A stretch of 64,000 nt of DNA, from positions 1 through 64,000 of the forward strand of contig NZ_AUDN01000021.1 in assembly GCF_000425485.1 (NCBI RefSeq), in the 5' to 3' direction. This stretch comes from Flavobacterium tegetincola DSM 22377 (GTDB lineage: Bacteria > Bacteroidota > Bacteroidia > Flavobacteriales > Flavobacteriaceae). Positions within the stretch are counted from its first letter, which is position 1. Each line of letters begins with the position of its first letter. Position numbers and translations under genes: made by a program. The notes beneath the pieces were generated by a model, which was given only the letters and a program-made list of their open reading frames with translations, made no database searches and was not told the origin of the DNA. Positions 1 to 64,000 of the stretch are shown here, piece by piece.

Positions 1-246
1 TTTTAAGATATCACGTTCTAGCGTTACTTCTCGTAATTCCTTCCTCAATGCCTTAAGTTCTTGTTCCTCTGGCGAGACGTCTCGCTTCTTAGAGAAATCA
101 CCTGATTTAGCTTCATATTCACGTCTCCAACGACGCAGCATATTGCCATTCAAGCCATACTCATCACTTACTTCCTGTACTTTTCGTCCCGAATTTAATA
201 GTTCAACCAACATAACCTTAAATTCTTGTTCATAAACTTTTGCCAT
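1..246 (-). CDS. IS3-family transposase OrfA (partial, runs off left edge)
   Basis: The reverse strand reads MAKVYEQEFKVMLVELLNSG at the N terminus, then a helix-turn-helix with GLNGNMLRRWRREYEAKSGD and a Lys/Glu-rich coiled-coil start (EEQELKALRKELREVTLERD). This is the standard OrfA layout of IS3/IS150-type elements: a DNA-binding helix-turn-helix followed by a leucine-zipper-like segment. OrfB (the DDE integrase) would be made by frameshift further along the minus strand, beyond the window. The start is the ATG complementary to 244-246. The element lies with its 5' end facing the chromosome and its terminal repeat at about 268-306. Family assignment is confident. The IS subgroup and whether the copy is intact cannot be judged. 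Confidence 0.9.
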   Translation of the reverse strand, partial: MAKVYEQEFKVMLVELLNSGRKVQEVSDEYGLNGNMLRRWRREYEAKSGDFSKKRDVSPEEQELKALRKELREVTLERDILK

Positions 247-267
247 AATTCAAATATACTATTTTAT

Positions 268-306
268 GGGCTCAATAAATTCGTCTCAGCAAAGGTAGAC
301 ACTCCA
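268..306 (-). mobile_element. Terminal inverted-repeat region of the IS3-family element
   Basis: Read on the minus strand, the segment just upstream of orfA begins TGGAGTGTCTACCTTTGCTG. It has the TG-initial tip and length expected of an IS3-family left end, and lies about 20 bp from the transposase start. The outer boundary at 306 is inferred from the terminal TG. The partner repeat and the target-site duplication are outside the window. Confidence 0.6.
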
Positions 307-379
307 AAAAGCCATAAAAAAGTGGAAGAGTAAAATTAGAATAATTGAATTAGTTAACAAAGCATTATATTTATTGCGT

Positions 380-427
380 CCCGATTCAATATCGGGAAGG
401 TCGCAGGTTCGAATCCTGCCACCCCGA
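380..427 (+). other. tRNA 3'-half remnant, possible attachment-site scar
   Basis: Positions 403-419 form a perfect T arm (GCAGG, loop TTCGAAT, CCTGC). They are followed by CACCCCG-A at 420-427, matching the 3' acceptor strand and discriminator of a tRNA, most like bacterial tRNA-Pro. No D arm and no complementary CGGGGTG 5' acceptor strand exist upstream. In their place is a palindrome, CCCGA-TTCAATA-TCGGG at about 380-396, and then AT-rich DNA. It is therefore not a complete tRNA. Such 3' halves are left when an integrative element recombines into a tRNA gene, so it may mark the edge of an island extending left past the IS. The tRNA identity is an inference. Confidence 0.6.
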
Positions 428-434
428 CTAAAAG

Positions 435-464
435 ATCCTTTCTGTTTTCAGAAGGGATTTTTTA
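435..464 (+). terminator. Intrinsic terminator after the tRNA remnant
   Basis: A 10-bp stem (ATCCTTTCTG with CAGAAGGGAT, one G-U pair), a TTTT loop and a T-run. It lies 8 bp past the tRNA 3' end, as after a genuine tRNA gene, so the right flank of the fragment is probably native chromosome. Confidence 0.7.
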
Positions 465-566
465 TTTTCAAAAGAATCGTCTTGTAATAAATTTATTACA
501 TCATTTTATCAGAAAGCAGGTTTACACATTCTAAACACGTTAGTAAAGCAAAGCAAGATTACATAA

Positions 567-602
567 AAATGCCCCAAAAAACTAATTGTTGTTTGGGGCA
601 TT
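567..602 (-). terminator. Terminator of the gene at 676-1692
   Basis: AATGCCCCAAA at 569-579 pairs with TTTGGGGCATT at 592-602. On the minus strand it is followed by a T-rich tail, so it serves the minus-strand gene ending at 676. Confidence 0.75.
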
Positions 603-675
603 ATACTTTTGATTTATGCGTAATTCGATTTTTTAAATTGAAATTAGTACCGCTTTAAATTACACCAGAATTATA

Positions 676-1692
676 TTAATCGCAGAATTTAATCGTCAAC
701 GGCTCTGAAACCAGTCTTCCGTCAATAAAATACTCAAAAACCCATTGGTCATTTTTCATAAATACTGCACCGAATTTTTGATCAATTCGAGCCTCATAAT
801 AATTCGCTTGTAATGTATTGGTTATTTTTAAAATAACTTTTGGTGTTGTATCTATCAACTGATATCCATTCTCAATCGCTTGAGCATAAAGCAGCATTCC
901 ACTAAAACTATCCTCTTTTTGAATAGCCTCTTTTTTGCTTGAATCAACTTCTGCCTTAACTTCCGCAGTAATTTGCGTGGCCTTAGACTGCTCTTTAACC
1001 GGTATTTTCACAGCAGGATTTTGCGGCACTACTTTAGGCGTCGAAACAGCAACTGTAGACGTATTTTTATTTACAACTGTTGGTTTAGCAATTTCGTCAT
1101 TATTACCTTTACTAGCAGCTTTTACTGCATCTTGTAGCGCTGATGCTACTATTTTTACTTCTGTTGACGCACTAGGGTTTTGCTGCAATGTACTTATCGC
1201 TTCTAAAGCAGGTTCAACTTTAGTGATTTCCAAAGCATTGCCATTAGTAAGTATTATTTGTCTTTTGACACCTTCGTACTTATACTTCAACAGATTTGGC
1301 GACTTTAACGCACCATCTAAAGCTGCAGTAAATGCATCATGGTGGTCCTTTTCACTACTTCCACCAATTTCAGATTGATAAATTACCGAATTATTGCAAT
1401 CCGTAAACTCGATAATAAACTTAAATAAAAAGATATTACTCTTAGGAATAACGTTCGCATTTAAAATATAACAGCGGTCACTTTCTTGTACATTTGCAAG
1501 ATCAGAGTTGTACAGCACATTGAAACCATACTCTTCCAATTGGCATTTCAAAAGTCTGTTGAGTTGGTACTCATCTGGAGTGCGTTGAAAATTGTACTTC
1601 GGACTGATCGAAACGTATTCGTAATCATTCAAGGTTTGTGCAAACGACATTACAGTGCATAAGCTGCAAAGCGCTAAAATTATCTTTTTCAT
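676..1692 (-). CDS. Secreted protein of unknown function, paralog of 2098-2814
   Basis: The start is placed at the ATG giving MKKIILALCSLCTVMSFAQ, a clean signal peptide ending at Ala-Gln; the open frame continues 13 codons upstream but that would spoil the signal. The mature N-terminal domain (about residues 20-150) has the landmarks FQRTPDEYQLNRLLK, DRCYILNANV and FTDCNNSVIYQSEIG, all with counterparts in the neighbouring paralog. A Thr/Val/Lys-rich linker (about 165-260) is much longer here, and a C-terminal 70-residue domain (GYQLIDTTPKVILKI to the end) is again shared. It is presumably periplasmic or outer-membrane associated. I do not recognise a family with known function. It is expressed with its own terminator at 567-602. 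Confidence 0.8.
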   Translation of the reverse strand: MKKIILALCSLCTVMSFAQTLNDYEYVSISPKYNFQRTPDEYQLNRLLKCQLEEYGFNVLYNSDLANVQESDRCYILNANVIPKSNIFLFKFIIEFTDCNNSVIYQSEIGGSSEKDHHDAFTAALDGALKSPNLLKYKYEGVKRQIILTNGNALEITKVEPALEAISTLQQNPSASTEVKIVASALQDAVKAASKGNNDEIAKPTVVNKNTSTVAVSTPKVVPQNPAVKIPVKEQSKATQITAEVKAEVDSSKKEAIQKEDSFSGMLLYAQAIENGYQLIDTTPKVILKITNTLQANYYEARIDQKFGAVFMKNDQWVFEYFIDGRLVSEPLTIKFCD

Positions 1693-2097
1693 ACTCATTT
1701 TCATGAAATACTCATGATTTTTTTTTGGCACAATAGGCCAAGTTATAATTAATGTAGATTTTGGGGGAGGTTAATTGGCGTATACTTTTACAAAATGTTT
1801 TTACAAAACACGAATACTAATCGCGTCGAAAAATTTATTTTCTTTCAATGATGGATGCAACTTTTCTAAAACTAATTCAATAATTTATTAGAAAATAGCA
1901 CTGCTGATTCGCAATTTGTCTTACAAGCTCTAATGGAACATAGAACTAAGTAAAAGACTACAATTGGAACCGCAAATTTTGCGCAAAAGTACTCTTAAAA
2001 ACACAATTAATAGCTATTTTGTGAAGATTTTAAAATGTAATTTGACTCGCTGAACTCTAAATTTTAGGATAGATACGTATTGTAACGGATTTAGGAT
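1693..2097. other. Intergenic region, about 400 bp, no gene seen
   Basis: AT-rich spacer between the two secreted paralogs. It holds no open frame with coding character, no strong hairpin and no repeat that I can identify. It presumably carries the promoter for the 676-1692 gene on the minus strand. Confidence 0.5.
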
Positions 2098-2814
2098 TTA
2101 AAACTTAATGATCAATTGCTCTGAAATAAGTTTTTCATTCTTGTAATATTCAAAAAACCACTTACTGTCTTTTTTGAAAACCAAACCATTTCTTTCGCCT
2201 GAAGTGGCCATAAAATAGTCGGGTTGTGAAGTACGATGCATCTTCAATATTACTTTTGGACTGGAGTCAATTAACTGAAAACCATTGGGAATTGGTTGCG
2301 CAAAAAGAGTATTATCAGAAACCAGCGTTGTAACAGGAGCCACGGTGTTCACCTCACTTTGAGGTTCTTGTGTCTTTGCTTCATTTTTCTTACCAATAAA
2401 TTTATAATTTATCGCTTTAACGGATTGCAATGCATCTTGTAATGCTTCATTATACGCCTCTTTTTTTGCTTTGATTTTACTTGTTCCAATATCCGATTGA
2501 AAAATGGTCGCATTATTGCAATCTTTAAAAACGATATAAATCTTGGTAAGAAACATGGTGCTTTCGTCTATTACATTTGCGTTTAAATACAAGCATCTGT
2601 CCGTATAATTGGTATTCATCTGATCTGAAGTATAAGACGCCGTGAAGCCATAATCTTCCATACGGTATTTCAATAATGTATTGAGTCGATATTCATTTTC
2701 GTCACGCTGGAAATCAAATTTAGTTGGCACCACTACAAACTCAAATTCATTGATTTTCTGTGAAAACACCATCAACGAACATAACCCAAATACCATTAAA
2801 AATGCATGTTTCAT
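2098..2814 (-). CDS. Secreted protein of unknown function, paralog of 676-1692
   Basis: A 238-residue protein with signal peptide MKHAFLMVFGLCSLMVFSQ. The body matches the downstream paralog segment by segment: FDFQRDENEYRLNTLLK, DRCLYLNANV, FKDCNNATIFQSDIG, then GFQLIDSSPKVILK and a C terminus with WFFEYYKNEKLISEQLIIKF. The linker joining the two shared domains is short (about 30 residues against about 100). It is separated by 20 bp from the HAD gene upstream and could be the last gene of that operon. The function is unknown; the conserved Cys in the DRC and DCNN motifs of both copies suggests a disulphide. Export is confident, function is not. Confidence 0.8.
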   Translation of the reverse strand: MKHAFLMVFGLCSLMVFSQKINEFEFVVVPTKFDFQRDENEYRLNTLLKYRMEDYGFTASYTSDQMNTNYTDRCLYLNANVIDESTMFLTKIYIVFKDCNNATIFQSDIGTSKIKAKKEAYNEALQDALQSVKAINYKFIGKKNEAKTQEPQSEVNTVAPVTTLVSDNTLFAQPIPNGFQLIDSSPKVILKMHRTSQPDYFMATSGERNGLVFKKDSKWFFEYYKNEKLISEQLIIKF

Positions 2815-2834
2815 TATTCTACTTTTTATCCTTG

Positions 2835-3524
2835 TTATAGGTATGTTTTTAAATCTAACAAGTGATTGACTTGTCTTATTGTTTGATCTTCGAGAATTTG
2901 AGGGATTTCATTAAAGAGAATGGCTTCCATTCCGCAATTGATCGCGCCACAAACATCTGCGTGAATGCAGTCTCCAATCATAATACTCTGTTCTCTATTG
3001 GCATTCGCTTGACGCAAGGCAAACTCATAAATAATGGGATTTGGCTTCTTGACTCCAGCAGATTCACTGTTCGTAACTGTTTTAAAATATGGTGTCAATT
3101 TGGAATTATCCAATTTATAATTTTGCAAATCATGAAAACCATTTGTTATAATGTGCAAATTATATTTCGGCTTTAGGTACTCTAAAAGTTCAAATGTTCC
3201 CTCAAAAAGATGATTGTTATCAGGCAAGTACTGGATATATTCGTCCGCCAAAATCTCCACAGCCGATTGGTTTACTTGCACATTTAATGCCGCAAAAGTA
3301 TCAATTAATCGACCGTACCGCATTTCATCTTTCGAAATCTTATCGTCCAGAAAAAGATCCCAATATTTATAATTTATGGGAGAATAGTGTCTTATAAATT
3401 CCACCGGATCCACTGGAATGTTGTTTTTCAGTAAAATTTTCTCAAAAGTCATTGCAGAATTTTTCTCAAAATCCCACAACGTATGATCTAAATCAAAGAA
3501 AACGTCTAAAATAGGTGCTTTCAA
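2835..3524 (-). CDS. HAD hydrolase, YjjG-type nucleotidase
   Basis: A 229-residue HAD-superfamily phosphatase of the YjjG subfamily, whose members dephosphorylate (non-canonical) pyrimidine nucleoside monophosphates in the cytoplasm. All four HAD motifs are visible: I, DVFFDLDHTLWDFE; II, IITNGFHDLQ; III, the Lys in GVKKPNPIIYEFAL; IV, MIGDCIHADVCGA. The DHTLWDFE signature and the helical cap at about 20-90 are typical of YjjG proteins. It starts 1 bp after the stop of the DUF3299-like gene, so it is co-transcribed with the ABC exporter genes. A functional link to them is not obvious. The start codon follows directly from motif I. Confidence 0.88.
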   Translation of the reverse strand: MKAPILDVFFDLDHTLWDFEKNSAMTFEKILLKNNIPVDPVEFIRHYSPINYKYWDLFLDDKISKDEMRYGRLIDTFAALNVQVNQSAVEILADEYIQYLPDNNHLFEGTFELLEYLKPKYNLHIITNGFHDLQNYKLDNSKLTPYFKTVTNSESAGVKKPNPIIYEFALRQANANREQSIMIGDCIHADVCGAINCGMEAILFNEIPQILEDQTIRQVNHLLDLKTYL

Positions 3525-3525
3525 A

Positions 3526-4023
3526 TTATTTACCTTTTACAATTTCTGCATTCTCAATGTGATAAATCCAATCTTCCACATCATTTTCATTGATTCTAAA
3601 AGTACCAACTAAAGTTACATATTGATCGGTTTTTAACTTAGGAGTTGCTCCTTTAAATTTGATTCCCATAATGGTTTCTGGACCAGCATTTCCGCAGAAA
3701 AAACAAGAAGCAAAGACAAATTTACTCAATGCAAATGTGGTATTGTCAATAGGAATAATGAAACCGCTCATCGAAATTCGCTTGGACGCTTTTTGTTTCA
3801 ATAAAGGACTCACTTGAGGATACATGATTTCTCCGTATTCCTTATCTGCTTTTTTGATGAATTTAATCATTCCGAGAAGCTTCCAATTTAAAGAATCTAT
3901 AGGCGAAGCGATAAAATAGGATGCAGTTGATTCTACATTTGACATTTTTTTAAAATGAGTCTCTTTGGCAGAAGCCAAAAAAGTACACAATAAAAGAGCG
4001 GATATAAAAATTGATTTATGCAT
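3526..4023 (-). CDS. Periplasmic DUF3299-like protein of the ABC exporter operon
   Basis: A 165-residue exported protein (signal peptide MHKSIFISALLLCTFLASA). The central part has MSGFIIPIDN and a Cys motif FASCFFCGNAGPET, followed by a small beta-rich domain (KTDQYVTLVGTFRINENDVED). The pattern resembles DUF3299 proteins, which have a conserved Cys pair after a GF-(I/V)-xP segment. It overlaps the permease gene by 8 bp, implying translational coupling. The Cys pair next to a His-rich permease suggests metal handling, but no substrate can be read from the sequence. I recall similar ATPase/permease/DUF3299 sets in zinc-regulated loci of Gammaproteobacteria; that is recollection and not checked. 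Confidence 0.65.
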   Translation of the reverse strand: MHKSIFISALLLCTFLASAKETHFKKMSNVESTASYFIASPIDSLNWKLLGMIKFIKKADKEYGEIMYPQVSPLLKQKASKRISMSGFIIPIDNTTFALSKFVFASCFFCGNAGPETIMGIKFKGATPKLKTDQYVTLVGTFRINENDVEDWIYHIENAEIVKGK

Positions 4024-5260
4024 TTGCTAACGTTTTTGAAATATTAAGTCGATATGCTTTTACGGCTGGAATCACTGCCGCAATCAAACCGACAAAAATA
4101 GTGGTTAAAAATAAAATTCCTTCTTCTTTTCCGGCAAATTCAAATGGATTGAATGCCATTTTATAATTTTCTTCTGTGGAAGTGGAAATAAGATACAGTC
4201 CGAGACGACCAACAATTGTGCCTAAAATAAATCCGATGACACAAAGTAAAATACTTTCAAACAAAACTAAAATTAGTAATTGTGAACGACTTGCTCCAGA
4301 AACCCGCATTAATGCAAATTCGTATTTCCGTTCTTTCAAGGTATTGTACAATGCGATAAAAATACTAATTCCAGAAATGAGCATGATTCCATACGCTAAA
4401 TATTGGAGTGCTTCCAATCCAATTCCGAACAGCGAAAACAATCGATTGATCTCAATAGCAGGCGAAGCAGCTTGCATTTTGGTATTCTGAGCAATCAATC
4501 TCGGCCACAATATGAAACCCATTTTATTTTTTAATTTGACCAACACTGCGGTAATCTCATGGTCACTTTCATGATCGTGTGCTTCTTCATGATTGTGATC
4601 GTCGCCTTCTTCATGCTGGTGTTCTGCTGCAGCGGTCGCGTCTTCTTCATGATGGTGCATGGCCCAAACGCTTTCAATGTTTGACAAAATCAAGTTGTCA
4701 ATCACTTTTCCAGTTGGTGACGCAATTCCTTTAACGATGTAAGCATATTCGTCATGAACTTCTCCTTCTTCTGCATCTCCGTGTGACCCAAAAAATTTGT
4801 CCCCAACTTTAAAGTTCATTTTTCGCGCTACTTCGCTTCCCAATACTACTTCAAAGTTTTTAGTAAACATTGTACCCGAAACTAGGTTGGCTTCATATTT
4901 TTTTAAGTACTCCTCGGTAGTTCCCACGATTCTAAAACCGCGGTAATTATCACCAAAAGCCAATGGAATTGCTGTTTTTACAAACGGATGCTTCATCCAG
5001 ACTTGTGCTTCTTTGTAATTGATATTTCCCGTTGGCGCGTCCATTTGATAAACAGAAGAAAGAATCAGTTGCATCGGACTACCTTTGGCTCCAATAACCA
5101 AATCCACACCGTCAATGTTACTCGAAAATTGTTTTTCAAATTGTTTCTGTAACAAAATCAAGAGGGAAATAATCGCCACACTTGCTGTCAAAAGTATGAT
5201 GCTCAAAACGGTGTTGAGTGGCTTAAACCAACTGTTTTTCCAGGCAATTTTAGCTATCAT
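4016..5260 (-). CDS. FtsX/MacB-type ABC transporter permease with His-rich loop
   Basis: A 414-residue inner-membrane permease with the MacB/LolE topology: one N-terminal helix (about 17-38), a large extracytoplasmic domain (about 40-270) and three C-terminal helices (about 285-310, 330-355, 385-410) with the FtsX core ALMRVSGASRSQLLIL. Residues about 200-235 of the extracytoplasmic domain are exceptionally His/Glu/Asp-rich (ten His in about 35 residues, for example EHQHEEGDDHNHEE). This type of segment is usually seen in zinc or nickel binding proteins. The ATPase gene overlaps its start by 4 bp and the DUF3299-like gene overlaps its end by 8 bp. The three probably form one exporter or mechanotransducing complex. 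The metal connection is inference. Confidence 0.85.
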   Translation of the reverse strand: MIAKIAWKNSWFKPLNTVLSIILLTASVAIISLLILLQKQFEKQFSSNIDGVDLVIGAKGSPMQLILSSVYQMDAPTGNINYKEAQVWMKHPFVKTAIPLAFGDNYRGFRIVGTTEEYLKKYEANLVSGTMFTKNFEVVLGSEVARKMNFKVGDKFFGSHGDAEEGEVHDEYAYIVKGIASPTGKVIDNLILSNIESVWAMHHHEEDATAAAEHQHEEGDDHNHEEAHDHESDHEITAVLVKLKNKMGFILWPRLIAQNTKMQAASPAIEINRLFSLFGIGLEALQYLAYGIMLISGISIFIALYNTLKERKYEFALMRVSGASRSQLLILVLFESILLCVIGFILGTIVGRLGLYLISTSTEENYKMAFNPFEFAGKEEGILFLTTIFVGLIAAVIPAVKAYRLNISKTLANA

Positions 5261-5883
5261 AATTCAATAGTAGTTTTAAAACGTTCTTTTAATCGTTGAT
5301 CGTGCGTCACTATAATTAAAGCCGCATTGTATTTCTGTGATAAAGTAGCCAACAATTCTGCTACAATTTTTGCGTTTTCATCGTCTAAGCTGGAAGTAGG
5401 TTCGTCTGCTAAAAGGAGTTTGGGTTGGTTAATCAAAGCTCTCGCTATGGAAACGCGTTGTTGTTGCCCCACACTCAATTGACTCGGTAATTTGGATGCC
5501 GATTGCTCCAAACCCAAAAGCGACAATAATTCGATTGCTTTTTCTCTCTTTTTGGTATTATCGGTTAACCAAGAAGCTAGCTCAATATTTTCCAAAACAG
5601 TTAACGAAGCTATGAAATATGCTTTTTGCAAAATCAAACCAATATTTTGACCTCTAAAATGATCCAATTTCTTGGCGGAAAGTGTGCAAATATTGACATC
5701 ATTTATAAAAATAGCACCGGATGTTGGTTTTAAAAGACCACCAAGCAAATGCAGTAATGTCGTTTTTCCGGTTCCCGAAGCGCCCGTGATCAATGTGGCT
5801 TCTCCTGCTTTGCATTGCAAATCGGAAAACTGAAACTGTGTTTCGGAATTGTACTGAAATAAAAGTTGTTGCGTACGAATCAT
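5257..5883 (-). CDS. ABC transporter ATP-binding protein (LolD/MacB class)
   Basis: A 208-residue stand-alone ATPase. Walker A is GASGTGKTTLL (about residues 35-45), the Q-loop is IGLILQKAYF, the signature is LSVGQQQRVSIARAL, Walker B is LLLADEPTSSLD, and the switch His is in IIVTHDQRL. The Ser-Val-Gly-Gln-Gln signature and the short length are those of the LolD/MacB/FtsE class that pairs with FtsX-type permeases, as found in the next gene. It is the first gene of the minus-strand operon 5883-2098. An 83-bp gap separates it from radC. Confidence 0.93.
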   Translation of the reverse strand: MIRTQQLLFQYNSETQFQFSDLQCKAGEATLITGASGTGKTTLLHLLGGLLKPTSGAIFINDVNICTLSAKKLDHFRGQNIGLILQKAYFIASLTVLENIELASWLTDNTKKREKAIELLSLLGLEQSASKLPSQLSVGQQQRVSIARALINQPKLLLADEPTSSLDDENAKIVAELLATLSQKYNAALIIVTHDQRLKERFKTTIEL

Positions 5884-5965
5884 CGGCAGAAAACGTTAAA
5901 TTTTACAATTGGGAAAGATAGGCATCTAGAAAATTTTCGGCAACAATTTAACGTAAGTTTTATAC

Positions 5966-6655
5966 TTATAAAATTCCGTCATCGGCAAAACTTAAATATC
6001 CATTTTGAGTTACAATTAAATGATCGATTACGTTTACATCGAGCATTTTTCCAGCTTCTTTTAGCTTTCTTGTAATTTGTTTGTCGGCCTCACTTGCCTG
6101 CAAAATCCCTGAAGGATGGTTGTGACAGAGAATTAAATTCACTGCATTTTGTTCAAATGCCATTTTAAAAACAAGGCGAATATCGACCACAGTTCCCGTA
6201 ATTCCGCCTTTACTCAATTGTGATTTGTAGATGACTTTATTGGAATTATTGAGGTATAGAATCCAAAATTCTTCATGAGGCAATTCGCCAATAAATGGGT
6301 AGATGATGTCAAATGCTGCCTTGCTGGACGTTATCTTTTTGAGTTCGACTTCCTCTTCAGAACCACGGCGGCGTCCAAGCTCCATCGCTGCCATAATTGT
6401 AATGGCTTTTGCTTCGCCAATTCCTTTGAATTTAGTGAGTTGCTGCAGTGTCATTTTTCCCAATGCTTTTAAATTACTGGCTTCGCCCAAAATGCGTTTA
6501 CTTAAATCAACAGCACTTTCGTCGCGACTTCCTGAGCCAATTAAAATAGCAATGAGTTCTGCATCGCTCAAAACTTGTTTGCCTTTGAGCATTAATTTTT
6601 CACGCGGTTTATCGTCTTCGGCCCATTGTTTAATTGAAAATGAAGTCTGTTCCAT
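5966..6655 (-). CDS. radC: RadC family JAB/MPN-domain protein
   Basis: A 229-residue protein of normal RadC length. The N-terminal helix-hairpin-helix region (LSDAELIAILIGSG; LTKFKGIGEAKAI) is followed by a JAB1/MPN metalloprotease-like domain with the zinc signature LCHNHPSGILQASEAD and GxxxDHLIV. It was historically called a DNA repair protein; the real biochemical role is not settled. It is cytoplasmic. The start ATG is followed by the typical RadC segment SIKQWAEDDKPREKL, so the start is well supported. Confidence 0.95.
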   Translation of the reverse strand: MEQTSFSIKQWAEDDKPREKLMLKGKQVLSDAELIAILIGSGSRDESAVDLSKRILGEASNLKALGKMTLQQLTKFKGIGEAKAITIMAAMELGRRRGSEEEVELKKITSSKAAFDIIYPFIGELPHEEFWILYLNNSNKVIYKSQLSKGGITGTVVDIRLVFKMAFEQNAVNLILCHNHPSGILQASEADKQITRKLKEAGKMLDVNVIDHLIVTQNGYLSFADDGIL

Positions 6656-6730
6656 GGCTTTTAATTTATCTGAATAATACTAAAACTACTTTTCAAACGT
6701 TTGAACATCTGAAAATCAAGTACTAAATTA

Positions 6731-7309
6731 ATGAAATTACTCTATACTCTAGGATTATTTTTGATGATTTCTTTTCCAAATCAAGAAATAACTTTTGACC
6801 GGAAATTATCCAATGCCGCAATTACTTTAACTAAAGATAACGTTACTTATGATGGTGCATACGTTTCCATTAAATACCCAAACGGTGATGTTCCTTCAAA
6901 CAAAGGCGTTTGTACAGATGTAATTATTCGAGCGTACCGAAAGCTGGGTATTGATTTACAAAAAGAAGTGCACGAAGATATGAAAGCCAATTTCTCAAAA
7001 TATCCCAAAACCTGGGGTTTGCGAAAAACCGATACGAATATTGACCATCGACGGGTACCAAATTTAGAAACATTTTTTAGTAGAAAGGGACAAAAATTAG
7101 CAGTCACTAACAATCCATCTGATTACAAAACAGGAGAAATGGTGACTTGGATGATTGGTGGTAAAATGCCTCACATTGGGATTGTTACACATTTAAAATC
7201 GCGTGATGGGAAACGTTTTTTAATTGTGCATAATCTAGGCGGTGGCCAAGTTTTAGAGGATTGTTTATTTAGTTATGAGATTGTGGGCCACTTTAAGTTT
7301 AAAAAGTAA
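6731..7309 (+). CDS. DUF1287 family protein (NlpC/P60-like fold)
   Basis: A 192-residue protein with an N-terminal hydrophobic segment (LLYTLGLFLMISF) that could act as a signal peptide. The DUF1287 landmarks are all present: SNKGVCTDVIIRAYRKLGID with the putative catalytic Cys, DTNIDHRRVPNLETFF, the His of MPHIGIVTH, and FLIVHNLGGG near the end. DUF1287 proteins have the Cys/His arrangement of NlpC/P60-like amidohydrolases and are thought to act on the cell wall, without firm experimental proof. The gene is convergent with mpl across a shared hairpin at 7308-7340. Confidence 0.85.
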   Translation: MKLLYTLGLFLMISFPNQEITFDRKLSNAAITLTKDNVTYDGAYVSIKYPNGDVPSNKGVCTDVIIRAYRKLGIDLQKEVHEDMKANFSKYPKTWGLRKTDTNIDHRRVPNLETFFSRKGQKLAVTNNPSDYKTGEMVTWMIGGKMPHIGIVTHLKSRDGKRFLIVHNLGGGQVLEDCLFSYEIVGHFKFKK

Positions 7310-7340
7310 AAACCAACTAACTTAAAGTTAATTGGTTTTT
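7308..7340. terminator. Bidirectional terminator between DUF1287 gene and mpl
   Basis: AAAAACCAA (7308-7316) and TTGGTTTTT (7332-7340), with an inner TAACTT/AAGTTA pairing, give a long A/T-flanked hairpin usable from both sides. Confidence 0.75.
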
Positions 7341-7362
7341 AATTATTACAAAAAGAATTTTT

Positions 7363-8718
7363 CTATGAAAGCATTCCTTTCACCTCATCAAAGTTCAAAC
7401 CACCATAATTTCCAGAACTCATTAGTAACAATGCACTTTCTTTTAAATCATGGGCACGCAAAAAATCTTGAAATTCTTGTGGGTTGGTGTAAATAATCAA
7501 GTCATTTCTTTTGAAAGCTGCTGAAATTTGTTCGTAAGTTACTTCTTCCAGTTGTTTGATTTTTACTGCGTCAGGCGAATAGAAAACTACGGCAACATCT
7601 GCAGCATCAAGTGCTCCTTCATATTCTTTTAGAAACTCGGCGTTCAAACTACTGTAGGTATGCAATTCTAAACAAGCTACTAATTTCCGATTGGGATATT
7701 GTGCTTTTACGGCTTGTGTAGTCGCTTTTACTTTACTTGGGGAATGTGCGAAATCTTTATAAGCAACAGCCGTTTTCGTTTCGGCTATTTTTTCTAAACG
7801 TTTCGAAGCACCTTTAAAAGTAGCAATCGCTTCATAGAAATCGGCTTCATCCACTCCCATGTTTTGGCAAATCCATTTGGCTCCAGCCAAATTATTTAAA
7901 TTGTGTGCGCCAAAAACCTCTATTGGCATTGGTCCTTCTGGCGTTGACAATAGAGTGGTTCCATCTTCAACGGTATATTCTGGTGTTTTGTAAGCGATTT
8001 TACGAATTGGATTTGTCGCATCTTCAGCCACTCTTTTCACCTCGGCATCGTCTTCGTTATACACTAAAATCCCACCATTTTTTATTTTTTGAATAAAAGT
8101 TTCAAATTGCTCCACATAAAAGTCATAAGTGGGAAACACATTAATGTGATCCCAAGCAATTCCTGAAATCAATGCAATATTGGGTTGGTACAAATGAAAT
8201 TTCGGACGCAAATCAATGGGAGACGACAAATATTCATCGCCTTCTAAAACGATAAAATCATTTTCTTTGGTCAAATGCACCATCGTATCAAAACCTTCCA
8301 ATTGAGCGCCAACCATATAATCAACTTCGATATTGTGGTAATGCATCACGTGCAAAATCATCGACGTTATCGTAGTTTTTCCATGTGAACCGCCGATTAC
8401 AACCCGCGTTTTATTTTTGGATTGTTCAAATAAAAACTCCGGATACGAATAGATTTTCAAACCCAATTCTTGTGCTTTTAGCAATTCTGGATTGTCTGCC
8501 TTGGCGTGCATTCCTAGAATTACTGCGTCAATTTCTGTAGTAATTTTTTCTGGAAACCAACCCATTTCCATAGGTAACAATCCTTTTTTATCCAGACGTG
8601 TTTTTGACGGTTCAAAAATTGCGTCATCGCTACCGGTTACTTGATCTCCTTTTTGGTGTAAAGCCAAAGCTAAATTGTGCATGGCACTGCCGCCAATTGC
8701 TATAAAATGAGTCCGCAT
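7363..8718 (-). CDS. mpl: UDP-N-acetylmuramate peptide ligase Mpl (murein peptide recycling)
   Basis: A 451-residue Mur ligase. The N terminus HFIAIGGSAMHNLALALH is the UDP-binding Rossmann element of the MurC/Mpl type, the ATP loop is GGSHGKTTITS (about 107-117), and the central domain has EGDEYLSSPID and SGIAWDHINVFPTY. The EYLSSPIDLRPKFH segment and lack of the normal MurC C-terminal features point to Mpl, which attaches the recycled tripeptide L-Ala-gamma-D-Glu-mesoDap to UDP-MurNAc. It is cytoplasmic. It overlaps the TPR gene upstream by 1 bp (8718), so the two are translated together. Confidence 0.9.
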   Translation of the reverse strand: MRTHFIAIGGSAMHNLALALHQKGDQVTGSDDAIFEPSKTRLDKKGLLPMEMGWFPEKITTEIDAVILGMHAKADNPELLKAQELGLKIYSYPEFLFEQSKNKTRVVIGGSHGKTTITSMILHVMHYHNIEVDYMVGAQLEGFDTMVHLTKENDFIVLEGDEYLSSPIDLRPKFHLYQPNIALISGIAWDHINVFPTYDFYVEQFETFIQKIKNGGILVYNEDDAEVKRVAEDATNPIRKIAYKTPEYTVEDGTTLLSTPEGPMPIEVFGAHNLNNLAGAKWICQNMGVDEADFYEAIATFKGASKRLEKIAETKTAVAYKDFAHSPSKVKATTQAVKAQYPNRKLVACLELHTYSSLNAEFLKEYEGALDAADVAVVFYSPDAVKIKQLEEVTYEQISAAFKRNDLIIYTNPQEFQDFLRAHDLKESALLLMSSGNYGGLNFDEVKGMLS

Positions 8719-9410
8719 TATTTATTTTTTTTAGTGTCAAAAGCAATTTTCAACGCTTCTGCTTTCTTAGATTGATTTAATTTATTTTTATACAAATTGT
8801 ATAATTTTTCAAAAGTAGTTTTGGATTGACCCATTTCAAATGCCTTCTTAAATTCGGGTTCGGCTTTTAAGTAACGGCTAAAATATTCCTGAATATGTCC
8901 TCGCGATAAATAACCATCCACAGGTGAAATTACTAAAAGTTCATCGGCGTATTTCTGTGCTTTTTTCTCACTTCCGCCTAAAATTCCAGGCACTTGCAAG
9001 TAAAATTCAATTAATGCCCAACGTGCATCAATGTGTTTTGGATCTAATTGAATGGCGGTTAAAAATGATTTTTCAACATCGCCAAGCATTCCTAAAGCGG
9101 CAAATTTATTTCCCTCTTTTGCTTTCATACCCAAAACGCCTCCGTATTTATAGTGGTAATTGGCATTTTGTGGATTAGCAATTTTTAATTTCTGGTAGTA
9201 TTTCAATGCCAGATTCCAGTCTTTAAAATGTCCAGCAATATCGCCTAGATATTCTATCGCCTTATAATTACTAGGTTCTGACCGTACAATATTTTCAAAA
9301 ATAGGTTGTGCCAAGGTGTATTTCTCCTGTTGAAAAAGAAACTCAGCCTTTTTAAAATCAGATGCATCCATAGTTACAGTGAATAAAAGTAGAAAAACAA
9401 TCAAAGTCCG
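8718..9410 (-). CDS. Exported TPR-repeat protein
   Basis: The start is placed at MRTLIVFLLLFTVTMDASDF, a short signal peptide; the frame continues 11 codons upstream but without a better start. The body (230 residues) is made of about five TPR-like helix pairs: FLFQQEKYTLAQPIFENIV, KDWNLALKYYQKLKIANPQN, VEKSFLTAIQLDPKHIDARW, ARYLKAEPEFKKAFEMG-like, and a Lys-rich end. It probably serves as a periplasmic scaffold. It couples to mpl through a 1-bp overlap; whether it takes part in peptidoglycan recycling is unknown. Confidence 0.82.
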   Translation of the reverse strand, partial: RTLIVFLLLFTVTMDASDFKKAEFLFQQEKYTLAQPIFENIVRSEPSNYKAIEYLGDIAGHFKDWNLALKYYQKLKIANPQNANYHYKYGGVLGMKAKEGNKFAALGMLGDVEKSFLTAIQLDPKHIDARWALIEFYLQVPGILGGSEKKAQKYADELLVISPVDGYLSRGHIQEYFSRYLKAEPEFKKAFEMGQSKTTFEKLYNLYKNKLNQSKKAEALKIAFDTKKNK

Positions 9411-9587
9411 CATGAAACAATATTTGATTTCAAAAATACGCATTTGAGTTGAATATCATTTGGTTTTTTAAAATGTTTAGTAGTTTTCGTTGTCGCAAAT
9501 GTTGTAAATTGGCTTAGCAGAAAATGTTGTGCTGTGATTTCAACCTTCTGCCCTTTTTTGTACTCTATATCATTATACACCGGACTT

Positions 9588-12500
9588 ATGAAAAAACTTC
9601 TACTCTTCATTTTATTCTTTACATTATCATTTGGGTTTGCACAAGATTTTCAACAAGAATGGCGCGAAGTAATCCAGTTTGAATTGGACGGAAAAGTTAA
9701 ATCTGCCAGTTCATTAGTGGATGAAATTTACATAAAAGCCAAACGAAAAAATCTAGAAGATCAGATTATAAAGTGTTTTTTCTACCAATCCAAATTTCTG
9801 CAAATTCAAGACGAAAATGCGCAAACGTTGATCGTAAAAAACATTAGAGCTGAAATTGCCAATTCCAAATTTAGTAAAAAAGCGCTTCTAAGTTTTATTT
9901 ATGCTACGCTTCTCGAAAGTCACTACCAGCGAAATCAGTATGTAATAAATGCACGAACTGATTTGGAACACAACAGCTCGCTTGATTTTAATACTTGGAC
10001 TCGAAAAGATTTTGAAACTGAAATAGCCAAAATCTATACAACTTTACTAAAAGACGACAAGCAATTGCATGAAACACCGATTTTAAAATTCGGTTCTATT
10101 TTTGAAATTTCACCGTATACGGATGCTAAAAAATGGTCGGTTTATGATTTTCTTCAGGATAAATCATTGAAGTATTATTTTACAAATTTCAACGCTTTGG
10201 CAGAAAAAAAAGCGGCGAAAATCATTCCTTTGTTGCTTGCTGATGCGTCTGAATTTATAAAAATAAATGCCGACACCATTTCGAACGAGCAATTAAAAAG
10301 CATTGTAACCATTTTTCAAAATAATGAACGCTATGCTTTACAAAACAGTTTAAAAGAAATTGATGCTTTGCGCTACGAGCGGATGCATCGATTTTCAACA
10401 TTTATAAGTGACCAAAAATTGTACTTTTCCCAGCTCGAAATTTTGCGAGAAAATACAAGCGATTCCTATTTACTTCAAGATTTGAAAGTTGATTTTGCCA
10501 CTTTTTACAATTCGATAACGACGAAGGAAAGCATACAAAATTATCACCCTGAAGTTTTAGCTCTCATTGACGAGGTTTTAGATCAGAAAGAAAACCCCAA
10601 CGCAAAAGCAACTGCCGAACGGTTAAAAGAATCCCTACTTAAAAAGAGTTTGAGCATTAATCTAGCGGGTGCTTTTTATCCGTTTCAAAACTACCGCGCT
10701 TTTGTAAGTTATAAAAATGTGGATACGTTGAAAGTCAGCTATTATAAAATTCCTGTATCCGTTTTCAAGAATTTGGAGGTCACAAATGATTACAACAGAC
10801 GTGTAAGAAATGACATTTTCGATCGAGACGCTTTAGTTTCGGCTTATATTAAACAGCATCAGCCACAGAAAACTGTTGTAAAAACGCTTCCGTCCAAGAA
10901 CAATCATTTTGAATATACGACTGAAATTTTAATGGATCCTATGGATGTAGGTCAGTATTTAATTTACTTTGAAACCAAAAATCCGTATCACAAATCCAAA
11001 TCCGATTTTGCGTATAAAGTGATTCAAGTTTCTACTATTAATTTTGTGCAGCAGAAAAATAATGATTTTGATGCGTTTAATTTATTAGATCGAAAAACGG
11101 GAAAGCCTATTGAAAATGCAGTGGTCATTAATGAGAAAACTACGGTTAAATCGGACAAAACAGGAAAAGCGCGTTTTATTTTGGATTCCAAAGGATCAAC
11201 TTCTACTACTGATTTGCTTTTGATCAAAGAAAAAGATACACTTTACACTTCTTATAGTAAAAGTAAAAAATACAACACAGACGACGGCGAAAAATTGGAT
11301 TCAAAAGCAATGGTTTTTTTCGACAGAGCCATTTATCGCCCAGGGCAAAAGGTATTTTTTAAAGGCTATATGTTTCAAAATAAAAACTATTTCAAAAGTG
11401 TGGTTCCGAACCTGACTGTTCATGTCATTATTGAAGATGCAAATGGAGACGAGGTTAAAACCTTTGACATTCAAACGAATGAATTTGGCAGCTTTACGGG
11501 TGAGTATGTTATTCCGAAAAATGTGCTAACAGGCGAATTCAGCATTACGATTGAAGAGCCCGATAATTACGAGGCTGATTCAAACTATTATAACAAAAAA
11601 GAAGACGAACATTCATTTTGGGACAATGCCAACTATTCCAACTACCAAGGCTTTAAGTTTCAAGTGGAAGAATATAAACGACCGACTTTTGAAATCACTT
11701 TTGACAAAATTACAGCGAATTATACCATTGGCGATACTGTAATTATAAAAGGCAACGCCAAATCTTTGGCAGGAAGTAATTTGACAAATGTAAAAGTGGC
11801 TTACACGCTCTCAAAAAATATAGAGATGCAAGATGTTTTCAATCCTAATGAATATAAAATCGTTGAAAATGAAACGAAAACAGACGAAAAAGGTGATTTT
11901 GAAATCAAATTTGTTGCGGAATTAGAAATTGGCACAAATGCGACCGTAAACGTTATTAATTATAATTTAAATGTTTCCATCACTGATTTAAATGGCGAAA
12001 CAAGAACGGCAACTTCCCGAATCGCTGTGGGACAAGAAATGCTTAAACTCAACTGTGTCATTGAACCTGTACTTGTGCAAGAAGATCAAAATTCGATGGA
12101 AATAGTAGCTACCACTTTAAACGACTTTCCTATAAACGCCAAGGGAAGTATTACGTTTATTGAACAAAATGCGTCCGATTTTCTAATTCAAAGAGAGCGG
12201 TTTCCCGAATTGCAAAGCATCGAAAAGAAAGAATTCGAACGCTTATTTCCTTATGAAGCTTACGATAAAAAAGATATTGAAATAACTGAAAAAGAAGTTA
12301 TGACTATCAATTTTGACACTGAAAAATCTAAAGTTGTTGACTTGTCTTTTTTGAAAAAATTTAGAACTGCTAATTATAAAATTATCCTTAAAGCGAACGA
12401 TCAAAACGGAAATGAAATTGTTAGTGATCGCACCTTTGAACTCATTTCAAAAATAAAAATAGCCGATAAAAAAGAACTTTTCACTTATTCTCAAATTGAG

Positions 12501-15500
12501 TCAGATGCGTCACATTTTGTTTTTGAATTAAAATCGGTTATACCTGATTTGTACATTACAACAAGAATGTATAATGATAATAAGCAAGAATCAGAACTAG
12601 TAACTCAATTAAAAAACGGCTACGGCGTGGTGAAAATTTCGCGTAAAGCAAAATACAGGAACGATGTTCATTTTCACTTTTCAACGTTATGGGAAAACAC
12701 GTATGTAGAAGATCAGTTTTCAATTTTAAAAGACGACATCACAAATAACCTCGAATTTGAAATTGTGAGTATGCGAAATAAAGTGGAACCCGGAAGTCTC
12801 GAAAATTGGTCTTTTGTACTTAAAAATTCAAAATTGCAATCGGAAGTTTTGGCCAGCATGTATGATTCTTCTTTAGATCAGTTTACAACTAGCGATTGGA
12901 AAGTACAGGAATTTTACAAGAATAGAAATTTACCCGAAGTTATTTACCAAACTGAATATTGGTATAATAACACGATACAGTTTAGAAATTTAAGTTTTAC
13001 ATCCAGTCATTTTAAACCGTATAATCCCGATCCTGAACTCAATTGGTTTGGTTTTAATTTTACAGATCGAAGTAAATATGTCAACAAGAGTTATTTAGAA
13101 AAAGTACAAAGCATCGCTTCCATTCCGGCAAATGCTACAATGGTTTCGGGAAGTATTTTTGAAAAAGAACTTCCATTACCCGGAGCTGTTGTGATGATTC
13201 AAGGAACAACTCGTGGCGCTCAAACTGATTTTGACGGACGCTTTACCATTGCCGTTGCAAAAGGCGAAGTATTGGTCTTTAGCTATTTGGGATTCCAAAA
13301 TGAAACAGCTGTTTATAACGGTCAGAAAAATTTTAAAATTATCTTACAAGAAGATGAAAATAAACTAGAAGAAGTTGTTGTGCAAGGTTATGATGTTGTT
13401 AAAACAAAAAGAAGTTTAAGCCTTTCATCGGTAACAATTACATCGCGTCCCAATGCATCATTATTACAAACACTTCAAGGTCAAGTTGCCGGTTTAAACA
13501 TTGTAAGTAGTAGCGGCCAACCGGGAGGTAGTTCAATGATAATGATTAGAGGCGTAAGTTCTGTAAATAATGATCCATCTGAACCGTTATATGTAGTTGA
13601 TGGTGAAATTGTAACTTCAGAACAATTTAAAAATCTAAATCCTGATGATTTACAAACAGCAAGCATTTTGAAAGATGCTTCTGCAACTGCAATTTATGGA
13701 AATCGCGGAGCAAATGGCGTTTTAATTATCACCACTAAAACTGGGATGAAAGATTTGGTACAAGTTAAAACGAGAACCAACTTTAATGAAACCGCCTTCT
13801 TCTATCCAAACTTAACTACCGATTCAAAAGGAAACCTTAATTTCAGTTTTACCACTCCCGAATCTTTAACCAAGTGGCGCTTGCGGTTATTCGGTCATAA
13901 TAAAAAAGCAGAAACAGGCTATTTTCAAACGGATATTATTTCGCAGAAAGACATTATGGTCATGCCAAATATGCCGCGATTTGTACGAGAAAAAGACGAG
14001 ATTCAATTTGCAACGAAAGTTGTGAACATGACCAACGAAACGAAATCTGGAAACGCTATTTTATTGCTTTTTGATGCGGCAACCAATACCGCGATTGATT
14101 CCATTACAATGAATTCTGACAATATGAAAGTCTTTAATTGCAAAGCCAAAGAAAGTGTGGTAGTAAAATGGAACGTTAGCATTCCAGAGGGCGTTCAAGG
14201 TTTACGTTATAAAGTCATTGCAAAATCAGGAACAGTGAGCGACGGTGAAGAAAACATTTTGCCTGTTTTAACCGATAAAATTCTTATTACGGAAAGTATT
14301 CCAATTTGGGTCAAAGGAAATACGAAACGAGAATTCACAATTGAAAATCTAAAGAATAATACGTCAACGACTTTGCAAAATCATGCGTTGACTTTTGAAT
14401 ATACGTCCAATCCGGTGTGGATTGCCTTACAATCGCTACCGTATTTGATGACGTATGAACACGAATGTTCCGAACAAGTTTTTGCAAAATATTACGCCAA
14501 TTGTATTGCAGAAAAAATCATTTCAAGCCATCCGCAAATTGAGCATTTATTCAAAAAATGGCATGACGACAAATCTGTTGTTTCGAAATTAGAGATGAAT
14601 GAAGAATTGAAGTCAATTGTACTCGCAGAAACACCTTGGTTATTAGACACCGAATCAGATGCGGAGAAGAATAAGCGATTGGCAGTTTTGATGGATTTGA
14701 ATACATTAAAGCAGAACAATACTGATACGTTTAAAAAACTAGAAGATAAAATGTTAGCGAGTGGCGGTTTTCCTTGGTTTAGCGGTGGAACGGAAGACCG
14801 ATTTATTTCGCAACACATTTTGGCTGGAATTGGGCATTTGAATCAACTATTTCCTACAGACAGTTTGAAATATAAAACAATTGTTTCGAAAGGAATTCCG
14901 AATTTAGACCATAAGTTTGTTGCAAATAATTCTAAAAAAGAAAAAATAGATCGTCCGTCTACTTTAGATCTAAATTACTTATATACACGAAGTTTTTATT
15001 TGAAAAATTATCCTTTTGAGACCAAAACAGATTCACTAATTCAGTTGCAATTGAAACAATGCAAAACAGATTGGCTTTCTTATTCATTGTACGAAAAAGG
15101 TTTGTTAGCCTTAATTATGAATCGTTTTAATGAAAAGGATTTTGCCCAAAAAGTAATTACAAGTCTAAAAGAAACGGTTTCAAATAATGATGAGATTGGC
15201 ATGTATTGGATTGAAAATAATTCGGGTTACGGTTGGTATCAGTCTAGTATTGCAACACAAGCTTTATTGATTGAGGCTTTCGCCGAAATTGATAAAGACA
15301 AGGAAACAATTGACGCAATGAAAGTTTGGCTGATTAAAAACAAGCAAACCAATCGTTGGTCTTCTACAAAATCCACCACTGAAGCCGTTTTTGCATTAAT
15401 GAATCAAGGAAGTGATTGGACTTCGCTGAAAGAAAATACTAAAATTGAAATTGGAGACGAGAAACTATTTACACAAAAAACTTCGAATAAAGAGGACGAA

Positions 15501-16079
15501 CAAAATGCAGGTTATTTAAAAATCCACTATAAATCAGAAGAAATAACTCCAGAAATGGGCAGTATTTCTATAGAAAACAAATCAGATGTTCCGGGTTTTG
15601 GTGGTTTGTATTGGCAGTATTTTGAGTCTTTAGCAATCATCAAGAAAGATTCGACTCAAACCATTTCCATTGATAAAAAGTTGTTCAAAAAAGTCACCAC
15701 CTCAAAAGGAGAAGAATTGATTGCGATTACAAATGAAACCTTGAAAGTGGGCGATCTATTGACGGTTCGCTTGATAATTAAAACGGAAAATGATTTGGAA
15801 TTCGTTCATTTAAAAGACTTACGAGCTTCGTGTTTAGAACCTGTTGATGTGATTTCAAAACATGAATGGAAAGGAAATTTCAGTTACTACAAAAGCACAA
15901 AAGACGTTTCCACGAACTTCTTTTTCGACCGATTGCAAAAAGGAACTTACGTTTTAGAATACGATTTAAGAGTGACCAATCAAGGAAATTTCAATAATGG
16001 AATTTCGACTTTGCAAAGTATGTATGCTCCGGAATTTTCGGCACATTCTGAAAATAGTAAAGTGATAGTAAAAGAGTAA
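9588..16079 (+). CDS. Alpha-2-macroglobulin family protein with embedded SusC-type TonB plug domain
   Basis: A 2163-residue secreted protein. The start is set at MKKLLLFILFFTLSFGFAQ, a signal peptide; an upstream in-frame ATG lacks support. Macroglobulin domains follow: MG2 near residue 576 (FFDRAIYRPGQKVFFKGYMF), MG3/4 near 696 (EEYKRPTFEITF). At about 1185-1265 lies a carboxypeptidase-regulatory-like domain (GAVVMIQGTTRGAQTDFDGR). At about 1275-1385 comes a TonB-receptor plug with the SusC/RagA signature (PLYVVDGEIV, ILKDASATAIYGNRGANGV). The macroglobulin then resumes (NETAFFYPNLTTDSKGNLNF) with the thioester site ECSEQ at Cys1627. No receptor barrel follows the plug. It probably acts in the periplasm or at the outer membrane as a protease trap. 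It converges on the S46 gene through a shared terminator. Confidence 0.92.
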   Translation: MKKLLLFILFFTLSFGFAQDFQQEWREVIQFELDGKVKSASSLVDEIYIKAKRKNLEDQIIKCFFYQSKFLQIQDENAQTLIVKNIRAEIANSKFSKKALLSFIYATLLESHYQRNQYVINARTDLEHNSSLDFNTWTRKDFETEIAKIYTTLLKDDKQLHETPILKFGSIFEISPYTDAKKWSVYDFLQDKSLKYYFTNFNALAEKKAAKIIPLLLADASEFIKINADTISNEQLKSIVTIFQNNERYALQNSLKEIDALRYERMHRFSTFISDQKLYFSQLEILRENTSDSYLLQDLKVDFATFYNSITTKESIQNYHPEVLALIDEVLDQKENPNAKATAERLKESLLKKSLSINLAGAFYPFQNYRAFVSYKNVDTLKVSYYKIPVSVFKNLEVTNDYNRRVRNDIFDRDALVSAYIKQHQPQKTVVKTLPSKNNHFEYTTEILMDPMDVGQYLIYFETKNPYHKSKSDFAYKVIQVSTINFVQQKNNDFDAFNLLDRKTGKPIENAVVINEKTTVKSDKTGKARFILDSKGSTSTTDLLLIKEKDTLYTSYSKSKKYNTDDGEKLDSKAMVFFDRAIYRPGQKVFFKGYMFQNKNYFKSVVPNLTVHVIIEDANGDEVKTFDIQTNEFGSFTGEYVIPKNVLTGEFSITIEEPDNYEADSNYYNKKEDEHSFWDNANYSNYQGFKFQVEEYKRPTFEITFDKITANYTIGDTVIIKGNAKSLAGSNLTNVKVAYTLSKNIEMQDVFNPNEYKIVENETKTDEKGDFEIKFVAELEIGTNATVNVINYNLNVSITDLNGETRTATSRIAVGQEMLKLNCVIEPVLVQEDQNSMEIVATTLNDFPINAKGSITFIEQNASDFLIQRERFPELQSIEKKEFERLFPYEAYDKKDIEITEKEVMTINFDTEKSKVVDLSFLKKFRTANYKIILKANDQNGNEIVSDRTFELISKIKIADKKELFTYSQIESDASHFVFELKSVIPDLYITTRMYNDNKQESELVTQLKNGYGVVKISRKAKYRNDVHFHFSTLWENTYVEDQFSILKDDITNNLEFEIVSMRNKVEPGSLENWSFVLKNSKLQSEVLASMYDSSLDQFTTSDWKVQEFYKNRNLPEVIYQTEYWYNNTIQFRNLSFTSSHFKPYNPDPELNWFGFNFTDRSKYVNKSYLEKVQSIASIPANATMVSGSIFEKELPLPGAVVMIQGTTRGAQTDFDGRFTIAVAKGEVLVFSYLGFQNETAVYNGQKNFKIILQEDENKLEEVVVQGYDVVKTKRSLSLSSVTITSRPNASLLQTLQGQVAGLNIVSSSGQPGGSSMIMIRGVSSVNNDPSEPLYVVDGEIVTSEQFKNLNPDDLQTASILKDASATAIYGNRGANGVLIITTKTGMKDLVQVKTRTNFNETAFFYPNLTTDSKGNLNFSFTTPESLTKWRLRLFGHNKKAETGYFQTDIISQKDIMVMPNMPRFVREKDEIQFATKVVNMTNETKSGNAILLLFDAATNTAIDSITMNSDNMKVFNCKAKESVVVKWNVSIPEGVQGLRYKVIAKSGTVSDGEENILPVLTDKILITESIPIWVKGNTKREFTIENLKNNTSTTLQNHALTFEYTSNPVWIALQSLPYLMTYEHECSEQVFAKYYANCIAEKIISSHPQIEHLFKKWHDDKSVVSKLEMNEELKSIVLAETPWLLDTESDAEKNKRLAVLMDLNTLKQNNTDTFKKLEDKMLASGGFPWFSGGTEDRFISQHILAGIGHLNQLFPTDSLKYKTIVSKGIPNLDHKFVANNSKKEKIDRPSTLDLNYLYTRSFYLKNYPFETKTDSLIQLQLKQCKTDWLSYSLYEKGLLALIMNRFNEKDFAQKVITSLKETVSNNDEIGMYWIENNSGYGWYQSSIATQALLIEAFAEIDKDKETIDAMKVWLIKNKQTNRWSSTKSTTEAVFALMNQGSDWTSLKENTKIEIGDEKLFTQKTSNKEDEQNAGYLKIHYKSEEITPEMGSISIENKSDVPGFGGLYWQYFESLAIIKKDSTQTISIDKKLFKKVTTSKGEELIAITNETLKVGDLLTVRLIIKTENDLEFVHLKDLRASCLEPVDVISKHEWKGNFSYYKSTKDVSTNFFFDRLQKGTYVLEYDLRVTNQGNFNNGISTLQSMYAPEFSAHSENSKVIVKE

Positions 16080-16082
16080 CAA

Positions 16083-16113
16083 AAAACCCGAAAGCACAAA
16101 CTTTCGGGTTTCT
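16083..16113. terminator. Terminator of the macroglobulin gene (copy A)
   Basis: AACCCGAAAG, loop CACAAA, CTTTCGGGTT, flanked by A-run and T-run. The same hairpin is repeated at 18657-18686. It starts 3 bp after the macroglobulin stop codon. Confidence 0.88.
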
Positions 16114-16135
16114 TAATTTATAATTCTAAAGTAAA

Positions 16136-16372
16136 TTACTTCACAATAGTCATCTCATCAATGATGTGTTTTGCACCAGCATATTTGTCGATAATCCAAA
16201 GTACGTAACGAATATCTACGTTAATTGTTCTTTGTAATTTCGGGTCAAAAATAACGTCACCTGCCATAGCTTCAATATTTCCGTCAAAGGCAAGACCGAT
16301 TAATTCTCCTTTTCCATTCAATACCGGAGAACTTGAATTTCCACCTGTAATGTCATTATCTGTTAAGAAATT
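16136..16372 (-). pseudogene. C-terminal fragment of an S46 dipeptidyl-peptidase
   Basis: On the minus strand it encodes the last ~79 residues of the S46 peptidase at 18708-20861, with an identical stretch from [14 protein letters not shown] to the C-terminal IIDEMTIVK. The nucleotide differences there are synonymous. The catalytic motif GNSGSP reads GNSSSP here, and an in-frame TAA lies just upstream of the homologous part, so it cannot be expressed as an enzyme. The synonymous divergence means the two copies evolved as functional genes in separate lineages before coming together. It is therefore a recombination remnant and not a recent slip duplication. Confidence 0.88.
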
Positions 16373-16452
16373 GATTGATTAAATAATACAGCATTTTGCT
16401 ATTCTAAATAATATTTCATAAATTTCAGCTAAATAACTTAAAACCATATATC

Positions 16453-16490
16453 ATGAAAGAAAGAAAGAAAGAAAGAAAGAAAGAATAAGT
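16453..16490 (+). repeat. Tetranucleotide tract (GAAA)7 at the lipoprotein start, likely phase switch
   Basis: Directly after an ATG at 16453-16455 (sharing its G) come seven GAAA units (16455-16482) followed by GAATAAG. From this ATG the frame reads MKERKKERKKE and stops at TAA 16486-16488. One more unit (or two fewer) would join the ATG in frame to the segment RISHIVLFLSLIGLLFMNC, giving a textbook lipoprotein signal peptide: Lys/Arg-rich start, hydrophobic core, lipobox Cys. As sequenced, the gene is in the off register. Tracts like this, at a start codon and with no internal stop in the alternative frame, are the hallmark of slipped-strand phase variation. Confidence 0.85.
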
Positions 16491-16520
16491 CATATTGTAC
16501 TTTTTCTATCATTAATTGGA

Positions 16521-18173
16521 TTGCTGTTTATGAATTGCGACACTAAAGACGACACATTTGAAGAGGAAAGCAGACTGAAAAGTCCAATAGAATACGTTAC
16601 ACTTTCGGATTTTAGCTCCAACATAACTACTAGTGATATTTCAGAAAAGTTAAAACTTAATTTTGACATCAACAAAAACAATAATCAGTTGGCACAAAGT
16701 AAAGGTGTTACTAATGATGATTTAACTATAATTACCGATGAAATTATAAAAATCACAAAGAACGACACTATTTATTATACTTTTAAAACATTTACCCCAC
16801 TTGCAAAAAACAATGAATTTTATAACTTAATTGTTTATGTAAATCGCCAACACGAAATTTTTAATCTCGAATTATTGAGATATACCCCAGAAATTGATTG
16901 GCTTTCCGATATTAAAAAGCCATACAGGGGCACGGTAGCAAAGATAGAACATGAAATTTCAATGAGCACTTTAATTGCAAACCGCTCTTTTAATGGTTTA
17001 GGAAATTGCCTTCAAAGCGTTTCTACGAAGTGGAACTGTGAACAAGATAATGAACATTCTGGTCCAGGAAAAGGTAGAACTTGTACGTATTGGGATTTAA
17101 TTGTTACGCTAAATTATGGCCCTTGCCCTGATGAGAATGAGGAAGAAGTTGAAGTAATTGTAGATGTACCTTCACCAGGTGGCGGAGGTGGTGCAACTCC
17201 TGACGGAACACCTACTGTACCAACACCTCCTTGTCAAGAAGTTGTTGGAGGTCAAACTATTGGGATTACTGACGGAAGTGGGGGGTGTTTGGATGCACAG
17301 TTGTCTTTAACTGCAATTCAATTGAAAAATGCTTTAGAGACAAACCCGTATTTACTTTTAGACATTCCTTGCGACCAAATACCAAAATGGCAAGAAATAG
17401 CACAATATGAAGTTCCGCAGGTAGTAAAAGACAAAATTAATACTATTGATTCTCAAACTGGTTGGTTTTCATCAGCTGCAATTCAAACTTTAAATGATTC
17501 AAACAATGGCGCTGCTGTAAATATGGATTTTTTTCCGGTTACAATTTCCCAAATGCCAAAAAAACCTAATGGACAAGTTTTTACTCAAAAAGAATTATTT
17601 GAATATATAAGAACTAATATCAATGATTTTTTTGACGATTTAACATTTACTCCAATTGTTGATTCAAATTATAATATAGATGACACAGCATTGTGGCAGT
17701 CGAATAATCCACTAAAAGCTATTCTTCAAATAAACATCTTTCCAAATATGGGAAGCGTTGTCTGCAGTAATTTCAACTCAAATACAGGAGAATGGTACTT
17801 TTCAACCATAACTGATCCTTGGTCTTATAGTCATCCTGTAAGCGGAAATAGATCATTTGGCTATTTTACCGATAATTTAGGCCGTATGGTAATTTATACA
17901 CGTGGAGTTGATAGGATCACTCATGGAAGCTCCATGCTAAGTTTACCAGGTGTTATTGCTGAGGCTATTCAGCAAGAAATTGCTTTTAACAGTGCTGATA
18001 ATAAGTGGATAAATTTTCAAAATAAGATTAAAGATTTCGTTAATAGTGGACAAGCTGCATCTAATAATGGTCAAGCTGTTGCTAATATTCCCAAGAAATT
18101 TAGGCCGAATTGGGATAAAGTGAAAAATGTACTAAATGGTAGTCAGCCTATTTCTAGTCTAGGATGTAATTAA
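16521..18173 (+). CDS. Phase-variable surface lipoprotein of unknown function
   Basis: An open frame of 550 codons begins at TTG 16521, but the real start is most likely the ATG at 16453 when the GAAA tract is in register. The lipobox LLFMNC places the lipid-modified Cys at codon 5 of this frame (16533). Residues about 10-200 form the first domain, which includes four Cys (GNCLQS, WNCEQD, GRTCTYWD, YGPCPD). A Pro/Gly hinge at about 215-245 (PSPGGGGGATPDGTPTVP) leads to a second domain of about 300 residues with no family I recognise. It lacks ATG in frame at present. It is followed 15 bp later by a small membrane protein. The modular layout recalls Bacteroidota polymorphic effectors, but that is speculative. 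Confidence 0.75.
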   Translation: MLFMNCDTKDDTFEEESRLKSPIEYVTLSDFSSNITTSDISEKLKLNFDINKNNNQLAQSKGVTNDDLTIITDEIIKITKNDTIYYTFKTFTPLAKNNEFYNLIVYVNRQHEIFNLELLRYTPEIDWLSDIKKPYRGTVAKIEHEISMSTLIANRSFNGLGNCLQSVSTKWNCEQDNEHSGPGKGRTCTYWDLIVTLNYGPCPDENEEEVEVIVDVPSPGGGGGATPDGTPTVPTPPCQEVVGGQTIGITDGSGGCLDAQLSLTAIQLKNALETNPYLLLDIPCDQIPKWQEIAQYEVPQVVKDKINTIDSQTGWFSSAAIQTLNDSNNGAAVNMDFFPVTISQMPKKPNGQVFTQKELFEYIRTNINDFFDDLTFTPIVDSNYNIDDTALWQSNNPLKAILQINIFPNMGSVVCSNFNSNTGEWYFSTITDPWSYSHPVSGNRSFGYFTDNLGRMVIYTRGVDRITHGSSMLSLPGVIAEAIQQEIAFNSADNKWINFQNKIKDFVNSGQAASNNGQAVANIPKKFRPNWDKVKNVLNGSQPISSLGCN

Positions 18174-18188
18174 AATAGAAAACAAGAT

Positions 18189-18632
18189 ATGAAAGTAATA
18201 ATTGCTCTATTGGAATCTTTTTTAGGCATATTACTATATGCTATTGTGAACTCACTATGTCATTATTTAAAGTTAGATTTTTTTTCATTGGAAATGAATC
18301 TTAATCAATTTACTTTTTATAATATTTTTTCATCAATATTTTTAACACTGTTCTACATTTTATTTAATTTTAAACTTCTACTACTATTTTTATTATTTTA
18401 TGTTTTACAAAATATTGTTTTACAAAACAGAGCATATAAGCTACAAATTAAAATTGTGCTTTTTTTGCTTGTATTTATTATTTTGACACTTATTTTTGAC
18501 AGCAATTTCAGTTCTAATAATCAAACAATAAATCGGTTTCTGCAGTCCTGTATTTCGATTTTTATAACCTTAATTCTTGTCTCTAAAATTTCAGCATACG
18601 TACAATTGAAATATAGAGATTGGAGTTTATGA
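18189..18632 (+). CDS. Small four-helix membrane protein in the inserted cassette
   Basis: A 147-residue, extremely hydrophobic and AT-rich gene with about four predicted membrane helices (residues about 4-24, 44-65, 88-107 and 115-132) and few charges outside short loops. It starts 15 bp after the lipoprotein stop and is almost certainly co-transcribed. No motif is recognised. As a partner of a hinge-containing lipoprotein it could be a membrane-embedded immunity or accessory protein; only the position supports that. It ends just before terminator copy B. Confidence 0.7.
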   Translation: MKVIIALLESFLGILLYAIVNSLCHYLKLDFFSLEMNLNQFTFYNIFSSIFLTLFYILFNFKLLLLFLLFYVLQNIVLQNRAYKLQIKIVLFLLVFIILTLIFDSNFSSNNQTINRFLQSCISIFITLILVSKISAYVQLKYRDWSL

Positions 18633-18651
18633 ATGATAACTGTATTTTGTC

Positions 18652-18944
18652 AACAAAAAACCCGAAAGCACAAACTTTCGGGTTTTCTATATAATAATAA
18701 AATTGAATTACTTCACAATCGTCATTTCATCAATAATGTGTTTTGCACCAGCATATTTGTCGATAATCCAAAGTACGTAACGAATATCTACGTTAATTGT
18801 TCTTTGTAATTTCGGGTCAAAAATAACGTCACCTGCCATAGCTTCGATGTTTCCGTCAAAGGCAAGACCGATTAATTCTCCTTTTCCGTTCAATACGGGC
18901 GAACCTGAATTTCCACCTGTAATGTCGTTATCCGTTAAGAAATT
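18652..18944 (-). repeat. Copy B: intact S46 3' end and terminator
   Basis: The counterpart of 16078-16372. It contains the same terminator, the true stop codon of the S46 gene and its last codons. The two direct copies bracket the two-gene cassette. Confidence 0.93.
18657..18686. terminator. Terminator between the cassette and the S46 gene (copy B)
   Basis: AAAACCCGAAAG (18657-18668) pairs with CTTTCGGGTTTT (18675-18686). A/T-rich flanks on both sides make it usable by the membrane-protein gene on the plus strand and the S46 gene on the minus strand. Confidence 0.88.
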
Positions 18945-20861
18945 TACCGGCATGAAACCTGCTTTATCAGCATATTGACCGTAGTCTTTTGCTTTGTTCA
19001 TTTCGATGATTTTGGTTGGCATATCAAATTCGGCATCGCCTTTTTTGTATTTCTTTACCATTCCGTCCATCGTGGTGTAATTGTTGATTTTTGCATCGTT
19101 ACGTTTGTCCGCTGGCAAAGCTCTTACTTTACCGTAAGTCAACCGCAAAGTTGAATTGGCATCTGGATACTGAATTGCATTCAATTTAGACTCTCTCAAA
19201 CCTTCCACTAATAATCTAAATGACTTTTGAAAATCATTTTCCATAGCTCCCAATTCTGGCGATTTTGCACGGTATTGGTTCAATAAATCCGTTGAAATTT
19301 GATACAATGGATCATTTTTAACCACTTCTGCATCTGGATTCTTCATAAACTCCTCCACTGCTTCTCTACTTGAAAAAATACTTTTCTCCGTAGCGTTATT
19401 TACAAATTGCGTAAAATCACCACCGTTTTCAGCACTTAATTTAGCAACCATTGAAGGCAAACCATAAGCAGCTCCTTTTTTTGCATACAAATTCATTTGA
19501 GCAGCAAAAACATCTCTTTCTAATGGAGCATAAAACTCACCGTAATAATTTTCCAAAGCCCCTTGAAGTCTTGGCAACATTTCTGCTCTTTTTGCTTCAT
19601 TTTCGCCAGCATAAGCAATCAAACCATTTCCTAAGTTAGCTGGTAAAACACTATAAGTAGCCGTTCTCAACGCTTGCATCAAATAACTATCGTGACCTGA
19701 CTTTAAATCTGTAGCTGCGTAATATTTATTGATTGTAGAAAGTACGTTTCCGTATTTTTCTTTATTTGCTGATTTGTTTGCCCATTTGTCAAATTTAACT
19801 TCCTGACCTGCTTTGGTTTTTGCTGTTCCAAATTTAGTCAAAGCATCAATCATTCCTTGACGGTTTTTCCAGTAGTTTGCAGTAGATGCAAATTTAGAAG
19901 CATACATTAAGTTTACTTTTTCGTCTACTTTCATGTATTTCTTCATGTTGTCCATACCCGTTTTAGCACCTTCAACCCAAGCAGGGTAAGCATACTTTAC
20001 GTTCTGGTCAATTCCACCCGCCGGCATCCAACGGTTTGTTCTTCCTGGATAACCTAAAATCATAGCAAAATCATTTTCTTGAACACCTTTCAAACTTACA
20101 GGCAAATGGTGTTTTGGTTCCAAAGGCACGTTATCCGCAGCGTATTCTGCAGGATTTCCGTCTTTATCCGCATATACTCTAAACAGAGAGAAGTCGCCTG
20201 TGTGACGCGGCCATTCCCAGTTGTCTGTGTCGCCACCAAATTTTCCAACACTCTCTGGAGGCGTACCTACTAAACGAACGTCTGTGTAATCTTGATATAC
20301 AAAATAGTAGTACTCATTTCCTTGAAAAAACGGACGAACAGAAACGGTATATTTTCCACCGCCGTCATTTTCTTTCTGGATTTTTGCCATTTCTTGATTT
20401 AAAGCTTTTTCACGCTCTAATTCAGTCATTTTGTCGTTTACAACGGCTAACATTCTTTTAGAAACATCGTCCATACGTACAAAAAATCGAACGTATAGTG
20501 ACTTTGGTTTCATCTCGTCTTTTTTGGTAGCTGCCCAAAAACCATTTTTCAAGTAGTTTTGTTCTTCGCTTGAAAGTTCTGCGATCGCATCGTATCCACA
20601 GTGGTGGTTTGTTAAAACCAACCCTTGGCTTGAAACCATTTCAGCAGTACAACCGCCGTTAAATTGAACGATTGCGTCTTTCAAACTTGAATTGTTAACG
20701 CTATAAATTTCCTCTGCAGTCAATTGAAGACCCATTTTCTGCATATCTCTGTGATTCAAACGTTCGATGAACATTAAAAACCACATTCCTTCATCGGCCT
20801 TAACCGTTGCCGGCATTACCATTATCGAAAGGGTAACGAATAAAATAATTTTTTTAAACAT
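18708..20861 (-). CDS. S46 family dipeptidyl-peptidase, DPP7-type
   Basis: A 717-residue periplasmic serine peptidase. The start is chosen at MFKKIILFVTLSIMVMPATV, a signal peptide; the frame extends 13 codons upstream. Catalytic residues of family S46 are visible: His in LVLTNHHCGYDAI, Asp in the FGGDTDNWEWPRHTGDF region, and Ser in [14 protein letters not shown]. Eighteen residues after the Ser is Gly in [10 protein letters not shown]. In characterised S46 enzymes Gly here goes with DPP7 specificity (hydrophobic P1) and Arg with DPP11 (acidic P1). It supplies dipeptides from oligopeptides for uptake. The 3' end is duplicated at 16136-16372. Confidence 0.95.
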   Translation of the reverse strand: MFKKIILFVTLSIMVMPATVKADEGMWFLMFIERLNHRDMQKMGLQLTAEEIYSVNNSSLKDAIVQFNGGCTAEMVSSQGLVLTNHHCGYDAIAELSSEEQNYLKNGFWAATKKDEMKPKSLYVRFFVRMDDVSKRMLAVVNDKMTELEREKALNQEMAKIQKENDGGGKYTVSVRPFFQGNEYYYFVYQDYTDVRLVGTPPESVGKFGGDTDNWEWPRHTGDFSLFRVYADKDGNPAEYAADNVPLEPKHHLPVSLKGVQENDFAMILGYPGRTNRWMPAGGIDQNVKYAYPAWVEGAKTGMDNMKKYMKVDEKVNLMYASKFASTANYWKNRQGMIDALTKFGTAKTKAGQEVKFDKWANKSANKEKYGNVLSTINKYYAATDLKSGHDSYLMQALRTATYSVLPANLGNGLIAYAGENEAKRAEMLPRLQGALENYYGEFYAPLERDVFAAQMNLYAKKGAAYGLPSMVAKLSAENGGDFTQFVNNATEKSIFSSREAVEEFMKNPDAEVVKNDPLYQISTDLLNQYRAKSPELGAMENDFQKSFRLLVEGLRESKLNAIQYPDANSTLRLTYGKVRALPADKRNDAKINNYTTMDGMVKKYKKGDAEFDMPTKIIEMNKAKDYGQYADKAGFMPVNFLTDNDITGGNSGSPVLNGKGELIGLAFDGNIEAMAGDVIFDPKLQRTINVDIRYVLWIIDKYAGAKHIIDEMTIVK

Positions 20862-21237
20862 GTGTATGTTAATTAAATAGTTAGTGTTTTGCAAGTACAA
20901 GATAACTTGTTTTTTGCGGTGCTAATATATGACATCTAAATAAGTTGAAATACTTTATCGATTGCAAACTAACTCGTTTGCGTAGTTTTTAACTTTTCTT
21001 TTAGAAATTTTTGCCGATAGGGAATATGCATCGGTGTTCAAATGTAATTTCGCTTAAGAATTTTTCTGGTTCTGGTTTAAAAAATTGGCTCGCAAAGTCG
21101 CAAAGAAAAGCAGCTCGAACTTCACGTCCTTGCGGGATAAAAAAATTTAATGTTAAAATAGAAATCATGAAGTATTATATCACACTCAAGCCACAAATGA
21201 TAACATTTCAAACTCTGCATATTTGCGAGCTAGAAAA
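20862..21237. other. Intergenic region, about 375 bp, upstream of S46 and downstream of menC
   Basis: No coding frame of credible composition. The middle (about 21080-21145) contains GC-richer debris with CGCAAAGTCGCAAAG and CTTCACGTCCTTGCGGG, a type of dispersed sequence often seen between Flavobacterium genes. The S46 promoter should lie at 20862-20960 on the minus strand; no clear TAnnTTTG element was found there. Confidence 0.5.
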
Positions 21238-22296
21238 TTAACGGTTAAAAATGAAATTTGGCACATTTATCGCCCATTTTAAGTGAGAATTGTACCACAA
21301 TTGTCCTTCTTTTACTTCCAAAGGCGAATCAAAATTATTAGTATACAAACCGCCCGTTCCCAAACCTTGCGGCAAAGCTGATTGAAGTGTAAAGGTAAAT
21401 TGCGCAATCGCATTTAAACCGATGTTACTTTCTAAAGCAGAAGTAATCCACCAACCGATATTGTATTTCTCAGCAACTGCAATCCATTCTTGAGTACCTT
21501 GAAATCCACCCACCAAACTTGGCTTTAATATGATGTATTGCGGTTTTATTTCTTGTAAAAGTCGTTCTTTATCGTCAAGCGAAAAAACACCAATGAGTTC
21601 TTCGTCCAATGCAATTGGAAATGGTGTTTGTTGACACAACTTTTTCATCTCAGCAATCTGATGTTGCTTAATTGGTTGTTCGATGCTGTGTAAATCAAAT
21701 TGATGCAATTCTGTTAACTTCGAAAGTGCTTCTTCTTGCGAAAATCCACCGTTGGCATCCACCCGAATTTCCATGGTATTTGAATCAAAATTGGTTCGGA
21801 TGAACTGCAATAATTCGAGTTCTTTACTAAAATCAATTGCTCCAATTTTAAGTTTGATGCAGTTGAAACCTTCCGCGATTTTCTGTTCAATTTGTTCCTT
21901 CATGTAAGCAGGTTCGCCCATCCAAACCAAACCGTTTATAGGAATGCTTTCGCTACTTTGTGTAAATTTTGAAGGGAATAATTCTAATGGATGATCACTT
22001 TCTACTGATAAAAATGCCATTTCAACGCCAAATTGAATGGATGGAAATTCAGTCAAGGCATCATAAAGTTTTTGTTTTCCTAAAGCAATGTTTTGACAAA
22101 CCCATTGCAATTTCTCTTCGTAATCCGGTCGGTCGTCAATACTCAATCCGCGAAGAATTGCGCATTCGCCAATACCTTTTTTACCACCGTTTTCAAGAAT
22201 TAAAAACCAGGTTTCTTTCTGTGTCAAAACACCTCGTGAAGTTCCCGAAGCGCGTTTAAAATCCAGCACATATTTTTGGTAAGTAGCTTGCAACAT
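21238..22296 (-). CDS. menC: o-Succinylbenzoate synthase MenC
   Basis: A 352-residue enolase-superfamily enzyme that dehydrates SHCHC to o-succinylbenzoate in menaquinone synthesis. Catalytic and metal residues of the MenC subgroup are all visible: Lys pair in CIKLKIGAID, Asp in EIRVDANGGFS, Glu in LHSIEQPIK, Asp in PIALDEELIG, and Lys in YIILKPSLVGG. It is cytoplasmic. It starts 3 bp after the stop of the TPR gene upstream (22300), so the two are co-transcribed. menE, the usual next step, is not adjacent in this window. Confidence 0.95.
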   Translation of the reverse strand: MLQATYQKYVLDFKRASGTSRGVLTQKETWFLILENGGKKGIGECAILRGLSIDDRPDYEEKLQWVCQNIALGKQKLYDALTEFPSIQFGVEMAFLSVESDHPLELFPSKFTQSSESIPINGLVWMGEPAYMKEQIEQKIAEGFNCIKLKIGAIDFSKELELLQFIRTNFDSNTMEIRVDANGGFSQEEALSKLTELHQFDLHSIEQPIKQHQIAEMKKLCQQTPFPIALDEELIGVFSLDDKERLLQEIKPQYIILKPSLVGGFQGTQEWIAVAEKYNIGWWITSALESNIGLNAIAQFTFTLQSALPQGLGTGGLYTNNFDSPLEVKEGQLWYNSHLKWAINVPNFIFNR

Positions 22297-22299
22297 GAT

Positions 22300-23505
22300 T
22301 TATTCCTGAATTAATTTCAAAATACGCTCAAAATTATCCGACTGAATTCCTGCTTTTTTCATTTCCTCAAAATCGGCTTTGGTACGGTTGATCCAACTTT
22401 CTGTAGCCGAAACATTTTGGTTTTTGTACTTTTTATGCACCGTTTTTGCATCATTGTATTGGTCGTTAAGAAGATAAACGTGTGCCAAATTCAATTGAAT
22501 CAACAATTCGCTTTCGTCCATTTTTTCGGCTTCTTGCAAGGCTTGTGTTGCCTTTTCGTACTGCTTGGAATAAAGGTAATAGGTTCCCAAAGCGTTGTAA
22601 TCCATCACTTTTCCATTGCCGTTGTCAATAAGTCCGACTTTTAACAATCGAATAGCACGGTCGTACTTTTTGCTATTGAAATATTGAAAGGAGCTGATGC
22701 GAACCGTATTCAAGATGGCTTGATTTTCTGGTTTATTGGTAAGACATTTTGCCCCAAAATCTTTATACGCTTTTGATTTTTCAGCCGCTAAGAGTTTTTG
22801 ATACTCAGGAAATGTATATTTCTGCATGAACTGTTCTAAAATGCAAACGCAAAAATCATTAGAATTCCCCATTAATTCTGCTAAGTCGGAGGTCTTGCAC
22901 AAATCAATAATTGATTTTTTATTGTCTTGACTCCAACCTCTACTTAGTTTAGTATCTACCCAAGGCACGATTTCTAAAACAATTTTTTGTTTCATAATCC
23001 AATTCTGACTTTCAAAAGCAAACCAAATATTTTGAGAATTTGCTTTTAAACATTTTGAATTTTCCAAAGAAAATAATTTTGCTTCCTTGCTCAAAGGTGT
23101 GTTTTGAACAAAGCAAGCAACGTCTGATTGCCCAGATTCTTTGTAATTGGTTGCCTTTTCTTCTGATGAAAATAAGGCATACGTACATTTATCATCGCCA
23201 GAAATCTTGGACATTAAGAAAACGGCACCTGCAGAACCTTGACTGATTCCTGAAGGATCTGGAACTGATTTTAGCAATGATACTAAGCTGGTTGCTAATT
23301 GTTGGTTGTCATCAAGAAGCGTAATTCGGTAAATGATTTCGGTCGTTCCTTTGGGAAAATCTTCGGACTTCACCGATATTCTGTTTCCGGCTCCTAGTGT
23401 AATTTCTTTGCTAGTGACGCGGGTTTTGTCCCAATATCCGGTTTGTTGGGCGGAAAGGGAAATGGTAAAAAAAAGTGCGATGAAATAAATAAACTGTGTT
23501 TTCAT
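22300..23505 (-). CDS. Exported TPR-domain protein upstream of menC
   Basis: A 401-residue protein with signal peptide MKTQFIYFIALFFTISLSAQ. Residues about 25-190 form a beta-rich domain of unknown type (WDKTRVTSKEITLGAGNRIS). After a Cys-containing helical part (FCVCILEQFMQKY) come TPR-like repeats at about 265-400 (YFNSKKYDRAIRLLKVGLID, KVMDYNALGTYYLYSKQYEK, LIQLNLAHVYLLNDQYNDAK). It is probably periplasmic. It shares a transcription unit with menC by 3-bp spacing, with no known connection to quinone synthesis. No specific function is recognised. Confidence 0.82.
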   Translation of the reverse strand: MKTQFIYFIALFFTISLSAQQTGYWDKTRVTSKEITLGAGNRISVKSEDFPKGTTEIIYRITLLDDNQQLATSLVSLLKSVPDPSGISQGSAGAVFLMSKISGDDKCTYALFSSEEKATNYKESGQSDVACFVQNTPLSKEAKLFSLENSKCLKANSQNIWFAFESQNWIMKQKIVLEIVPWVDTKLSRGWSQDNKKSIIDLCKTSDLAELMGNSNDFCVCILEQFMQKYTFPEYQKLLAAEKSKAYKDFGAKCLTNKPENQAILNTVRISSFQYFNSKKYDRAIRLLKVGLIDNGNGKVMDYNALGTYYLYSKQYEKATQALQEAEKMDESELLIQLNLAHVYLLNDQYNDAKTVHKKYKNQNVSATESWINRTKADFEEMKKAGIQSDNFERILKLIQE

Positions 23506-23523
23506 AGTAGCGAAAAGTTTGCT

Positions 23524-23650
23524 GCATAGCTCCGATTGAAGTCCTGATAGTTATCGGGATCCCGACTTTTTATCGGGAGATTTGGAAGGAAAGCGGAAAA
23601 ATGGAAGAGATTGCTTCTAAACTCGCAATGACGAGCCCAAGCCATCCGCT
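23524..23650. repeat. Dispersed palindromic intergenic repeat debris
   Basis: Contains GATAGTTATC-GGGATCCCGA and a second CCCGA...TCGGGA palindrome, then GAGATTGCTTC...CTCGCAATGACG. Both are short elements that recur in Flavobacterium intergenic DNA. A related TCCCGA...TCGGGA palindrome sits next to the tRNA fragment at about 380-396. Confidence 0.55.
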
Positions 23651-23661
23651 TCAATAAAATT

Positions 23662-24339
23662 TTACAATTCAATTGATGCACCAATTTCGAGCAACATCAA
23701 ATCTTTTCCGGCATCAAAAAATTTCTTTACAGCCTCTTTGTGGTCAATTTCTATATAGCCAAAAGTGTCAAAGTGGTAGCCCAAAATCGTATCGCATTCC
23801 ACAAAATCTGAGGCAATGATTGCGTCTTCTACATCCATTGTAAAGTTATTTCCGATAGGCAAAATGGCTAGATCTAACGAAGTGCGAAGCGGAATGAGTT
23901 GCATGTCAAACGTTAGCGCGGTATCTCCAGCGATGTAAATATTTTTATGTTCGCCTTCAATTACAAAACCGCCTGGATTTCCACCATAACTTCCGTCCGG
24001 GAAGCTGCTGGAGTGAATGGCCTGAACAAATTTTACTTTTCCAAAATCGAAGGTCCAACTTCCACCGTGATTCATCGGATGTGTTTCAAAACCTTTATTG
24101 GCATAATATCCTGCAATTTCTGCATTGGAAACGATGGTTGCCTTTGTGTTATTGGCAATTGTTTCCACATCAGCAATATGATCTCCGTGAGCATGAGTCA
24201 GTAATATATAATCTGCTTTCAATGCATTGACATCAATGTGTGCAGCTTTTGGATTGGGCGAAATATAGGGATCTACAATAATGTTTAATCCACCAATTTC
24301 TATTCCTAACGAGGCGTGTCCGTAAAAAGTAATTTTCAT
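23662..24339 (-). CDS. UPF0173 metal-dependent hydrolase (metallo-beta-lactamase fold)
   Basis: A 225-residue cytoplasmic protein. The metal motif HAHGDHIAD lies at about residues 50-58. Further ligands are His in FVQAIHSSSFPDGS, Asp in IYIAGDTALTFDM, and His near the end (DTILGYHFDTFGYIE). The short length, the start MKITFYGHASLGIEI, and the GNPGGFVIEG segment are those of the UPF0173/YtkL family. The substrate is unknown; relatives include UlaG-like lactonases. It stands 26 bp upstream of nothing obvious but follows menA on the same strand (gap 26 bp), so co-transcription is likely. Confidence 0.9.
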   Translation of the reverse strand: MKITFYGHASLGIEIGGLNIIVDPYISPNPKAAHIDVNALKADYILLTHAHGDHIADVETIANNTKATIVSNAEIAGYYANKGFETHPMNHGGSWTFDFGKVKFVQAIHSSSFPDGSYGGNPGGFVIEGEHKNIYIAGDTALTFDMQLIPLRTSLDLAILPIGNNFTMDVEDAIIASDFVECDTILGYHFDTFGYIEIDHKEAVKKFFDAGKDLMLLEIGASIEL

Positions 24340-24365
24340 AGTATTTGATTTGAAAGTGTAGACTA

Positions 24366-25340
24366 TTAGCTGTTAACAATTAAATCGGAGAGAAAAGAAA
24401 TTAAACTGAGCGACAGTAGAACGGATAACAGAAAAGTACTAATGGCTAATTTTTTTAATTCTGGATCTAATAATTTTGAATTTTTATTTCTGTAAACCGT
24501 CATTAAGTGACTCATTAAAGGAAAATAAGCTACGACAAAGAAGTAATTATCAAAATTAAATTTATCGGATTGCCAATCTTTATTGAAATCAATGTAAACA
24601 GCAAAAATAAGCACTAAAACCATTGCCGAAATGACTAAAAAATAGTGGTATTTCTTAGCTGCTTCAAGTCCGATTTTTACTACAACTGTGTTTTTATTAG
24701 ACTTTTTGTCGGATTCTGCATCACGCATATTATTGAGATTCAAAACTCCAACGCTCAAAAAGCCAATTGCTACAGCGGGTAACACCAAAATCCAGTCCAG
24801 TTGTTTGGAATATAAAAAATTGACACCCAATGTACTTACCAAGCCAAAGAATACAAAAACAAATAGATCTCCATAACCTGAATATCCATAAGCTGTATTT
24901 CCAACGGTGTATCGAATGGCAGAAATAATGGCCAGAATCCCGAGAACCAAGAAGATGAGTGAATACCAAATATAATCTACTCCAAAGGCAAAATAAATCA
25001 ACAATACCGCCGAAATGAACGTTAATATTGACGTGATGATAATGGCTCTTTTCATTGCTGGAGCAGAAATTACACCGCTTTGAATGGCGCGTTTCGGCCC
25101 TACACGATGCTCGTTGTCCGTTCCTTTTATGCCGTCACCATAGTCATTGGCAAAATTGGACAAGATTTGCAATCCCAAAGTTGTTAACATCGCGAACCCA
25201 AAAAGTTGCCAATTAAAAACCTCTGTGGGTGTAAAAACCGTATCTGTAGGATACGCCAAAGCATACATACTTCCTACAATTATTCCAGAAACCGAAAGTG
25301 GTAGGGTTCTTACTCGTGCTGCTTCAATCCAATGTCTCAT
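24366..25340 (-). CDS. menA: 1,4-Dihydroxy-2-naphthoate polyprenyltransferase MenA
   Basis: A 324-residue integral membrane prenyltransferase of the UbiA superfamily with 8-9 helices. The first Asp motif is NFANDYGDGIKGTDNEHRVG, where Mg-prenyl diphosphate binds. The second is NNMRDAESDKKSNKNT. It joins the polyprenyl tail to DHNA to give demethylmenaquinone. The start MRHWIEAARVRTLPLSVSG is the normal MenA N terminus. It is followed at 26 bp by the UPF0173 gene. MenB, MenC and MenD are elsewhere in the window, so the pathway genes are dispersed. Confidence 0.95.
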   Translation of the reverse strand: MRHWIEAARVRTLPLSVSGIIVGSMYALAYPTDTVFTPTEVFNWQLFGFAMLTTLGLQILSNFANDYGDGIKGTDNEHRVGPKRAIQSGVISAPAMKRAIIITSILTFISAVLLIYFAFGVDYIWYSLIFLVLGILAIISAIRYTVGNTAYGYSGYGDLFVFVFFGLVSTLGVNFLYSKQLDWILVLPAVAIGFLSVGVLNLNNMRDAESDKKSNKNTVVVKIGLEAAKKYHYFLVISAMVLVLIFAVYIDFNKDWQSDKFNFDNYFFVVAYFPLMSHLMTVYRNKNSKLLDPELKKLAISTFLLSVLLSLSLISFLSDLIVNS

Positions 25341-25462
25341 AATACTTGTTTCGTTTTTTAATTATATGCTTTCATCTGTTGCTAAGAATAGTTTTTGATA
25401 AAAATCCCTTTTAGATGAACGCTATTTCTTCGTTTTTAAATTTAAAATTAGCTTTTGTCAAC

Positions 25463-26968
25463 TTACATCCAATTTACATTATTGGCCTCAACATTGTAAA
25501 GCCATAAATTAACGTAGTTTTTTACAGTTGTAAAATTCCCCAATTGAAACTGAATGTCGCCACCTGCTGTATGAATCGTAAGCGAACCAATGTCGGGCGA
25601 TTTATGCCAAAACAATTGCGACGTTGTCAATGCTTGAATTTTTTCAATTTCAATGATTCGATTGTCCACGTCCCAAGCGCCAGTTTGCAAAATGATGAAC
25701 TCTTGATTGACAAAAAGTCGGCTGTTTCGGTATCCAAAGTACACCAATACGGCAACAAAGATAGTATATCCGACGGCCAAAAACGCATAATCAAATGCTA
25801 AAGGTTCAACGTAGAATCCAAATCCAAAATAGATGGAAAGCGGTACAACTATACCTGTAAATAAACCAAAAACCAATTTTCTCCAATTGGGTTTTAGCAG
25901 CACTCCTTTTTCAGGGATTGTGCTGAAAATTAATTTCAAAATTTCATTTTTCTCTAATTCATTGCAACCCGGAATTTCAATACTATCTTTTCCCGATTGC
26001 GCATCGCCACTTTTAGCTTGCTGGATTTTAATTTCTAAAATATCCATTTTTCGTTGAAAAAAATTTCTTGTAATGGTGGTAATTTGCACTTTTTCGGGTT
26101 TGATGATTGTACTTTTTGTGTTGAACAAACCGAAACTCAACAGTAGAGAACCCTTTTGTTTTGAAATCGTAAATCCGAAAAATTTGACAACCGTACGAAC
26201 GATATTGACTAATAAAACGATGATTATTAGAATTACTCCTGCAGTTAAAACACCTTGCAAAATGCTTTGTTTAGAAAAATAAGTATCAATTTGGCTCCCA
26301 TTTAAAAAATCTTTTTCTGAGAAATTACGCAGATTTTCGCGTACATAGCTGTAAAAAAGAAAAAGCAAACCAATACTTCTGAGGTAATTTGATGTAATTC
26401 CAATCTTGAGCAAAGTAGCAAATCCGATCTTAATAAACGGCTTTGGATCTTCAAGAATCTTTGGCATTTCCTCAGAATCTATCGCGACTTCTTGAACTAT
26501 TTTTGCTTCATTTTCAAGCAATCGGGATTTTAGTGCCAAAGCCAATTGATGCGAGATCGCTTTAATTGCTCCTTCTTTCTTCGCACTTCCGGCAGTATCT
26601 ACTTCTAAAGCATACACACCAATTATTTTTTGAATCAGCGTCTGATTGATATTAACTTGTTGAATTTTACTCAACTGTATCGCCGTTTTTGTCTTGTTAA
26701 AGATGCCTTCATTGATCACGAATTCCTCGTTTTCCTCATCAATATAAAATGTAAAATTTAAGAAACTGAGATATGCGTAAAGTCCTAAAAGTGCCAATAG
26801 TGCGATGACACCCGGAACAACAAGAAGCATGTTTAAATTTTCGCTTTTGAAGAAATAAATTAAGATTATTGGAAATAAAGCGCGCCCAAATTGCTGCAAT
26901 GTATAAACAAACATTACAATAATTCCGACTTTGGACTGTCTTTGCGGCTGATTAAAGGTTGCTTTCAT
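25463..26968 (-). CDS. Membrane protein with bacterial PH domains (YdbT-like)
   Basis: A 501-residue membrane protein with three bPH2-type (DUF304) units, each preceded by a pair of hydrophobic helices. The repeated landmarks are FVINEGIFNKTKTAIQLSKIQQVNI (shown in part: GIFNKTKTAIQLSKIQQVN), GLFNTKSTIIKPEKVQITTI and IILQTGAWDVDNRIIEIEKI. This matches B. subtilis YdbT-type proteins. The start codon overlaps the stop of the next gene upstream (26968), giving the usual ydbS-ydbT pair. The function is not established; in Bacillus the pair has been linked to membrane stress and resistance to a bacteriocin. It is placed in the inner membrane. Confidence 0.85.
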   Translation of the reverse strand: MKATFNQPQRQSKVGIIVMFVYTLQQFGRALFPIILIYFFKSENLNMLLVVPGVIALLALLGLYAYLSFLNFTFYIDEENEEFVINEGIFNKTKTAIQLSKIQQVNINQTLIQKIIGVYALEVDTAGSAKKEGAIKAISHQLALALKSRLLENEAKIVQEVAIDSEEMPKILEDPKPFIKIGFATLLKIGITSNYLRSIGLLFLFYSYVRENLRNFSEKDFLNGSQIDTYFSKQSILQGVLTAGVILIIIVLLVNIVRTVVKFFGFTISKQKGSLLLSFGLFNTKSTIIKPEKVQITTITRNFFQRKMDILEIKIQQAKSGDAQSGKDSIEIPGCNELEKNEILKLIFSTIPEKGVLLKPNWRKLVFGLFTGIVVPLSIYFGFGFYVEPLAFDYAFLAVGYTIFVAVLVYFGYRNSRLFVNQEFIILQTGAWDVDNRIIEIEKIQALTTSQLFWHKSPDIGSLTIHTAGGDIQFQLGNFTTVKNYVNLWLYNVEANNVNWM

Positions 26969-27483
26969 TAAAGTTTCTGCTGGATTTTGCCCATCACTAA
27001 TTGTTTGATTTTTTCGGCTTGTTCTTTTTCAATTCCAGGTATTTCAATATCACTTGAACTACCGCCTGCCGTGAATATTTCGACTTTAGCTAAGCCAAAA
27101 TAACGCGAAAGCCACCCTTCATGCAATGCCACATGCTGCACTCTATTATAAGGAATAATGATGGTATTGGTAGCAATAATTCCGCTTCTAAACAGTACAT
27201 CGTGTTCCCTGAAAGCAAAACCTTTTTTAAGAAAAGATAGTCTAGAAAAAAATAAAACAAGGCCAAACAAAACCGCTAGCGCTATCCAGATGTACAGCAT
27301 TTCGTTACTGATTTTTTCCACTACAAAATGCAAAACTGTTGCTCCACCAGCCAATATAGTAAAGACAATGATCAAATTAATAAAGATCACCTTCCCATAA
27401 TTGGGTTGCAATTTTTGAAATTCTACTTCTTCAAAACGCGGTAATTGATTGATATCAATAGTACTATTGGTAAAATTTTCCAT
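26968..27483 (-). CDS. Membrane protein with one bacterial PH domain (YdbS-like)
   Basis: A 171-residue protein with two hydrophobic helices at about 31-52 and 60-82, then one bPH2 unit (AFREHDVLFRSGIIATNTI, NRVQHVALHEGWLSRYFGLA, VEIFTAGGSSSDIEIPGIEK). The last segment is the diagnostic GLxxVEIxTAGG part of DUF304. It precedes the YdbT-like gene with a 1-bp overlap (TAATG arrangement), so both are translated as a pair and probably form one complex in the inner membrane. Confidence 0.85.
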   Translation of the reverse strand: MENFTNSTIDINQLPRFEEVEFQKLQPNYGKVIFINLIIVFTILAGGATVLHFVVEKISNEMLYIWIALAVLFGLVLFFSRLSFLKKGFAFREHDVLFRSGIIATNTIIIPYNRVQHVALHEGWLSRYFGLAKVEIFTAGGSSSDIEIPGIEKEQAEKIKQLVMGKIQQKL

Positions 27484-27869
27484 AGAAAAGATAAAGGTAT
27501 TTTTGAAGGTGCAATGCGTGTTTTAAAAACAGAACGACACAATTTGATTTGTAAAAATACAAAAAATATCGCACCTTAAAAATTAGAATTCAACGATATT
27601 TTGGTCATCGAAAAAACAGATGTAATTCCGTTTTTTAGGTGTATTAGTAAATCGATTAACTCCTATTTTGATGTTATTTTAAGTTTTCAGAGACCCGAGA
27701 TCACATAACATATTGTAAAAAATCGATAATAGAAACACATTTAAATACGCGATCTTTGCCGTAACTTTATAAAATCCTAAATTGACTTTTTCAATATACG
27801 TTTAGGTTTAAAAAGTATTTTTACTTCATATCACAACGTTTTCTCAATTTCACGAATACAAAACACATC
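27484..27869. other. Intergenic region, 386 bp, divergent promoters
   Basis: Lies between the divergent PH-domain operon and patatin gene. It is AT-rich with no coding frame, repeat or strong hairpin that I can identify. Promoters for both directions must lie here; no full TAnnTTTG match was found, although TACGTTTA at about 27799 comes close for the plus strand. Confidence 0.45.
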
Positions 27870-30209
27870 ATGCAAAAAGGTTTACTTTTAAAAAATCCTT
27901 TCTTTTACGCGGTTCTATCGCTAGTAATTTTAGCTTCTTACCAAGGTTTTGGTCAGCAAAAAAAGCCTAAAGTAGCTCTAGTTTTAAGTGGTGGTGGCGC
28001 AAAAGGAATTGCACATATTCCGCTTTTACAGACGTTGGATTCTTTAGGGATTGTTCCCGACTTAATTGTTGGAAACAGCATGGGAAGTGTTGTCGGTGGA
28101 TTGTATGCTATGGGATATTCGGGCGATAGTATTGCCAATATTGTAAAGCAAGCCAATTGGGAACAATTGATTGGCGGACGTGTTTCTCTAAAAAATGTGA
28201 GTGTCGAGGAAAAGACTGAATTCGGTAGATATCTGGTGGAATTGGATTACGAGAAGGGAAAAGTTAAAATTGGTAAGTTTCTTTTGAACGATCAAAATTT
28301 GCGTCAGTTTATGACAAACCTTACTTTTCCGAGTTATAAAATTAATGATTTTGACAAACTTCCAATTCCGTTTCGTGCTGTGGCAACTGACATTGTCAAA
28401 GGTAAAGAAGTAGTATTAAAAGACGGTTCTTTGGCATTAGCCATGAGAGCCAGCATGTCACTTCCAGGCGTTTTTTCTCCCGTTCCTTACAAAGATGGTT
28501 TACTAATTGATGGAGCAATTTTGAATAATTTCCCTGTCGATGTTGCAAAAAACTTAGGAGCCGACTTCATCATTGGAAGTGATGTAGGTGACGGAATGAT
28601 GAAGAAAGAAGAATTGGAAAGCATCACTGCCCTGCTCTTTCAAGCTGGAATGTTGAGCAGTCATTTAAAAAATCCTAAGAACAGAGCGCTTTGCGACATC
28701 CTTATCAATCATACTGAATACTTGACGTATGGAACTACTGATTTTCAAGAGAACCAACAAATTGCTGCACAAGGCAAACGCGCTGTTAAAGACAAGCTGG
28801 TCGAATTAACGGCACTTTCAAATCGATTGAAACCCTATTATCAAAAAGTTGCTAAAGTGCCATTTGTTGAAGAACAAATTCAATTGGACACCATTATTTA
28901 CAACAAAATTGACAAGACCAATTTACCTTTAGTAAAGGCAAGAACCAACATTCAACCGGGTAAAATTTACAGCAGGCTAGAACTTATAGAAGGAATTAAC
29001 CGAGCCATGGGAACCACCATTTTTAGTCAAATTACTTTTGAGCCTTTTTCTGACAAAGGAGGCTTGGGATTGCAATTAAATGGTTTTGAGCGCTCAAAAC
29101 ACCAGGTAAAAGGTTCTATACATTACGATGATTTTCACGGCGTAGGAATTCTCTTTAATTATACTGGTAGAAATATTTTAGGTGCCGCATCACGATCGCT
29201 AGTTACGCTTGATTTGGCCGAACAGCCTCGATTTAGAGTGCAGCATCAGAAAAATTTTGGTTCGGATAGAAATTGGTGGTGGCGGACTGAGGCCTTGGGA
29301 CAAAGAACTACGCAAGAAGTGCTTTTAAATAACCGAACTGAGGAAGAAATACGGTATCGTTATTTTGAATTTGAAAACCAAGTCAATAGAAATATTACAT
29401 CGATGGCCAGCTATATCGGGCTAAACGTAAATTATCAAAACACACATTTAACTCCAAAAATTCGTCCAGAAGCTGGAGGAAGCGAATTTAAATTGAGTGA
29501 ATATTCTTTCAACACGATCTTAGTTGGAGCGCATTATGAGTACAATACCATGAGTACAACTTCATTTGCAGTAGAAGGGTCCGCTGTTAAAGCAAGCATC
29601 GGAAGGTCAATAAATAATTCAATTGATGTCGCATTTTCGGGAGTTGACACACCAAACGAAAAAGGTTCTATAAGCAATTACACCAAATTTGGATTTGATT
29701 TTGAGAAGAGAATTCCGATAAGTGCAAAATTTACGGGTATCCTGGGTGCTTCGGGAAATTATCTTGTGATTGATTCAGAAGAGACGGATGACATTTCTTT
29801 TGAAAATTTTGGATTTGCAGCCAAATATTCTTTAGGTGGAAGTCAGTACAATCCACGAAGAGACAGTTTTCTTTTCAACGGACTCGATGAAGGTGAGCTT
29901 TCAGTGAGTCAATACACCAAAATTAATTTGGGTTTGCAATACAATTTTAAATCAAAATTATATGCAATTCCGCATGTAGATTTGGCTGTTATTGGTAGTG
30001 GAAAATTTGATAATTATGCAAATAACGTATTCAAACCAAAAGGCCAATGGCAAGATTTCAGAAATACGGGATTGCTAATTTCCTCTGGTATCACACTGGG
30101 TTACGATTCGATCTTAGGACCGGTGACTTTTGATGTATCATGGGTGAATGATGTGGACAAGGTGCGCTTTTTCTTTGGAGTAGGATTTCCTTTGAATCGC
30201 TCGAATTAA
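27870..30209 (+). CDS. Patatin-like phospholipase with outer-membrane barrel (PlpD-type)
   Basis: A 779-residue protein. After a signal peptide (about 1-29, ending GFGQ) comes a patatin domain with the oxyanion motif SGGGAKG (40-46), the nucleophile elbow GNSMG (Ser70) and the catalytic Asp in DGAILNNFPVD (about 214). A POTRA-like segment follows (about 320-400, IQPGKIYSRLELIEGINRAMG). A 16-strand-type BamA/Omp85 barrel (about 410-779) ends in the aromatic VRFFFGVGFPLNRSN. This is the layout of type Vd autotransporters such as PlpD: an A1-type lipase tethered to or released from the outer membrane. It is monocistronic. Whether the patatin domain is surface exposed is unknown. Confidence 0.92.
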   Translation: MQKGLLLKNPFFYAVLSLVILASYQGFGQQKKPKVALVLSGGGAKGIAHIPLLQTLDSLGIVPDLIVGNSMGSVVGGLYAMGYSGDSIANIVKQANWEQLIGGRVSLKNVSVEEKTEFGRYLVELDYEKGKVKIGKFLLNDQNLRQFMTNLTFPSYKINDFDKLPIPFRAVATDIVKGKEVVLKDGSLALAMRASMSLPGVFSPVPYKDGLLIDGAILNNFPVDVAKNLGADFIIGSDVGDGMMKKEELESITALLFQAGMLSSHLKNPKNRALCDILINHTEYLTYGTTDFQENQQIAAQGKRAVKDKLVELTALSNRLKPYYQKVAKVPFVEEQIQLDTIIYNKIDKTNLPLVKARTNIQPGKIYSRLELIEGINRAMGTTIFSQITFEPFSDKGGLGLQLNGFERSKHQVKGSIHYDDFHGVGILFNYTGRNILGAASRSLVTLDLAEQPRFRVQHQKNFGSDRNWWWRTEALGQRTTQEVLLNNRTEEEIRYRYFEFENQVNRNITSMASYIGLNVNYQNTHLTPKIRPEAGGSEFKLSEYSFNTILVGAHYEYNTMSTTSFAVEGSAVKASIGRSINNSIDVAFSGVDTPNEKGSISNYTKFGFDFEKRIPISAKFTGILGASGNYLVIDSEETDDISFENFGFAAKYSLGGSQYNPRRDSFLFNGLDEGELSVSQYTKINLGLQYNFKSKLYAIPHVDLAVIGSGKFDNYANNVFKPKGQWQDFRNTGLLISSGITLGYDSILGPVTFDVSWVNDVDKVRFFFGVGFPLNRSN

Positions 30210-30242
30210 AAGAAGACGAACTGAATTTCAATACTTAGGAAA

Positions 30243-30515
30243 CTAAAATAAATCAGCGTGAGTACCCGTGTCCATAAGTAACAAGATAACTTCATCGTCA
30301 TTTTGTTGCCAAATTAGAAGCCAGTCAGGTTTAATGTGACATTCCCAACAACCTTTATAATTTCCAACCAACTTGTGTGCTTTGTACTTTACAGGAAGTG
30401 TTCCGCTAGATGCCAATAAATCGATAACGTCCTTTAATAAAGTCAAGTCGTAATTCCTTTTTTTACAAAGTTTCAAACTTTTATCAAACCTATTAGTGGT
30501 ACGGATTTTATACAT
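30243..30515 (-). CDS. YafQ-type toxin (RelE superfamily mRNA interferase)
   Basis: A 90-residue protein with the YafQ pattern: YKIRTTNRFDKSLKLCKKR, then LLASSGTLPVKYKAHKLVGN, WECHIKPDWLLIWQ and the C-terminal TGTHADLF. The His residues in AHKL, CHIKPDW and THADLF and the Asp of KPD correspond to catalytic residues of E. coli YafQ, so the toxin looks intact. It would cleave mRNA on the ribosome. It overlaps the upstream antitoxin gene by 8 bp, the usual coupling. It lies between two unrelated chromosomal genes. Confidence 0.88.
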   Translation of the reverse strand: MYKIRTTNRFDKSLKLCKKRNYDLTLLKDVIDLLASSGTLPVKYKAHKLVGNYKGCWECHIKPDWLLIWQQNDDEVILLLMDTGTHADLF

Positions 30516-30723
30516 TTAAAACTTTTTTGAATAAGTCATCACTGTCTTTATAGACGTTTATTCTATTGTTTTTTATGTCATCAAGCGCTTCCTCTAAGCC
30601 TGATTTAGTTGTTGTTTGAACTATTTCAACACCTTTACTATCTTTAGATAATAATTCAATCATTGAGGAAAGCAACTTTCCTGCTTTGGTTTTTTTATCA
30701 ATTTTTAAGGTTATCGTTGTCAT
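30508..30723 (-). CDS. Antitoxin of the YafQ-type pair
   Basis: A 71-residue protein: an N-terminal beta strand with MTTITLKIDKKTKAGKLLSS, which suits a ribbon-helix-helix or Phd-like DNA-binding arm, and an acidic C-terminal half (SGLEEALDDIKNNRINVYKD) of the toxin-wrapping type. It is not a close DinJ match. The role is inferred from its size, order and 8-bp overlap with the toxin. The complex probably represses its own promoter in 30724-30780. Confidence 0.8.
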   Translation of the reverse strand: MTTITLKIDKKTKAGKLLSSMIELLSKDSKGVEIVQTTTKSGLEEALDDIKNNRINVYKDSDDLFKKVLNV

Positions 30724-30847
30724 AGGTTTTAATTTTAATCAAAGTTACACAATTTCCAAATTGAAAACATTTTAATTTAGAACTGGATATTAAAAAATGA
30801 AAAGCATTCTGAAAAAATGTATTAGAATGCTTTTATTGTTCTTATAT

Positions 30848-31687
30848 TTAAGGCAAATATTTCTTTTCAAAATTCGGTTTTCTTTTCTCTAAGAATGCAT
30901 TTCTACCTTCTTTAGCTTCCTCAGTCATGTAAGCCAAACGAGTAGCTTCACCAGCGAAAACTTGTTGACCTACCATTCCGTCATCGGTTAAGTTCATCGC
31001 GAATTTTAGCATCTTAATAGACGTTGGTGATTTCTCTAAAATTTCCTGAGCCCATTCAAAAGCAGTGTCTTCTAATTCATCATGAGGAATCACGGCATTT
31101 ACCATTCCCATTTCAAAAGCTTCTTGAGCCGAATAATTTCTTCCTAAAAAGAAAATCTCACGGGCTCTTTTTTGTCCCACCATTTTAGCCAAATAAGCTG
31201 AACCGTAACCTCCGTCAAAACTAGTAACATCGGCATCTGTTTGTTTGAAAATAGCGTGTTCTTTACTCGCTAAAGTTAAATCGCAAACGACATGCAAACT
31301 GTGTCCTCCACCAACAGCCCAACCGGGAACAACACAAATCACGGCCTTTGGCATGAATCGAATCATTCGTTGAACGTCTAAAATATTTAGTCTGTGGTAA
31401 CCGTCTTCACCAACGTAACCTTGAGCACCTCTTGCTTTTTGGTCACCACCACTGCAAAACGAATATATTCCATCTTTAGAACTTGGACCTTCAGCCGAAA
31501 GTAAAACTACTCCAATTGACGTGTCTTCTTGAGCATCATGAAATGCTTGAATCAATTCAGCCGTCGTTTTTGGTCGGAATGCATTTCTCACATCCGGGCG
31601 ATTGAACGCGATTCGAGCTACACCGTCGCACTTTTTATAGGTTATGTCTTCGAAATCTTTAACAGTTTTCCAATTTATAGTTGCCAT
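30848..31687 (-). CDS. menB: 1,4-Dihydroxy-2-naphthoyl-CoA synthase MenB
   Basis: A 279-residue crotonase-fold enzyme that cyclises o-succinylbenzoyl-CoA. Signatures are FNRPDVRNAFRPKT, FCSGGDQKARGAQGYVGEDG, PGWAVGGGHSLHVVCDLTLA and FKQTDADVTSFDGGYGSAYL. In the last motif, QTDAD has Asp where the E. coli-type enzyme has Gly; MenB with this Asp (type II) do not need bicarbonate as catalytic base. It is cytoplasmic and has its own short promoter region, divergent from the C1 peptidase gene. Confidence 0.96.
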   Translation of the reverse strand: MATINWKTVKDFEDITYKKCDGVARIAFNRPDVRNAFRPKTTAELIQAFHDAQEDTSIGVVLLSAEGPSSKDGIYSFCSGGDQKARGAQGYVGEDGYHRLNILDVQRMIRFMPKAVICVVPGWAVGGGHSLHVVCDLTLASKEHAIFKQTDADVTSFDGGYGSAYLAKMVGQKRAREIFFLGRNYSAQEAFEMGMVNAVIPHDELEDTAFEWAQEILEKSPTSIKMLKFAMNLTDDGMVGQQVFAGEATRLAYMTEEAKEGRNAFLEKRKPNFEKKYLP

Positions 31688-31747
31688 ATTTATCTTATTT
31701 TAGCGTAAAAATAATACATTTACTTCTTACTAAAAATTAAAAACCGT

Positions 31748-32863
31748 ATGAAAACCAATTTCATTACTATAGCTTTACTCTCTTTTGCCTTCTCTGTTTC
31801 TGCACAAAAATATGAATTCCAAACCGTTAAAGACATCGATGCGGAACCTGTAATTTCGCAAGGAAGCACTGGAACGTGTTGGAGTTTTTCTTCTACTTCT
31901 TTCTTAGAAGCGGAGATTATTCGTATAACAGGAAAGAAAATTGACTTGTCAGAGATGTATAATGTGCGTCATACGTATCCTAAGAAAGCGTGGAATTACG
32001 TGATGCGACAAGGAAAAGCACAGTTTGGCGAAGGCGGACTGAATCACGATGTAATTAATAGTGCAAGAGTTGCAGGAATTGTCCCGCAGGAGGTTTATTC
32101 TGGATTAGTGGGGGCTACTACGAAATACGATCATTCTAAAATGGTTTCAGAATTGGAAGTTTTACTAAAAAAATATGCAAACCCTGAAGTTAAATTAGAC
32201 CCGAAATGGAAAACTGAAGTAAATGCTATTTTAGATTCCTACATGGGAAAAGAAGTAGCTGAATTTACATTTGAAGGTAAAAAATATACCCCAAAAAGTT
32301 TCTTGGAGATGACGAAACTGAAGTTGGATGATTATGTTACCATCACTTCTTTTACAAACGAACCTTTCTACAAAACCTTTATCCTAGACATTCCAGATAA
32401 CTTTTCTAATGGTTCTTTTTACAACTTGCCCTTGGATGAATTTGTACATAATATCGATAATGCTTTAGAAAAAGGCTATACTTTGGCTTTAGATGCTGAT
32501 GTTAGTGAAAAAACATTTTCGAGCAAATACGGAATTGCAGTCGTTCCTCAAAATGAGAGTGACGAGAAAACTATTTTGACAGAAATTAAAAACGAAAAGA
32601 AAATCACTCCTGAATTTCGTCAGCAAGAGTTTGAAAACTTCAATACGACAGACGACCATTTGATGCATATTGTAGGTAAAGTAAAAGACCAAAAAGGAAC
32701 GACCTATTATAAGGTAAAAAATTCTTGGGGAAATGACCAAAAGTATATTGGCCACGAGGGTTACATTTACATGAGTGTTCCTTATTTAAAGTTGAAAGCA
32801 ATTTCGGTTTTGGTTCATAAAGACGCTTTACTGAAAAACACTAAGAAGGAATTGAGCTTGTAA
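31748..32863 (+). CDS. C1 family (bleomycin-hydrolase-like) cysteine peptidase, exported
   Basis: A 371-residue protein with signal peptide MKTNFITIALLSFAFSVSAQ. The papain-type active site is complete: Gln/Cys in ISQGSTGTCWSFSSTSF (Cys near residue 43), His in DDHLMHIVGKVKD, Asn in YKVKNSWGND. The order and the LDEFVHNIDNALEKGYTLAL segment match the C1B group (bleomycin hydrolase/aminopeptidase C), but unlike typical cytoplasmic C1B enzymes it is exported. The stop codon overlaps the start of the following small membrane gene by 1 bp. Confidence 0.9.
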   Translation: MKTNFITIALLSFAFSVSAQKYEFQTVKDIDAEPVISQGSTGTCWSFSSTSFLEAEIIRITGKKIDLSEMYNVRHTYPKKAWNYVMRQGKAQFGEGGLNHDVINSARVAGIVPQEVYSGLVGATTKYDHSKMVSELEVLLKKYANPEVKLDPKWKTEVNAILDSYMGKEVAEFTFEGKKYTPKSFLEMTKLKLDDYVTITSFTNEPFYKTFILDIPDNFSNGSFYNLPLDEFVHNIDNALEKGYTLALDADVSEKTFSSKYGIAVVPQNESDEKTILTEIKNEKKITPEFRQQEFENFNTTDDHLMHIVGKVKDQKGTTYYKVKNSWGNDQKYIGHEGYIYMSVPYLKLKAISVLVHKDALLKNTKKELSL

Positions 32864-33243
32864 TGACGGTTTTCAAATCATCAAAAAACTATATAATGAT
32901 AAGTCTTTTGTGGCTTATCATTATTTTTTTATTTGTAATACCTTTTATACCTGAAAACTCAGAAAGTTCAGAAATAATGCCATTTATAGGTGTCGCAATT
33001 CTTTATTTGGTTACAGGAATATTGATCTGGATGCTACTCGATACAAATTATAAAATTGATAATATTCACAATATAGAACGTTGGAACAAATGGTATGTAT
33101 CGAGTTTTCTCAAACCGGCTTTGGACAATGACGGACTCGTTATTTACTACGAAAAGTTTGATGATATTTATATTTCTCCCAAAAACAAAGGAGTTTTTAT
33201 TGCCGCTTTACGCGAAATTAATCCGGAGATAAAAATAGTGTAA
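32863..33243 (+). CDS. Small membrane protein translationally coupled to the C1 peptidase
   Basis: A 126-residue protein with two helices (about 11-29 and 41-59) and a soluble C-terminal domain (RWNKWYVSSFLKPAL...YYEKFDDIYISPKNKGVFIA). The C-terminal half resembles the short PH-like YcxB/DUF-type strands (IYISPKNKGVFIAAL, REINPEIKIV) found in many Bacteroidota membrane proteins, so a PH-like domain is possible. It starts at the ATG overlapping the peptidase stop. No function is known. Confidence 0.72.
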   Translation: MTVFKSSKNYIMISLLWLIIIFLFVIPFIPENSESSEIMPFIGVAILYLVTGILIWMLLDTNYKIDNIHNIERWNKWYVSSFLKPALDNDGLVIYYEKFDDIYISPKNKGVFIAALREINPEIKIV

Positions 33244-33272
33244 AGATTTACTTTGCGGAATTACAGTCATAG

Positions 33273-33308
33273 AAAAAGCCGTTTTTATCACTAAAAACGG
33301 CTTTCTTA
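33273..33308. terminator. Bidirectional terminator between 33243 and the CvfB-like gene
   Basis: AAAGCCGTTTTTA (33275-33287), loop TCAC, TAAAAACGGCTTT (33292-33304). A 13-bp stem flanked by A and T runs. Confidence 0.85.
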
Positions 33309-33325
33309 TTTTCTATATTGAACAG

Positions 33326-34180
33326 TTACTCTTTCACTAAGTAAATTCCATCGTCTTTAATTTCAATGAGTTTGTCTCTATACAAAGCACCAATCGCTTT
33401 TTTGAAGGTTTTTTTACTCATTTGCAACACCGTTTTGATGTCTTCTGGATGGCTGTTGTCGTTCAAGCGTAAAAAACCACGACTAGCACGAAGTTCATCC
33501 ATGATTCTTTCTGAATTTGGCTCAATACGTTCGTAACCTATTTTCTCCAGCGAAACATCAATCTTATTATCAGGTCGAACGAGTTTAATATAACCTCTCA
33601 AACGGTCTCCGGTTCGAATGGAATCATCAAAAACCTCGTCTTTATAAAGCAAACCTTTGTGCTGTTCGTTTATAATTACATTGATTCCAAGTTCGGTAAT
33701 GTGCGAAACAATTAATTCTACTTCTTCGCCTCTTTCGAGGGTTACATTATCATTATTTAAGAATTGGTTGGTTTTACTGGAAGCTACCAAACGATTCGTT
33801 TTTTCGTCCATGTACAAATACACTAGGTATCGTTTTCCTTTTTCCATCGGACGCGCTTGCTCTTTAAAAGGAACAAGAATGTCTTTTTCCATTCCCCAAT
33901 CCATAAAAGCACCTACTTGATTGGTATAATTTACACGCAAAAGTGCAAATTCATTTAGCAAAATATACGGCTCTAAAAGTGTTGCAACCGGACGTTCTTC
34001 ATGGTCAAGGTAAATGAAAACGGTCAGGTCTTGACCAAATTCAAATTCATGCGGTACATATTTATTGGGCAACAAAATATCGTGAATTCCATCTGGGTCT
34101 TCTTCTGGATTTCCTAAAAAGAGTCCCACTTTCGTATCCCGTAATATTTGTAGCGTATTGTATTTTCCTATCTCAATCAT
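33326..34180 (-). CDS. CvfB-like S1 RNA-binding protein
   Basis: A 284-residue cytoplasmic protein with tandem S1-like OB folds (IGKYNTLQILRDTKVGLFLG; VGAFMDWGMEKDILVPFKEQ; ELGINVIINEQHKGLLYKDE) and a C-terminal winged helix (VLQMSKKTFKKAIGALYRDK, with the final GIYLVKE). This is the S1-S1-S1-WH layout of S. aureus CvfB/B. subtilis YitL. The ATG at 34178-34180 is chosen because a TACCTTTG promoter element (34200-34207) lies inside the longer frame that starts at TTG 34210. It probably modulates mRNA stability or translation. Confidence 0.9.
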   Translation of the reverse strand: MIEIGKYNTLQILRDTKVGLFLGNPEEDPDGIHDILLPNKYVPHEFEFGQDLTVFIYLDHEERPVATLLEPYILLNEFALLRVNYTNQVGAFMDWGMEKDILVPFKEQARPMEKGKRYLVYLYMDEKTNRLVASSKTNQFLNNDNVTLERGEEVELIVSHITELGINVIINEQHKGLLYKDEVFDDSIRTGDRLRGYIKLVRPDNKIDVSLEKIGYERIEPNSERIMDELRASRGFLRLNDNSHPEDIKTVLQMSKKTFKKAIGALYRDKLIEIKDDGIYLVKE

Positions 34181-34199
34181 AAACTTATTTTCTAAAGTG

Positions 34200-34207
34200 C
34201 AAAGGTA
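34200..34207 (-). promoter_or_regulatory. Bacteroidota -7 promoter element (TACCTTTG) for the CvfB-like gene
   Basis: Exact TAnnTTTG match on the minus strand, 19 bp before the start codon. No convincing -33 TTTG was found. Confidence 0.6.
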
Positions 34208-34265
34208 CAAACTTTATTCGCTTTTGGGTTCAATCAATTTTCATTAAAATGAGTGAACGACTTTT

Positions 34266-34334
34266 ACACAGATTGCACGAATTTTCACAGATTTCCCCTT
34301 TAAAATTTGCGGAAATTTGTGCAATTTGCGGTAA
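34266..34334. repeat. Imperfect inverted intergenic repeat downstream of menD
   Basis: AGATTGCACGAATTTTCACAG and the later AAATTTGTGCAATTTGCG are imperfectly complementary. This CACGAATTT...AAATTTGTG type of palindrome is widespread between Flavobacterium genes. It may also serve as a weak terminator for menD. Confidence 0.5.
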
Positions 34335-34339
34335 AAAAT

Positions 34340-35995
34340 TTATGTGAGTTCCTTAAAAAACTGAAGCAAAATTCCATCATTCAATAAAGTTGGCGTAAAA
34401 ACTTCCAAAATAGCAGGTTTGTCATTTGCTGAAAAGAATATATCTAAATTCTCCAACAAATTCGTTTCGTTTGAAGCTGTGTAATAATCAAATTGAAACA
34501 TTTTAGCTAAATGTTCAGCTGTGAAACAATGTGACGTTTCAAAATAACGGTTAAAAACAGGTGTTTCTTCATGTCCTGGCAAAATCCTAAAGATGCCTCC
34601 TCCTCCATTATTGACAAGGATAATTTTGAAGTTTTTAGGAATATATTGATTCCACAAAGCATTACTGTCGTACAGGAAACTGATGTCGCCGGTAATTAAA
34701 ACCGTTTGTTGACTTGTTGCAAATGCAGCTCCAATTGCCGTGGAACTCGAGCCGTCAATTCCGCTGGTTCCTCGGTTACAGAAAACACTAATACTTGGAT
34801 GAATATCAATTAATTGAGCATATCGAATGGGTGAACTGTTACTGATTTGCAGCATCGAATTTTGCGGTAAATGCGGCATAATCAACTCAAAAGCTTTAAA
34901 ATCCGAGAATGGAATTTTTGATAAATAAATATCTTGCTTCATCTGACGCAATTTCTTCACTGCATCTATTTCTGATTTATAATTGCTTTCTACATTTTGC
35001 GAAAGCGGAATAAATTCCTCAAAAAATAAATTAGGTTCTGTTTTAAAATGCTTAGTCAAAGCGCCAAAAGTATCATAAGCTCGAAACGGGTCAATGTGCC
35101 AATGTTCATTTGGTTTGTACTTTCGTAAAAATGCTTTAATCCGTTTTGAAACCACCATACCTCCGAAAGTGAGTAGAATTTCAGGTTTAAAATGCTCGAA
35201 ATCTTCAACGGTGAATGGTGTAATTATCGTATCGATATTGTTGATAAATGTTGCATCGTGTAAATTCGAAGTAGTTTCTGTCAAAACAACAATTGAAGGA
35301 TCATTTGCCATCCAATCAATTATATTTTGCTGGATTGCGTTTGGAAAAATCACACCCACTAAAACTAATTTTTTAGTGGAAGCGTTCCATTTTTTTCCAA
35401 ATTCAGTCAAATTTTCTGACTCTAAAACGGTTTGCATTTCAGGAATGATTTCACTTTTTACCACTAATTCTTCCGTAGTTTCATATAAAGGCTCTTCAAA
35501 AGGTACGTTGATATGAACTGGTCCTTTTTCTAAAATGGCTTTTGAAATCGCTTCGTTGATGAGTTGGTCATTTTCAGTAGAAACATTTTCCTGCAAATTT
35601 GCATTGAACAAACTATGATTGGCAAAAACATTTTCTTGACGAATGGTTTGGCCGTCGCCAATATCAATTTTATCATGAGGACGGTCTGCAGAAACAACAA
35701 TTAATGGAATTTGACTGTAAAAAGCTTCGGCGAAAGCGGGATAATAATTCAACAATGCCGAACCAGAAGTACACAAAAGAACGACTGGTTTTTGAGTTTG
35801 TTGCGCAATTCCCAAAGCGAAAAATGCAGCCGAACGTTCATCAGCAATACTGAAACATTCGAAGGTATTGTTACTTGCAAAACCAATAGTTAAAGGTGCG
35901 TTTCGAGAACCGGGTGAAATGACAATTTGATGGATTCCTCGAGCAGTAAAAATTTCGATTATACTTTGTGCCAAAGGAATTTTCGGGTAAATCAT
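34340..35995 (-). CDS. menD: SEPHCHC synthase MenD
   Basis: A 551-residue thiamine diphosphate enzyme that joins isochorismate and 2-oxoglutarate. The start is taken at MIYPKIPLAQSIIEIFTARG; the open frame extends 39 codons further but that stretch has no MenD-like content. Signatures are VISPGSRNAPLTIGFAS, the ThDP-activating Glu in SIADERSAAFFALGIA, LCTSGSALLNYYPAFAEAFY, ADRPHDKIDIGDGQTIRQ, and the ThDP/Mg site TGDISFLYDSNALWN with VNNGGGGIFRILPG. It is cytoplasmic. menF and menH are not beside it. Confidence 0.96.
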   Translation of the reverse strand: MIYPKIPLAQSIIEIFTARGIHQIVISPGSRNAPLTIGFASNNTFECFSIADERSAAFFALGIAQQTQKPVVLLCTSGSALLNYYPAFAEAFYSQIPLIVVSADRPHDKIDIGDGQTIRQENVFANHSLFNANLQENVSTENDQLINEAISKAILEKGPVHINVPFEEPLYETTEELVVKSEIIPEMQTVLESENLTEFGKKWNASTKKLVLVGVIFPNAIQQNIIDWMANDPSIVVLTETTSNLHDATFINNIDTIITPFTVEDFEHFKPEILLTFGGMVVSKRIKAFLRKYKPNEHWHIDPFRAYDTFGALTKHFKTEPNLFFEEFIPLSQNVESNYKSEIDAVKKLRQMKQDIYLSKIPFSDFKAFELIMPHLPQNSMLQISNSSPIRYAQLIDIHPSISVFCNRGTSGIDGSSSTAIGAAFATSQQTVLITGDISFLYDSNALWNQYIPKNFKIILVNNGGGGIFRILPGHEETPVFNRYFETSHCFTAEHLAKMFQFDYYTASNETNLLENLDIFFSANDKPAILEVFTPTLLNDGILLQFFKELT

Positions 35996-36177
35996 AGAAC
36001 TGAATTTGAAACACAAATTTACTAAATATACCTTTGACGACCTATATGGTTTAGGATTAAATTTAACAGTGTTGAACGATGGATTTGATCTGCTAAATAG
36101 TAATTTTGACATTATTGAATTATTTTCTAAAATTAAAACGGACGGAAATGATTTAACACAAAAATCAAAACTTTTTC

Positions 36178-36672
36178 ATGGATTACATCATTCGAACAGC
36201 AACCTCATCCGACTTAACTTCAATTTTAGAAATTGTAAATCATGCCATTGCAAATACCACTGCGATTTATGATTATGACCCTAGAACTCTCGAACAGCAA
36301 GCGTTGATTTTTGAAACAAAAAGAGCAAATGGCTTTCCTACATTTGTCGTTGAATCAAATAATGAAATTCTAGGATTTGGCACTTATGATACGTTCCGAA
36401 CCAAAATTGGCTATCGATTTACCGTAGAACATTCCGTATATGTGAAGGAAGGTTTTGCTGGAAAAGGAATTGGAGCGCTTTTATTGCAACAATTAATTGA
36501 TACCGCAAAAGCAGAAAATTACCACGTTATGATTGGCGTGATTGATGCTTCAAACGAAAACAGTATTCGATTTCACGAGCGTTTTGGATTTCAATCCATG
36601 GGAATTCTGAAGGAAGTTGGTTTTAAGTTTGACCGTTGGTTGGATGCAAATTTAATGACACTTAAGCTTTAA
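36178..36672 (+). CDS. GNAT acetyltransferase, phosphinothricin/methionine-sulfoximine type
   Basis: A 164-residue N-acetyltransferase. The N terminus YIIRTATSSDLTSILEIVNH, the TAIYDYDPRTLEQQ segment and the acetyl-CoA loop VKEGFAGKGIGALLLQQLI, then HVMIGVIDASNENSIRFHER and a C-terminal FDRWLD, follow the Pat/Bar/YncA subgroup. These enzymes acetylate glutamate-analogue toxins or methionine sulfoximine. The real substrate cannot be deduced. It is divergent from menD and monocistronic. Confidence 0.88.
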   Translation: MDYIIRTATSSDLTSILEIVNHAIANTTAIYDYDPRTLEQQALIFETKRANGFPTFVVESNNEILGFGTYDTFRTKIGYRFTVEHSVYVKEGFAGKGIGALLLQQLIDTAKAENYHVMIGVIDASNENSIRFHERFGFQSMGILKEVGFKFDRWLDANLMTLKL

Positions 36673-36729
36673 TAATAGGTTGTTGGTTGTATGTTCTACG
36701 TTGTAAGTTTGAGCAATATTTGGTGCATA

Positions 36730-36774
36730 AAAAAACAGAAAACGTCGATTTACCATCTCCATTTTCTGTTTTAT
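36730..36774. terminator. Bidirectional terminator between the GNAT and peroxidase genes
   Basis: AAAACAGAAAA (36732-36742) pairs with TTTTCTGTTTT (36762-36772), loop 19 nt, A-run and T-run flanks. Confidence 0.7.
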
Positions 36775-36811
36775 TCTGTCTTAGTACTTACTACTAAAAT
36801 CTTAATACTTT

Positions 36812-37402
36812 TTAAGCTTTAATCCACTCTACAATTTCAGGATCCGTTGGCAATGTTTGTGGTTTAACCACTTTTGCTAAATGACCGTTTTCGTCAATTA
36901 AATATTTCTGGAAATTCCACTGTACTTCTGAATCTTCTAAACCGTTTTTACTTTTCTCGGTTAAAAACTGGTAAATTGGCGCCATGTCACTTCCTTTTAC
37001 AGAAATTTTATCCATCATTGGGAACGTTACTCCGTAATTCTGTTTGCAAAATTCTGCAATTTCCCCACTTGTACCTGGTTCTTGTGAAGCGAAATTGTTG
37101 GCTGGAAATCCGACAATTACTAAATTTTTATCTTTGTATTGGTCGTAAATGGTTTGTAAATTTTCATATTGAGGCGTTAAACCACATTTTGAAGCGGTAT
37201 TGACAATCAAAATTTTCTTGCCTTTCAAGGTTGCAAAATCAAATTCTTTACCCGACAAATCGGTTACTTTGAATTGGTAAATGTCTTGTTTTTCCATTGT
37301 TTTTTCAGTTTTAATTGCCGTTTGTTTCTTGTTTTGAGCATTGTTTTCCATACAACTAACTAATGAAAGTGCGGTAAATGCAAGAAGAAATACATTTTTC
37401 AT
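36812..37402 (-). CDS. Glutathione peroxidase-like lipoprotein
   Basis: A 196-residue thiol peroxidase. The N terminus MKNVFLLAFTALSLVSC has a lipobox (LVSC, Cys17), so it is exported and lipid-anchored. Most bacterial members of the family are cytoplasmic. The catalytic motifs are intact: peroxidatic Cys (not selenocysteine) in VNTASKCGLTPQYENLQ, Gln in GFPANNFASQEPGT, Trp/Asn in VQWNFQKYLID. It probably reduces lipid or organic hydroperoxides in the periplasm, most likely with a thioredoxin-type reductant. It is divergent from the ECF sigma gene across 196 bp. Confidence 0.92.
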   Translation of the reverse strand: MKNVFLLAFTALSLVSCMENNAQNKKQTAIKTEKTMEKQDIYQFKVTDLSGKEFDFATLKGKKILIVNTASKCGLTPQYENLQTIYDQYKDKNLVIVGFPANNFASQEPGTSGEIAEFCKQNYGVTFPMMDKISVKGSDMAPIYQFLTEKSKNGLEDSEVQWNFQKYLIDENGHLAKVVKPQTLPTDPEIVEWIKA

Positions 37403-37598
37403 TGAATTTTATTTTTGATAAAAGTAAACAAACTAAACACTGTTTTTGTGAAATAAACCTTAAATTTCATCTTCCTCAATAGTTAAAGCACTATGACTAA
37501 GTTATAAATTATGAGTTCAATTCATTTTTTTTTGTTGTATTTCTCTAACTTTAAATTATCTTTAAAAAAAGTTTTATGAAACAAACAAACTCAAAATC

Positions 37599-38129
37599 AT
37601 GACACAAGAAGAACTCTTGCCTCTCATCTTAAAAAAAGACGACAAGGCTTTCACTCTAATGTATGATATGTATTCTAAAAATCTTTACGGCGTGATTTAT
37701 AATTTGATCAATGATCGTGAAGAAGCAGAAGATGTATTGCAAGAAGTATTTGTGAAAATCTGGAAAAACATTGAATCCTATAACGAAAGTAAAGGACGTT
37801 TTTTTACATGGATTATCAATATTGCTCGTAATACTACCATTGACAAATTACGTTCTAAAGGATTTAACAACAGCAGAAAAAACTTATCTTCCGATAATTT
37901 CGTACATCTACTTGATGACAGTAACAAATTGTCTCACATGATTGACAGCATTGGAATTCAAGAATTTGTAAAGAAGTTAAAGCCAAAGTGCATCCAAATT
38001 ATTAACCTATTATTTTTTAAAGGTTATACCCAACAGGAGGCTTCGGACGAACTTGAAATTCCTTTGGGAACGGTCAAAACGCAAAATAGAAATTGCATTA
38101 ATGATTTAAGAAACTTTTTACAAGTATGA
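37599..38129 (+). CDS. ECF RNA polymerase sigma factor
   Basis: A 176-residue sigma-70 family factor with only regions 2 and 4. Region 2 is LYGVIYNLINDREEAEDVLQ with VFVKIWKNIESYNESKGRFF and WIINIARNTTIDKLRS. Region 4 is IINLLFFKGYTQQEASDELE with IPLGTVKTQNRNCINDLRNF. The following anti-sigma gene overlaps by 4 bp (ATGA), so the pair is stoichiometrically coupled. The regulon is unknown. The divergent glutathione peroxidase lipoprotein is a plausible target, by position only. Confidence 0.95.
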   Translation: MTQEELLPLILKKDDKAFTLMYDMYSKNLYGVIYNLINDREEAEDVLQEVFVKIWKNIESYNESKGRFFTWIINIARNTTIDKLRSKGFNNSRKNLSSDNFVHLLDDSNKLSHMIDSIGIQEFVKKLKPKCIQIINLLFFKGYTQQEASDELEIPLGTVKTQNRNCINDLRNFLQV

Positions 38130-38917
38130 TGGAAGCAAGAGCATATATCGAATCGGGTATTTTAGAACTTTATGTTTTCGGGACGCTAAGCGAATCCGAG
38201 ACACAAGAAGTGGCCCAAATGGCAGAAAAATATCCTGAAATTCAGGACGAAATTATTTCAATTGAGAAGGCAGTGATTAGTCTTTCTTACAGTATGGCTC
38301 CGTATCTTTCGGCAGCTAATTATGATCGTATCAAAGAACAATTGATTGAAAAACATACCACAAAAGTGGTAGCGATGCAACCTAAAAGTAATGCATTCTC
38401 CTACATTGGTTGGGCAGCTGCGGTACTTTTAATGGCAGGAATTGGTTGGCAATATACGCAACTCGATGCTGCTCAAAACCAAGTAGCGTTTGTTCGTACT
38501 GAAAATGACACGTTGAACAAGGAATTGAATGCGGTGAAACTGACGGAGACGCAAACCAAAAGTTTATTGGCGGTAGTGAGAGATCAGGACAATACGGTAG
38601 TAGCACTTGGAGGACAGGCAGTTTCGCCAGAATCTGCTGCAAAAGTATATTGGAATCAAAATACACAGACCGTTTATGTAGACGCTGCTGGATTACCAGA
38701 ACCGCCGGAAGGATTTGTATACCAAGTGTGGTCGTTAAAACTAGATCCATTGACGCCAACAAGTATTGGATTATTGGATGACTTTAAAGGAAATGATTCA
38801 CGCCTATTTGCCGTTAGCAATACTTCAGGAGCAGAAGCTTTTGGAATTACGCTGGAACCTGCTGGAGGAAGTGTTTCGCCTAACTTGGAACAACTTTATA
38901 CTTTAGGTAAAGTTTAG
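38126..38917 (+). CDS. Anti-sigma factor (RskA type)
   Basis: A 263-residue single-pass membrane protein. The N-terminal cytoplasmic part (ESGILELYVFGTLSESETQE) binds the sigma factor. A helix at about 91-108 (FSYIGWAAAVLLMAGIGW) is followed by a periplasmic heptad-like stretch (about 110-150) and a C-terminal RskA domain (VYWNQNTQTVYVDAAGLPEP, FVYQVWSLKLDPLTPTSIG, AEAFGITLEPAGGS). No CHCC zinc motif is present, as usual for the RskA group. Release is expected through regulated proteolysis of the periplasmic part. Confidence 0.92.
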   Translation: MMEARAYIESGILELYVFGTLSESETQEVAQMAEKYPEIQDEIISIEKAVISLSYSMAPYLSAANYDRIKEQLIEKHTTKVVAMQPKSNAFSYIGWAAAVLLMAGIGWQYTQLDAAQNQVAFVRTENDTLNKELNAVKLTETQTKSLLAVVRDQDNTVVALGGQAVSPESAAKVYWNQNTQTVYVDAAGLPEPPEGFVYQVWSLKLDPLTPTSIGLLDDFKGNDSRLFAVSNTSGAEAFGITLEPAGGSVSPNLEQLYTLGKV

Positions 38918-38950
38918 ATTTAAAAGCAAGACGTTTTAAAAATAGCGATT

Positions 38951-38998
38951 AAAACCATTAAGATCTTAAGTAAATTAAGTCTTAATGGTTTTTTTTAT
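38951..38998 (+). terminator. Terminator of the sigma/anti-sigma operon
   Basis: AAAACCATTAAGA (38951-38963) and TCTTAATGGTTTT (38980-38992) followed by a T-run. Confidence 0.88.
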
Positions 38999-39033
38999 GT
39001 CATTAATCTTTGTGCGTAAGCTGCTTTTTTTTT

Positions 39034-39158
39034 GCGTGAGGGGTTGAAGAGGAGCTCTTTATTGCTTTGCAGAAAGTAATCTCTTTTTCTGAGATTGCTT
39101 TCTGCAAAGCAATAAAAGCGGGAACGGAAGACCCGACCCTTTTGGGGCACGCCCAAAG
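39034..39158 (-). repeat. GC-rich dispersed repeat, copy 1 (inverted)
   Basis: Its reverse complement starts CTTTGGGCGTGCCCC, continues with a GGGTCGGGTCTTCCGTTCCC block and GAGCTCC, and ends in CCCTCACGC. It shares these blocks with 42585-42688 and 50533-50624. The centre is a hairpin of 23-bp arms (39061-39083 with 39091-39113, one mismatch). Confidence 0.85.
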
Positions 39159-39193
39159 TATCCTACTAAAAATAGTTTTAAAATTTGAACATA

Positions 39194-39226
39194 AAAAAAG
39201 GGACTCACTTTAAATGAATCCCTTTA
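39194..39226 (-). terminator. Terminator of the CcsBA gene
   Basis: AAAGGGACTCA (39197-39207) pairs with TGAATCCCTTT (39215-39225) with one internal mismatch; a T-run follows on the minus strand. Confidence 0.8.
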
Positions 39227-39243
39227 ATCTGTATAGTAGCACC

Positions 39244-42200
39244 TTATTTTTTCATGTAATGTTTTTTGTACTTTGGATAACTTATTGCTCCTAAAAAAGC
39301 AATAGCCAAAATAGTTTGCCAAATCCAACTCAACGACTTGGCTTCTCCCGTAGCATACGAGTGCAAACCTACCAAGTGGAAATTTACACCATAATAAGTA
39401 AATAAGATGGACACAAATGCCAACATACTCATTACACTAAACACCCATTTTCCTCGTAAACCTGGAACGTATCGCATGTGAATTACAAAAGCATAAACCA
39501 TGATACTAATTAAAGCCCACGTTTCTTTTGGATCCCATCCCCAGTATCTTCCCCAACTTTCGTTGGCCCATTGTCCACCCAAGAAGTTTCCGATGGTTAG
39601 TAAAATCAGACCAATGGTTAATGCCATTTCATTAATGTAGGTGATTTCGCGGATGTTCAATTCCATTCTTTCTTTGTTTTTTTCTGTGGTAAACAAAATC
39701 AAAATCAATGAAACGGTTCCTAAAATCATACCTAAAGCAAATGGTCCGTAACTCGCTACAATTACCGCTACGTGAATCATCAACCAGTAGGAATCCAAAA
39801 CAGGCTGTAACGTTGCGATTTCTGGATCCACCCAATTGGCATAAGCTGCCATTAAAATCATGGAGGTCACAAAAGCGGATGACGCTACAGTTAATTTAGA
39901 TTTCATGTCAAAAGCTAATCCAAAAAACATGGTTGCCCAAGCTACATAAATAATAGATTCGTAAGCATTACTCCACGGTGCATGTCCAGAAATAAACCAT
40001 CTTAGAATCAATCCAGCGGTATGTGCCAAGAATAATAAACCGATAAAAATATGCATTCCGTTTACTAAGAACGTGAGCGCTTTATTTTTTTCATTGAAAA
40101 TCTTCGCGATTACCAATAAAATCATCAAGATGCCGCCAAACATGTAGAGGTAAAATAAGTTCTTAAAAATATTTACTTTATTGTAAAAAATTTCTGAATT
40201 GATTTTATCTTCACTTGGAATGACTTTTTCACCGTAACGGCGTTGGTACTTTTGAATACCATCTAGATAAAAATTTGCTTCTTTATAGTCCCCTGTTTCC
40301 GTACCATTTGCCAATGATGCCAAATAGATTGGAATAATTTGTTTGGTAAACGTAGAATCCATTCCCTTGATGTTCGATTCGCTTAATTCCGGAAAGGAAA
40401 CCCACTTATTATTTGCATCTCCTGGGATTGGAAAAATCTTTAAGATACTTCCAAATAAGGCCGAACTTAATAAATTGACTTTTTTGTCGGTTTCTACAAA
40501 GTCCTTTTCAAACTTGTTGGGATTGGCTGTTTTATAAGCCGCGTCCAGATATTTAGACAACTTGTAGTTTCCCTTATCATCAAAGAAATTAATAAAAGCC
40601 GCCAATTCTTGATCAGCAGGAATACCAATGATCTTCCGAATACTGTCATTTCCTTTGCTCATGTAAATCATCTGTACTTGATACCAAGCACTTGGCAATT
40701 GGGTCATGGATAGAAAAACTTGATCAGCATTTAATCCTTTGTACTCATCTTCATGACTTACTTTTCGCAACAATTCAGACGAAAAAGTATTTACCGGTTT
40801 CATCCTTCCACCGATATCTTGGATTACTAATTTTCCAAAACGCTCGGCATGTTCATCCGAAACCTTGTATTTTTGAATCAACGAATCAATTACTTTTAAA
40901 CCGGCAGGTTCTTGCGAATGATTTTGCGCAAAGCCACTCAAACTTAAAAATAAGGCGATAACTGTCAGTTTTGCTTTTTTCATTTTCACTTTTTCTAACT
41001 TTCTTTTGATGTCTGCAAATCGAGAATATTTAGTAAACATGATCGCCATCATAGCAAAATAAAGCAATGAATACCCAATATACGTGATCCAAGTTCCCCA
41101 GAAATCGTGACTTACAGAAAGAATGGTTCCTTTTTCGTCTTCGTCAAACTGCGCTTGAAAAAAACGATAACCGCGGTAATCCAGTACATGATTCATGTAA
41201 ATATGATAATCAAACTTTTCCGAGCCATCAATTACTTCCACTTTACTTTCAAAAGAAGAATAACTTTTCTCCGTTCCTGGATATTTTTTTGCAATAAAAT
41301 CATTCAGTTTCACATCAAATGGCGTGTTGTAAATTTTACTTCCAAAGAATAAAGTAAATTCCAGTTCGCCTACTTTTACAACTTGCGGCACACCCATTTT
41401 TCCTTTAGAACCTAAAAGTGTCACCGATTTTTCTTCATTACCTGATTTTACTTTTAGGACCAATGCATCATCGGTACCTATATCTTTATAATCGTTATTG
41501 GAAACATATTCTACCTTACCATTCATTGGCATATCTGGAAAAACAAATTGTGCTCCACCAAGGTTATACAGCGATCGCATCATTAGCGGCTGCACTTTAT
41601 TCATTTCCACTTTACCTTTAAGTTGATCGGCCATTCGCATAAAATCACCTTCAAAAGGGGCTTGAATGGTATGCACTTCACCTTCCGTATTGATATTAAT
41701 GGCGCCTTGCGTAAATTTATTGAAAGCAAATAATACATTGTGGTAACTCACTACTTCGCCCGATTTCAAGAAATGATCGTGTCGTTCTCCTCCACCCGAT
41801 TCCACCATTTTTAAATACTGAATACCGTTTTTATCGGCTACAATTTTCTCGGTAGCACCCATAACAAAGTCTTGGTACTCTATTTCGTAATCAATCTTAT
41901 CAAATTTACTATCTATGGAAAAATCATTATTAGTAGCCGCTGAAAGCAACAGTGGATTTTCATGGGTTTTGCGTTTCATTTCCCCCAAATATTCCCCATC
42001 TACCAGAATAGTCAAGAACGTTTTATCAGAGAAAAACTCATTGGACGATTCGCCTTCACGAATGGGCATCATTCCTTCATGACTGATGTAGCGCGTTACA
42101 AAAGCACCTACCAAGATAAGAATAAAGGACAAGTGCAAAATTAAAGTTGCCCATTTCTCTTTTTTCCAAAGTTGGTATTTTTTAATGTTTCCAATGAAAT

Positions 42201-42393
42201 TAATCACAAAGAAGAACATAATTGCTTCAAACCACCAGGCATTATAGACCATGATTCGGGCCGTGTCTGTATTGTATTTACTTTCTATAAAAGTTCCGGC
42301 TGCCATAGCAACAGAAAAACTGATAAACAAAAGCGCCATTAAACGTGTTGAGAATAAAATCGAACCGATAACCGAAATGATTTTTTTATCCAT
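39244..42393 (-). CDS. ccsBA: Fused cytochrome c biogenesis protein CcsBA (ResB-CcsA)
   Basis: A 1049-residue inner-membrane protein joining ResB/CcsB (about 1-480: helices at 15-35, 50-66, 80-100, then a large periplasmic domain and a helix near 435-455) to CcsA (about 740-1049). A hydrophobic segment followed by FAQNHS at about 475-495 sits at the junction, with a second periplasmic domain (about 495-735). The haem-handling WWD motif is WGRYWGWDPKETWALISI, and conserved His residues lie in HTAGLILRW and MIHVAVIVAS. It exports and ligates haem to apocytochromes c in system II. Similar fusions occur in other Bacteroidota and epsilonproteobacteria. Inverted copies of a dispersed repeat lie on both sides. 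Confidence 0.93.
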   Translation of the reverse strand: MDKKIISVIGSILFSTRLMALLFISFSVAMAAGTFIESKYNTDTARIMVYNAWWFEAIMFFFVINFIGNIKKYQLWKKEKWATLILHLSFILILVGAFVTRYISHEGMMPIREGESSNEFFSDKTFLTILVDGEYLGEMKRKTHENPLLLSAATNNDFSIDSKFDKIDYEIEYQDFVMGATEKIVADKNGIQYLKMVESGGGERHDHFLKSGEVVSYHNVLFAFNKFTQGAININTEGEVHTIQAPFEGDFMRMADQLKGKVEMNKVQPLMMRSLYNLGGAQFVFPDMPMNGKVEYVSNNDYKDIGTDDALVLKVKSGNEEKSVTLLGSKGKMGVPQVVKVGELEFTLFFGSKIYNTPFDVKLNDFIAKKYPGTEKSYSSFESKVEVIDGSEKFDYHIYMNHVLDYRGYRFFQAQFDEDEKGTILSVSHDFWGTWITYIGYSLLYFAMMAIMFTKYSRFADIKRKLEKVKMKKAKLTVIALFLSLSGFAQNHSQEPAGLKVIDSLIQKYKVSDEHAERFGKLVIQDIGGRMKPVNTFSSELLRKVSHEDEYKGLNADQVFLSMTQLPSAWYQVQMIYMSKGNDSIRKIIGIPADQELAAFINFFDDKGNYKLSKYLDAAYKTANPNKFEKDFVETDKKVNLLSSALFGSILKIFPIPGDANNKWVSFPELSESNIKGMDSTFTKQIIPIYLASLANGTETGDYKEANFYLDGIQKYQRRYGEKVIPSEDKINSEIFYNKVNIFKNLFYLYMFGGILMILLVIAKIFNEKNKALTFLVNGMHIFIGLLFLAHTAGLILRWFISGHAPWSNAYESIIYVAWATMFFGLAFDMKSKLTVASSAFVTSMILMAAYANWVDPEIATLQPVLDSYWLMIHVAVIVASYGPFALGMILGTVSLILILFTTEKNKERMELNIREITYINEMALTIGLILLTIGNFLGGQWANESWGRYWGWDPKETWALISIMVYAFVIHMRYVPGLRGKWVFSVMSMLAFVSILFTYYGVNFHLVGLHSYATGEAKSLSWIWQTILAIAFLGAISYPKYKKHYMKK

Positions 42394-42584
42394 GGTAGTG
42401 GAATTAGTTTTTTATAAGATGGCGCAAAAGTACGTAAAAATGTTAGTATTGCCATTGCAACAAGTCCTTGGTAAATCTTAAAAATTGTATAAAACTTTAT
42501 ACTTTAATACTAAACTTCGTAATGTTGCAGGTCAGCAAATGAATATTTTACACTGCGACATACGATTTACTGACAAATTACTAA

Positions 42585-42688
42585 TTTGGGCGTGCCCCTC
42601 CAAAAAAGGTCGGGTCGGGCTTCCGCTCCCGCTTTAATTGCTTTCTGCAAAGCAATTAAGAGCTCCACTAAAATCCCTCACGCAAAAG
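42585..42688 (+). repeat. GC-rich dispersed repeat, copy 2
   Basis: TTTGGGCGTGCCCC, then GGTCGGGTCGGGCTTCCGCT, a central palindrome ATTGCTTTCTGCAAAGCAAT (42638-42657 region), GAGCTCC and ATCCCTCACGC. It is opposite in orientation to copy 1, so the two form a ~3.5-kb inverted pair around ccsBA. Confidence 0.85.
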
Positions 42689-42835
42689 ACTTTCTCTCAT
42701 GTCCAATCATTTATTTCAATCGAAAATCATATCTAATACCATTCTCAAAAAAAACAGAACACTAGTTCAGTCCTGCTTTTTTACATGCTTTAAGAAAACC
42801 CTTACTTTTAAAACCTACCATTCACTTTATTTGAA

Positions 42836-42843
42836 TAAATTTG
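42836..42843 (+). promoter_or_regulatory. TAAATTTG promoter element directly before the DUF2520 start
   Basis: Exact TAnnTTTG match ending only 4 bp before ATG 42848. With the normal distance from -7 to +1 the transcript would start at or near the A of the start codon, i.e. leaderless. Confidence 0.55.
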
Positions 42844-42847
42844 CAAC

Positions 42848-43612
42848 ATGATAACACTAACTTTCATCGGTTACGGAAATGTTGCCCAGCATTTGATTAA
42901 GGCATTTCTAAACAATTCAGAAATTAAAGTGCAGCAAGTATTTCTGCGTGATGCTTCAAAAGCGATATATCCTGCCATTGATTTTGAATTTATTTCAGAT
43001 TGGAACCAGCTTACACCTGCCGATATTTTTATAGTCGCCGTTTCTGACGATTACATTGCTGAAGTATCGAGCCAAATTCCATTAAAGAATCAATTGGTGG
43101 TTCATACCTCTGGAAGTGTTGGATTAGACACCGCGAGCGATCAAAACCGACGTGGCGTTTTTTATCCACTCCAAACATTTACTAAAGGCAAAAAAGTAGA
43201 TTTTAAAGAAATCCCTATCTGTATTGAAACCGAATTTAGTTCCGACTTAGACGTATTGAAAAAGATAGCAAAAGCAATTTCAAATAAAACCCACATCATT
43301 AATTCGCAGCAACGCAAAGCACTGCATGTTGCAGCCGTTTTTATAAATAATTTCACCAACCATATGTATCAACTGGGAAGTGAAATTTGTCAAGAAAACC
43401 AAATTCCTTTTGCCATACTAGAACCTTTAATAGCTGAAACGGCTGCAAAAGTAACGCATTTATCGCCTTTTGAAGCACAGACCGGTCCAGCCAAAAGAAA
43501 CGACCAAAAGACCATTAATGCACATATTGATTTTTTAAAATCTGACGCAATCAAGCAATCCATTTATAAATTATTAACTCAATCCATCCAAGAAAATGGC
43601 AAAAAGCTATAA
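42848..43612 (+). CDS. DUF2520 / Rossmann-like NADP-binding protein
   Basis: A 254-residue cytoplasmic protein. The N-terminal Rossmann fold (LTFIGYGNVAQHLIKAFLNN) resembles pyrroline-5-carboxylate reductase and NADP oxidoreductases. The C-terminal DUF2520 helical domain has QRKALHVAAVFINNFTNHMY and LSPFEAQTGPAKRND. No substrate is known. The 3' end overlaps the KdsC-like gene by 17 bp, an arrangement that suggests translational coupling. Confidence 0.9.
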   Translation: MITLTFIGYGNVAQHLIKAFLNNSEIKVQQVFLRDASKAIYPAIDFEFISDWNQLTPADIFIVAVSDDYIAEVSSQIPLKNQLVVHTSGSVGLDTASDQNRRGVFYPLQTFTKGKKVDFKEIPICIETEFSSDLDVLKKIAKAISNKTHIINSQQRKALHVAAVFINNFTNHMYQLGSEICQENQIPFAILEPLIAETAAKVTHLSPFEAQTGPAKRNDQKTINAHIDFLKSDAIKQSIYKLLTQSIQENGKKL

Positions 43613-44123
43613 AGAAATTTTAAACGACATTACCACTTTTGTTCTTGATATTGACGGTGTTTTGACCGACAGTTCGGTACACGTTTCCCCTACTGGCGAA
43701 ATGTTACGCATCATGAATATCAGAGACGGATTTGCCATGAAAGCAGCCATTGAAAGCGGTTATAATCTTTGCATTATCTCGGGTGGCTCGAATGAAGGTG
43801 TCCGAATTCGACTTCAAAACCTAGGCATTAACGACATTCATTTGGGTTCTTCTGATAAAGTAAAAACGTTTAAGACCTATACTGATTTGTACAAAATCAA
43901 TCCTGAACACGTTTTATATATGGGAGACGATATCCCGGATTATCACGTCATGCAGTTGGTAGGCTTGCCAACGTGTCCTCAAGATGCTGTTGCTGAAATT
44001 AAGGGAATTTCAAAGTATATATCCCATATCAAAGGCGGAAAAGGAGCCGTTCGTGAAGTGATTGAACAAGTCATGAAAGTGCAAGGAAAATGGACTGTTT
44101 ATTTTGACGGAAAACACGATTAG
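43596..44123 (+). CDS. KdsC-like HAD phosphatase (KDO-8-phosphate phosphatase family)
   Basis: A 175-residue capless (type C0) HAD enzyme. Motif I is FVLDIDGVLTDSSVHV, motif II is LCIISGGSNEGVRIRL, the Lys is in SSDKVKTFKTY, motif III is VLYMGDDIPDYHVMQ, and the C-terminal part is KGISKYISHIKGGKGAVREV. The NIRDGFAMKAAIESGYNL segment is typical of tetrameric KdsC. It likely produces KDO for lipopolysaccharide. It overlaps DUF2520 by 17 bp. No other KDO gene is adjacent, so a different sugar phosphate cannot be excluded. Confidence 0.88.
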   Translation: MAKSYKEILNDITTFVLDIDGVLTDSSVHVSPTGEMLRIMNIRDGFAMKAAIESGYNLCIISGGSNEGVRIRLQNLGINDIHLGSSDKVKTFKTYTDLYKINPEHVLYMGDDIPDYHVMQLVGLPTCPQDAVAEIKGISKYISHIKGGKGAVREVIEQVMKVQGKWTVYFDGKHD

Positions 44124-44396
44124 TTTTCAATAGTACGTTTCAGCTGTAGTTGCCTATAGGATTTGCAGCATGATTTTGCAGTGTAAATAGCAAAATCAGA
44201 ATTTCTGTTTACTACTGTAAGGTTAAAAAATCTTAGTTTGAAATTACCTCCAAAAGATAAAAAATAGCGTTGCAGGTTCAGTAGGAATCTTCTGAAAACT
44301 GTAACTAAATGTGATTGAATAAAGAGAGCAAAATCTGAGATTGAAAACTGCCACTAAATACTGAAATTTTAAACTGCGACGGAAAACTAAAATCAG

Positions 44397-44404
44397 TACC
44401 TTTG
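44397..44404 (+). promoter_or_regulatory. TACCTTTG promoter element for the RsmB-type gene
   Basis: Exact TAnnTTTG match followed by CACC, 17 bp before ATG 44422. The rest of the 298-bp intergenic stretch (44124-44421) shows no gene or hairpin. Confidence 0.6.
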
Positions 44405-44421
44405 CACCTCAAATACAAAGA

Positions 44422-45636
44422 ATGAGATTACACAGAAATTTAGTTTACACAACTATAGATTCATTAAATGCAATTTTTAATGAAGGAGAATATGCAGACA
44501 AAGTGGTAGCAAGAGCGCTAAAAAAAGACAAACGTTGGGGAAGCCACGATCGTAAATTTGTAGCAGAAACCATTTACGAAGTCGTGCGTTGGAAAAGATT
44601 ATATTCAGAAATTGCAGACGTAAAAGAGCCTTTTGATCGTGATGATTTGTGGCGCATTTTTGCGGTTTGGGCAGTTTTAAGAGGTTTTCCAATTCCAGAT
44701 TGGCGCCAATTGGAAGGAACTCCAGAACGAAAAATCAAAGGTCGTTTTGATGAACTTTCAAAAAACAGAGTTTACAGAGAATCTATTCCAGATTGGATGG
44801 ATGAATTGGGTGCAAAAGAATTAGGTGAAGAAAAATGGAGCAAGGAAATTGCTGCACAAAATCAACCAGCAAAAGTTATTTTAAGAGTAAACACCTTAAA
44901 AACGACTAAAGAAAAATTACGTGCCATTTTAATGGATTTGGATATTGACACTGAATACATCAAAGGACACGACGACGCTTTGGTTTTAAAAGAACGTGCA
45001 AACGTATTTTTAACAGAGGCTTTTAAGTTAGGTTATTTTGAAGTCCAAGATGCCAACTCACAATTAGTTGCTGCTTTTCTTGACGTTAAACCAGGAATGA
45101 GAGTTGTGGATACGTGTGCTGGTGCAGGTGGAAAAACATTGCACATGGCTTCTTTAATGGAAAACAAAGGCCAACTGATTGCAATGGATTTATACGAAAG
45201 CAAACTAAAGCAGTTGAAATTGAGAGCCAAAAGAAATGGCGCTTTCAATATTGAATATAAAATTATTGATTCGACGAAAGTCATTAAGAAATTACAAGAG
45301 AAAGCAGACCGCGTTTTAATTGACGCGCCTTGTAGTGGTTTAGGTGTTTTGAAAAGAAATCCTGATGCGAAATGGAAATTACAACCTGAATTCATTGATA
45401 ACATCAAAAAAGTTCAGGCAGAAGTTTTGGAAAGCTATTCTCGTATTGTAAAACCGGGTGGAAAATTAGTGTATGCGACTTGTTCCGTATTACCATCAGA
45501 AAACCAAGAACAAGTTGAAAAGTTTTTAACTACAGAAAACGGGAAGAAATTTACCTTCATCAAAGACCAGAAAATATTAGCTTCAGAATCTGGATATGAT
45601 GGTTTCTACATGGCACTTTTGGAACGCAAGTCTTAG
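44422..45636 (+). CDS. RsmB/NOP-type rRNA cytosine methyltransferase
   Basis: A 404-residue SAM-dependent m5C methyltransferase. The N-terminal NusB-like helical part (about 1-140, DRKFVAETIYEVVRWKRLYS) leads to motif I VVDTCAGAGGKTLHMA, motif IV with the conserved Cys in VLIDAPCSGLGVLKRNPD, and motif VI with the catalytic Cys in GGKLVYATCSVLPSENQEQV. Both Cys are intact. It acts on rRNA (or tRNA) in the cytoplasm; the exact site cannot be predicted. It is monocistronic, with a terminator at 45649-45715. Confidence 0.92.
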   Translation: MRLHRNLVYTTIDSLNAIFNEGEYADKVVARALKKDKRWGSHDRKFVAETIYEVVRWKRLYSEIADVKEPFDRDDLWRIFAVWAVLRGFPIPDWRQLEGTPERKIKGRFDELSKNRVYRESIPDWMDELGAKELGEEKWSKEIAAQNQPAKVILRVNTLKTTKEKLRAILMDLDIDTEYIKGHDDALVLKERANVFLTEAFKLGYFEVQDANSQLVAAFLDVKPGMRVVDTCAGAGGKTLHMASLMENKGQLIAMDLYESKLKQLKLRAKRNGAFNIEYKIIDSTKVIKKLQEKADRVLIDAPCSGLGVLKRNPDAKWKLQPEFIDNIKKVQAEVLESYSRIVKPGGKLVYATCSVLPSENQEQVEKFLTTENGKKFTFIKDQKILASESGYDGFYMALLERKS

Positions 45637-45648
45637 TACTCAATTTAC

Positions 45649-45715
45649 AAAAAAGGAATTATTTTGCCTAACTATTTAAAATAAGTAGTTTTAACCGCAA
45701 AATGATTCCTTTTTT
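45649..45715 (+). terminator. Long-stem terminator after the RsmB-type gene
   Basis: AAAAAAGGAATTATTTTGC (45649-45667) pairs with GCAAAATGATTCCTTTTTT (45697-45715), one mismatch, with a T-run. Confidence 0.75.
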
Positions 45716-45719
45716 CATT

Positions 45720-45727
45720 TACTTTTG
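45720..45727 (+). promoter_or_regulatory. TACTTTTG promoter element for the first nuclease gene
   Basis: Exact TAnnTTTG match 19 bp before ATG 45747. Confidence 0.55.
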
Positions 45728-45746
45728 TTACCCTTAATTACACAAT

Positions 45747-46808
45747 ATGAAAAAAAATTACACTTTCTTACTACTTCTTCTTTCGTTAGTAGTACTTGCT
45801 CAGGCACCTGCAAATTATTACAACACTGCAACGGGAACTGGCTACACATTAAAAACACAATTAAAAACCATCATTAGTACTGGTGCTATTGACAAAGGTT
45901 ATGGCGCACTTTGGACCATTTATCCCACTTCTGATGTTCGCGCAGACGGTAAAGTTTGGGATATGTATTCCAGTTGCAATTTAACTTTTGGATCAGATCA
46001 AGATACCGGAAGTAGCGGAACTTCACAGTGTCAAAGATTCAACCGTGAGCATTCTTTCCCAAAAAGTTGGTTTGATGATGCTTCGCCAATGCATAATGAC
46101 GCTTTTCACGTTGTACCTGCAGACAAATATGTGAACGGGATTCGTGGAAATTTTGCTTATGGAATTGTTGGCAACGCAAATTTCACTTCATTAAATGGAT
46201 CAAAAAGAGGAAATAATGTAGCTCCAGGATCACCAAATGCTACCGTTTTTGAACCAGCTGACGAATTTAAAGGCGATTTTGCACGTATCTACTTTTACAT
46301 GGCTACTCGTTATCAAGATGCAGTTGTAGGTTGGATTGGAAATGATTCAGACGGAGACTCAATGTTAAATGGAACCAACACGCAAGTTTTTTCGCAGTGG
46401 GCTTTAGATATGTTGTATGCATGGCATATTGCGGATCCAGTTAGCACAAAAGAAATTAGCAGAAACAATGCCATATATGGATACCAATCTAATAGAAATC
46501 CATTTATAGATCATCCTGAATATGTATTTTCCATTTGGGGCGCTGTATTGTCTACGTCACAACACAATTCACTTGCTACGGTTATGGTTTATCCAAATCC
46601 ATCTAACAGTCAACGCATCAATATTCAATCTGAAAATGATTTAGATGAAATTCAATTGATCAATGTAAATGGACAGCTTATGCAGCAAATTAAAAAACCT
46701 TCAGCCATCAATAAAGTATATACTTTAGAAAATATACCTTCTGGTTTTTACTTCTTAAGATTGACAGAAGACAACCAATCTGTCGTGAAAAAAGTGATCA
46801 TCAACTAG
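45747..46808 (+). CDS. Secreted endonuclease I with T9SS sorting tail (copy 1)
   Basis: A 353-residue extracellular nuclease. Signal peptide MKKNYTFLLLLLSLVVLAQA. The beta-beta-alpha metal nuclease core of the EndA/NucA (endonuclease I) family has QRFNREHSFPKSWFDD (catalytic His), DAFHVVPADKYVNGIRGN and EFKGDFARIYFYMATRYQ. Residues about 278-353 are a type A T9SS C-terminal domain (VYPNPSNSQRINIQ, ENIPSGFYFLRLT, VVKKVIIN), so it is exported by the type IX system and probably degrades DNA for nutrient or biofilm purposes. The tail is about 70 percent identical to that of copy 2. Confidence 0.94.
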   Translation: MKKNYTFLLLLLSLVVLAQAPANYYNTATGTGYTLKTQLKTIISTGAIDKGYGALWTIYPTSDVRADGKVWDMYSSCNLTFGSDQDTGSSGTSQCQRFNREHSFPKSWFDDASPMHNDAFHVVPADKYVNGIRGNFAYGIVGNANFTSLNGSKRGNNVAPGSPNATVFEPADEFKGDFARIYFYMATRYQDAVVGWIGNDSDGDSMLNGTNTQVFSQWALDMLYAWHIADPVSTKEISRNNAIYGYQSNRNPFIDHPEYVFSIWGAVLSTSQHNSLATVMVYPNPSNSQRINIQSENDLDEIQLINVNGQLMQQIKKPSAINKVYTLENIPSGFYFLRLTEDNQSVVKKVIIN

Positions 46809-46831
46809 ATTTAAATTTATTTTTAAAACTC

Positions 46832-46862
46832 AAAACCAACGGTACTCCGTTGGTTTTTTTAT
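46832..46862 (+). terminator. Terminator after nuclease copy 1
   Basis: AAAACCAACGG, loop TACT, CCGTTGGTTTT, T-run. An 11-bp stem. Confidence 0.9.
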
Positions 46863-46912
46863 ACTATTTAATGGACAAATGTTAAATAATTCCAAAATCC
46901 TATTTATTCATT

Positions 46913-46920
46913 TACCTTTG
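46913..46920 (+). promoter_or_regulatory. TACCTTTG promoter element for nuclease copy 2
   Basis: Exact TAnnTTTG match 19 bp before ATG 46940, so the second nuclease has its own promoter. Confidence 0.6.
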
Positions 46921-46939
46921 CGGCCCTTAAATTCATTAA

Positions 46940-48034
46940 ATGAAATCAAAAATTACCTTCGTTTTGCTCTTAAATGCTGTAGTTTTATTCGCTCAGCAAG
47001 GCGCTCCATCAACTTATTATAACGGTTTTAATTGGAACCAGAGTGCCACTGCATTAAAAAGTGCTTTGAGTACGAAAATTACTTCAACGCACACGAATAT
47101 TCTAAACTATCAAGAGGCTGAAAACGCGCTTAAAGTCGTCGATTTAGATCCCGATGATACATCCAACAGCAATGTTTTACTACTTTACGGATTTAGTGCA
47201 TCCATTTGCCCTTCTTCAGCAGGTAATGATAACGACCACAGACGAAGAAATAAAAACAGCGACGGCGGAGGATCTACTTGTGAGTGGAATCGCGAACATA
47301 CTTATGCAAAATCATTAGGAACACCTAACCTAGGTACGGCTGGCGCTGGAGCAGATGCGCATCATTTGAGAGCATCAGACGTGCAACGAAATGGACAACG
47401 TGGTAGTATGAAATTTAGTAGTGGATCTGGTCTTTCCGGTAACCAAGGAGCAACGTGGTATCCTGGTGACGAATGGAAAGGTGACGTTGCGCGAATGATG
47501 ATGTACATGTACCTGAGATATGGAAATCAGTGCTTGCCAAAAAATGTAGCATCAGGTACGGTGAATTCCTCTGATACTAATATGATTGATTTACTTTTGC
47601 AATGGAACGCCGAAGATCCTGTATCACAGTACGAAGACAACAGAAATACATATCTTGGAAACACAGCTAATACGTACGGTCAAGGAAATAGAAATCCATT
47701 TATTGACAATCCGTATCTTGCAACCCTTATTTGGGGTGGTCAAGTGGCACAAAATCGTTGGCCAAGTGTTTATCTTGCAACTCCTACGTTTGATTTAGCA
47801 GCTAATTTGACTGTTTTTCCAAATCCAACGAACAACCACCGCATTTCTATTTCTACAGAAATTCAATTAGACGAAATTCAATTGATCACTATCAACGGAC
47901 AAATCATGCAGCAAATTAAAAAACCAGCTGTAATCAATAATAATTATGCTGTAGAAAATATTCCACAAGGTTTTTACTTTTTACGAATTACAGCAGAAAA
48001 TCAAACGATTGTCAAAAAAGTGATCGTAAACTAA
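46940..48034 (+). CDS. Secreted endonuclease I with T9SS sorting tail (copy 2)
   Basis: A 364-residue paralog of the preceding gene. Signal peptide ends at LFAQQG. Catalytic region: TCEWNREHTYAKSLGTPN, ADAHHLRASDVQRNGQRG, EWKGDVARMMMYMYLRYG. The C-terminal T9SS domain (FPNPTNNHRISIS, LDEIQLITINGQIMQQIKKP, ENIPQGFYFLRIT) is nearly the same as in copy 1, whereas the catalytic domains have diverged strongly. Either the sorting tails are evolving together (conversion) or they are under tight constraint. Secreted, DNA-degrading. Confidence 0.94.
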   Translation: MKSKITFVLLLNAVVLFAQQGAPSTYYNGFNWNQSATALKSALSTKITSTHTNILNYQEAENALKVVDLDPDDTSNSNVLLLYGFSASICPSSAGNDNDHRRRNKNSDGGGSTCEWNREHTYAKSLGTPNLGTAGAGADAHHLRASDVQRNGQRGSMKFSSGSGLSGNQGATWYPGDEWKGDVARMMMYMYLRYGNQCLPKNVASGTVNSSDTNMIDLLLQWNAEDPVSQYEDNRNTYLGNTANTYGQGNRNPFIDNPYLATLIWGGQVAQNRWPSVYLATPTFDLAANLTVFPNPTNNHRISISTEIQLDEIQLITINGQIMQQIKKPAVINNNYAVENIPQGFYFLRITAENQTIVKKVIVN

Positions 48035-48068
48035 GCACTTTCTCTAATTTACATTCTACGTTAAACAT

Positions 48069-48111
48069 AAAAAAACTCCGATACGAATTGAATCTAGTAT
48101 CGGAGTTTTTT
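48069..48111. terminator. Bidirectional terminator between nuclease copy 2 and rho
   Basis: AAAAACTCCGATAC (48071-48084) pairs with GTATCGGAGTTTTT (48097-48110). A 14-bp stem flanked by A and T runs. Confidence 0.9.
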
Positions 48112-48128
48112 AATTTATGTAAACTGAA

Positions 48129-49838
48129 TTATCCTTGATTCATTGAAATCAAAAATTCTTCATTATTTCTTGTTTTCTTAAAACGATCATTGATAAAATC
48201 CATTGCTTCCACTGGATTCATGTCTGAAAGGTATTTTCGCATTATCCACATGCGTTGTAATGTTTTTTCATCTAAAAGCATGTCATCACGACGGGTGCTT
48301 GACGATGTCAAATCAATTGCAGGGAAAATACGTTTGTTGGCAATTTTTCGGTCTAACTGTAATTCCATGTTACCCGTTCCTTTGAATTCTTCAAAGATCA
48401 CTTCGTCCATTTTAGAACCTGTTTCAGTTAAAGCGGTTGCAATAATACTTAACGAACCACCATTTTCAACATTTCTAGCTGCTCCAAAGAAACGTTTAGG
48501 CTTTTGCAATGCATTAGCATCAACTCCACCACTCAATACTTTACCAGAAGCCGGCTGCACTGTATTATAGGCTCTTGCCAAACGCGTAATTGAATCTAGA
48601 AGAATTACTACATCATGGCCACATTCTACCAAACGTTTTGCTTTTTCTAAAACAATATTTGCAATCTTCACGTGTTCTTGTGGTTCGCGGTCAAAAGTAG
48701 ATGCTACTACCTCACCTCGTACACTTCTTTGCATATCGGTAACCTCTTCAGGACGTTCATCAATCAATAAAACAATTAAATATACTTCAGGATGATTGGC
48801 TGCAATGGCATTGGCAATTTCCTTTAAAAGCATTGTTTTACCTGTTTTAGGTTGTGCGACAATCATTCCACGTTGTCCTTTTCCAATAGGCGAAAACAGA
48901 TCGATAATTCTAGTAGAAATCGTACTTTCTTTTTCGGCCAATCTAAATTTTTCATCTGGAAAAACTGGTGTCAAATGCTCAAAAGAAACACGATCACGCA
49001 CTACTTGTGGATCATGCCCGTTGATTTTTAAAACACGTACTAAAGGAAAAAATTTCTCGCCTTCTTTGGGTGGTCGAACCACTCCTTTAACGGTATCCCC
49101 CGTCTTTAAACCAAAAAGTCGGACTTGAGAAGTAGACAAGTAAATATCATCAGGAGACGCTAAATAATTATAATCGGATGATCTTAAAAAACCGTAACCG
49201 TCCGGCATCATTTCTAAGACACCTTCGCTTTCAATGATTCCGTCAAATTCAAAATCAGCATCGCGAAAATTATTCTTCTTGTTTTTATGATTATGCACCG
49301 GTGCAGGATTTGCATTCGGATTGGTATTTTGTTTTGTATTTACCTTTGCATTGGGATTAATTTTCTGAGCGTGGACCGGCTTTTTTGATGTGCTTTCTTC
49401 TACCGGTGCTTCAGCATTTGTACTTGGAGAAGCAGAAGTTTCGTCTTTTTCAACTTCACTTGAAGCCTTTTTTTCAGCCGCTGCATTTACCTTACTTTCG
49501 TATTTTGCCTTGTTGAACTTAATTACTTTACGTTCAGGCGCTATTTCAGGTTTATCCTCAACTTCAGGTTCAGTACCCTCTTTTTCAATTGGAGCCTGAG
49601 TCAAATCGGGTGCAGCGTCTTGATTTGCGTTAGGAACAATTCGTGCTCTCTTTGCCGTAGCTTCCACTTTTGGAGCAGCAACTTCAGAAACGTCACTCAC
49701 TTGTGGCGCATTTTGTTTCTCTAAAATTTGCTGAACAAGAAGTTCTTTTTTTACACCTGCTGATTTGATTTTTGCCAATTTGGCGATGTCTTGAAGCTCA
49801 GCTAGCTTCATTTGTTTTAATGCAGAAAGTTCAAACAT
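48129..49838 (-). CDS. rho: Transcription termination factor Rho with long disordered insertion
   Basis: A 569-residue hexameric RNA helicase. The N-terminal helical Rho_N domain ([20 protein letters not shown]) is followed at about 45-195 by a low-complexity region rich in Ala, Glu, Pro, Lys and, near its end, Asn ([20 protein letters not shown]). Then the cold-shock RNA-binding domain ([20 protein letters not shown]), and the ATPase with Walker [43 protein letters not shown] and [13 protein letters not shown]. The insertion is typical of Bacteroidota Rho, where such regions have been linked to phase separation. It ends beside a bidirectional terminator. Confidence 0.96.
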
Positions 49839-49997
49839 TTAGTTTATTTGAATTAATTAGTACGGGAGTTGTAGTATGATGTTGTTGTGCAAATTTATTT
49901 AGCTTGCAAACCCTAAAAGATGAAGTACTTATAGGTTTATACTGCAATATTACGAATAAAATTTTAGCTTACAATAGTATTTCTGAAAAAGAAGATA

Positions 49998-50005
49998 TAT
50001 TTTTG
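49998..50005 (+). promoter_or_regulatory. TATTTTTG promoter element for the DUF4293 gene
   Basis: Exact TAnnTTTG match 19 bp before ATG 50025; it also argues against a start further upstream. Confidence 0.55.
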
Positions 50006-50024
50006 CGTCAGAATTTTAAAGAAA

Positions 50025-50444
50025 ATGCTACAACGGATTCAAACCATTTACCTTATTTTAGCTGCAGTTGTGACTGGAGTTTTACCTTTTGCATTTCCTT
50101 TATGGAAGCAACAGGTAGGAACCACTATCAGCGATTTTTATTTCATGAGTGAAATGATTTACGTAGCTTTGTTTGGATTGAGTACAACGTTATCCGTAGT
50201 AAGTATTATCAGTTTTAAGAAGAGACAAAATCAATTTGTAATGGGCAGATTGAATATCATATCAAATTTATTTTTATTAGTGTTATTTGTGTATCGTCTA
50301 CTAACGGTATCTGGAGAAACTTCGGTTTCTGAGAAAGGTATTGGGATGTTCCTTCCAATTGTTGCTATCGTTTTTTTGGTCTTGGCCAATAAAGCCATCA
50401 AGAAGGATGAAGATCTTGTAAAATCTGTGGATCGATTGAGATAA
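50025..50444 (+). CDS. DUF4293 family membrane protein
   Basis: A 139-residue inner-membrane protein with four helices (about 6-25, 43-61, 74-95, 107-124). The N terminus MLQRIQTIYLILAAVVTGVL is the conserved start of DUF4293, a Bacteroidota-restricted family commonly next to rho. No function is known. Confidence 0.85.
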   Translation: MLQRIQTIYLILAAVVTGVLPFAFPLWKQQVGTTISDFYFMSEMIYVALFGLSTTLSVVSIISFKKRQNQFVMGRLNIISNLFLLVLFVYRLLTVSGETSVSEKGIGMFLPIVAIVFLVLANKAIKKDEDLVKSVDRLR

Positions 50445-50472
50445 GACTTTTAACTTAGTTTATTAGTGCGAA

Positions 50473-50506
50473 GAAAAGTCCTGACGAAAGTTGGGACTTT
50501 TTTTGT
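50473..50506 (+). terminator. Terminator of the DUF4293 gene
   Basis: AAAGTCC..GAC, loop GAAA, GT..GGGACTTT, then a T-run. Confidence 0.78.
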
Positions 50507-50532
50507 TTCTGACCTTTTTGTTGTGCTACTAA

Positions 50533-50624
50533 TTTGGGTGTTCCCCTACGGGTCGGGCTGTTCGTTCCCGCTTTTATTGCTTTAAAAAAAGCAATAAAGA
50601 GCTCCTCTTCCATCCCTAACACGG
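50533..50624 (+). repeat. GC-rich dispersed repeat, copy 3
   Basis: TTTGGGTGTTCCCC, GGGTCGGGCT, TTCCCGCTTTTATTGCTTT, a mirror-complementary AAAGCAATAAAGAGCTCC and ATCCCTAAC. The same blocks as copies 1 and 2 with a minimal central hairpin. It lies in a 425-bp spacer (50445-50869) that holds no gene. Confidence 0.8.
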
Positions 50625-50783
50625 CAATCGTACCTTTCGAAACTATTTTACCACAACCTACCTAAAAGCGATTGTTTCAATACATTTTGAACTCCGAGGT
50701 TTCCTAAAGTTGAAACCACTGAACACTTCAAAATATATATTATTAAAGAGAAAATGAAAATCTAAATTAGTTGTACAACAAAA

Positions 50784-50808
50784 AAATGCCGAAATAAATT
50801 CGGCATGG
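50784..50808 (-). terminator. Terminator of smpB
   Basis: ATGCCGAA (50786-50793), loop ATAAA, TTCGGCAT; a T-run follows on the minus strand. Confidence 0.82.
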
Positions 50809-50869
50809 GAAATTAAAATTCAATTTTTAACTTTGATATTTATGTGGCCTTTGCAGTTAAAATTGCAAC

Positions 50870-51328
50870 CTACTTGTAAATCTTCTTAATCCGATCCAAA
50901 TCACGTTTGGTATCTTGTTCTTTTAAAGATTCCCGTTTATCGTAGGTCTTTTTACCGCGAGCTAAGGCTATTTCAAGTTTTGCCATTCCCTTTTCATTGG
51001 TAAAAAGTTTTAATGGCACAATAGTCAAACCTTTAGATTGCACGCTTTTTGCCAGAGTCTTCAGTTCGCGTTTGTTCAGCAAAAGTTTGCGTTCGCTTCG
51101 AGCATTGTGATTGAATTGGTTTCCAAACGCATATTCCTCGATGTACATGTTAATAACAAAAAGTTCATTCGCTTCATTGAATTCGCAAAAACTCTCGGTA
51201 ATGTTTGCCTTTCCCAATCTAATGGATTTAATTTCGGTTCCGGTCAACACAATTCCAGCGGTATACTTCTCGATTAATTCAAAATCAAAGCGCGCGCGTT
51301 TATTTAATATATTTACTGTCTTTAGCAT
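50870..51328 (-). CDS. smpB: SsrA-binding protein SmpB
   Basis: A 152-residue tmRNA partner for ribosome rescue. Landmarks: [80 protein letters not shown] and the basic tail [19 protein letters not shown]. The length is standard for the family. The tmRNA gene (ssrA) was not found in the window. Confidence 0.97.
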
Positions 51329-51453
51329 AGGATTGCAAATGTAACAACATTCCTTTAATTCGTCAATACGTTTTGAATTTTGATCTGTTTTTTATTTTAA
51401 TATTAACTATAATTACGCACTTTTACACCATTAAAAATTTCAACATCCTTATT

Positions 51454-51690
51454 ATGGAAATTCCCAATCCCAAAAACCCGCTTCATGGCATTACTTTACA
51501 AAAAATGCTGGAAGTTTTAATTCAGTTTTATGGCTTTGACACCTTGGGCGAATTGATTAAAATTAAATGTTTTACAGACAATCCCAGTTTAAAATCAAGC
51601 TTAACTTTTCTTCGAAAAACACCTTGGGCTCGTGAAAAAGTAGAGCAACTGTATTTAATGACCTTGCCTAAGATTACGGGACAAGTTTAA
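51454..51690 (+). CDS. VF530 family (DUF2132) DNA-binding-like protein
   Basis: A 78-residue protein; the start is put at [20 protein letters not shown] frame opening 81 bp upstream is a non-homologous hydrophobic stretch. The body [20 protein letters not shown]-like segment, with [20 protein letters not shown] and LYLM, is the complete VF530 domain, named for a Vibrio protein with a four-helix fold. Binding to DNA is only assumed. Confidence 0.85.
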
Positions 51691-51756
51691 AACTTACTAT
51701 AACCTCCTATTAAAATTTGTAGGAATGATTCAAACAATCGGTACTCTAACTGTATA

Positions 51757-51800
51757 AAAAAATTCCCGAACTCATTTCTAAAAATGAGACGGGAATTTCA
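51757..51800. terminator. Bidirectional terminator between VF530 and the lipoprotein gene
   Basis: AAATTCCCG (about 51760-51768), then the inner pair CTCATTT/AAATGAG, and CGGGAATTT (51790-51798). Confidence 0.78.
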
Positions 51801-51817
51801 ATGTTAAATAGAGTTAG

Positions 51818-52219
51818 TTATTGTACCGTTATAGTGTGTTCTATAAAATCTTCGTTAGTTTTTTTGAACTTCACAATGTAAACGCCCGCTTCACTCTTTT
51901 TAAACGCATAATTTTGCGTCTTAATTGATTCAACTTCGTCGCAAGCACAAGCATCATATACCGTATTTACTGTGATGATATCTATCAAAGGTTCTACACT
52001 TGGGTTTTTATAAAAAGAACTAAAGCTACCACAACTTGCTTTTGTTTTATAGGAAACCTCAAGATTGACGGTCTCATTTACAGCAGCTTCTACAGGACCT
52101 GTTACAGCAGTTGTAGATACACCAATAATAACAGGACAAGAGCTAGAATTCGTTTCTTTGATATCACAGTTGGCAAATACAACTGCCATTAATGCGACTA
52201 ATGAAATTTTCTTAAACAT
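51818..52219 (-). CDS. Small lipoprotein of unknown function
   Basis: A 133-residue protein with lipobox VFANC (Cys19) after MFKKISLVALMAVVFAN. The mature part is beta-rich (NETVNLEVSYKTKASCGSFS; GVYIVKFKKTNEDFIEHTIT) with Cys in SSSCPV, SCGS and ACACDE, which could form disulphides. It resembles small Ig-like or GLPGLI-type Bacteroidota lipoproteins in size only; no family is recognised. It lies alone between two terminators. Confidence 0.75.
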   Translation of the reverse strand: MFKKISLVALMAVVFANCDIKETNSSSCPVIIGVSTTAVTGPVEAAVNETVNLEVSYKTKASCGSFSSFYKNPSVEPLIDIITVNTVYDACACDEVESIKTQNYAFKKSEAGVYIVKFKKTNEDFIEHTITVQ

Positions 52220-52285
52220 AGTTTTATAGTTTTTGTAATAGATGTGAAATTGTAATAAGGGTTGCTTACTAAATTATATTTTTTT

Positions 52286-53134
52286 CTAGAAAATCTCAAT
52301 AGTATACACAGAAGTAAAAATCTCATCGTGATTCAACACTTGAATACCTGCTTTATCTTCTAAATTTTGATTGGTTTTGACTTCATCGGCATGACCATAC
52401 CAAGGTTCGATACAAATAAACGGCGCATTGACTTTGGTCCAAATACCCAAATCTGGAAAATCTTTAAATTGCACTTTTATAAAATCTATGCCTGATTCTT
52501 TGATGAGAATGAATTGGATCTTATGGTCTGTAAAAACCAGCGCATCTTTTTCAAATAGACTAAAATGCAATGGCAATTGCGCTTCAACGACATTCAAAGC
52601 TTGTGTATCTTCAGACAATAAATGATTTTCAAGCAAAGAAAAATTCAGATCGTCTTGATGTTCAAAGGTGAGCGAATACTTCTCAAAATTTTCTGCAAGC
52701 GCAAAACCAGGATGTCCTCCAATAGAAAAATACATTTTCCCATTAGATGTGTTTTGAACTCTATAATGCACCTCCATTTTATTTCCGATGAGGACGTATT
52801 CTATTTGCAATTCAAAATGAAAAGGATATACGTGCAGTGTTTCAGCATCTTCTTTCAATGCAAAAATAATCCTGTCGTCAGATTGCGACTTCACTTCAAA
52901 TTCTTTTTCTCTTGCAAATCCATGTCGAGGCAAATGGTATTCTTTTCCTTCAAAGAAATACGTATCGTCTTTTAAAGAACCAATTGTAGGAAATAAAACA
53001 GGCGATTGTTTGTCCCAAAAAGCAGGATTTCCTTCCCAGATGTATTCTTTACCATTCGATTTTAATGAGACAAGTTCCGCTCCTAAAGTGTCAAAAGTAG
53101 CTGCTAAAAATGCGCTTTTAATTTGCACCTTCAT
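52286..53134 (-). CDS. Aldose 1-epimerase family protein (LacX-like)
   Basis: A 282-residue galactose-mutarotase-fold protein. The ATG giving MKVQIKSAFLAATFDTLGAE is preferred to one 7 codons upstream. Signatures are ELVSLKSNGKEYIWEGNPAF, FPTIGSLKDDTYFFEGKEYH (with LPRHGFAREKEF), the catalytic His in FSIGGHPGFAL, and the Glu in CIEPWYGHADEV. The start, the WEGNPAFW motif and the length match the LacX group, which interconvert anomers of hexoses or hexose phosphates. It stands 47 bp upstream of nothing on its strand except obg (gap 69 bp). Confidence 0.88.
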   Translation of the reverse strand: MKVQIKSAFLAATFDTLGAELVSLKSNGKEYIWEGNPAFWDKQSPVLFPTIGSLKDDTYFFEGKEYHLPRHGFAREKEFEVKSQSDDRIIFALKEDAETLHVYPFHFELQIEYVLIGNKMEVHYRVQNTSNGKMYFSIGGHPGFALAENFEKYSLTFEHQDDLNFSLLENHLLSEDTQALNVVEAQLPLHFSLFEKDALVFTDHKIQFILIKESGIDFIKVQFKDFPDLGIWTKVNAPFICIEPWYGHADEVKTNQNLEDKAGIQVLNHDEIFTSVYTIEIF

Positions 53135-53202
53135 AGTTCTAATTCTATTTGACAAAGAAAAGTCAGCAATAACGCTGACTCTTAATTTTATTTTATTGTA
53201 AT

Positions 53203-54210
53203 CTATTCTTGCTCTTGGTTCAACATGTCCCAGAGTTTGTCTTTCAATTCAGTCAATCCTTGTTGCGCAACAGATGAAATCAACATATAAGGAATATTTA
53301 ATTCTTTGTCCAGTTGCAACTTCAGCTCTGCTTTCAATTCGTCGTCCAGCATGTCGCATTTTGAAATCACTAACATTCGCTCTTTGTCCAACATTTCAGG
53401 GTTGTACTTTGTCAATTCATTTACAAGAATGTCGTATTCCGCCTTAATGTTTTCCGTATCCACCGGAACTAAAAATAATAGGGTGGAATTCCGCTCAATG
53501 TGACGTAAAAAATAATGACCCAATCCTTTACCTTCCGCGGCACCTTCAATAATTCCTGGAATATCTGCAATTACAAACGATTGAAAATCACGATAGGCAA
53601 CGATTCCTAAATTGGGTTTCAAGGTTGTAAATGGATAATCTGCAATTTTTGGTTTAGCTGAAGTCAACACAGAAAGCAACGTTGATTTTCCTGCATTTGG
53701 AAAACCAACTAAGCCTACATCTGCTAACACTTTTAATTCAAGAACGATGTCTTTTTCTTCCGAAGGCAAACCTGGTTGTGCATAACGCGGCGTCTGATTT
53801 GTTGAACTTCTAAAGTGCCAGTTTCCTAAACCACCCTTACCACCTTGTGCAATAATTCTTTTTTCGCCTTGTTCCGTAATTTCAAACATAATCTCGTTCG
53901 TTTCCTTATCGCGAACTACAGTTCCTAAAGGCACTTCGATAAATTTATCTTCTCCATTGTGTCCGGTACTTCGATCACCACCACCATCTCCACCATGACC
54001 ACCTTTAATGTGTCGTGCAAATTTTAAGTGAAACAGCGTCCATAAACTTTTATTTCCAACCAAATATACGTGACCACCTCGTCCACCATCTCCTCCATCA
54101 GGACCACCCTTTTCAATGAATTTTTCGCGGTGTAAATGCGTTGAGCCTTTCCCTCCTTTTCCGGAAGAAACATATATTTTTACGTAGTCTACAAAATTGC
54201 CTTCTGTCAT
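53203..54210 (-). CDS. obg: GTPase Obg/CgtA
   Basis: A 335-residue ribosome-associated GTPase. The Gly-rich Obg domain (about 1-160, [37 protein letters not shown]) is followed by the G domain: G1 [13 protein letters not shown]2 [12 protein letters not shown]3 [20 protein letters not shown]4 LVISKCDML (Ser in place of the usual Asn, as in many Bacteroidota) and G5 ISSVAQQG. There is no C-terminal OCT domain. It acts in 50S maturation and stress control. It sits in the common Bacteroidota order hpt-adk-(HlyC)-obg. Confidence 0.96.
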
Positions 54211-54295
54211 TATATTTTTTTTAACAGTCTAAAGCCTACCACTTCAAGTGCTATTGTATTTCTACCTACTTGAAAATTAGTGCTTTAAACAAAAT

Positions 54296-55570
54296 TTACT
54301 CTTTTAGCGTCTTGATCAATACTTTATCAATCTTCACGCCATCCATATCTATCACTTCCAACTCTAAGCCGTTCCAATTTAACTTTTCGCCTTGCTTCGG
54401 AATGCGCGAAAGCTCCGTCATAATCAGTCCACTAACCGTTGTTACGTCATAATCATTTATCAATTCATCAAATTCAAAATAGGTTAAAAAGTCGTGTAAG
54501 GAATAATGCCCGTCCACTAACCATGTTCCATCTTCTCTTTCAATTAATTGAAAATCTTCTTTATAAAAATCAGAAGCATTTCCAACCAATGCCTCCAAAA
54601 TATCATTTAATGTTATAATTCCCTGAAAAATACCATATTCATCTGAAACAAAAGCGTAGTGAATGCCACTTTGTTTAAATGTTTCCAAGGCTCTATAAGC
54701 TGTAGTTTGCTCCATCATAAACGGCGCTTCTTTAACTATATCACTTAACGTAAATGATTTCTTATTGATATTTGCAAAAATACTTTTAAGATCTACACAA
54801 CCTACAATGTCATCATAATTTTCTCCATAAACAGGATAAACAGAATGCAATTCCCGCAACATCAGTTCCGTAATGTGTGTTTTATCGGCATTTAATGGCA
54901 AAAATATAACTGACTTACGATGGGTCATTAGCGAGTTTATTTTTCGATCTCCGATATGAAAAACACGCTCCACAATGTCCTGCTCAATTTCCTGCACTTC
55001 ACCACCTTCAGTACCTTCTTTAATTATGGCTTTAATTTCTTCTTCTGTCACTTTACCGTCAGCGGATGGTTTTATCATCAAAACTTTCAAAAGAAATTCA
55101 GTTGAAATGGTAAGCAACCAAATGAATGGTGCCGTAACTATTGAAATTACCCGCATCGGGACTGCTACTAATTTAGCAATCTTCTCCGGATGATTTAAAC
55201 CAATCCTTTTGGGCAACAACTCTCCTAAGACTAAAGAGAAAAAAGTTAATATAACTACGACTAACCCCACAGAAAGTGAATCAGAATAGGGAACTAAAAA
55301 ATCAAAACGCTCAATGAATAACTTTGCATCTGTAGTGATTTTATCTCCACTAAAAATACCTGTCAAAATTCCAATTAACGTAATTCCAATTTGAACTGTT
55401 GACAAGAATTTATTGGGTGCATTAGCTAAATCCAAAGCTACTTTTGCACTGTTATTACCTTTTTTGGCAGCCGTTTCCAGCCTGTTTTTTCGCGCTGAAA
55501 TCAGAGCAATTTCCGACATGGAGAAAACGCCATTCAGAATTATTAAGAAGAGAACAATGAGTATTTCCAT
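54296..55570 (-). CDS. CNNM/CBS/CorC-domain membrane protein (HlyC/CorC family)
   Basis: A 424-residue protein. The N-terminal CNNM (DUF21) membrane domain has about four hydrophobic segments (ILIVLFLIILNGVFSMSEIA, FLSTVQIGITLIGILTGIFS, VVILTFFSLVLGELLPKRIG). A CBS pair (about 205-320, SLMTHRKSVIFLPLNADKTH; FVSDEYGIFQGIITLNDILE) and a CorC_HlyC domain (about 340-420) follow. The family exports divalent cations, probably Mg2+ or Co2+. The CBS pair usually binds adenine nucleotides. It lies between obg and adk on the minus strand. Confidence 0.92.
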   Translation of the reverse strand: MEILIVLFLIILNGVFSMSEIALISARKNRLETAAKKGNNSAKVALDLANAPNKFLSTVQIGITLIGILTGIFSGDKITTDAKLFIERFDFLVPYSDSLSVGLVVVILTFFSLVLGELLPKRIGLNHPEKIAKLVAVPMRVISIVTAPFIWLLTISTEFLLKVLMIKPSADGKVTEEEIKAIIKEGTEGGEVQEIEQDIVERVFHIGDRKINSLMTHRKSVIFLPLNADKTHITELMLRELHSVYPVYGENYDDIVGCVDLKSIFANINKKSFTLSDIVKEAPFMMEQTTAYRALETFKQSGIHYAFVSDEYGIFQGIITLNDILEALVGNASDFYKEDFQLIEREDGTWLVDGHYSLHDFLTYFEFDELINDYDVTTVSGLIMTELSRIPKQGEKLNWNGLELEVIDMDGVKIDKVLIKTLKE

Positions 55571-55622
55571 TATTATTTTTAAGGTCTTAGCATTTTGGTT
55601 TCATTACCCAAATCTAAAACAA

Positions 55623-56198
55623 CTATATTAAACTATCAATCACAAGACTTAAACGTTCGGTAATTTCATTGATAGAACCAATTCCGTCTACGCTGTGAAA
55701 TTTATTTTGACCTTTATAATAATCCATTAAAGGTGCTGTTTTCTCGTTATATTCTTGATAACGATTTCTGATCTTTTCCTCATCTTGGTCGTCTGGTCTA
55801 CCCGAAGTTTTACCGCGTTCCAAAAGTCGTTTTACAAGAATTTCATCGTCTGCTTCAAGTGCTACAGTTGCTGTAATTTTATCATTTTTAGCTGCTAAAA
55901 ACACATCTAAAGCTTCTGCTTGCGATAGTGTTCTTGGAAAACCGTCGAATAAAAAACCACTTGAATCTGGATTATTATTGCATTCACTTTCAAGCATTTT
56001 AATAGTTACCGCGTCAGGAACCAATTCGCCCTTGTCCATAAAAGTTTTCGCTAATAGACCTAAATCTGTATTTCCTTTTATATTGTACCTAAAAATATCT
56101 CCCGTAGAAAGATGTGTTAGATTGTATTTTGTTTTTAAAAATTCAGCTTGTGTACCTTTTCCCGCACCCGGCTTTCCAAATAAAACGATATTAATCAT
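55623..56198 (-). CDS. adk: Adenylate kinase
   Basis: A 191-residue short-form adenylate kinase (no zinc LID). P-loop FGKPGAGKGTQAE (about 7-19), AMP site STGDIFRYNI, DGFPRTLSQAEALD and the LID RGKTSGRPDDQDEEKIRNRY. It interconverts ATP, ADP and AMP. It is separated from hpt by 51 bp that contain a (TTG)6 tract on the plus strand, i.e. (CAA)6 in the leader. Confidence 0.97.
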   Translation of the reverse strand: MINIVLFGKPGAGKGTQAEFLKTKYNLTHLSTGDIFRYNIKGNTDLGLLAKTFMDKGELVPDAVTIKMLESECNNNPDSSGFLFDGFPRTLSQAEALDVFLAAKNDKITATVALEADDEILVKRLLERGKTSGRPDDQDEEKIRNRYQEYNEKTAPLMDYYKGQNKFHSVDGIGSINEITERLSLVIDSLI

Positions 56199-56217
56199 TG
56201 TGTTGTGGTATGTTGTG

Positions 56218-56235
56218 TTGTTGTTGTTGTTGTTG
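56218..56235 (-). repeat. Trinucleotide tract (TTG)6 in the hpt-adk spacer
   Basis: Six TTG units on the plus strand; (CAA)6 on the transcribed strand, 20 bp before adk. It lies outside coding sequence, so length changes would not shift a frame but could alter the leader. CAA-rich leaders are unstructured and may help initiation. Confidence 0.6.
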
Positions 56236-56249
56236 AATGTATTTTGAAA

Positions 56250-56780
56250 TTATTCTTTTAACTGGTATACTTCTGGTAAGTTTCTACCTAAACCGTCGTA
56301 ATCTAATCCAAAACCTACAATAAATTTATTCGGAATTCGAATACCGATATAATCCAATTTAATGTCTTTTTTATATGCTTCTGGCTTGAAAAATAATGTG
56401 GCAATTTTAAAATGTTTTACATTTTTTGCTTTCAAAATATCTTTCAGCACCTCAATTGTATTTCCTGTATCCACAATATCTTCTACAACGATGACCGTTT
56501 TCCCTGTTAAATCTTGATTCAAACCAATTAGTTCATTGACAGTGTTGGTAGTTTCCATACCTTCATAAGAAGACATTTTAACGAAACTCACTTCACACAT
56601 GCCTCTATATTGTTTCATCAAATCAGACAAAACCATGAAAGAACCGTTTAAAACACCAATGAAAACGGGCTGTTCATCAAAAAAATCGTCGTCCATTTGT
56701 TTCGCCATATTCTTGATTGCGAAGTCAATTTCTTCGGCAGATATAAAAGGAACAAAATGTTTATCGTGAAGTTGTATCAT
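56250..56780 (-). CDS. hpt: Hypoxanthine phosphoribosyltransferase
   Basis: A 176-residue purine salvage enzyme. PRPP-binding loop GKTVIVVEDIVDTGNTIEVL, the flexible loop region with VSFVKMSSYEGMETTNTVNE, and the base-binding LDYIGIRIPNKFIVGFGLDY. It converts hypoxanthine/guanine plus PRPP to IMP/GMP. It is directly followed by adk; the two genes are likely co-transcribed. Confidence 0.96.
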   Translation of the reverse strand: MIQLHDKHFVPFISAEEIDFAIKNMAKQMDDDFFDEQPVFIGVLNGSFMVLSDLMKQYRGMCEVSFVKMSSYEGMETTNTVNELIGLNQDLTGKTVIVVEDIVDTGNTIEVLKDILKAKNVKHFKIATLFFKPEAYKKDIKLDYIGIRIPNKFIVGFGLDYDGLGRNLPEVYQLKE

Positions 56781-57012
56781 AAGTCGTGTGATTTTAAAAT
56801 AAACGACAAATTTACAAAGTATTAGCTATTCATACTAAGGTATTTTTATTTTTTTACAAAATTGCATTTTCAGTTAAAAAAATACGACATTAATATTCGG
56901 TTAATTATTGAATGCTTCAGAATTAGTACCTTTTCTGCCTAACTATTTAGAGTAGATTGTTAAAATACAAATTGCCTTGCAAAATTATTTATACTTTTAT
57001 AAAAAAATAAAA

Positions 57013-57903
57013 ATGTTGCCAAAAACACTTCCCTTTTTTCTTAGTTTCTTTATGCTCACATTTTGCAGCAGCACTGTTTCTGATGTTGATTTTAAAGAAA
57101 TTTTTACAATGCCCAAAAAAATCAAGGAATCATCTGCTGTTGAAGTCGCTTCTAATTCTAAATTAATTTGGACACTTGAAGACAGTGGAAATAAACCCGA
57201 ATTATTTGGATTAGATTTAGAAGGTAAAATCGTTCAACATATTTCTATCAAAAATGTAAAAAACAACGATTGGGAAGATTTGACTTCTGATAATGAAGGA
57301 AACGTATACATTGGCGACTTTGGAAATAATGATAATGAACGTAAAAATTTAGCCATTTATAAAATTTCTACAACAGATTTAACTAAAAACGAGGCAACAC
57401 CAGTCCGTACTATATCTTTTTATTATCCTGAACAAAAAGCATTTCCACCCAAGAAATCAGAACGGAATTTTGATGTAGAATCTTTTTTTGTGTTCGAAAA
57501 TAATTTTTATTTGTTTACCAAAAACAGAAGTTCCAAATTTGATGGCACGACTCATTTGTATCGTGTTCCAAATGAATCAGGGAATCATAAAGCCACCTTA
57601 ATCGCGTCTTTTAAATCCTGTGAGAAATTCAGCAGCTGTGCAATTACGAGTGCTGATATTAGTCCGAATGGAAAGACGGTCGCTTTATTGAGCTCAAATC
57701 AAGTTTGGCTTTTTACTGATTTTACCGGAGATTCTTTCTTTAAAGGTACAATGCAAAATATTTCGCTTCCCACATTAACACAAAAAGAAGGCATCTGTTT
57801 CATTAATGAAAGTACGCTTTACATCACTGATGAAAAAGACAAACATACGGGAGGAAAATTATACCAACTGAATTTATCAAAATCCAAAGCCCAATCCCAC
57901 TGA
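57013..57903 (+). CDS. Beta-propeller-like lipoprotein of unknown function
   Basis: A 296-residue protein. The start is moved to MLPKTLPFFLSFFMLTFCSS, which gives a lipobox (MLTFC); a longer frame begins at 56977. The body repeats blade-like units (LIWTLEDSGNKPELFGLDLE, DWEDLTSDNEGNVYIGDFGN, ADISPNGKTVALLSSNQVWL, GICFINESTLYITDEKDKHT) as in SdiA-regulated/YncE-like propellers. Its last 27 bp overlap the end of the convergent metallophosphoesterase gene, so there is no room for a terminator. It may be an enzyme or just a binding surface; no active site is visible. Confidence 0.8.
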   Translation: MLPKTLPFFLSFFMLTFCSSTVSDVDFKEIFTMPKKIKESSAVEVASNSKLIWTLEDSGNKPELFGLDLEGKIVQHISIKNVKNNDWEDLTSDNEGNVYIGDFGNNDNERKNLAIYKISTTDLTKNEATPVRTISFYYPEQKAFPPKKSERNFDVESFFVFENNFYLFTKNRSSKFDGTTHLYRVPNESGNHKATLIASFKSCEKFSSCAITSADISPNGKTVALLSSNQVWLFTDFTGDSFFKGTMQNISLPTLTQKEGICFINESTLYITDEKDKHTGGKLYQLNLSKSKAQSH

Positions 57904-60900
57904 AAATCGACCGCCGTCTTCACCATGAAAATAAGAGACTTTACCGGTAACAACCTTCACGCCGTTTAACCAAATTCCGCCACCAATTGAGTTGTGCCAT
58001 TTGTTTGAATTCGTTTCGGCAAGCCAAACTCTACCGCTATCATAACCTGCAAATACGCCGTATTGAGCTGGAATCAAACTGTTTTTAAATTTCCCGATTT
58101 TATATCTTAAATCTGACGTTATAAAAAACGATTGTTTTCCAGAAAACCGTTGAAAACGAAAAGCTCTCAAATCCGCATCTCCACCAAGTTCTGCCATTTG
58201 GTAAAATAAATAATCGTTACTGAACAACATTTTAGCTTTGGCCATAGTACCAAAAACAAGTTGGTCATCCTTCGTGATTTTATGGCTAAATCCTAAAGCC
58301 GTTTCAGCATAAGGCACGGTTTTATTAGACTCGTTGAGATTTATTTCATAACCACCTTCAACGTAAAATTTCATTCCCATTGTTGGAATTGAGGCATTGT
58401 CGTAATTTTCAAAACCATAACGCACTTGAGCTGCTAGGAAATTTTGTGTATTGAAAACTTCTTCATCAATTGCGAAATTATCCACAATAAAGCGATTTGC
58501 AGTTCGGTCCACTTCCACAGACCTGAAATTTAATTTTGCAGAAAAATGAGCGCCAAAATCACCTTGCCAATGAATTGATGGCGCAAAACCCAGCGTTTGC
58601 ATCTTTATACGATTGTAATTCATTCCTAAATCATCATCCAAATTTTGAGTATCATTTCCAAATCCAAAGAAGTTGGAACTAAAATTAGGAGTTGTAACAA
58701 TGGCATCCATTTCTAATCGCCAATTATTGATGCTATTTGGAAAAACACCGTTATATTTAAATTCATAACCCTCAGTTGCAAAGTAATAATTCGCCTGTAA
58801 ATTGTGCTTTTGCGAAAATGGATTTCGTATAAATGAATTCACTTTATAAGTCAAAGAAACGCCCACTTTGACACCGTCATCAGGATTATAACCTACGTCA
58901 GGATAACCAGCAAAGGCATTGTACTTTGGTTTTTTATAATCGTATTTATTGAGTTCATAACTGTCACTTACTATTTTGCGGGTTTTATTATCAATTATAA
59001 AGACATTGTTTTTAGTCTTATAATCAAATAAGGTTACTCTTTTACCGTTTTCAATTTCATATAAATCATTGTTTGCCCCACCAATAATTTTCAATCGAAT
59101 GACACCCGATTCCTTTCCTTTCACCTCAAAAACATCGTCGCCTTCCAAGCCGTAAATCCAAATTTGCTTAGTTTCGTTCTTGTCAAAAAGACGCGTATAT
59201 TGAAATTCTTCACCGTCTTTTTTCAATCTAAAAACTTGTACTTCCGTTTTGCCTTTTGGCAATCGAGTGATGATGAATTTATCTTTTTTATTGGTCCCGA
59301 CAAGCACTGCTGTACGTTGTAAAACTTTAAAATAATCTTGTGCAAAATCATTCAGTTTTTCTTTCCGAAGTCGTAACGTATTTTTTATTTCTTCAATTGT
59401 TGCATCTTGAACTTCTTCGGGTAGAACATCAAAAGCAGTATCAATTACCGCGTCTGTAAGATTTAACTTGATGAAATCAGCTTGTTCCTTCCAAACTTTT
59501 GCATCTGCGGTTTTCAAGAATTTTAGGTCCATCGGATACGGCTCCATATTGAACCACTTCACATTTCTAATATCCGAAGCAAATTCCTGCATGTGTCGCA
59601 ACTCTGGTGCAGTTAAAACTATAGTCAACGCGACACCACCATATTTTGGAAAAGCTTGGTCGCGATCGCGAGGAATCGGCTTGTAAATCACCTTCTCATT
59701 TTTTCGAAATTCTCCCCAACGCCATTGGTCAGAGTGACGGTCCCAATCGCCAATTAACATATCAAAAAGACGTGCTCTAATATAGGATGCTTCATCAATT
59801 TCGTACTTTTCATCCTTAATCAGATTGGCTAAAACATCATCCGTACTCACAATGTTTTCTGGACTTCCAAAACTTTCGTAGCCTTTAAATTCCTCCATCG
59901 GACGCTCTTCAATCATGTACAATTCATCGCCATATTCTGCGTTAAAATCCATCAACGTTTTTTGTTTTGGAACATAAAACAAGATTGGATTGGCGTGACT
60001 TACTCCAACGGCTTCTGCTAAATTTCCGACAGCAAAAGGCGTATAAGGATGCGACGAAGTGTAAAAATCCAACAGAAAATCCTCCGTATAGGTATTATTA
60101 AATTCATTTTCAATGGATTGATCTTTAAAAGCCAATGCCTGAATAAATCGTGTAGCACTTTTTTTCAAACCTCTCATTACAAATTCTTTACCCGTACTGT
60201 CTTCCAATCGCAACGATTTTGATTGATGTCCACCACCCGCTTTTAAAGGTTTGAGCCCGCCAAATAAAGTATCTAAAAGTACTGTTGGAGCTTTAATGTT
60301 TTGACTATAAACGTCGCGGTAGTGATTTCCCCAAAGAAATTTATAAAAAGCACTCTTCGAAGTCCGATTTTTTGAATAAATAGATGCCTCTTTAAATTCT
60401 GGAACCGATGCATTAAATGTCAAATCCGTTACTTTCTTTTCAGACAAAACTTTATAGCTATACAGAAGTTGCTCCTTTTTTTGATTCACACCATAAAAAG
60501 AAACAAAAGCATCCCCATTTTTACCAATTTCTAAAACCGCATAACCGTTCATTCCTGCTGAAAAATCCTTTTCATTAATCGCTCTTGCTGCTTCCAATTT
60601 TGAACCCGAACCACTGATAATTTGTTTGACATTATTCTTTTCAATGTACTGCAAATTATGGTCGTGACCGGAAACCACCACCACATTATCATACGATTGA
60701 ATCAATGCTTTTATGCGATTGGCCAATTCTGAATATTTTTTATTTTGCAAATCTTGTGGACTGATACCACTCGTTTTTCTTAAAAAATTGACCAGCGAAC
60801 CAATTATTGGTAATGGAATTTTAGATTCTAAAGGAAACAATTGTTTTTCAAGCGAAAACTGACCTCCGTGTGTTCCATTAGTCATTAAAGGATGATGAAT

Positions 60901-61602
60901 TGCAATTACCATCGTTTTTGACTGATTTTTATTAAGTACACTTTCCAGTTCTGTAAAAAACTCTTCGCGCGATTTCACATCGCAACCTTCGTTAATTGTT
61001 GGACTATCGTTCCAATCTTCTAAAAACCATTGCGAATCTATTGTAATCAGCTCTAAATTATCAGAAATAGATAATTTATCAATCGCACAACTTTCTCTTG
61101 GCATAAAGGACTTTTTTTCTTTAAGTGCTTCATTTATGTAATCCTCTTGCCTTTTTAGTCCTTTCAAACCATTGTTATACCAGTCGTGATTTCCGGGAAT
61201 AAAAATTGTTTTACCTAAAAAATCCTTAGCTAAATCCAGTTGATTGTCTAACTTTTTCTCCGCTAATTTTCGGTTTTCATCGTCTTTTTTAGGTAAACCA
61301 TCTGGATAGATATTATCTCCTAAGAAAAGCAACGTACTGTTTTCATCTGCTGATTTTAATTTTTCTTTCAAAAAGCCCAAAGTGTTTTCACCCGCTTCTT
61401 TATCTGCATTACCTGCATCTCCAATTAAGTAGAACGTGTGTTGAATTTCGGATTTTTCTGCAGATGAAACTGCAAATTGCTGTGCGTTTTTTCCGTATTT
61501 AGGTTCCTTAACGGCACAACTGGACAACGTTAATAGTGTTAACGCGAATATAAATAAAACTTTAAAAAACTTAAAACTATAATTGGAATGAAATAATTTC
61601 AT
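57877..61602 (-). CDS. Large lipoprotein: metallophosphoesterase, kinase-like middle, outer-membrane barrel
   Basis: A 1241-residue protein. Lipobox LTLSSC (Cys29). Residues about 50-380 are a calcineurin-like metallophosphoesterase with all metal motifs: YLIGDAGNAD, FLGDNIYPDG, IPGNHDWYN, AIHHPLMT, VSGHDHNLQY. Residues about 440-700 have SLRLEDSTGKEFVMRGLKK, then LIGDWDRHSDQWRWGE and IPRDRDQAFPKYG, which resemble the catalytic loop and metal Asp of HipA/Fam20-like kinases (DRHxxN ... D). Residues about 880-1241 form an Omp85-like barrel ending RFSVGLGFGF. The combination places a phosphatase and a possible kinase-like fold at the outer membrane. The kinase reading is my inference. Confidence 0.85.
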   Translation of the reverse strand: MKLFHSNYSFKFFKVLFIFALTLLTLSSCAVKEPKYGKNAQQFAVSSAEKSEIQHTFYLIGDAGNADKEAGENTLGFLKEKLKSADENSTLLFLGDNIYPDGLPKKDDENRKLAEKKLDNQLDLAKDFLGKTIFIPGNHDWYNNGLKGLKRQEDYINEALKEKKSFMPRESCAIDKLSISDNLELITIDSQWFLEDWNDSPTINEGCDVKSREEFFTELESVLNKNQSKTMVIAIHHPLMTNGTHGGQFSLEKQLFPLESKIPLPIIGSLVNFLRKTSGISPQDLQNKKYSELANRIKALIQSYDNVVVVSGHDHNLQYIEKNNVKQIISGSGSKLEAARAINEKDFSAGMNGYAVLEIGKNGDAFVSFYGVNQKKEQLLYSYKVLSEKKVTDLTFNASVPEFKEASIYSKNRTSKSAFYKFLWGNHYRDVYSQNIKAPTVLLDTLFGGLKPLKAGGGHQSKSLRLEDSTGKEFVMRGLKKSATRFIQALAFKDQSIENEFNNTYTEDFLLDFYTSSHPYTPFAVGNLAEAVGVSHANPILFYVPKQKTLMDFNAEYGDELYMIEERPMEEFKGYESFGSPENIVSTDDVLANLIKDEKYEIDEASYIRARLFDMLIGDWDRHSDQWRWGEFRKNEKVIYKPIPRDRDQAFPKYGGVALTIVLTAPELRHMQEFASDIRNVKWFNMEPYPMDLKFLKTADAKVWKEQADFIKLNLTDAVIDTAFDVLPEEVQDATIEEIKNTLRLRKEKLNDFAQDYFKVLQRTAVLVGTNKKDKFIITRLPKGKTEVQVFRLKKDGEEFQYTRLFDKNETKQIWIYGLEGDDVFEVKGKESGVIRLKIIGGANNDLYEIENGKRVTLFDYKTKNNVFIIDNKTRKIVSDSYELNKYDYKKPKYNAFAGYPDVGYNPDDGVKVGVSLTYKVNSFIRNPFSQKHNLQANYYFATEGYEFKYNGVFPNSINNWRLEMDAIVTTPNFSSNFFGFGNDTQNLDDDLGMNYNRIKMQTLGFAPSIHWQGDFGAHFSAKLNFRSVEVDRTANRFIVDNFAIDEEVFNTQNFLAAQVRYGFENYDNASIPTMGMKFYVEGGYEINLNESNKTVPYAETALGFSHKITKDDQLVFGTMAKAKMLFSNDYLFYQMAELGGDADLRAFRFQRFSGKQSFFITSDLRYKIGKFKNSLIPAQYGVFAGYDSGRVWLAETNSNKWHNSIGGGIWLNGVKVVTGKVSYFHGEDGGRFSVGLGFGF

Positions 61603-61625
61603 AATTTGCGGGATATTCTTTCTTT

Positions 61626-62816
61626 ATGACTATTGTTGAAAATGCAGAAAAATTTGTAAATCAATTATTCAAAGATAATTTATCTTTGGATTATATCTAC
61701 CATAACTTTAATCATACTTTAGGTGTGGTGCAAAATACACGCTTACTTCTTAAAGCTGAAGGAATAAGTGATGATGATGCGGAAGTATTGCTTCTTGCTG
61801 CATGGTTTCATGACACCGGATACATCAAAGGTTTTGAAAATCATGAAGAAGTGAGTATTAAAATTGCACGCGATTTTCTCGAAGAACATAATTACGACTC
61901 GTCCAAAATTAGCATAATAAGTCAACTTATTCAAAAGACAAAAATTGACGAAATTCCTGTAACTCAATTAGAAAAAATAATTCGCGATGCAGATTGGTCG
62001 CATTTTGGCAACCCCAATTACTTTCAATTCTGCAACTTATTGCGTTATGAATTTAGCTTGACGAGAAAAATGAAGTTCAGTGATTTAGAATGGTCCACTG
62101 AAAATCAGAAAGTTTTTAACAATGTCCATGTGTTTTATACCGCTTATGCGAAAGCCAACTGGCAACCTATCAAGGATGCAAATGCTAAAATACTTAAAGA
62201 CAAAATTGAAACATTAGCCAAAAAAGCCAAAGCGAAGAAAAAGCCAAAGGATTTACTGACAAAGAAGAAATTAGCAAAAATTGATTCTCCAGAACGTGGT
62301 ATTGAAACAATGTTTCGGGTAACGCTTAACAATCACACGCAATTGAGTCAAATTGCCGATAGTAAAGCCAATATTTTACTTTCCGTAAATGCGATTATCA
62401 TTTCCATTGCCTTATCGACTTTGATTCCAAAATTAGACAGCCCGAGTAACTCGCATTTGATAGTTCCCACTTTTATAATGCTTTTCTTCAGTGTATTGTC
62501 TATTATTTTTGCGATTTTATCCACAAGACCCAAAATTAGTGGAGGTTCTTTTACCCGAAAACAAATTGAAAACAAAGAAGTTAACCTCTTGTTTTTTGGA
62601 AATTTCTACAAAATGCCTCTAGAAGAATACACTTGGGCAATGAAAGAAATGATGAAAGATGGTGAATATCTTTACGACACAATGATTAAAGATTTGTATT
62701 TCTTGGGATTGGTCTTAAACCGAAAATATAAATTACTTCGAATTACTTATACCGTTTTCATGATTGGAATTCTAATTTCAGTTGCTGCTTTTGTGTATGC
62801 TTTCAAGAGTTTGTAG
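61626..62816 (+). CDS. HD phosphohydrolase fused to a Pycsar-effector-type membrane domain
   Basis: A 396-residue protein. The N-terminal HD domain (about 20-190) has metal residues His30 in YHNFNHTLGVV, His62-Asp63 in AAWFHDTGYIKG, and the Asp of IIRDADWSHFG (about 121-123). A Lys-rich linker (about 196-218) leads to a C-terminal domain (about 230-396) with the motif NHTQLSQIADSKANILLSVN and three helices (about 250-270, 280-302, 370-394). This motif and topology match the PycTM domain (DUF5706) of Pycsar effectors, which sense cyclic pyrimidine nucleotides and disrupt the membrane. No cyclase gene is adjacent. A housekeeping role, in which the HD part hydrolyses the ligand, is possible. Confidence 0.88.
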   Translation: MTIVENAEKFVNQLFKDNLSLDYIYHNFNHTLGVVQNTRLLLKAEGISDDDAEVLLLAAWFHDTGYIKGFENHEEVSIKIARDFLEEHNYDSSKISIISQLIQKTKIDEIPVTQLEKIIRDADWSHFGNPNYFQFCNLLRYEFSLTRKMKFSDLEWSTENQKVFNNVHVFYTAYAKANWQPIKDANAKILKDKIETLAKKAKAKKKPKDLLTKKKLAKIDSPERGIETMFRVTLNNHTQLSQIADSKANILLSVNAIIISIALSTLIPKLDSPSNSHLIVPTFIMLFFSVLSIIFAILSTRPKISGGSFTRKQIENKEVNLLFFGNFYKMPLEEYTWAMKEMMKDGEYLYDTMIKDLYFLGLVLNRKYKLLRITYTVFMIGILISVAAFVYAFKSL

Positions 62817-62830
62817 TCTACATTTTCTAA

Positions 62831-64000
62831 TTACACATACGATTCCAACAGTTGATTGTAGGATAAATCATTTCTGTTTTTTTGATAATTGACGGCAACT
62901 CGAATTGCTTTCAAACCTGTAACACCTTGAAGGTCTTCCACATCAAATTCTTCAATATCTTGATTTAAAAACCCTTGGTTTTGCAGAAAATGGATGTAGT
63001 TCTTATATTCAAAAGCTTCTTCTTTTTGAGAATACACAATAACAAGATGTCCACATTTAGTAATTCGTTCCGTTGTTCCTTTGATATTTGCTTTGTCGAT
63101 TCTTTTTTTAACTACTTCATATCTTGCATTATAAGTGCCATCAACATCAAAATGTTTTTCGTCCATTCTGAAACGTATCGAAATAGGTGCGTTAAAAACT
63201 AAAATGAGTGAAGTAACATCTAAACTGTAGGGAAGCTCTTTTCGAAGGTAAAAATATTCATGTTCCATCTCACACATTACATAAAGCTGCCACAACCTCA
63301 ACTGCTGTAAATAAATAGATTTGTATGGGATTTTAGGATTTATAGACGCACCAATGTATAGATTATGTTCTACGCCATCTGTCTTAAAACGTTCATAATA
63401 ATGGGGAAATAAGGCTTGCACTTTCTCTTGTTCTGTATCCATTATAGCCGCTAATTTTTTATTAATTAACGAAAGTGTATAGTCATAATCTTTTCTACAA
63501 TTATAAACCAACTTGGTTTGCGGATTCAATTTTTCATAATAATTGGAAACCCATTGCGCAACTTCTGAAGCAGAATTTCGGAGCTGTTCCAATAAAGGAT
63601 GGCACTCATTTAGGATAAAGGTATGAATCAACACTTCTGAATCAGCCTGCAAAGTATTGTTTAAGTTGTTTTTAAAATTTTGCAATTCAAATACATTTGC
63701 TGCTATAATTCCTGTCGAATTAGTCAGAGAAATTTTCTCAAATAGAGCAATAAGCAAGTCGATTTGTGTTTCCAAATCATCTAAAATAGCTTGATTTCTG
63801 TATTTAGATGAATCTTTAACATCAATTTGACCGTACAAAGGCCAAACATCTTCAAAAACAATTTCCTTGTAAGGTAAATCACGTTTATTTTTATCGGTAA
63901 TATGTGAGGCCACTTCCTCTTTAAATTTCCAATACACACTGGGATGAATGGCGGTATATTCTTTTTGAATAACTGCCTCAATTTCCAACTCAATATCATT
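62831..64000 (-). CDS. GAF-domain protein, C-terminal part (runs off right edge)
   Basis: About 390 residues of an open frame with no start inside the window other than a TTG near the edge, so the N terminus lies beyond 64000. Landmarks TAIHPSVYWKFKEEVA, VFEDVWPLYGQIDVKDSSKY, ALFPHYYERFKTDGVEHNLY, RFRMDEKHFDVDGTYNARYE and LQGVTGLKAIRVAVNY match the C-terminal half of ~790-residue Flavobacteriaceae proteins whose N-terminal half contains a GAF domain. No catalytic motif is visible in this half. The function is unknown. Confidence 0.8.
   Translation of the reverse strand, partial: NDIELEIEAVIQKEYTAIHPSVYWKFKEEVASHITDKNKRDLPYKEIVFEDVWPLYGQIDVKDSSKYRNQAILDDLETQIDLLIALFEKISLTNSTGIIAANVFELQNFKNNLNNTLQADSEVLIHTFILNECHPLLEQLRNSASEVAQWVSNYYEKLNPQTKLVYNCRKDYDYTLSLINKKLAAIMDTEQEKVQALFPHYYERFKTDGVEHNLYIGASINPKIPYKSIYLQQLRLWQLYVMCEMEHEYFYLRKELPYSLDVTSLILVFNAPISIRFRMDEKHFDVDGTYNARYEVVKKRIDKANIKGTTERITKCGHLVIVYSQKEEAFEYKNYIHFLQNQGFLNQDIEEFDVEDLQGVTGLKAIRVAVNYQKNRNDLSYNQLLESYV

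Follow-up and report, generated by a model that had tools for sequence, protein, structure and literature searches.

In A2M-family proteins, the linker and the bait region form a single insert within domain MG6, at the place where complement proteins carry the anaphylatoxin domain (PMC9156758, excerpts). The bait of A2ML1 is flexible, with about 30 residues left unmodelled, and the Arg that lies C-terminal to the cleavage site, Arg730 in A2ML1, shows high conservation, as does Phe733 (PMC9156758, excerpts). The bacterial homolog ECAM has an intrinsically disordered bait and carries an anchor to the inner membrane (PMC4498604, excerpts). The open-licence literature yielded no report joining a macroglobulin or a bait region with a plug domain or a TonB-dependent receptor, Bacteroidetes included, and on an alpha-2-macroglobulin bait in Flavobacterium it yielded one paper, on trout plasma.

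The alpha-macroglobulin described here is encoded by Flavobacterium tegetincola DSM 22377 within a stretch of 64,000 nucleotides (contig NZ_AUDN01000021.1, positions 1 to 64,000 of the forward strand), referred to below as the window. Its open reading frame occupies 9534-16079 (+), and the likely start, an ATG at 9588, gives a protein of 2163 residues (Table 1). MG2, A2M, and bMG10 all score above their Pfam cut-offs, which identifies the protein as a macroglobulin, and the PF00207 match at 1402-1486 begins at the first position of the profile. The thioester CSEQ, taken as intact in a sequence-only reading of this DNA, is indeed found at residues 1627-1630, and CxEQ occurs in the expected stretch of 162 of the 193 related sequences with both bait anchors. 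A simple pattern test detected no lipobox at the protein start, as would be needed for an inner-membrane lipoprotein anchor like that of ECAM; by the same test, none of 48 full-length sequences (this protein included) has one, 47 being without and one undecided. We infer a periplasmic location of the macroglobulin. An S46 family peptidase gene (window 18708-20900, -) is the third open reading frame of at least 100 residues downstream, on the opposite strand.

Table 1. Features of the macroglobulin gene, in window coordinates.
Feature	Position	Strand	Basis
Alpha-macroglobulin gene, 2163 aa	9588..16079	+	ORF list, Pfam; signal-peptide-like start, without lipobox
MG2 domain, residues 574-662	11307..11573	+	Pfam PF01835, E 3.4e-17
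Split MG domain (human MG6 / bacterial MG8), first half, about residues 1051-1100	12738..12887	+	Model versus 4rtd and 4u4j; alignment starts at about residue 1050-1051, end approximate, from model strands
Hypervariable bait slot between two conserved anchors, residues 1159-1397	13062..13778	+	Comparison of relatives
SusC N-terminal extension (NTE; CarbopepD_reg_2), residues 1186-1265	13143..13382	+	Pfam E 1.1e-15; fold match 9hfj Z 14.7
TonB-box-like stretch LEEVVVQGY, residues 1260-1268	13365..13391	+	Aligned with equivalent stretch of SusC 8aa4
TonB-dependent receptor plug domain, residues 1279-1378	13422..13721	+	Pfam Plug E 8.5e-13
SusC/RagA signature, residues 1356-1384	13653..13739	+	TIGR04057, over cut-off
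Arg1396, counterpart of the conserved post-bait Arg of A2M-family proteins	13773..13775	+	Alignment
A2M domain PF00207, residues 1402-1486 (split MG domain second half and onward)	13791..14045	+	Pfam
Thioester motif CSEQ, residues 1627-1630	14466..14477	+	Motif search
C-terminal MG domain bMG10, residues 2027-2149	15666..16034	+	Pfam

The insert consists of a CarbopepD_reg_2 domain, a TonB-box-like stretch, and a plug domain, in the order of SusC/RagA receptors. The sequence-only reading had seen a carboxypeptidase-regulatory-like domain and a plug at about residues 1185-1385; Pfam, NCBIfam, and PDB alignments agree and set the limits at 1186-1384. The NCBIfam model SusC_RagA_signa scored 50.5 bits at 1356-1384 (cut-off 46.2), the insert aligned to the SusC homolog 8aa4 over 1186-1399 and to RagA 6sli over 1192-1401, and the motifs VVDGEIV and LKDASATAIYGNRGANG of the plug signature as well as the segment NETAFFYPNL are all present in the translation. 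The TonB-box-like stretch may be compared with the TonB box of BT1763, VDEVVV (PMC7782687, excerpts). The absence of a receptor barrel behind the plug, likewise noted earlier, was borne out by Pfam and by the SusC family model TIGR04056, which matched only over positions 3-220 of its 981 (244.9 against a cut-off of 368.25); the A2M domain comes next and the macroglobulin resumes. Of the 29 plug matches in this genome, the present one alone falls in a macroglobulin-length frame, the other 28 being in frames of 650-1045 residues, and the insert is 56% identical to a SusC on contig 4 of the same genome (57% over 191 residues in a second comparison). Since A2M domains lie on either side of the insert, a SusC receptor that has shed its barrel was ruled out.

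The profile of the post-insert half aligned to human A2M 7voo_A 705-850 from VRKYFPET (weakly, E 0.0017) and to 6tav_A 731-876, with C5, CD109, and ECAM aligned further on. The equivalent of Arg1396 is Arg in every one of the 198 distinct sequences, the present protein among them, and was the sole invariant column in each of two bait alignments; three residues past it, Leu is found in 153 and Phe in 41 of the 198. In an AlphaFold model of residues 1039-1510 (mean pLDDT 65.7), both flanks of the insert fold into one domain, which matched ECAM 4rtd 855..1020 (105 residues over 13..417, Z 10.9, rmsd 2.2) and Salmonella 4u4j 846..1012 (Z 11.0, rmsd 2.3), scores not far above the Z of 8.8 that unrelated Ig-like folds (protocadherins) reach on the same residues. 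The bait residues 923-942 of ECAM, which are unmodelled, fall within 4rtd 855..1020 (PMC4498604, excerpts). Judging from the A2M alignment, the conserved Arg, and the one-domain model together, the insert splits MG6 (bacterial MG8) at the bait, and its occupation of the bait-region position is well supported. The sequence-only reading had placed the plug at the bait position on the MG6/MG7 border; the bait position stands, but the border does not, since the predicted structure has the flanks form a single domain (human MG6) like the bait-bearing MG domain of ECAM. The profile of the pre-insert half found no macroglobulin in the PDB, and the first half of the split domain is therefore placed by the model; a full-length profile search had its best stretches in macroglobulin entries within 376-805, not reaching the bait. 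Within the insert, the NTE is predicted to be well folded (pLDDT 90-96), the TonB-box region and the linkers have pLDDT below 50, and the plug is middling (52-83, ten-residue means).

Within the genus, 118 of 299 genomes gave matches to the C-terminal 765 residues, and within the family 156 of 299 did. The 198 distinct sequences were extracted from fetched loci, which are the top matches by score, with no more than 30 taken from each search, together with hand-chosen stretches, and the shares given below refer to these loci, not to all genomes. To assess SusC content, five models, each for one segment of the SusC module, were applied with a threshold of 8 bits, for which shuffled baits gave at most 1 match in 965 per segment and the core control none. 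SusC segments were found in 145 of the 165 baits of the order Flavobacteriales (Flavobacterium, 99/106; other Flavobacteriaceae, 37/48; other families of the order, 9/11) and were missing at this threshold from 20. Outside the order none of 28 baits reached 8 bits, the one match being of 7.8 bits in locus L159; a few of these baits look TonB-box-like by eye and were left out of the counts.

Many baits carry only pieces of the SusC module, and a few carry them permuted: among the 119 multi-piece baits seen at a threshold of 6 bits, 9 break the SusC order or repeat a segment, as with a plug piece ahead of the TonB box. In a Pfam survey of macroglobulins with and without the plug (E 0.01; 192 baits in sets of 86 and 106, this bait included), CarbopepD_reg_2 was found in 93 (24 and 69), Plug in 86 (12 and 74), and TSP_3 in one, and no receptor-barrel family was among the 12 families listed per scan. 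Everything else was weaker (best E 1.8e-5) and fell mostly in Ig-like families, where we take the NTE fold to be cross-matching, or consisted of single matches. Because the same architecture recurs in this way in many genomes, an assembly or annotation fusion is ruled out. The macroglobulins from the remaining families of the order, 11 in all (L119, L120, and nine loci in L190-L205), lack CxEQ without exception, and 9 of their baits carry SusC pieces; SusC pieces in a bait thus need no covalent trap.

Two of the relatives deserve separate mention. The bait of L203 (1225-1488, +; located by eye) carries a thrombospondin type 3 repeat (Pfam E 1.1e-4; one of 86 baits) beside a plug piece. Such repeats are also found in OmpA-like linkers, and the bait may therefore draw on other envelope proteins too. 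Locus L207 encodes, at 301-1860 (+), a macroglobulin that belongs to a different family within the order; CarboxypepD_reg was detected at the same place in it (E 3.9e-7, just below the cut-off) with only a weak plug match (E 0.61); this insert is possibly a separate capture, perhaps from a non-SusC receptor.

When the insert was compared with the genome collection, 78 of the best 80 of 457 confirmed stretches lay in receptor-length frames (746-1099 residues) and two in macroglobulins. With 79 modules from macroglobulins and 149 from SusC (228 rows), the tree needed 18 changes. A more careful tree of 43 rows, hand-picked from these modules with sister rows favoured, needed 13 macroglobulin/SusC changes, at least 10 of them on starred branches, and a single macroglobulin clade was seen in 0% of 200 bootstrap trees. 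In the same tree 132-141 of 500 label shuffles were as low, so that the label is not clustered; this fits many captures, yet is partly owed to the choice of sister rows. Macroglobulin and SusC modules of one genome were sisters in G024 (100/98), G074 (100/79), and G042 (92/81, on a long branch), while the insert under study has no starred close partner and its nearest rows are SusC. The macroglobulin copy had the longer branch in all of eight hand-picked macroglobulin/SusC pairs, some of them not strict sisters, from 0.78 versus 0.72 to 1.55 versus 0.01. The bait slot of Flavobacteriales macroglobulins has therefore been refilled, repeatedly and independently, with SusC N-terminal modules or pieces of them. 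One ancient capture followed by decay is ruled out by the 43-row tree, the permuted pieces, and the dN/dS of 0.22 given below. In L139 (G074), the nearest relative by core, the gene is frame-shifted near residues 558-591, possibly as a pseudogene or through faulty assembly.

Among 42 independent pairs whose cores share 85% identity or more, the median identity was 91% for the core (that is, the C-terminal half, which appears homogenised in tandem copies), 56% for the bait, and 77% for the 150 residues upstream, and the bait was below the core in 41 of the 42. The variability is not limited to the bait, because divergence extends to the N-terminal half in all three pairs that were traced from end to end. 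Between L316 and L324 the cores are 98% identical and the 3' half of the bait is almost unchanged, whereas its 5' half differs, with dS of 1.33 upstream and 0.14 in the core, and a recombination breakpoint is thus placed inside the bait; in L203 and L205 the bait is identical while the core is only 92%. Two or three closely spaced macroglobulin genes with differing baits were seen in L121, L133, L134, L135, and L152. The copies in L121 mostly share 92-100% identity in the thioester half but not in the bait or in most of the N-terminal half, which suggests gene conversion among the copies. Retained SusC modules are under purifying selection, with a median dN/dS of 0.22 (core, 0.08) in 8 pairs filtered for low divergence, few gaps, and no sign of recombination.

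The reading that we prefer, at a probability of about 0.55, is that the protein is a periplasmic thioester trap whose bait has been rebuilt repeatedly from the periplasm-facing N-terminal part of the cell's SusC/RagA receptors. Judging from sequence, the SusC module plausibly acts as the protease bait. A protease entering the periplasm would cut the exposed linker, the TonB box, or the barrel-less plug; the segment ending at Arg1396 would be set free and the macroglobulin would collapse, after which the CSEQ thioester would bind the protease. A plug without its barrel would make a reasonable bait, and SusC pieces may have been favoured as a self-decoy that resembles protease targets in the cell's own envelope. 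Against the bait reading, the NTE is predicted to be well folded, unlike the usual disordered bait. The baits without SusC segments, the SusC pieces in proteins that lack CxEQ or are no macroglobulins, the divergent N-terminal half, the identical baits of L203 and L205, and the modest structural and A2M sequence matches also weigh against it. A bolder version of the same idea, which we advance only tentatively, is a self-templated switching bait, with SusC genes as donors whose N-terminal modules are recombined repeatedly into the slot in an arms race with periplasm-invading proteases; if true, the switching trap would always show what proteases encounter in the cell's own envelope.

The insert might instead serve TonB docking, its TonB box binding TonB so that the trap is brought to the TonB complex or to working receptors, or is pulled on by TonB, with the bait role secondary or absent. 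Despite the divergence of the insert elsewhere, the SusC-invariant residues of the TonB box are kept in macroglobulins as in SusC (0.92 versus 0.92), and among the five segments it is found most often in other Flavobacteriaceae (28/48) and in other families of the order (6/11). However, the comparison covers two invariant columns only and the NTE is nearly as well kept (0.93 versus 0.96, 8 columns), the box is absent at 8 bits from 45 of 106 Flavobacterium baits, where the plug signature is commonest (94/106), and a trap presumably has to remain soluble and free to collapse. Retention of the TonB box keeps docking in consideration, but we regard it as unlikely.

Another explanation, which we likewise think unlikely, is that the slot takes any in-frame insertion and that SusC genes, being abundant, are the usual donors, their identity having no function. 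The 29 plug matches in this genome represent many potential donors, several unrelated proteins also hold SusC pieces (see below), and outside the order baits have a median length of only 91 residues, show no SusC segments at threshold, and look low-complexity by eye. The barrel, however, makes up about four fifths of SusC and is nearly absent: BLAST of the baits against 79 full SusC proteins gave 9818 matches to the N-terminal module (139 baits) and 6 to the barrel (2 baits, E 0.003-0.01), in a set which, like the SusC rows of the trees, came largely from searches with this or a similar insert, so that pieces and barrels of other SusC types could be missed. This avoidance of the barrel and the constraint on what is retained, seen both in the purifying selection and in the SusC-invariant residues kept in the NTE and TonB box, disfavour mere donor abundance. 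The proposal of the sequence-only reading that the plug anchors the trap to a TonB-dependent channel, seated in a receptor barrel and tethering it to the outer membrane, is unsupported and very improbable: the modelled plug has a plug-like fold (6zlt_B, Z 9.1, rmsd 3.3, 105 aligned) and the family matches of this protein are intact, but the plug has lost the most SusC-invariant residues (0.80 versus 0.96 kept, 23 columns), the partial or, in a few relatives, permuted pieces could hardly plug a barrel, and SusC barrels already carry their own plug in cis.

The recruitment of SusC is not specific to baits, because SusC pieces occur in other Flavobacterium proteins. By eye, a family of about 400 residues (L419 277-1467 (-), L420, L421, and L424, with a variant in L422) carries a plug-signature-like piece followed by the NTE, the reverse of the SusC order; in the L419 protein, the one member scanned, Pfam detected the NTE alone. 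Encoded just upstream of this family, or of the L425 protein described next, proteins of about 260-350 residues (L419 1471-2409 (-), L420, L421, L424, and L425) have a plug-signature-like C-terminal end and are perhaps anti-sigma-like, again by eye; the one from L419, the only one scanned, had no Pfam match. A YfbK/VWA protein (L425 886-2850, +) has an NTE by Pfam; a TonB-box-like stretch close to the N-terminus can also be made out by eye. Pieces of the SusC N-terminal module thus exist in non-receptor proteins.

To our knowledge, the target choice of bacterial macroglobulins and the reason for bait variation are largely open. In most examined members of one order the bait slot has been filled, repeatedly, from one recognisable source, the TonB receptors, and the origin, turnover, and specificity of the bait can thereby be put to the test in Flavobacterium. 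The source may also be a clue to what the traps protect.

Like the macroglobulin insert, the YfbK/VWA protein of L425 (N-terminal NTE) and the 397-residue L419 protein (NTE) are non-receptor Flavobacterium proteins with pieces of the SusC N-terminal module, but no macroglobulin domain was found in them, and the pieces do not sit at a bait site. SusC/RagA receptors such as BT1763 share the order of NTE, TonB box, and plug, and TIGR04057 scores over its cut-off here, whereas the module of this protein lacks the barrel and is set inside a macroglobulin domain. ECAM (YfhM of E. coli; 4rtd, 4ziq) belongs to the same superfamily, with an insert in the counterpart of its bait-bearing MG domain and a CxEQ motif in common; the slot described here differs in spanning 239 residues and holding receptor domains, and the lipobox pattern was not detected. 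Human A2M and A2ML1 likewise have the bait within MG6, followed by the conserved Arg that aligns with Arg1396, but the animal bait holds no captured domain. The anaphylatoxin of complement is a signalling domain. Complement C3, C4, and C5 resemble our protein in that this domain stands in place of the bait at the same MG6 site (PMC9156758, excerpts), while the domains in the Flavobacterium slot derive from SusC and were captured repeatedly.
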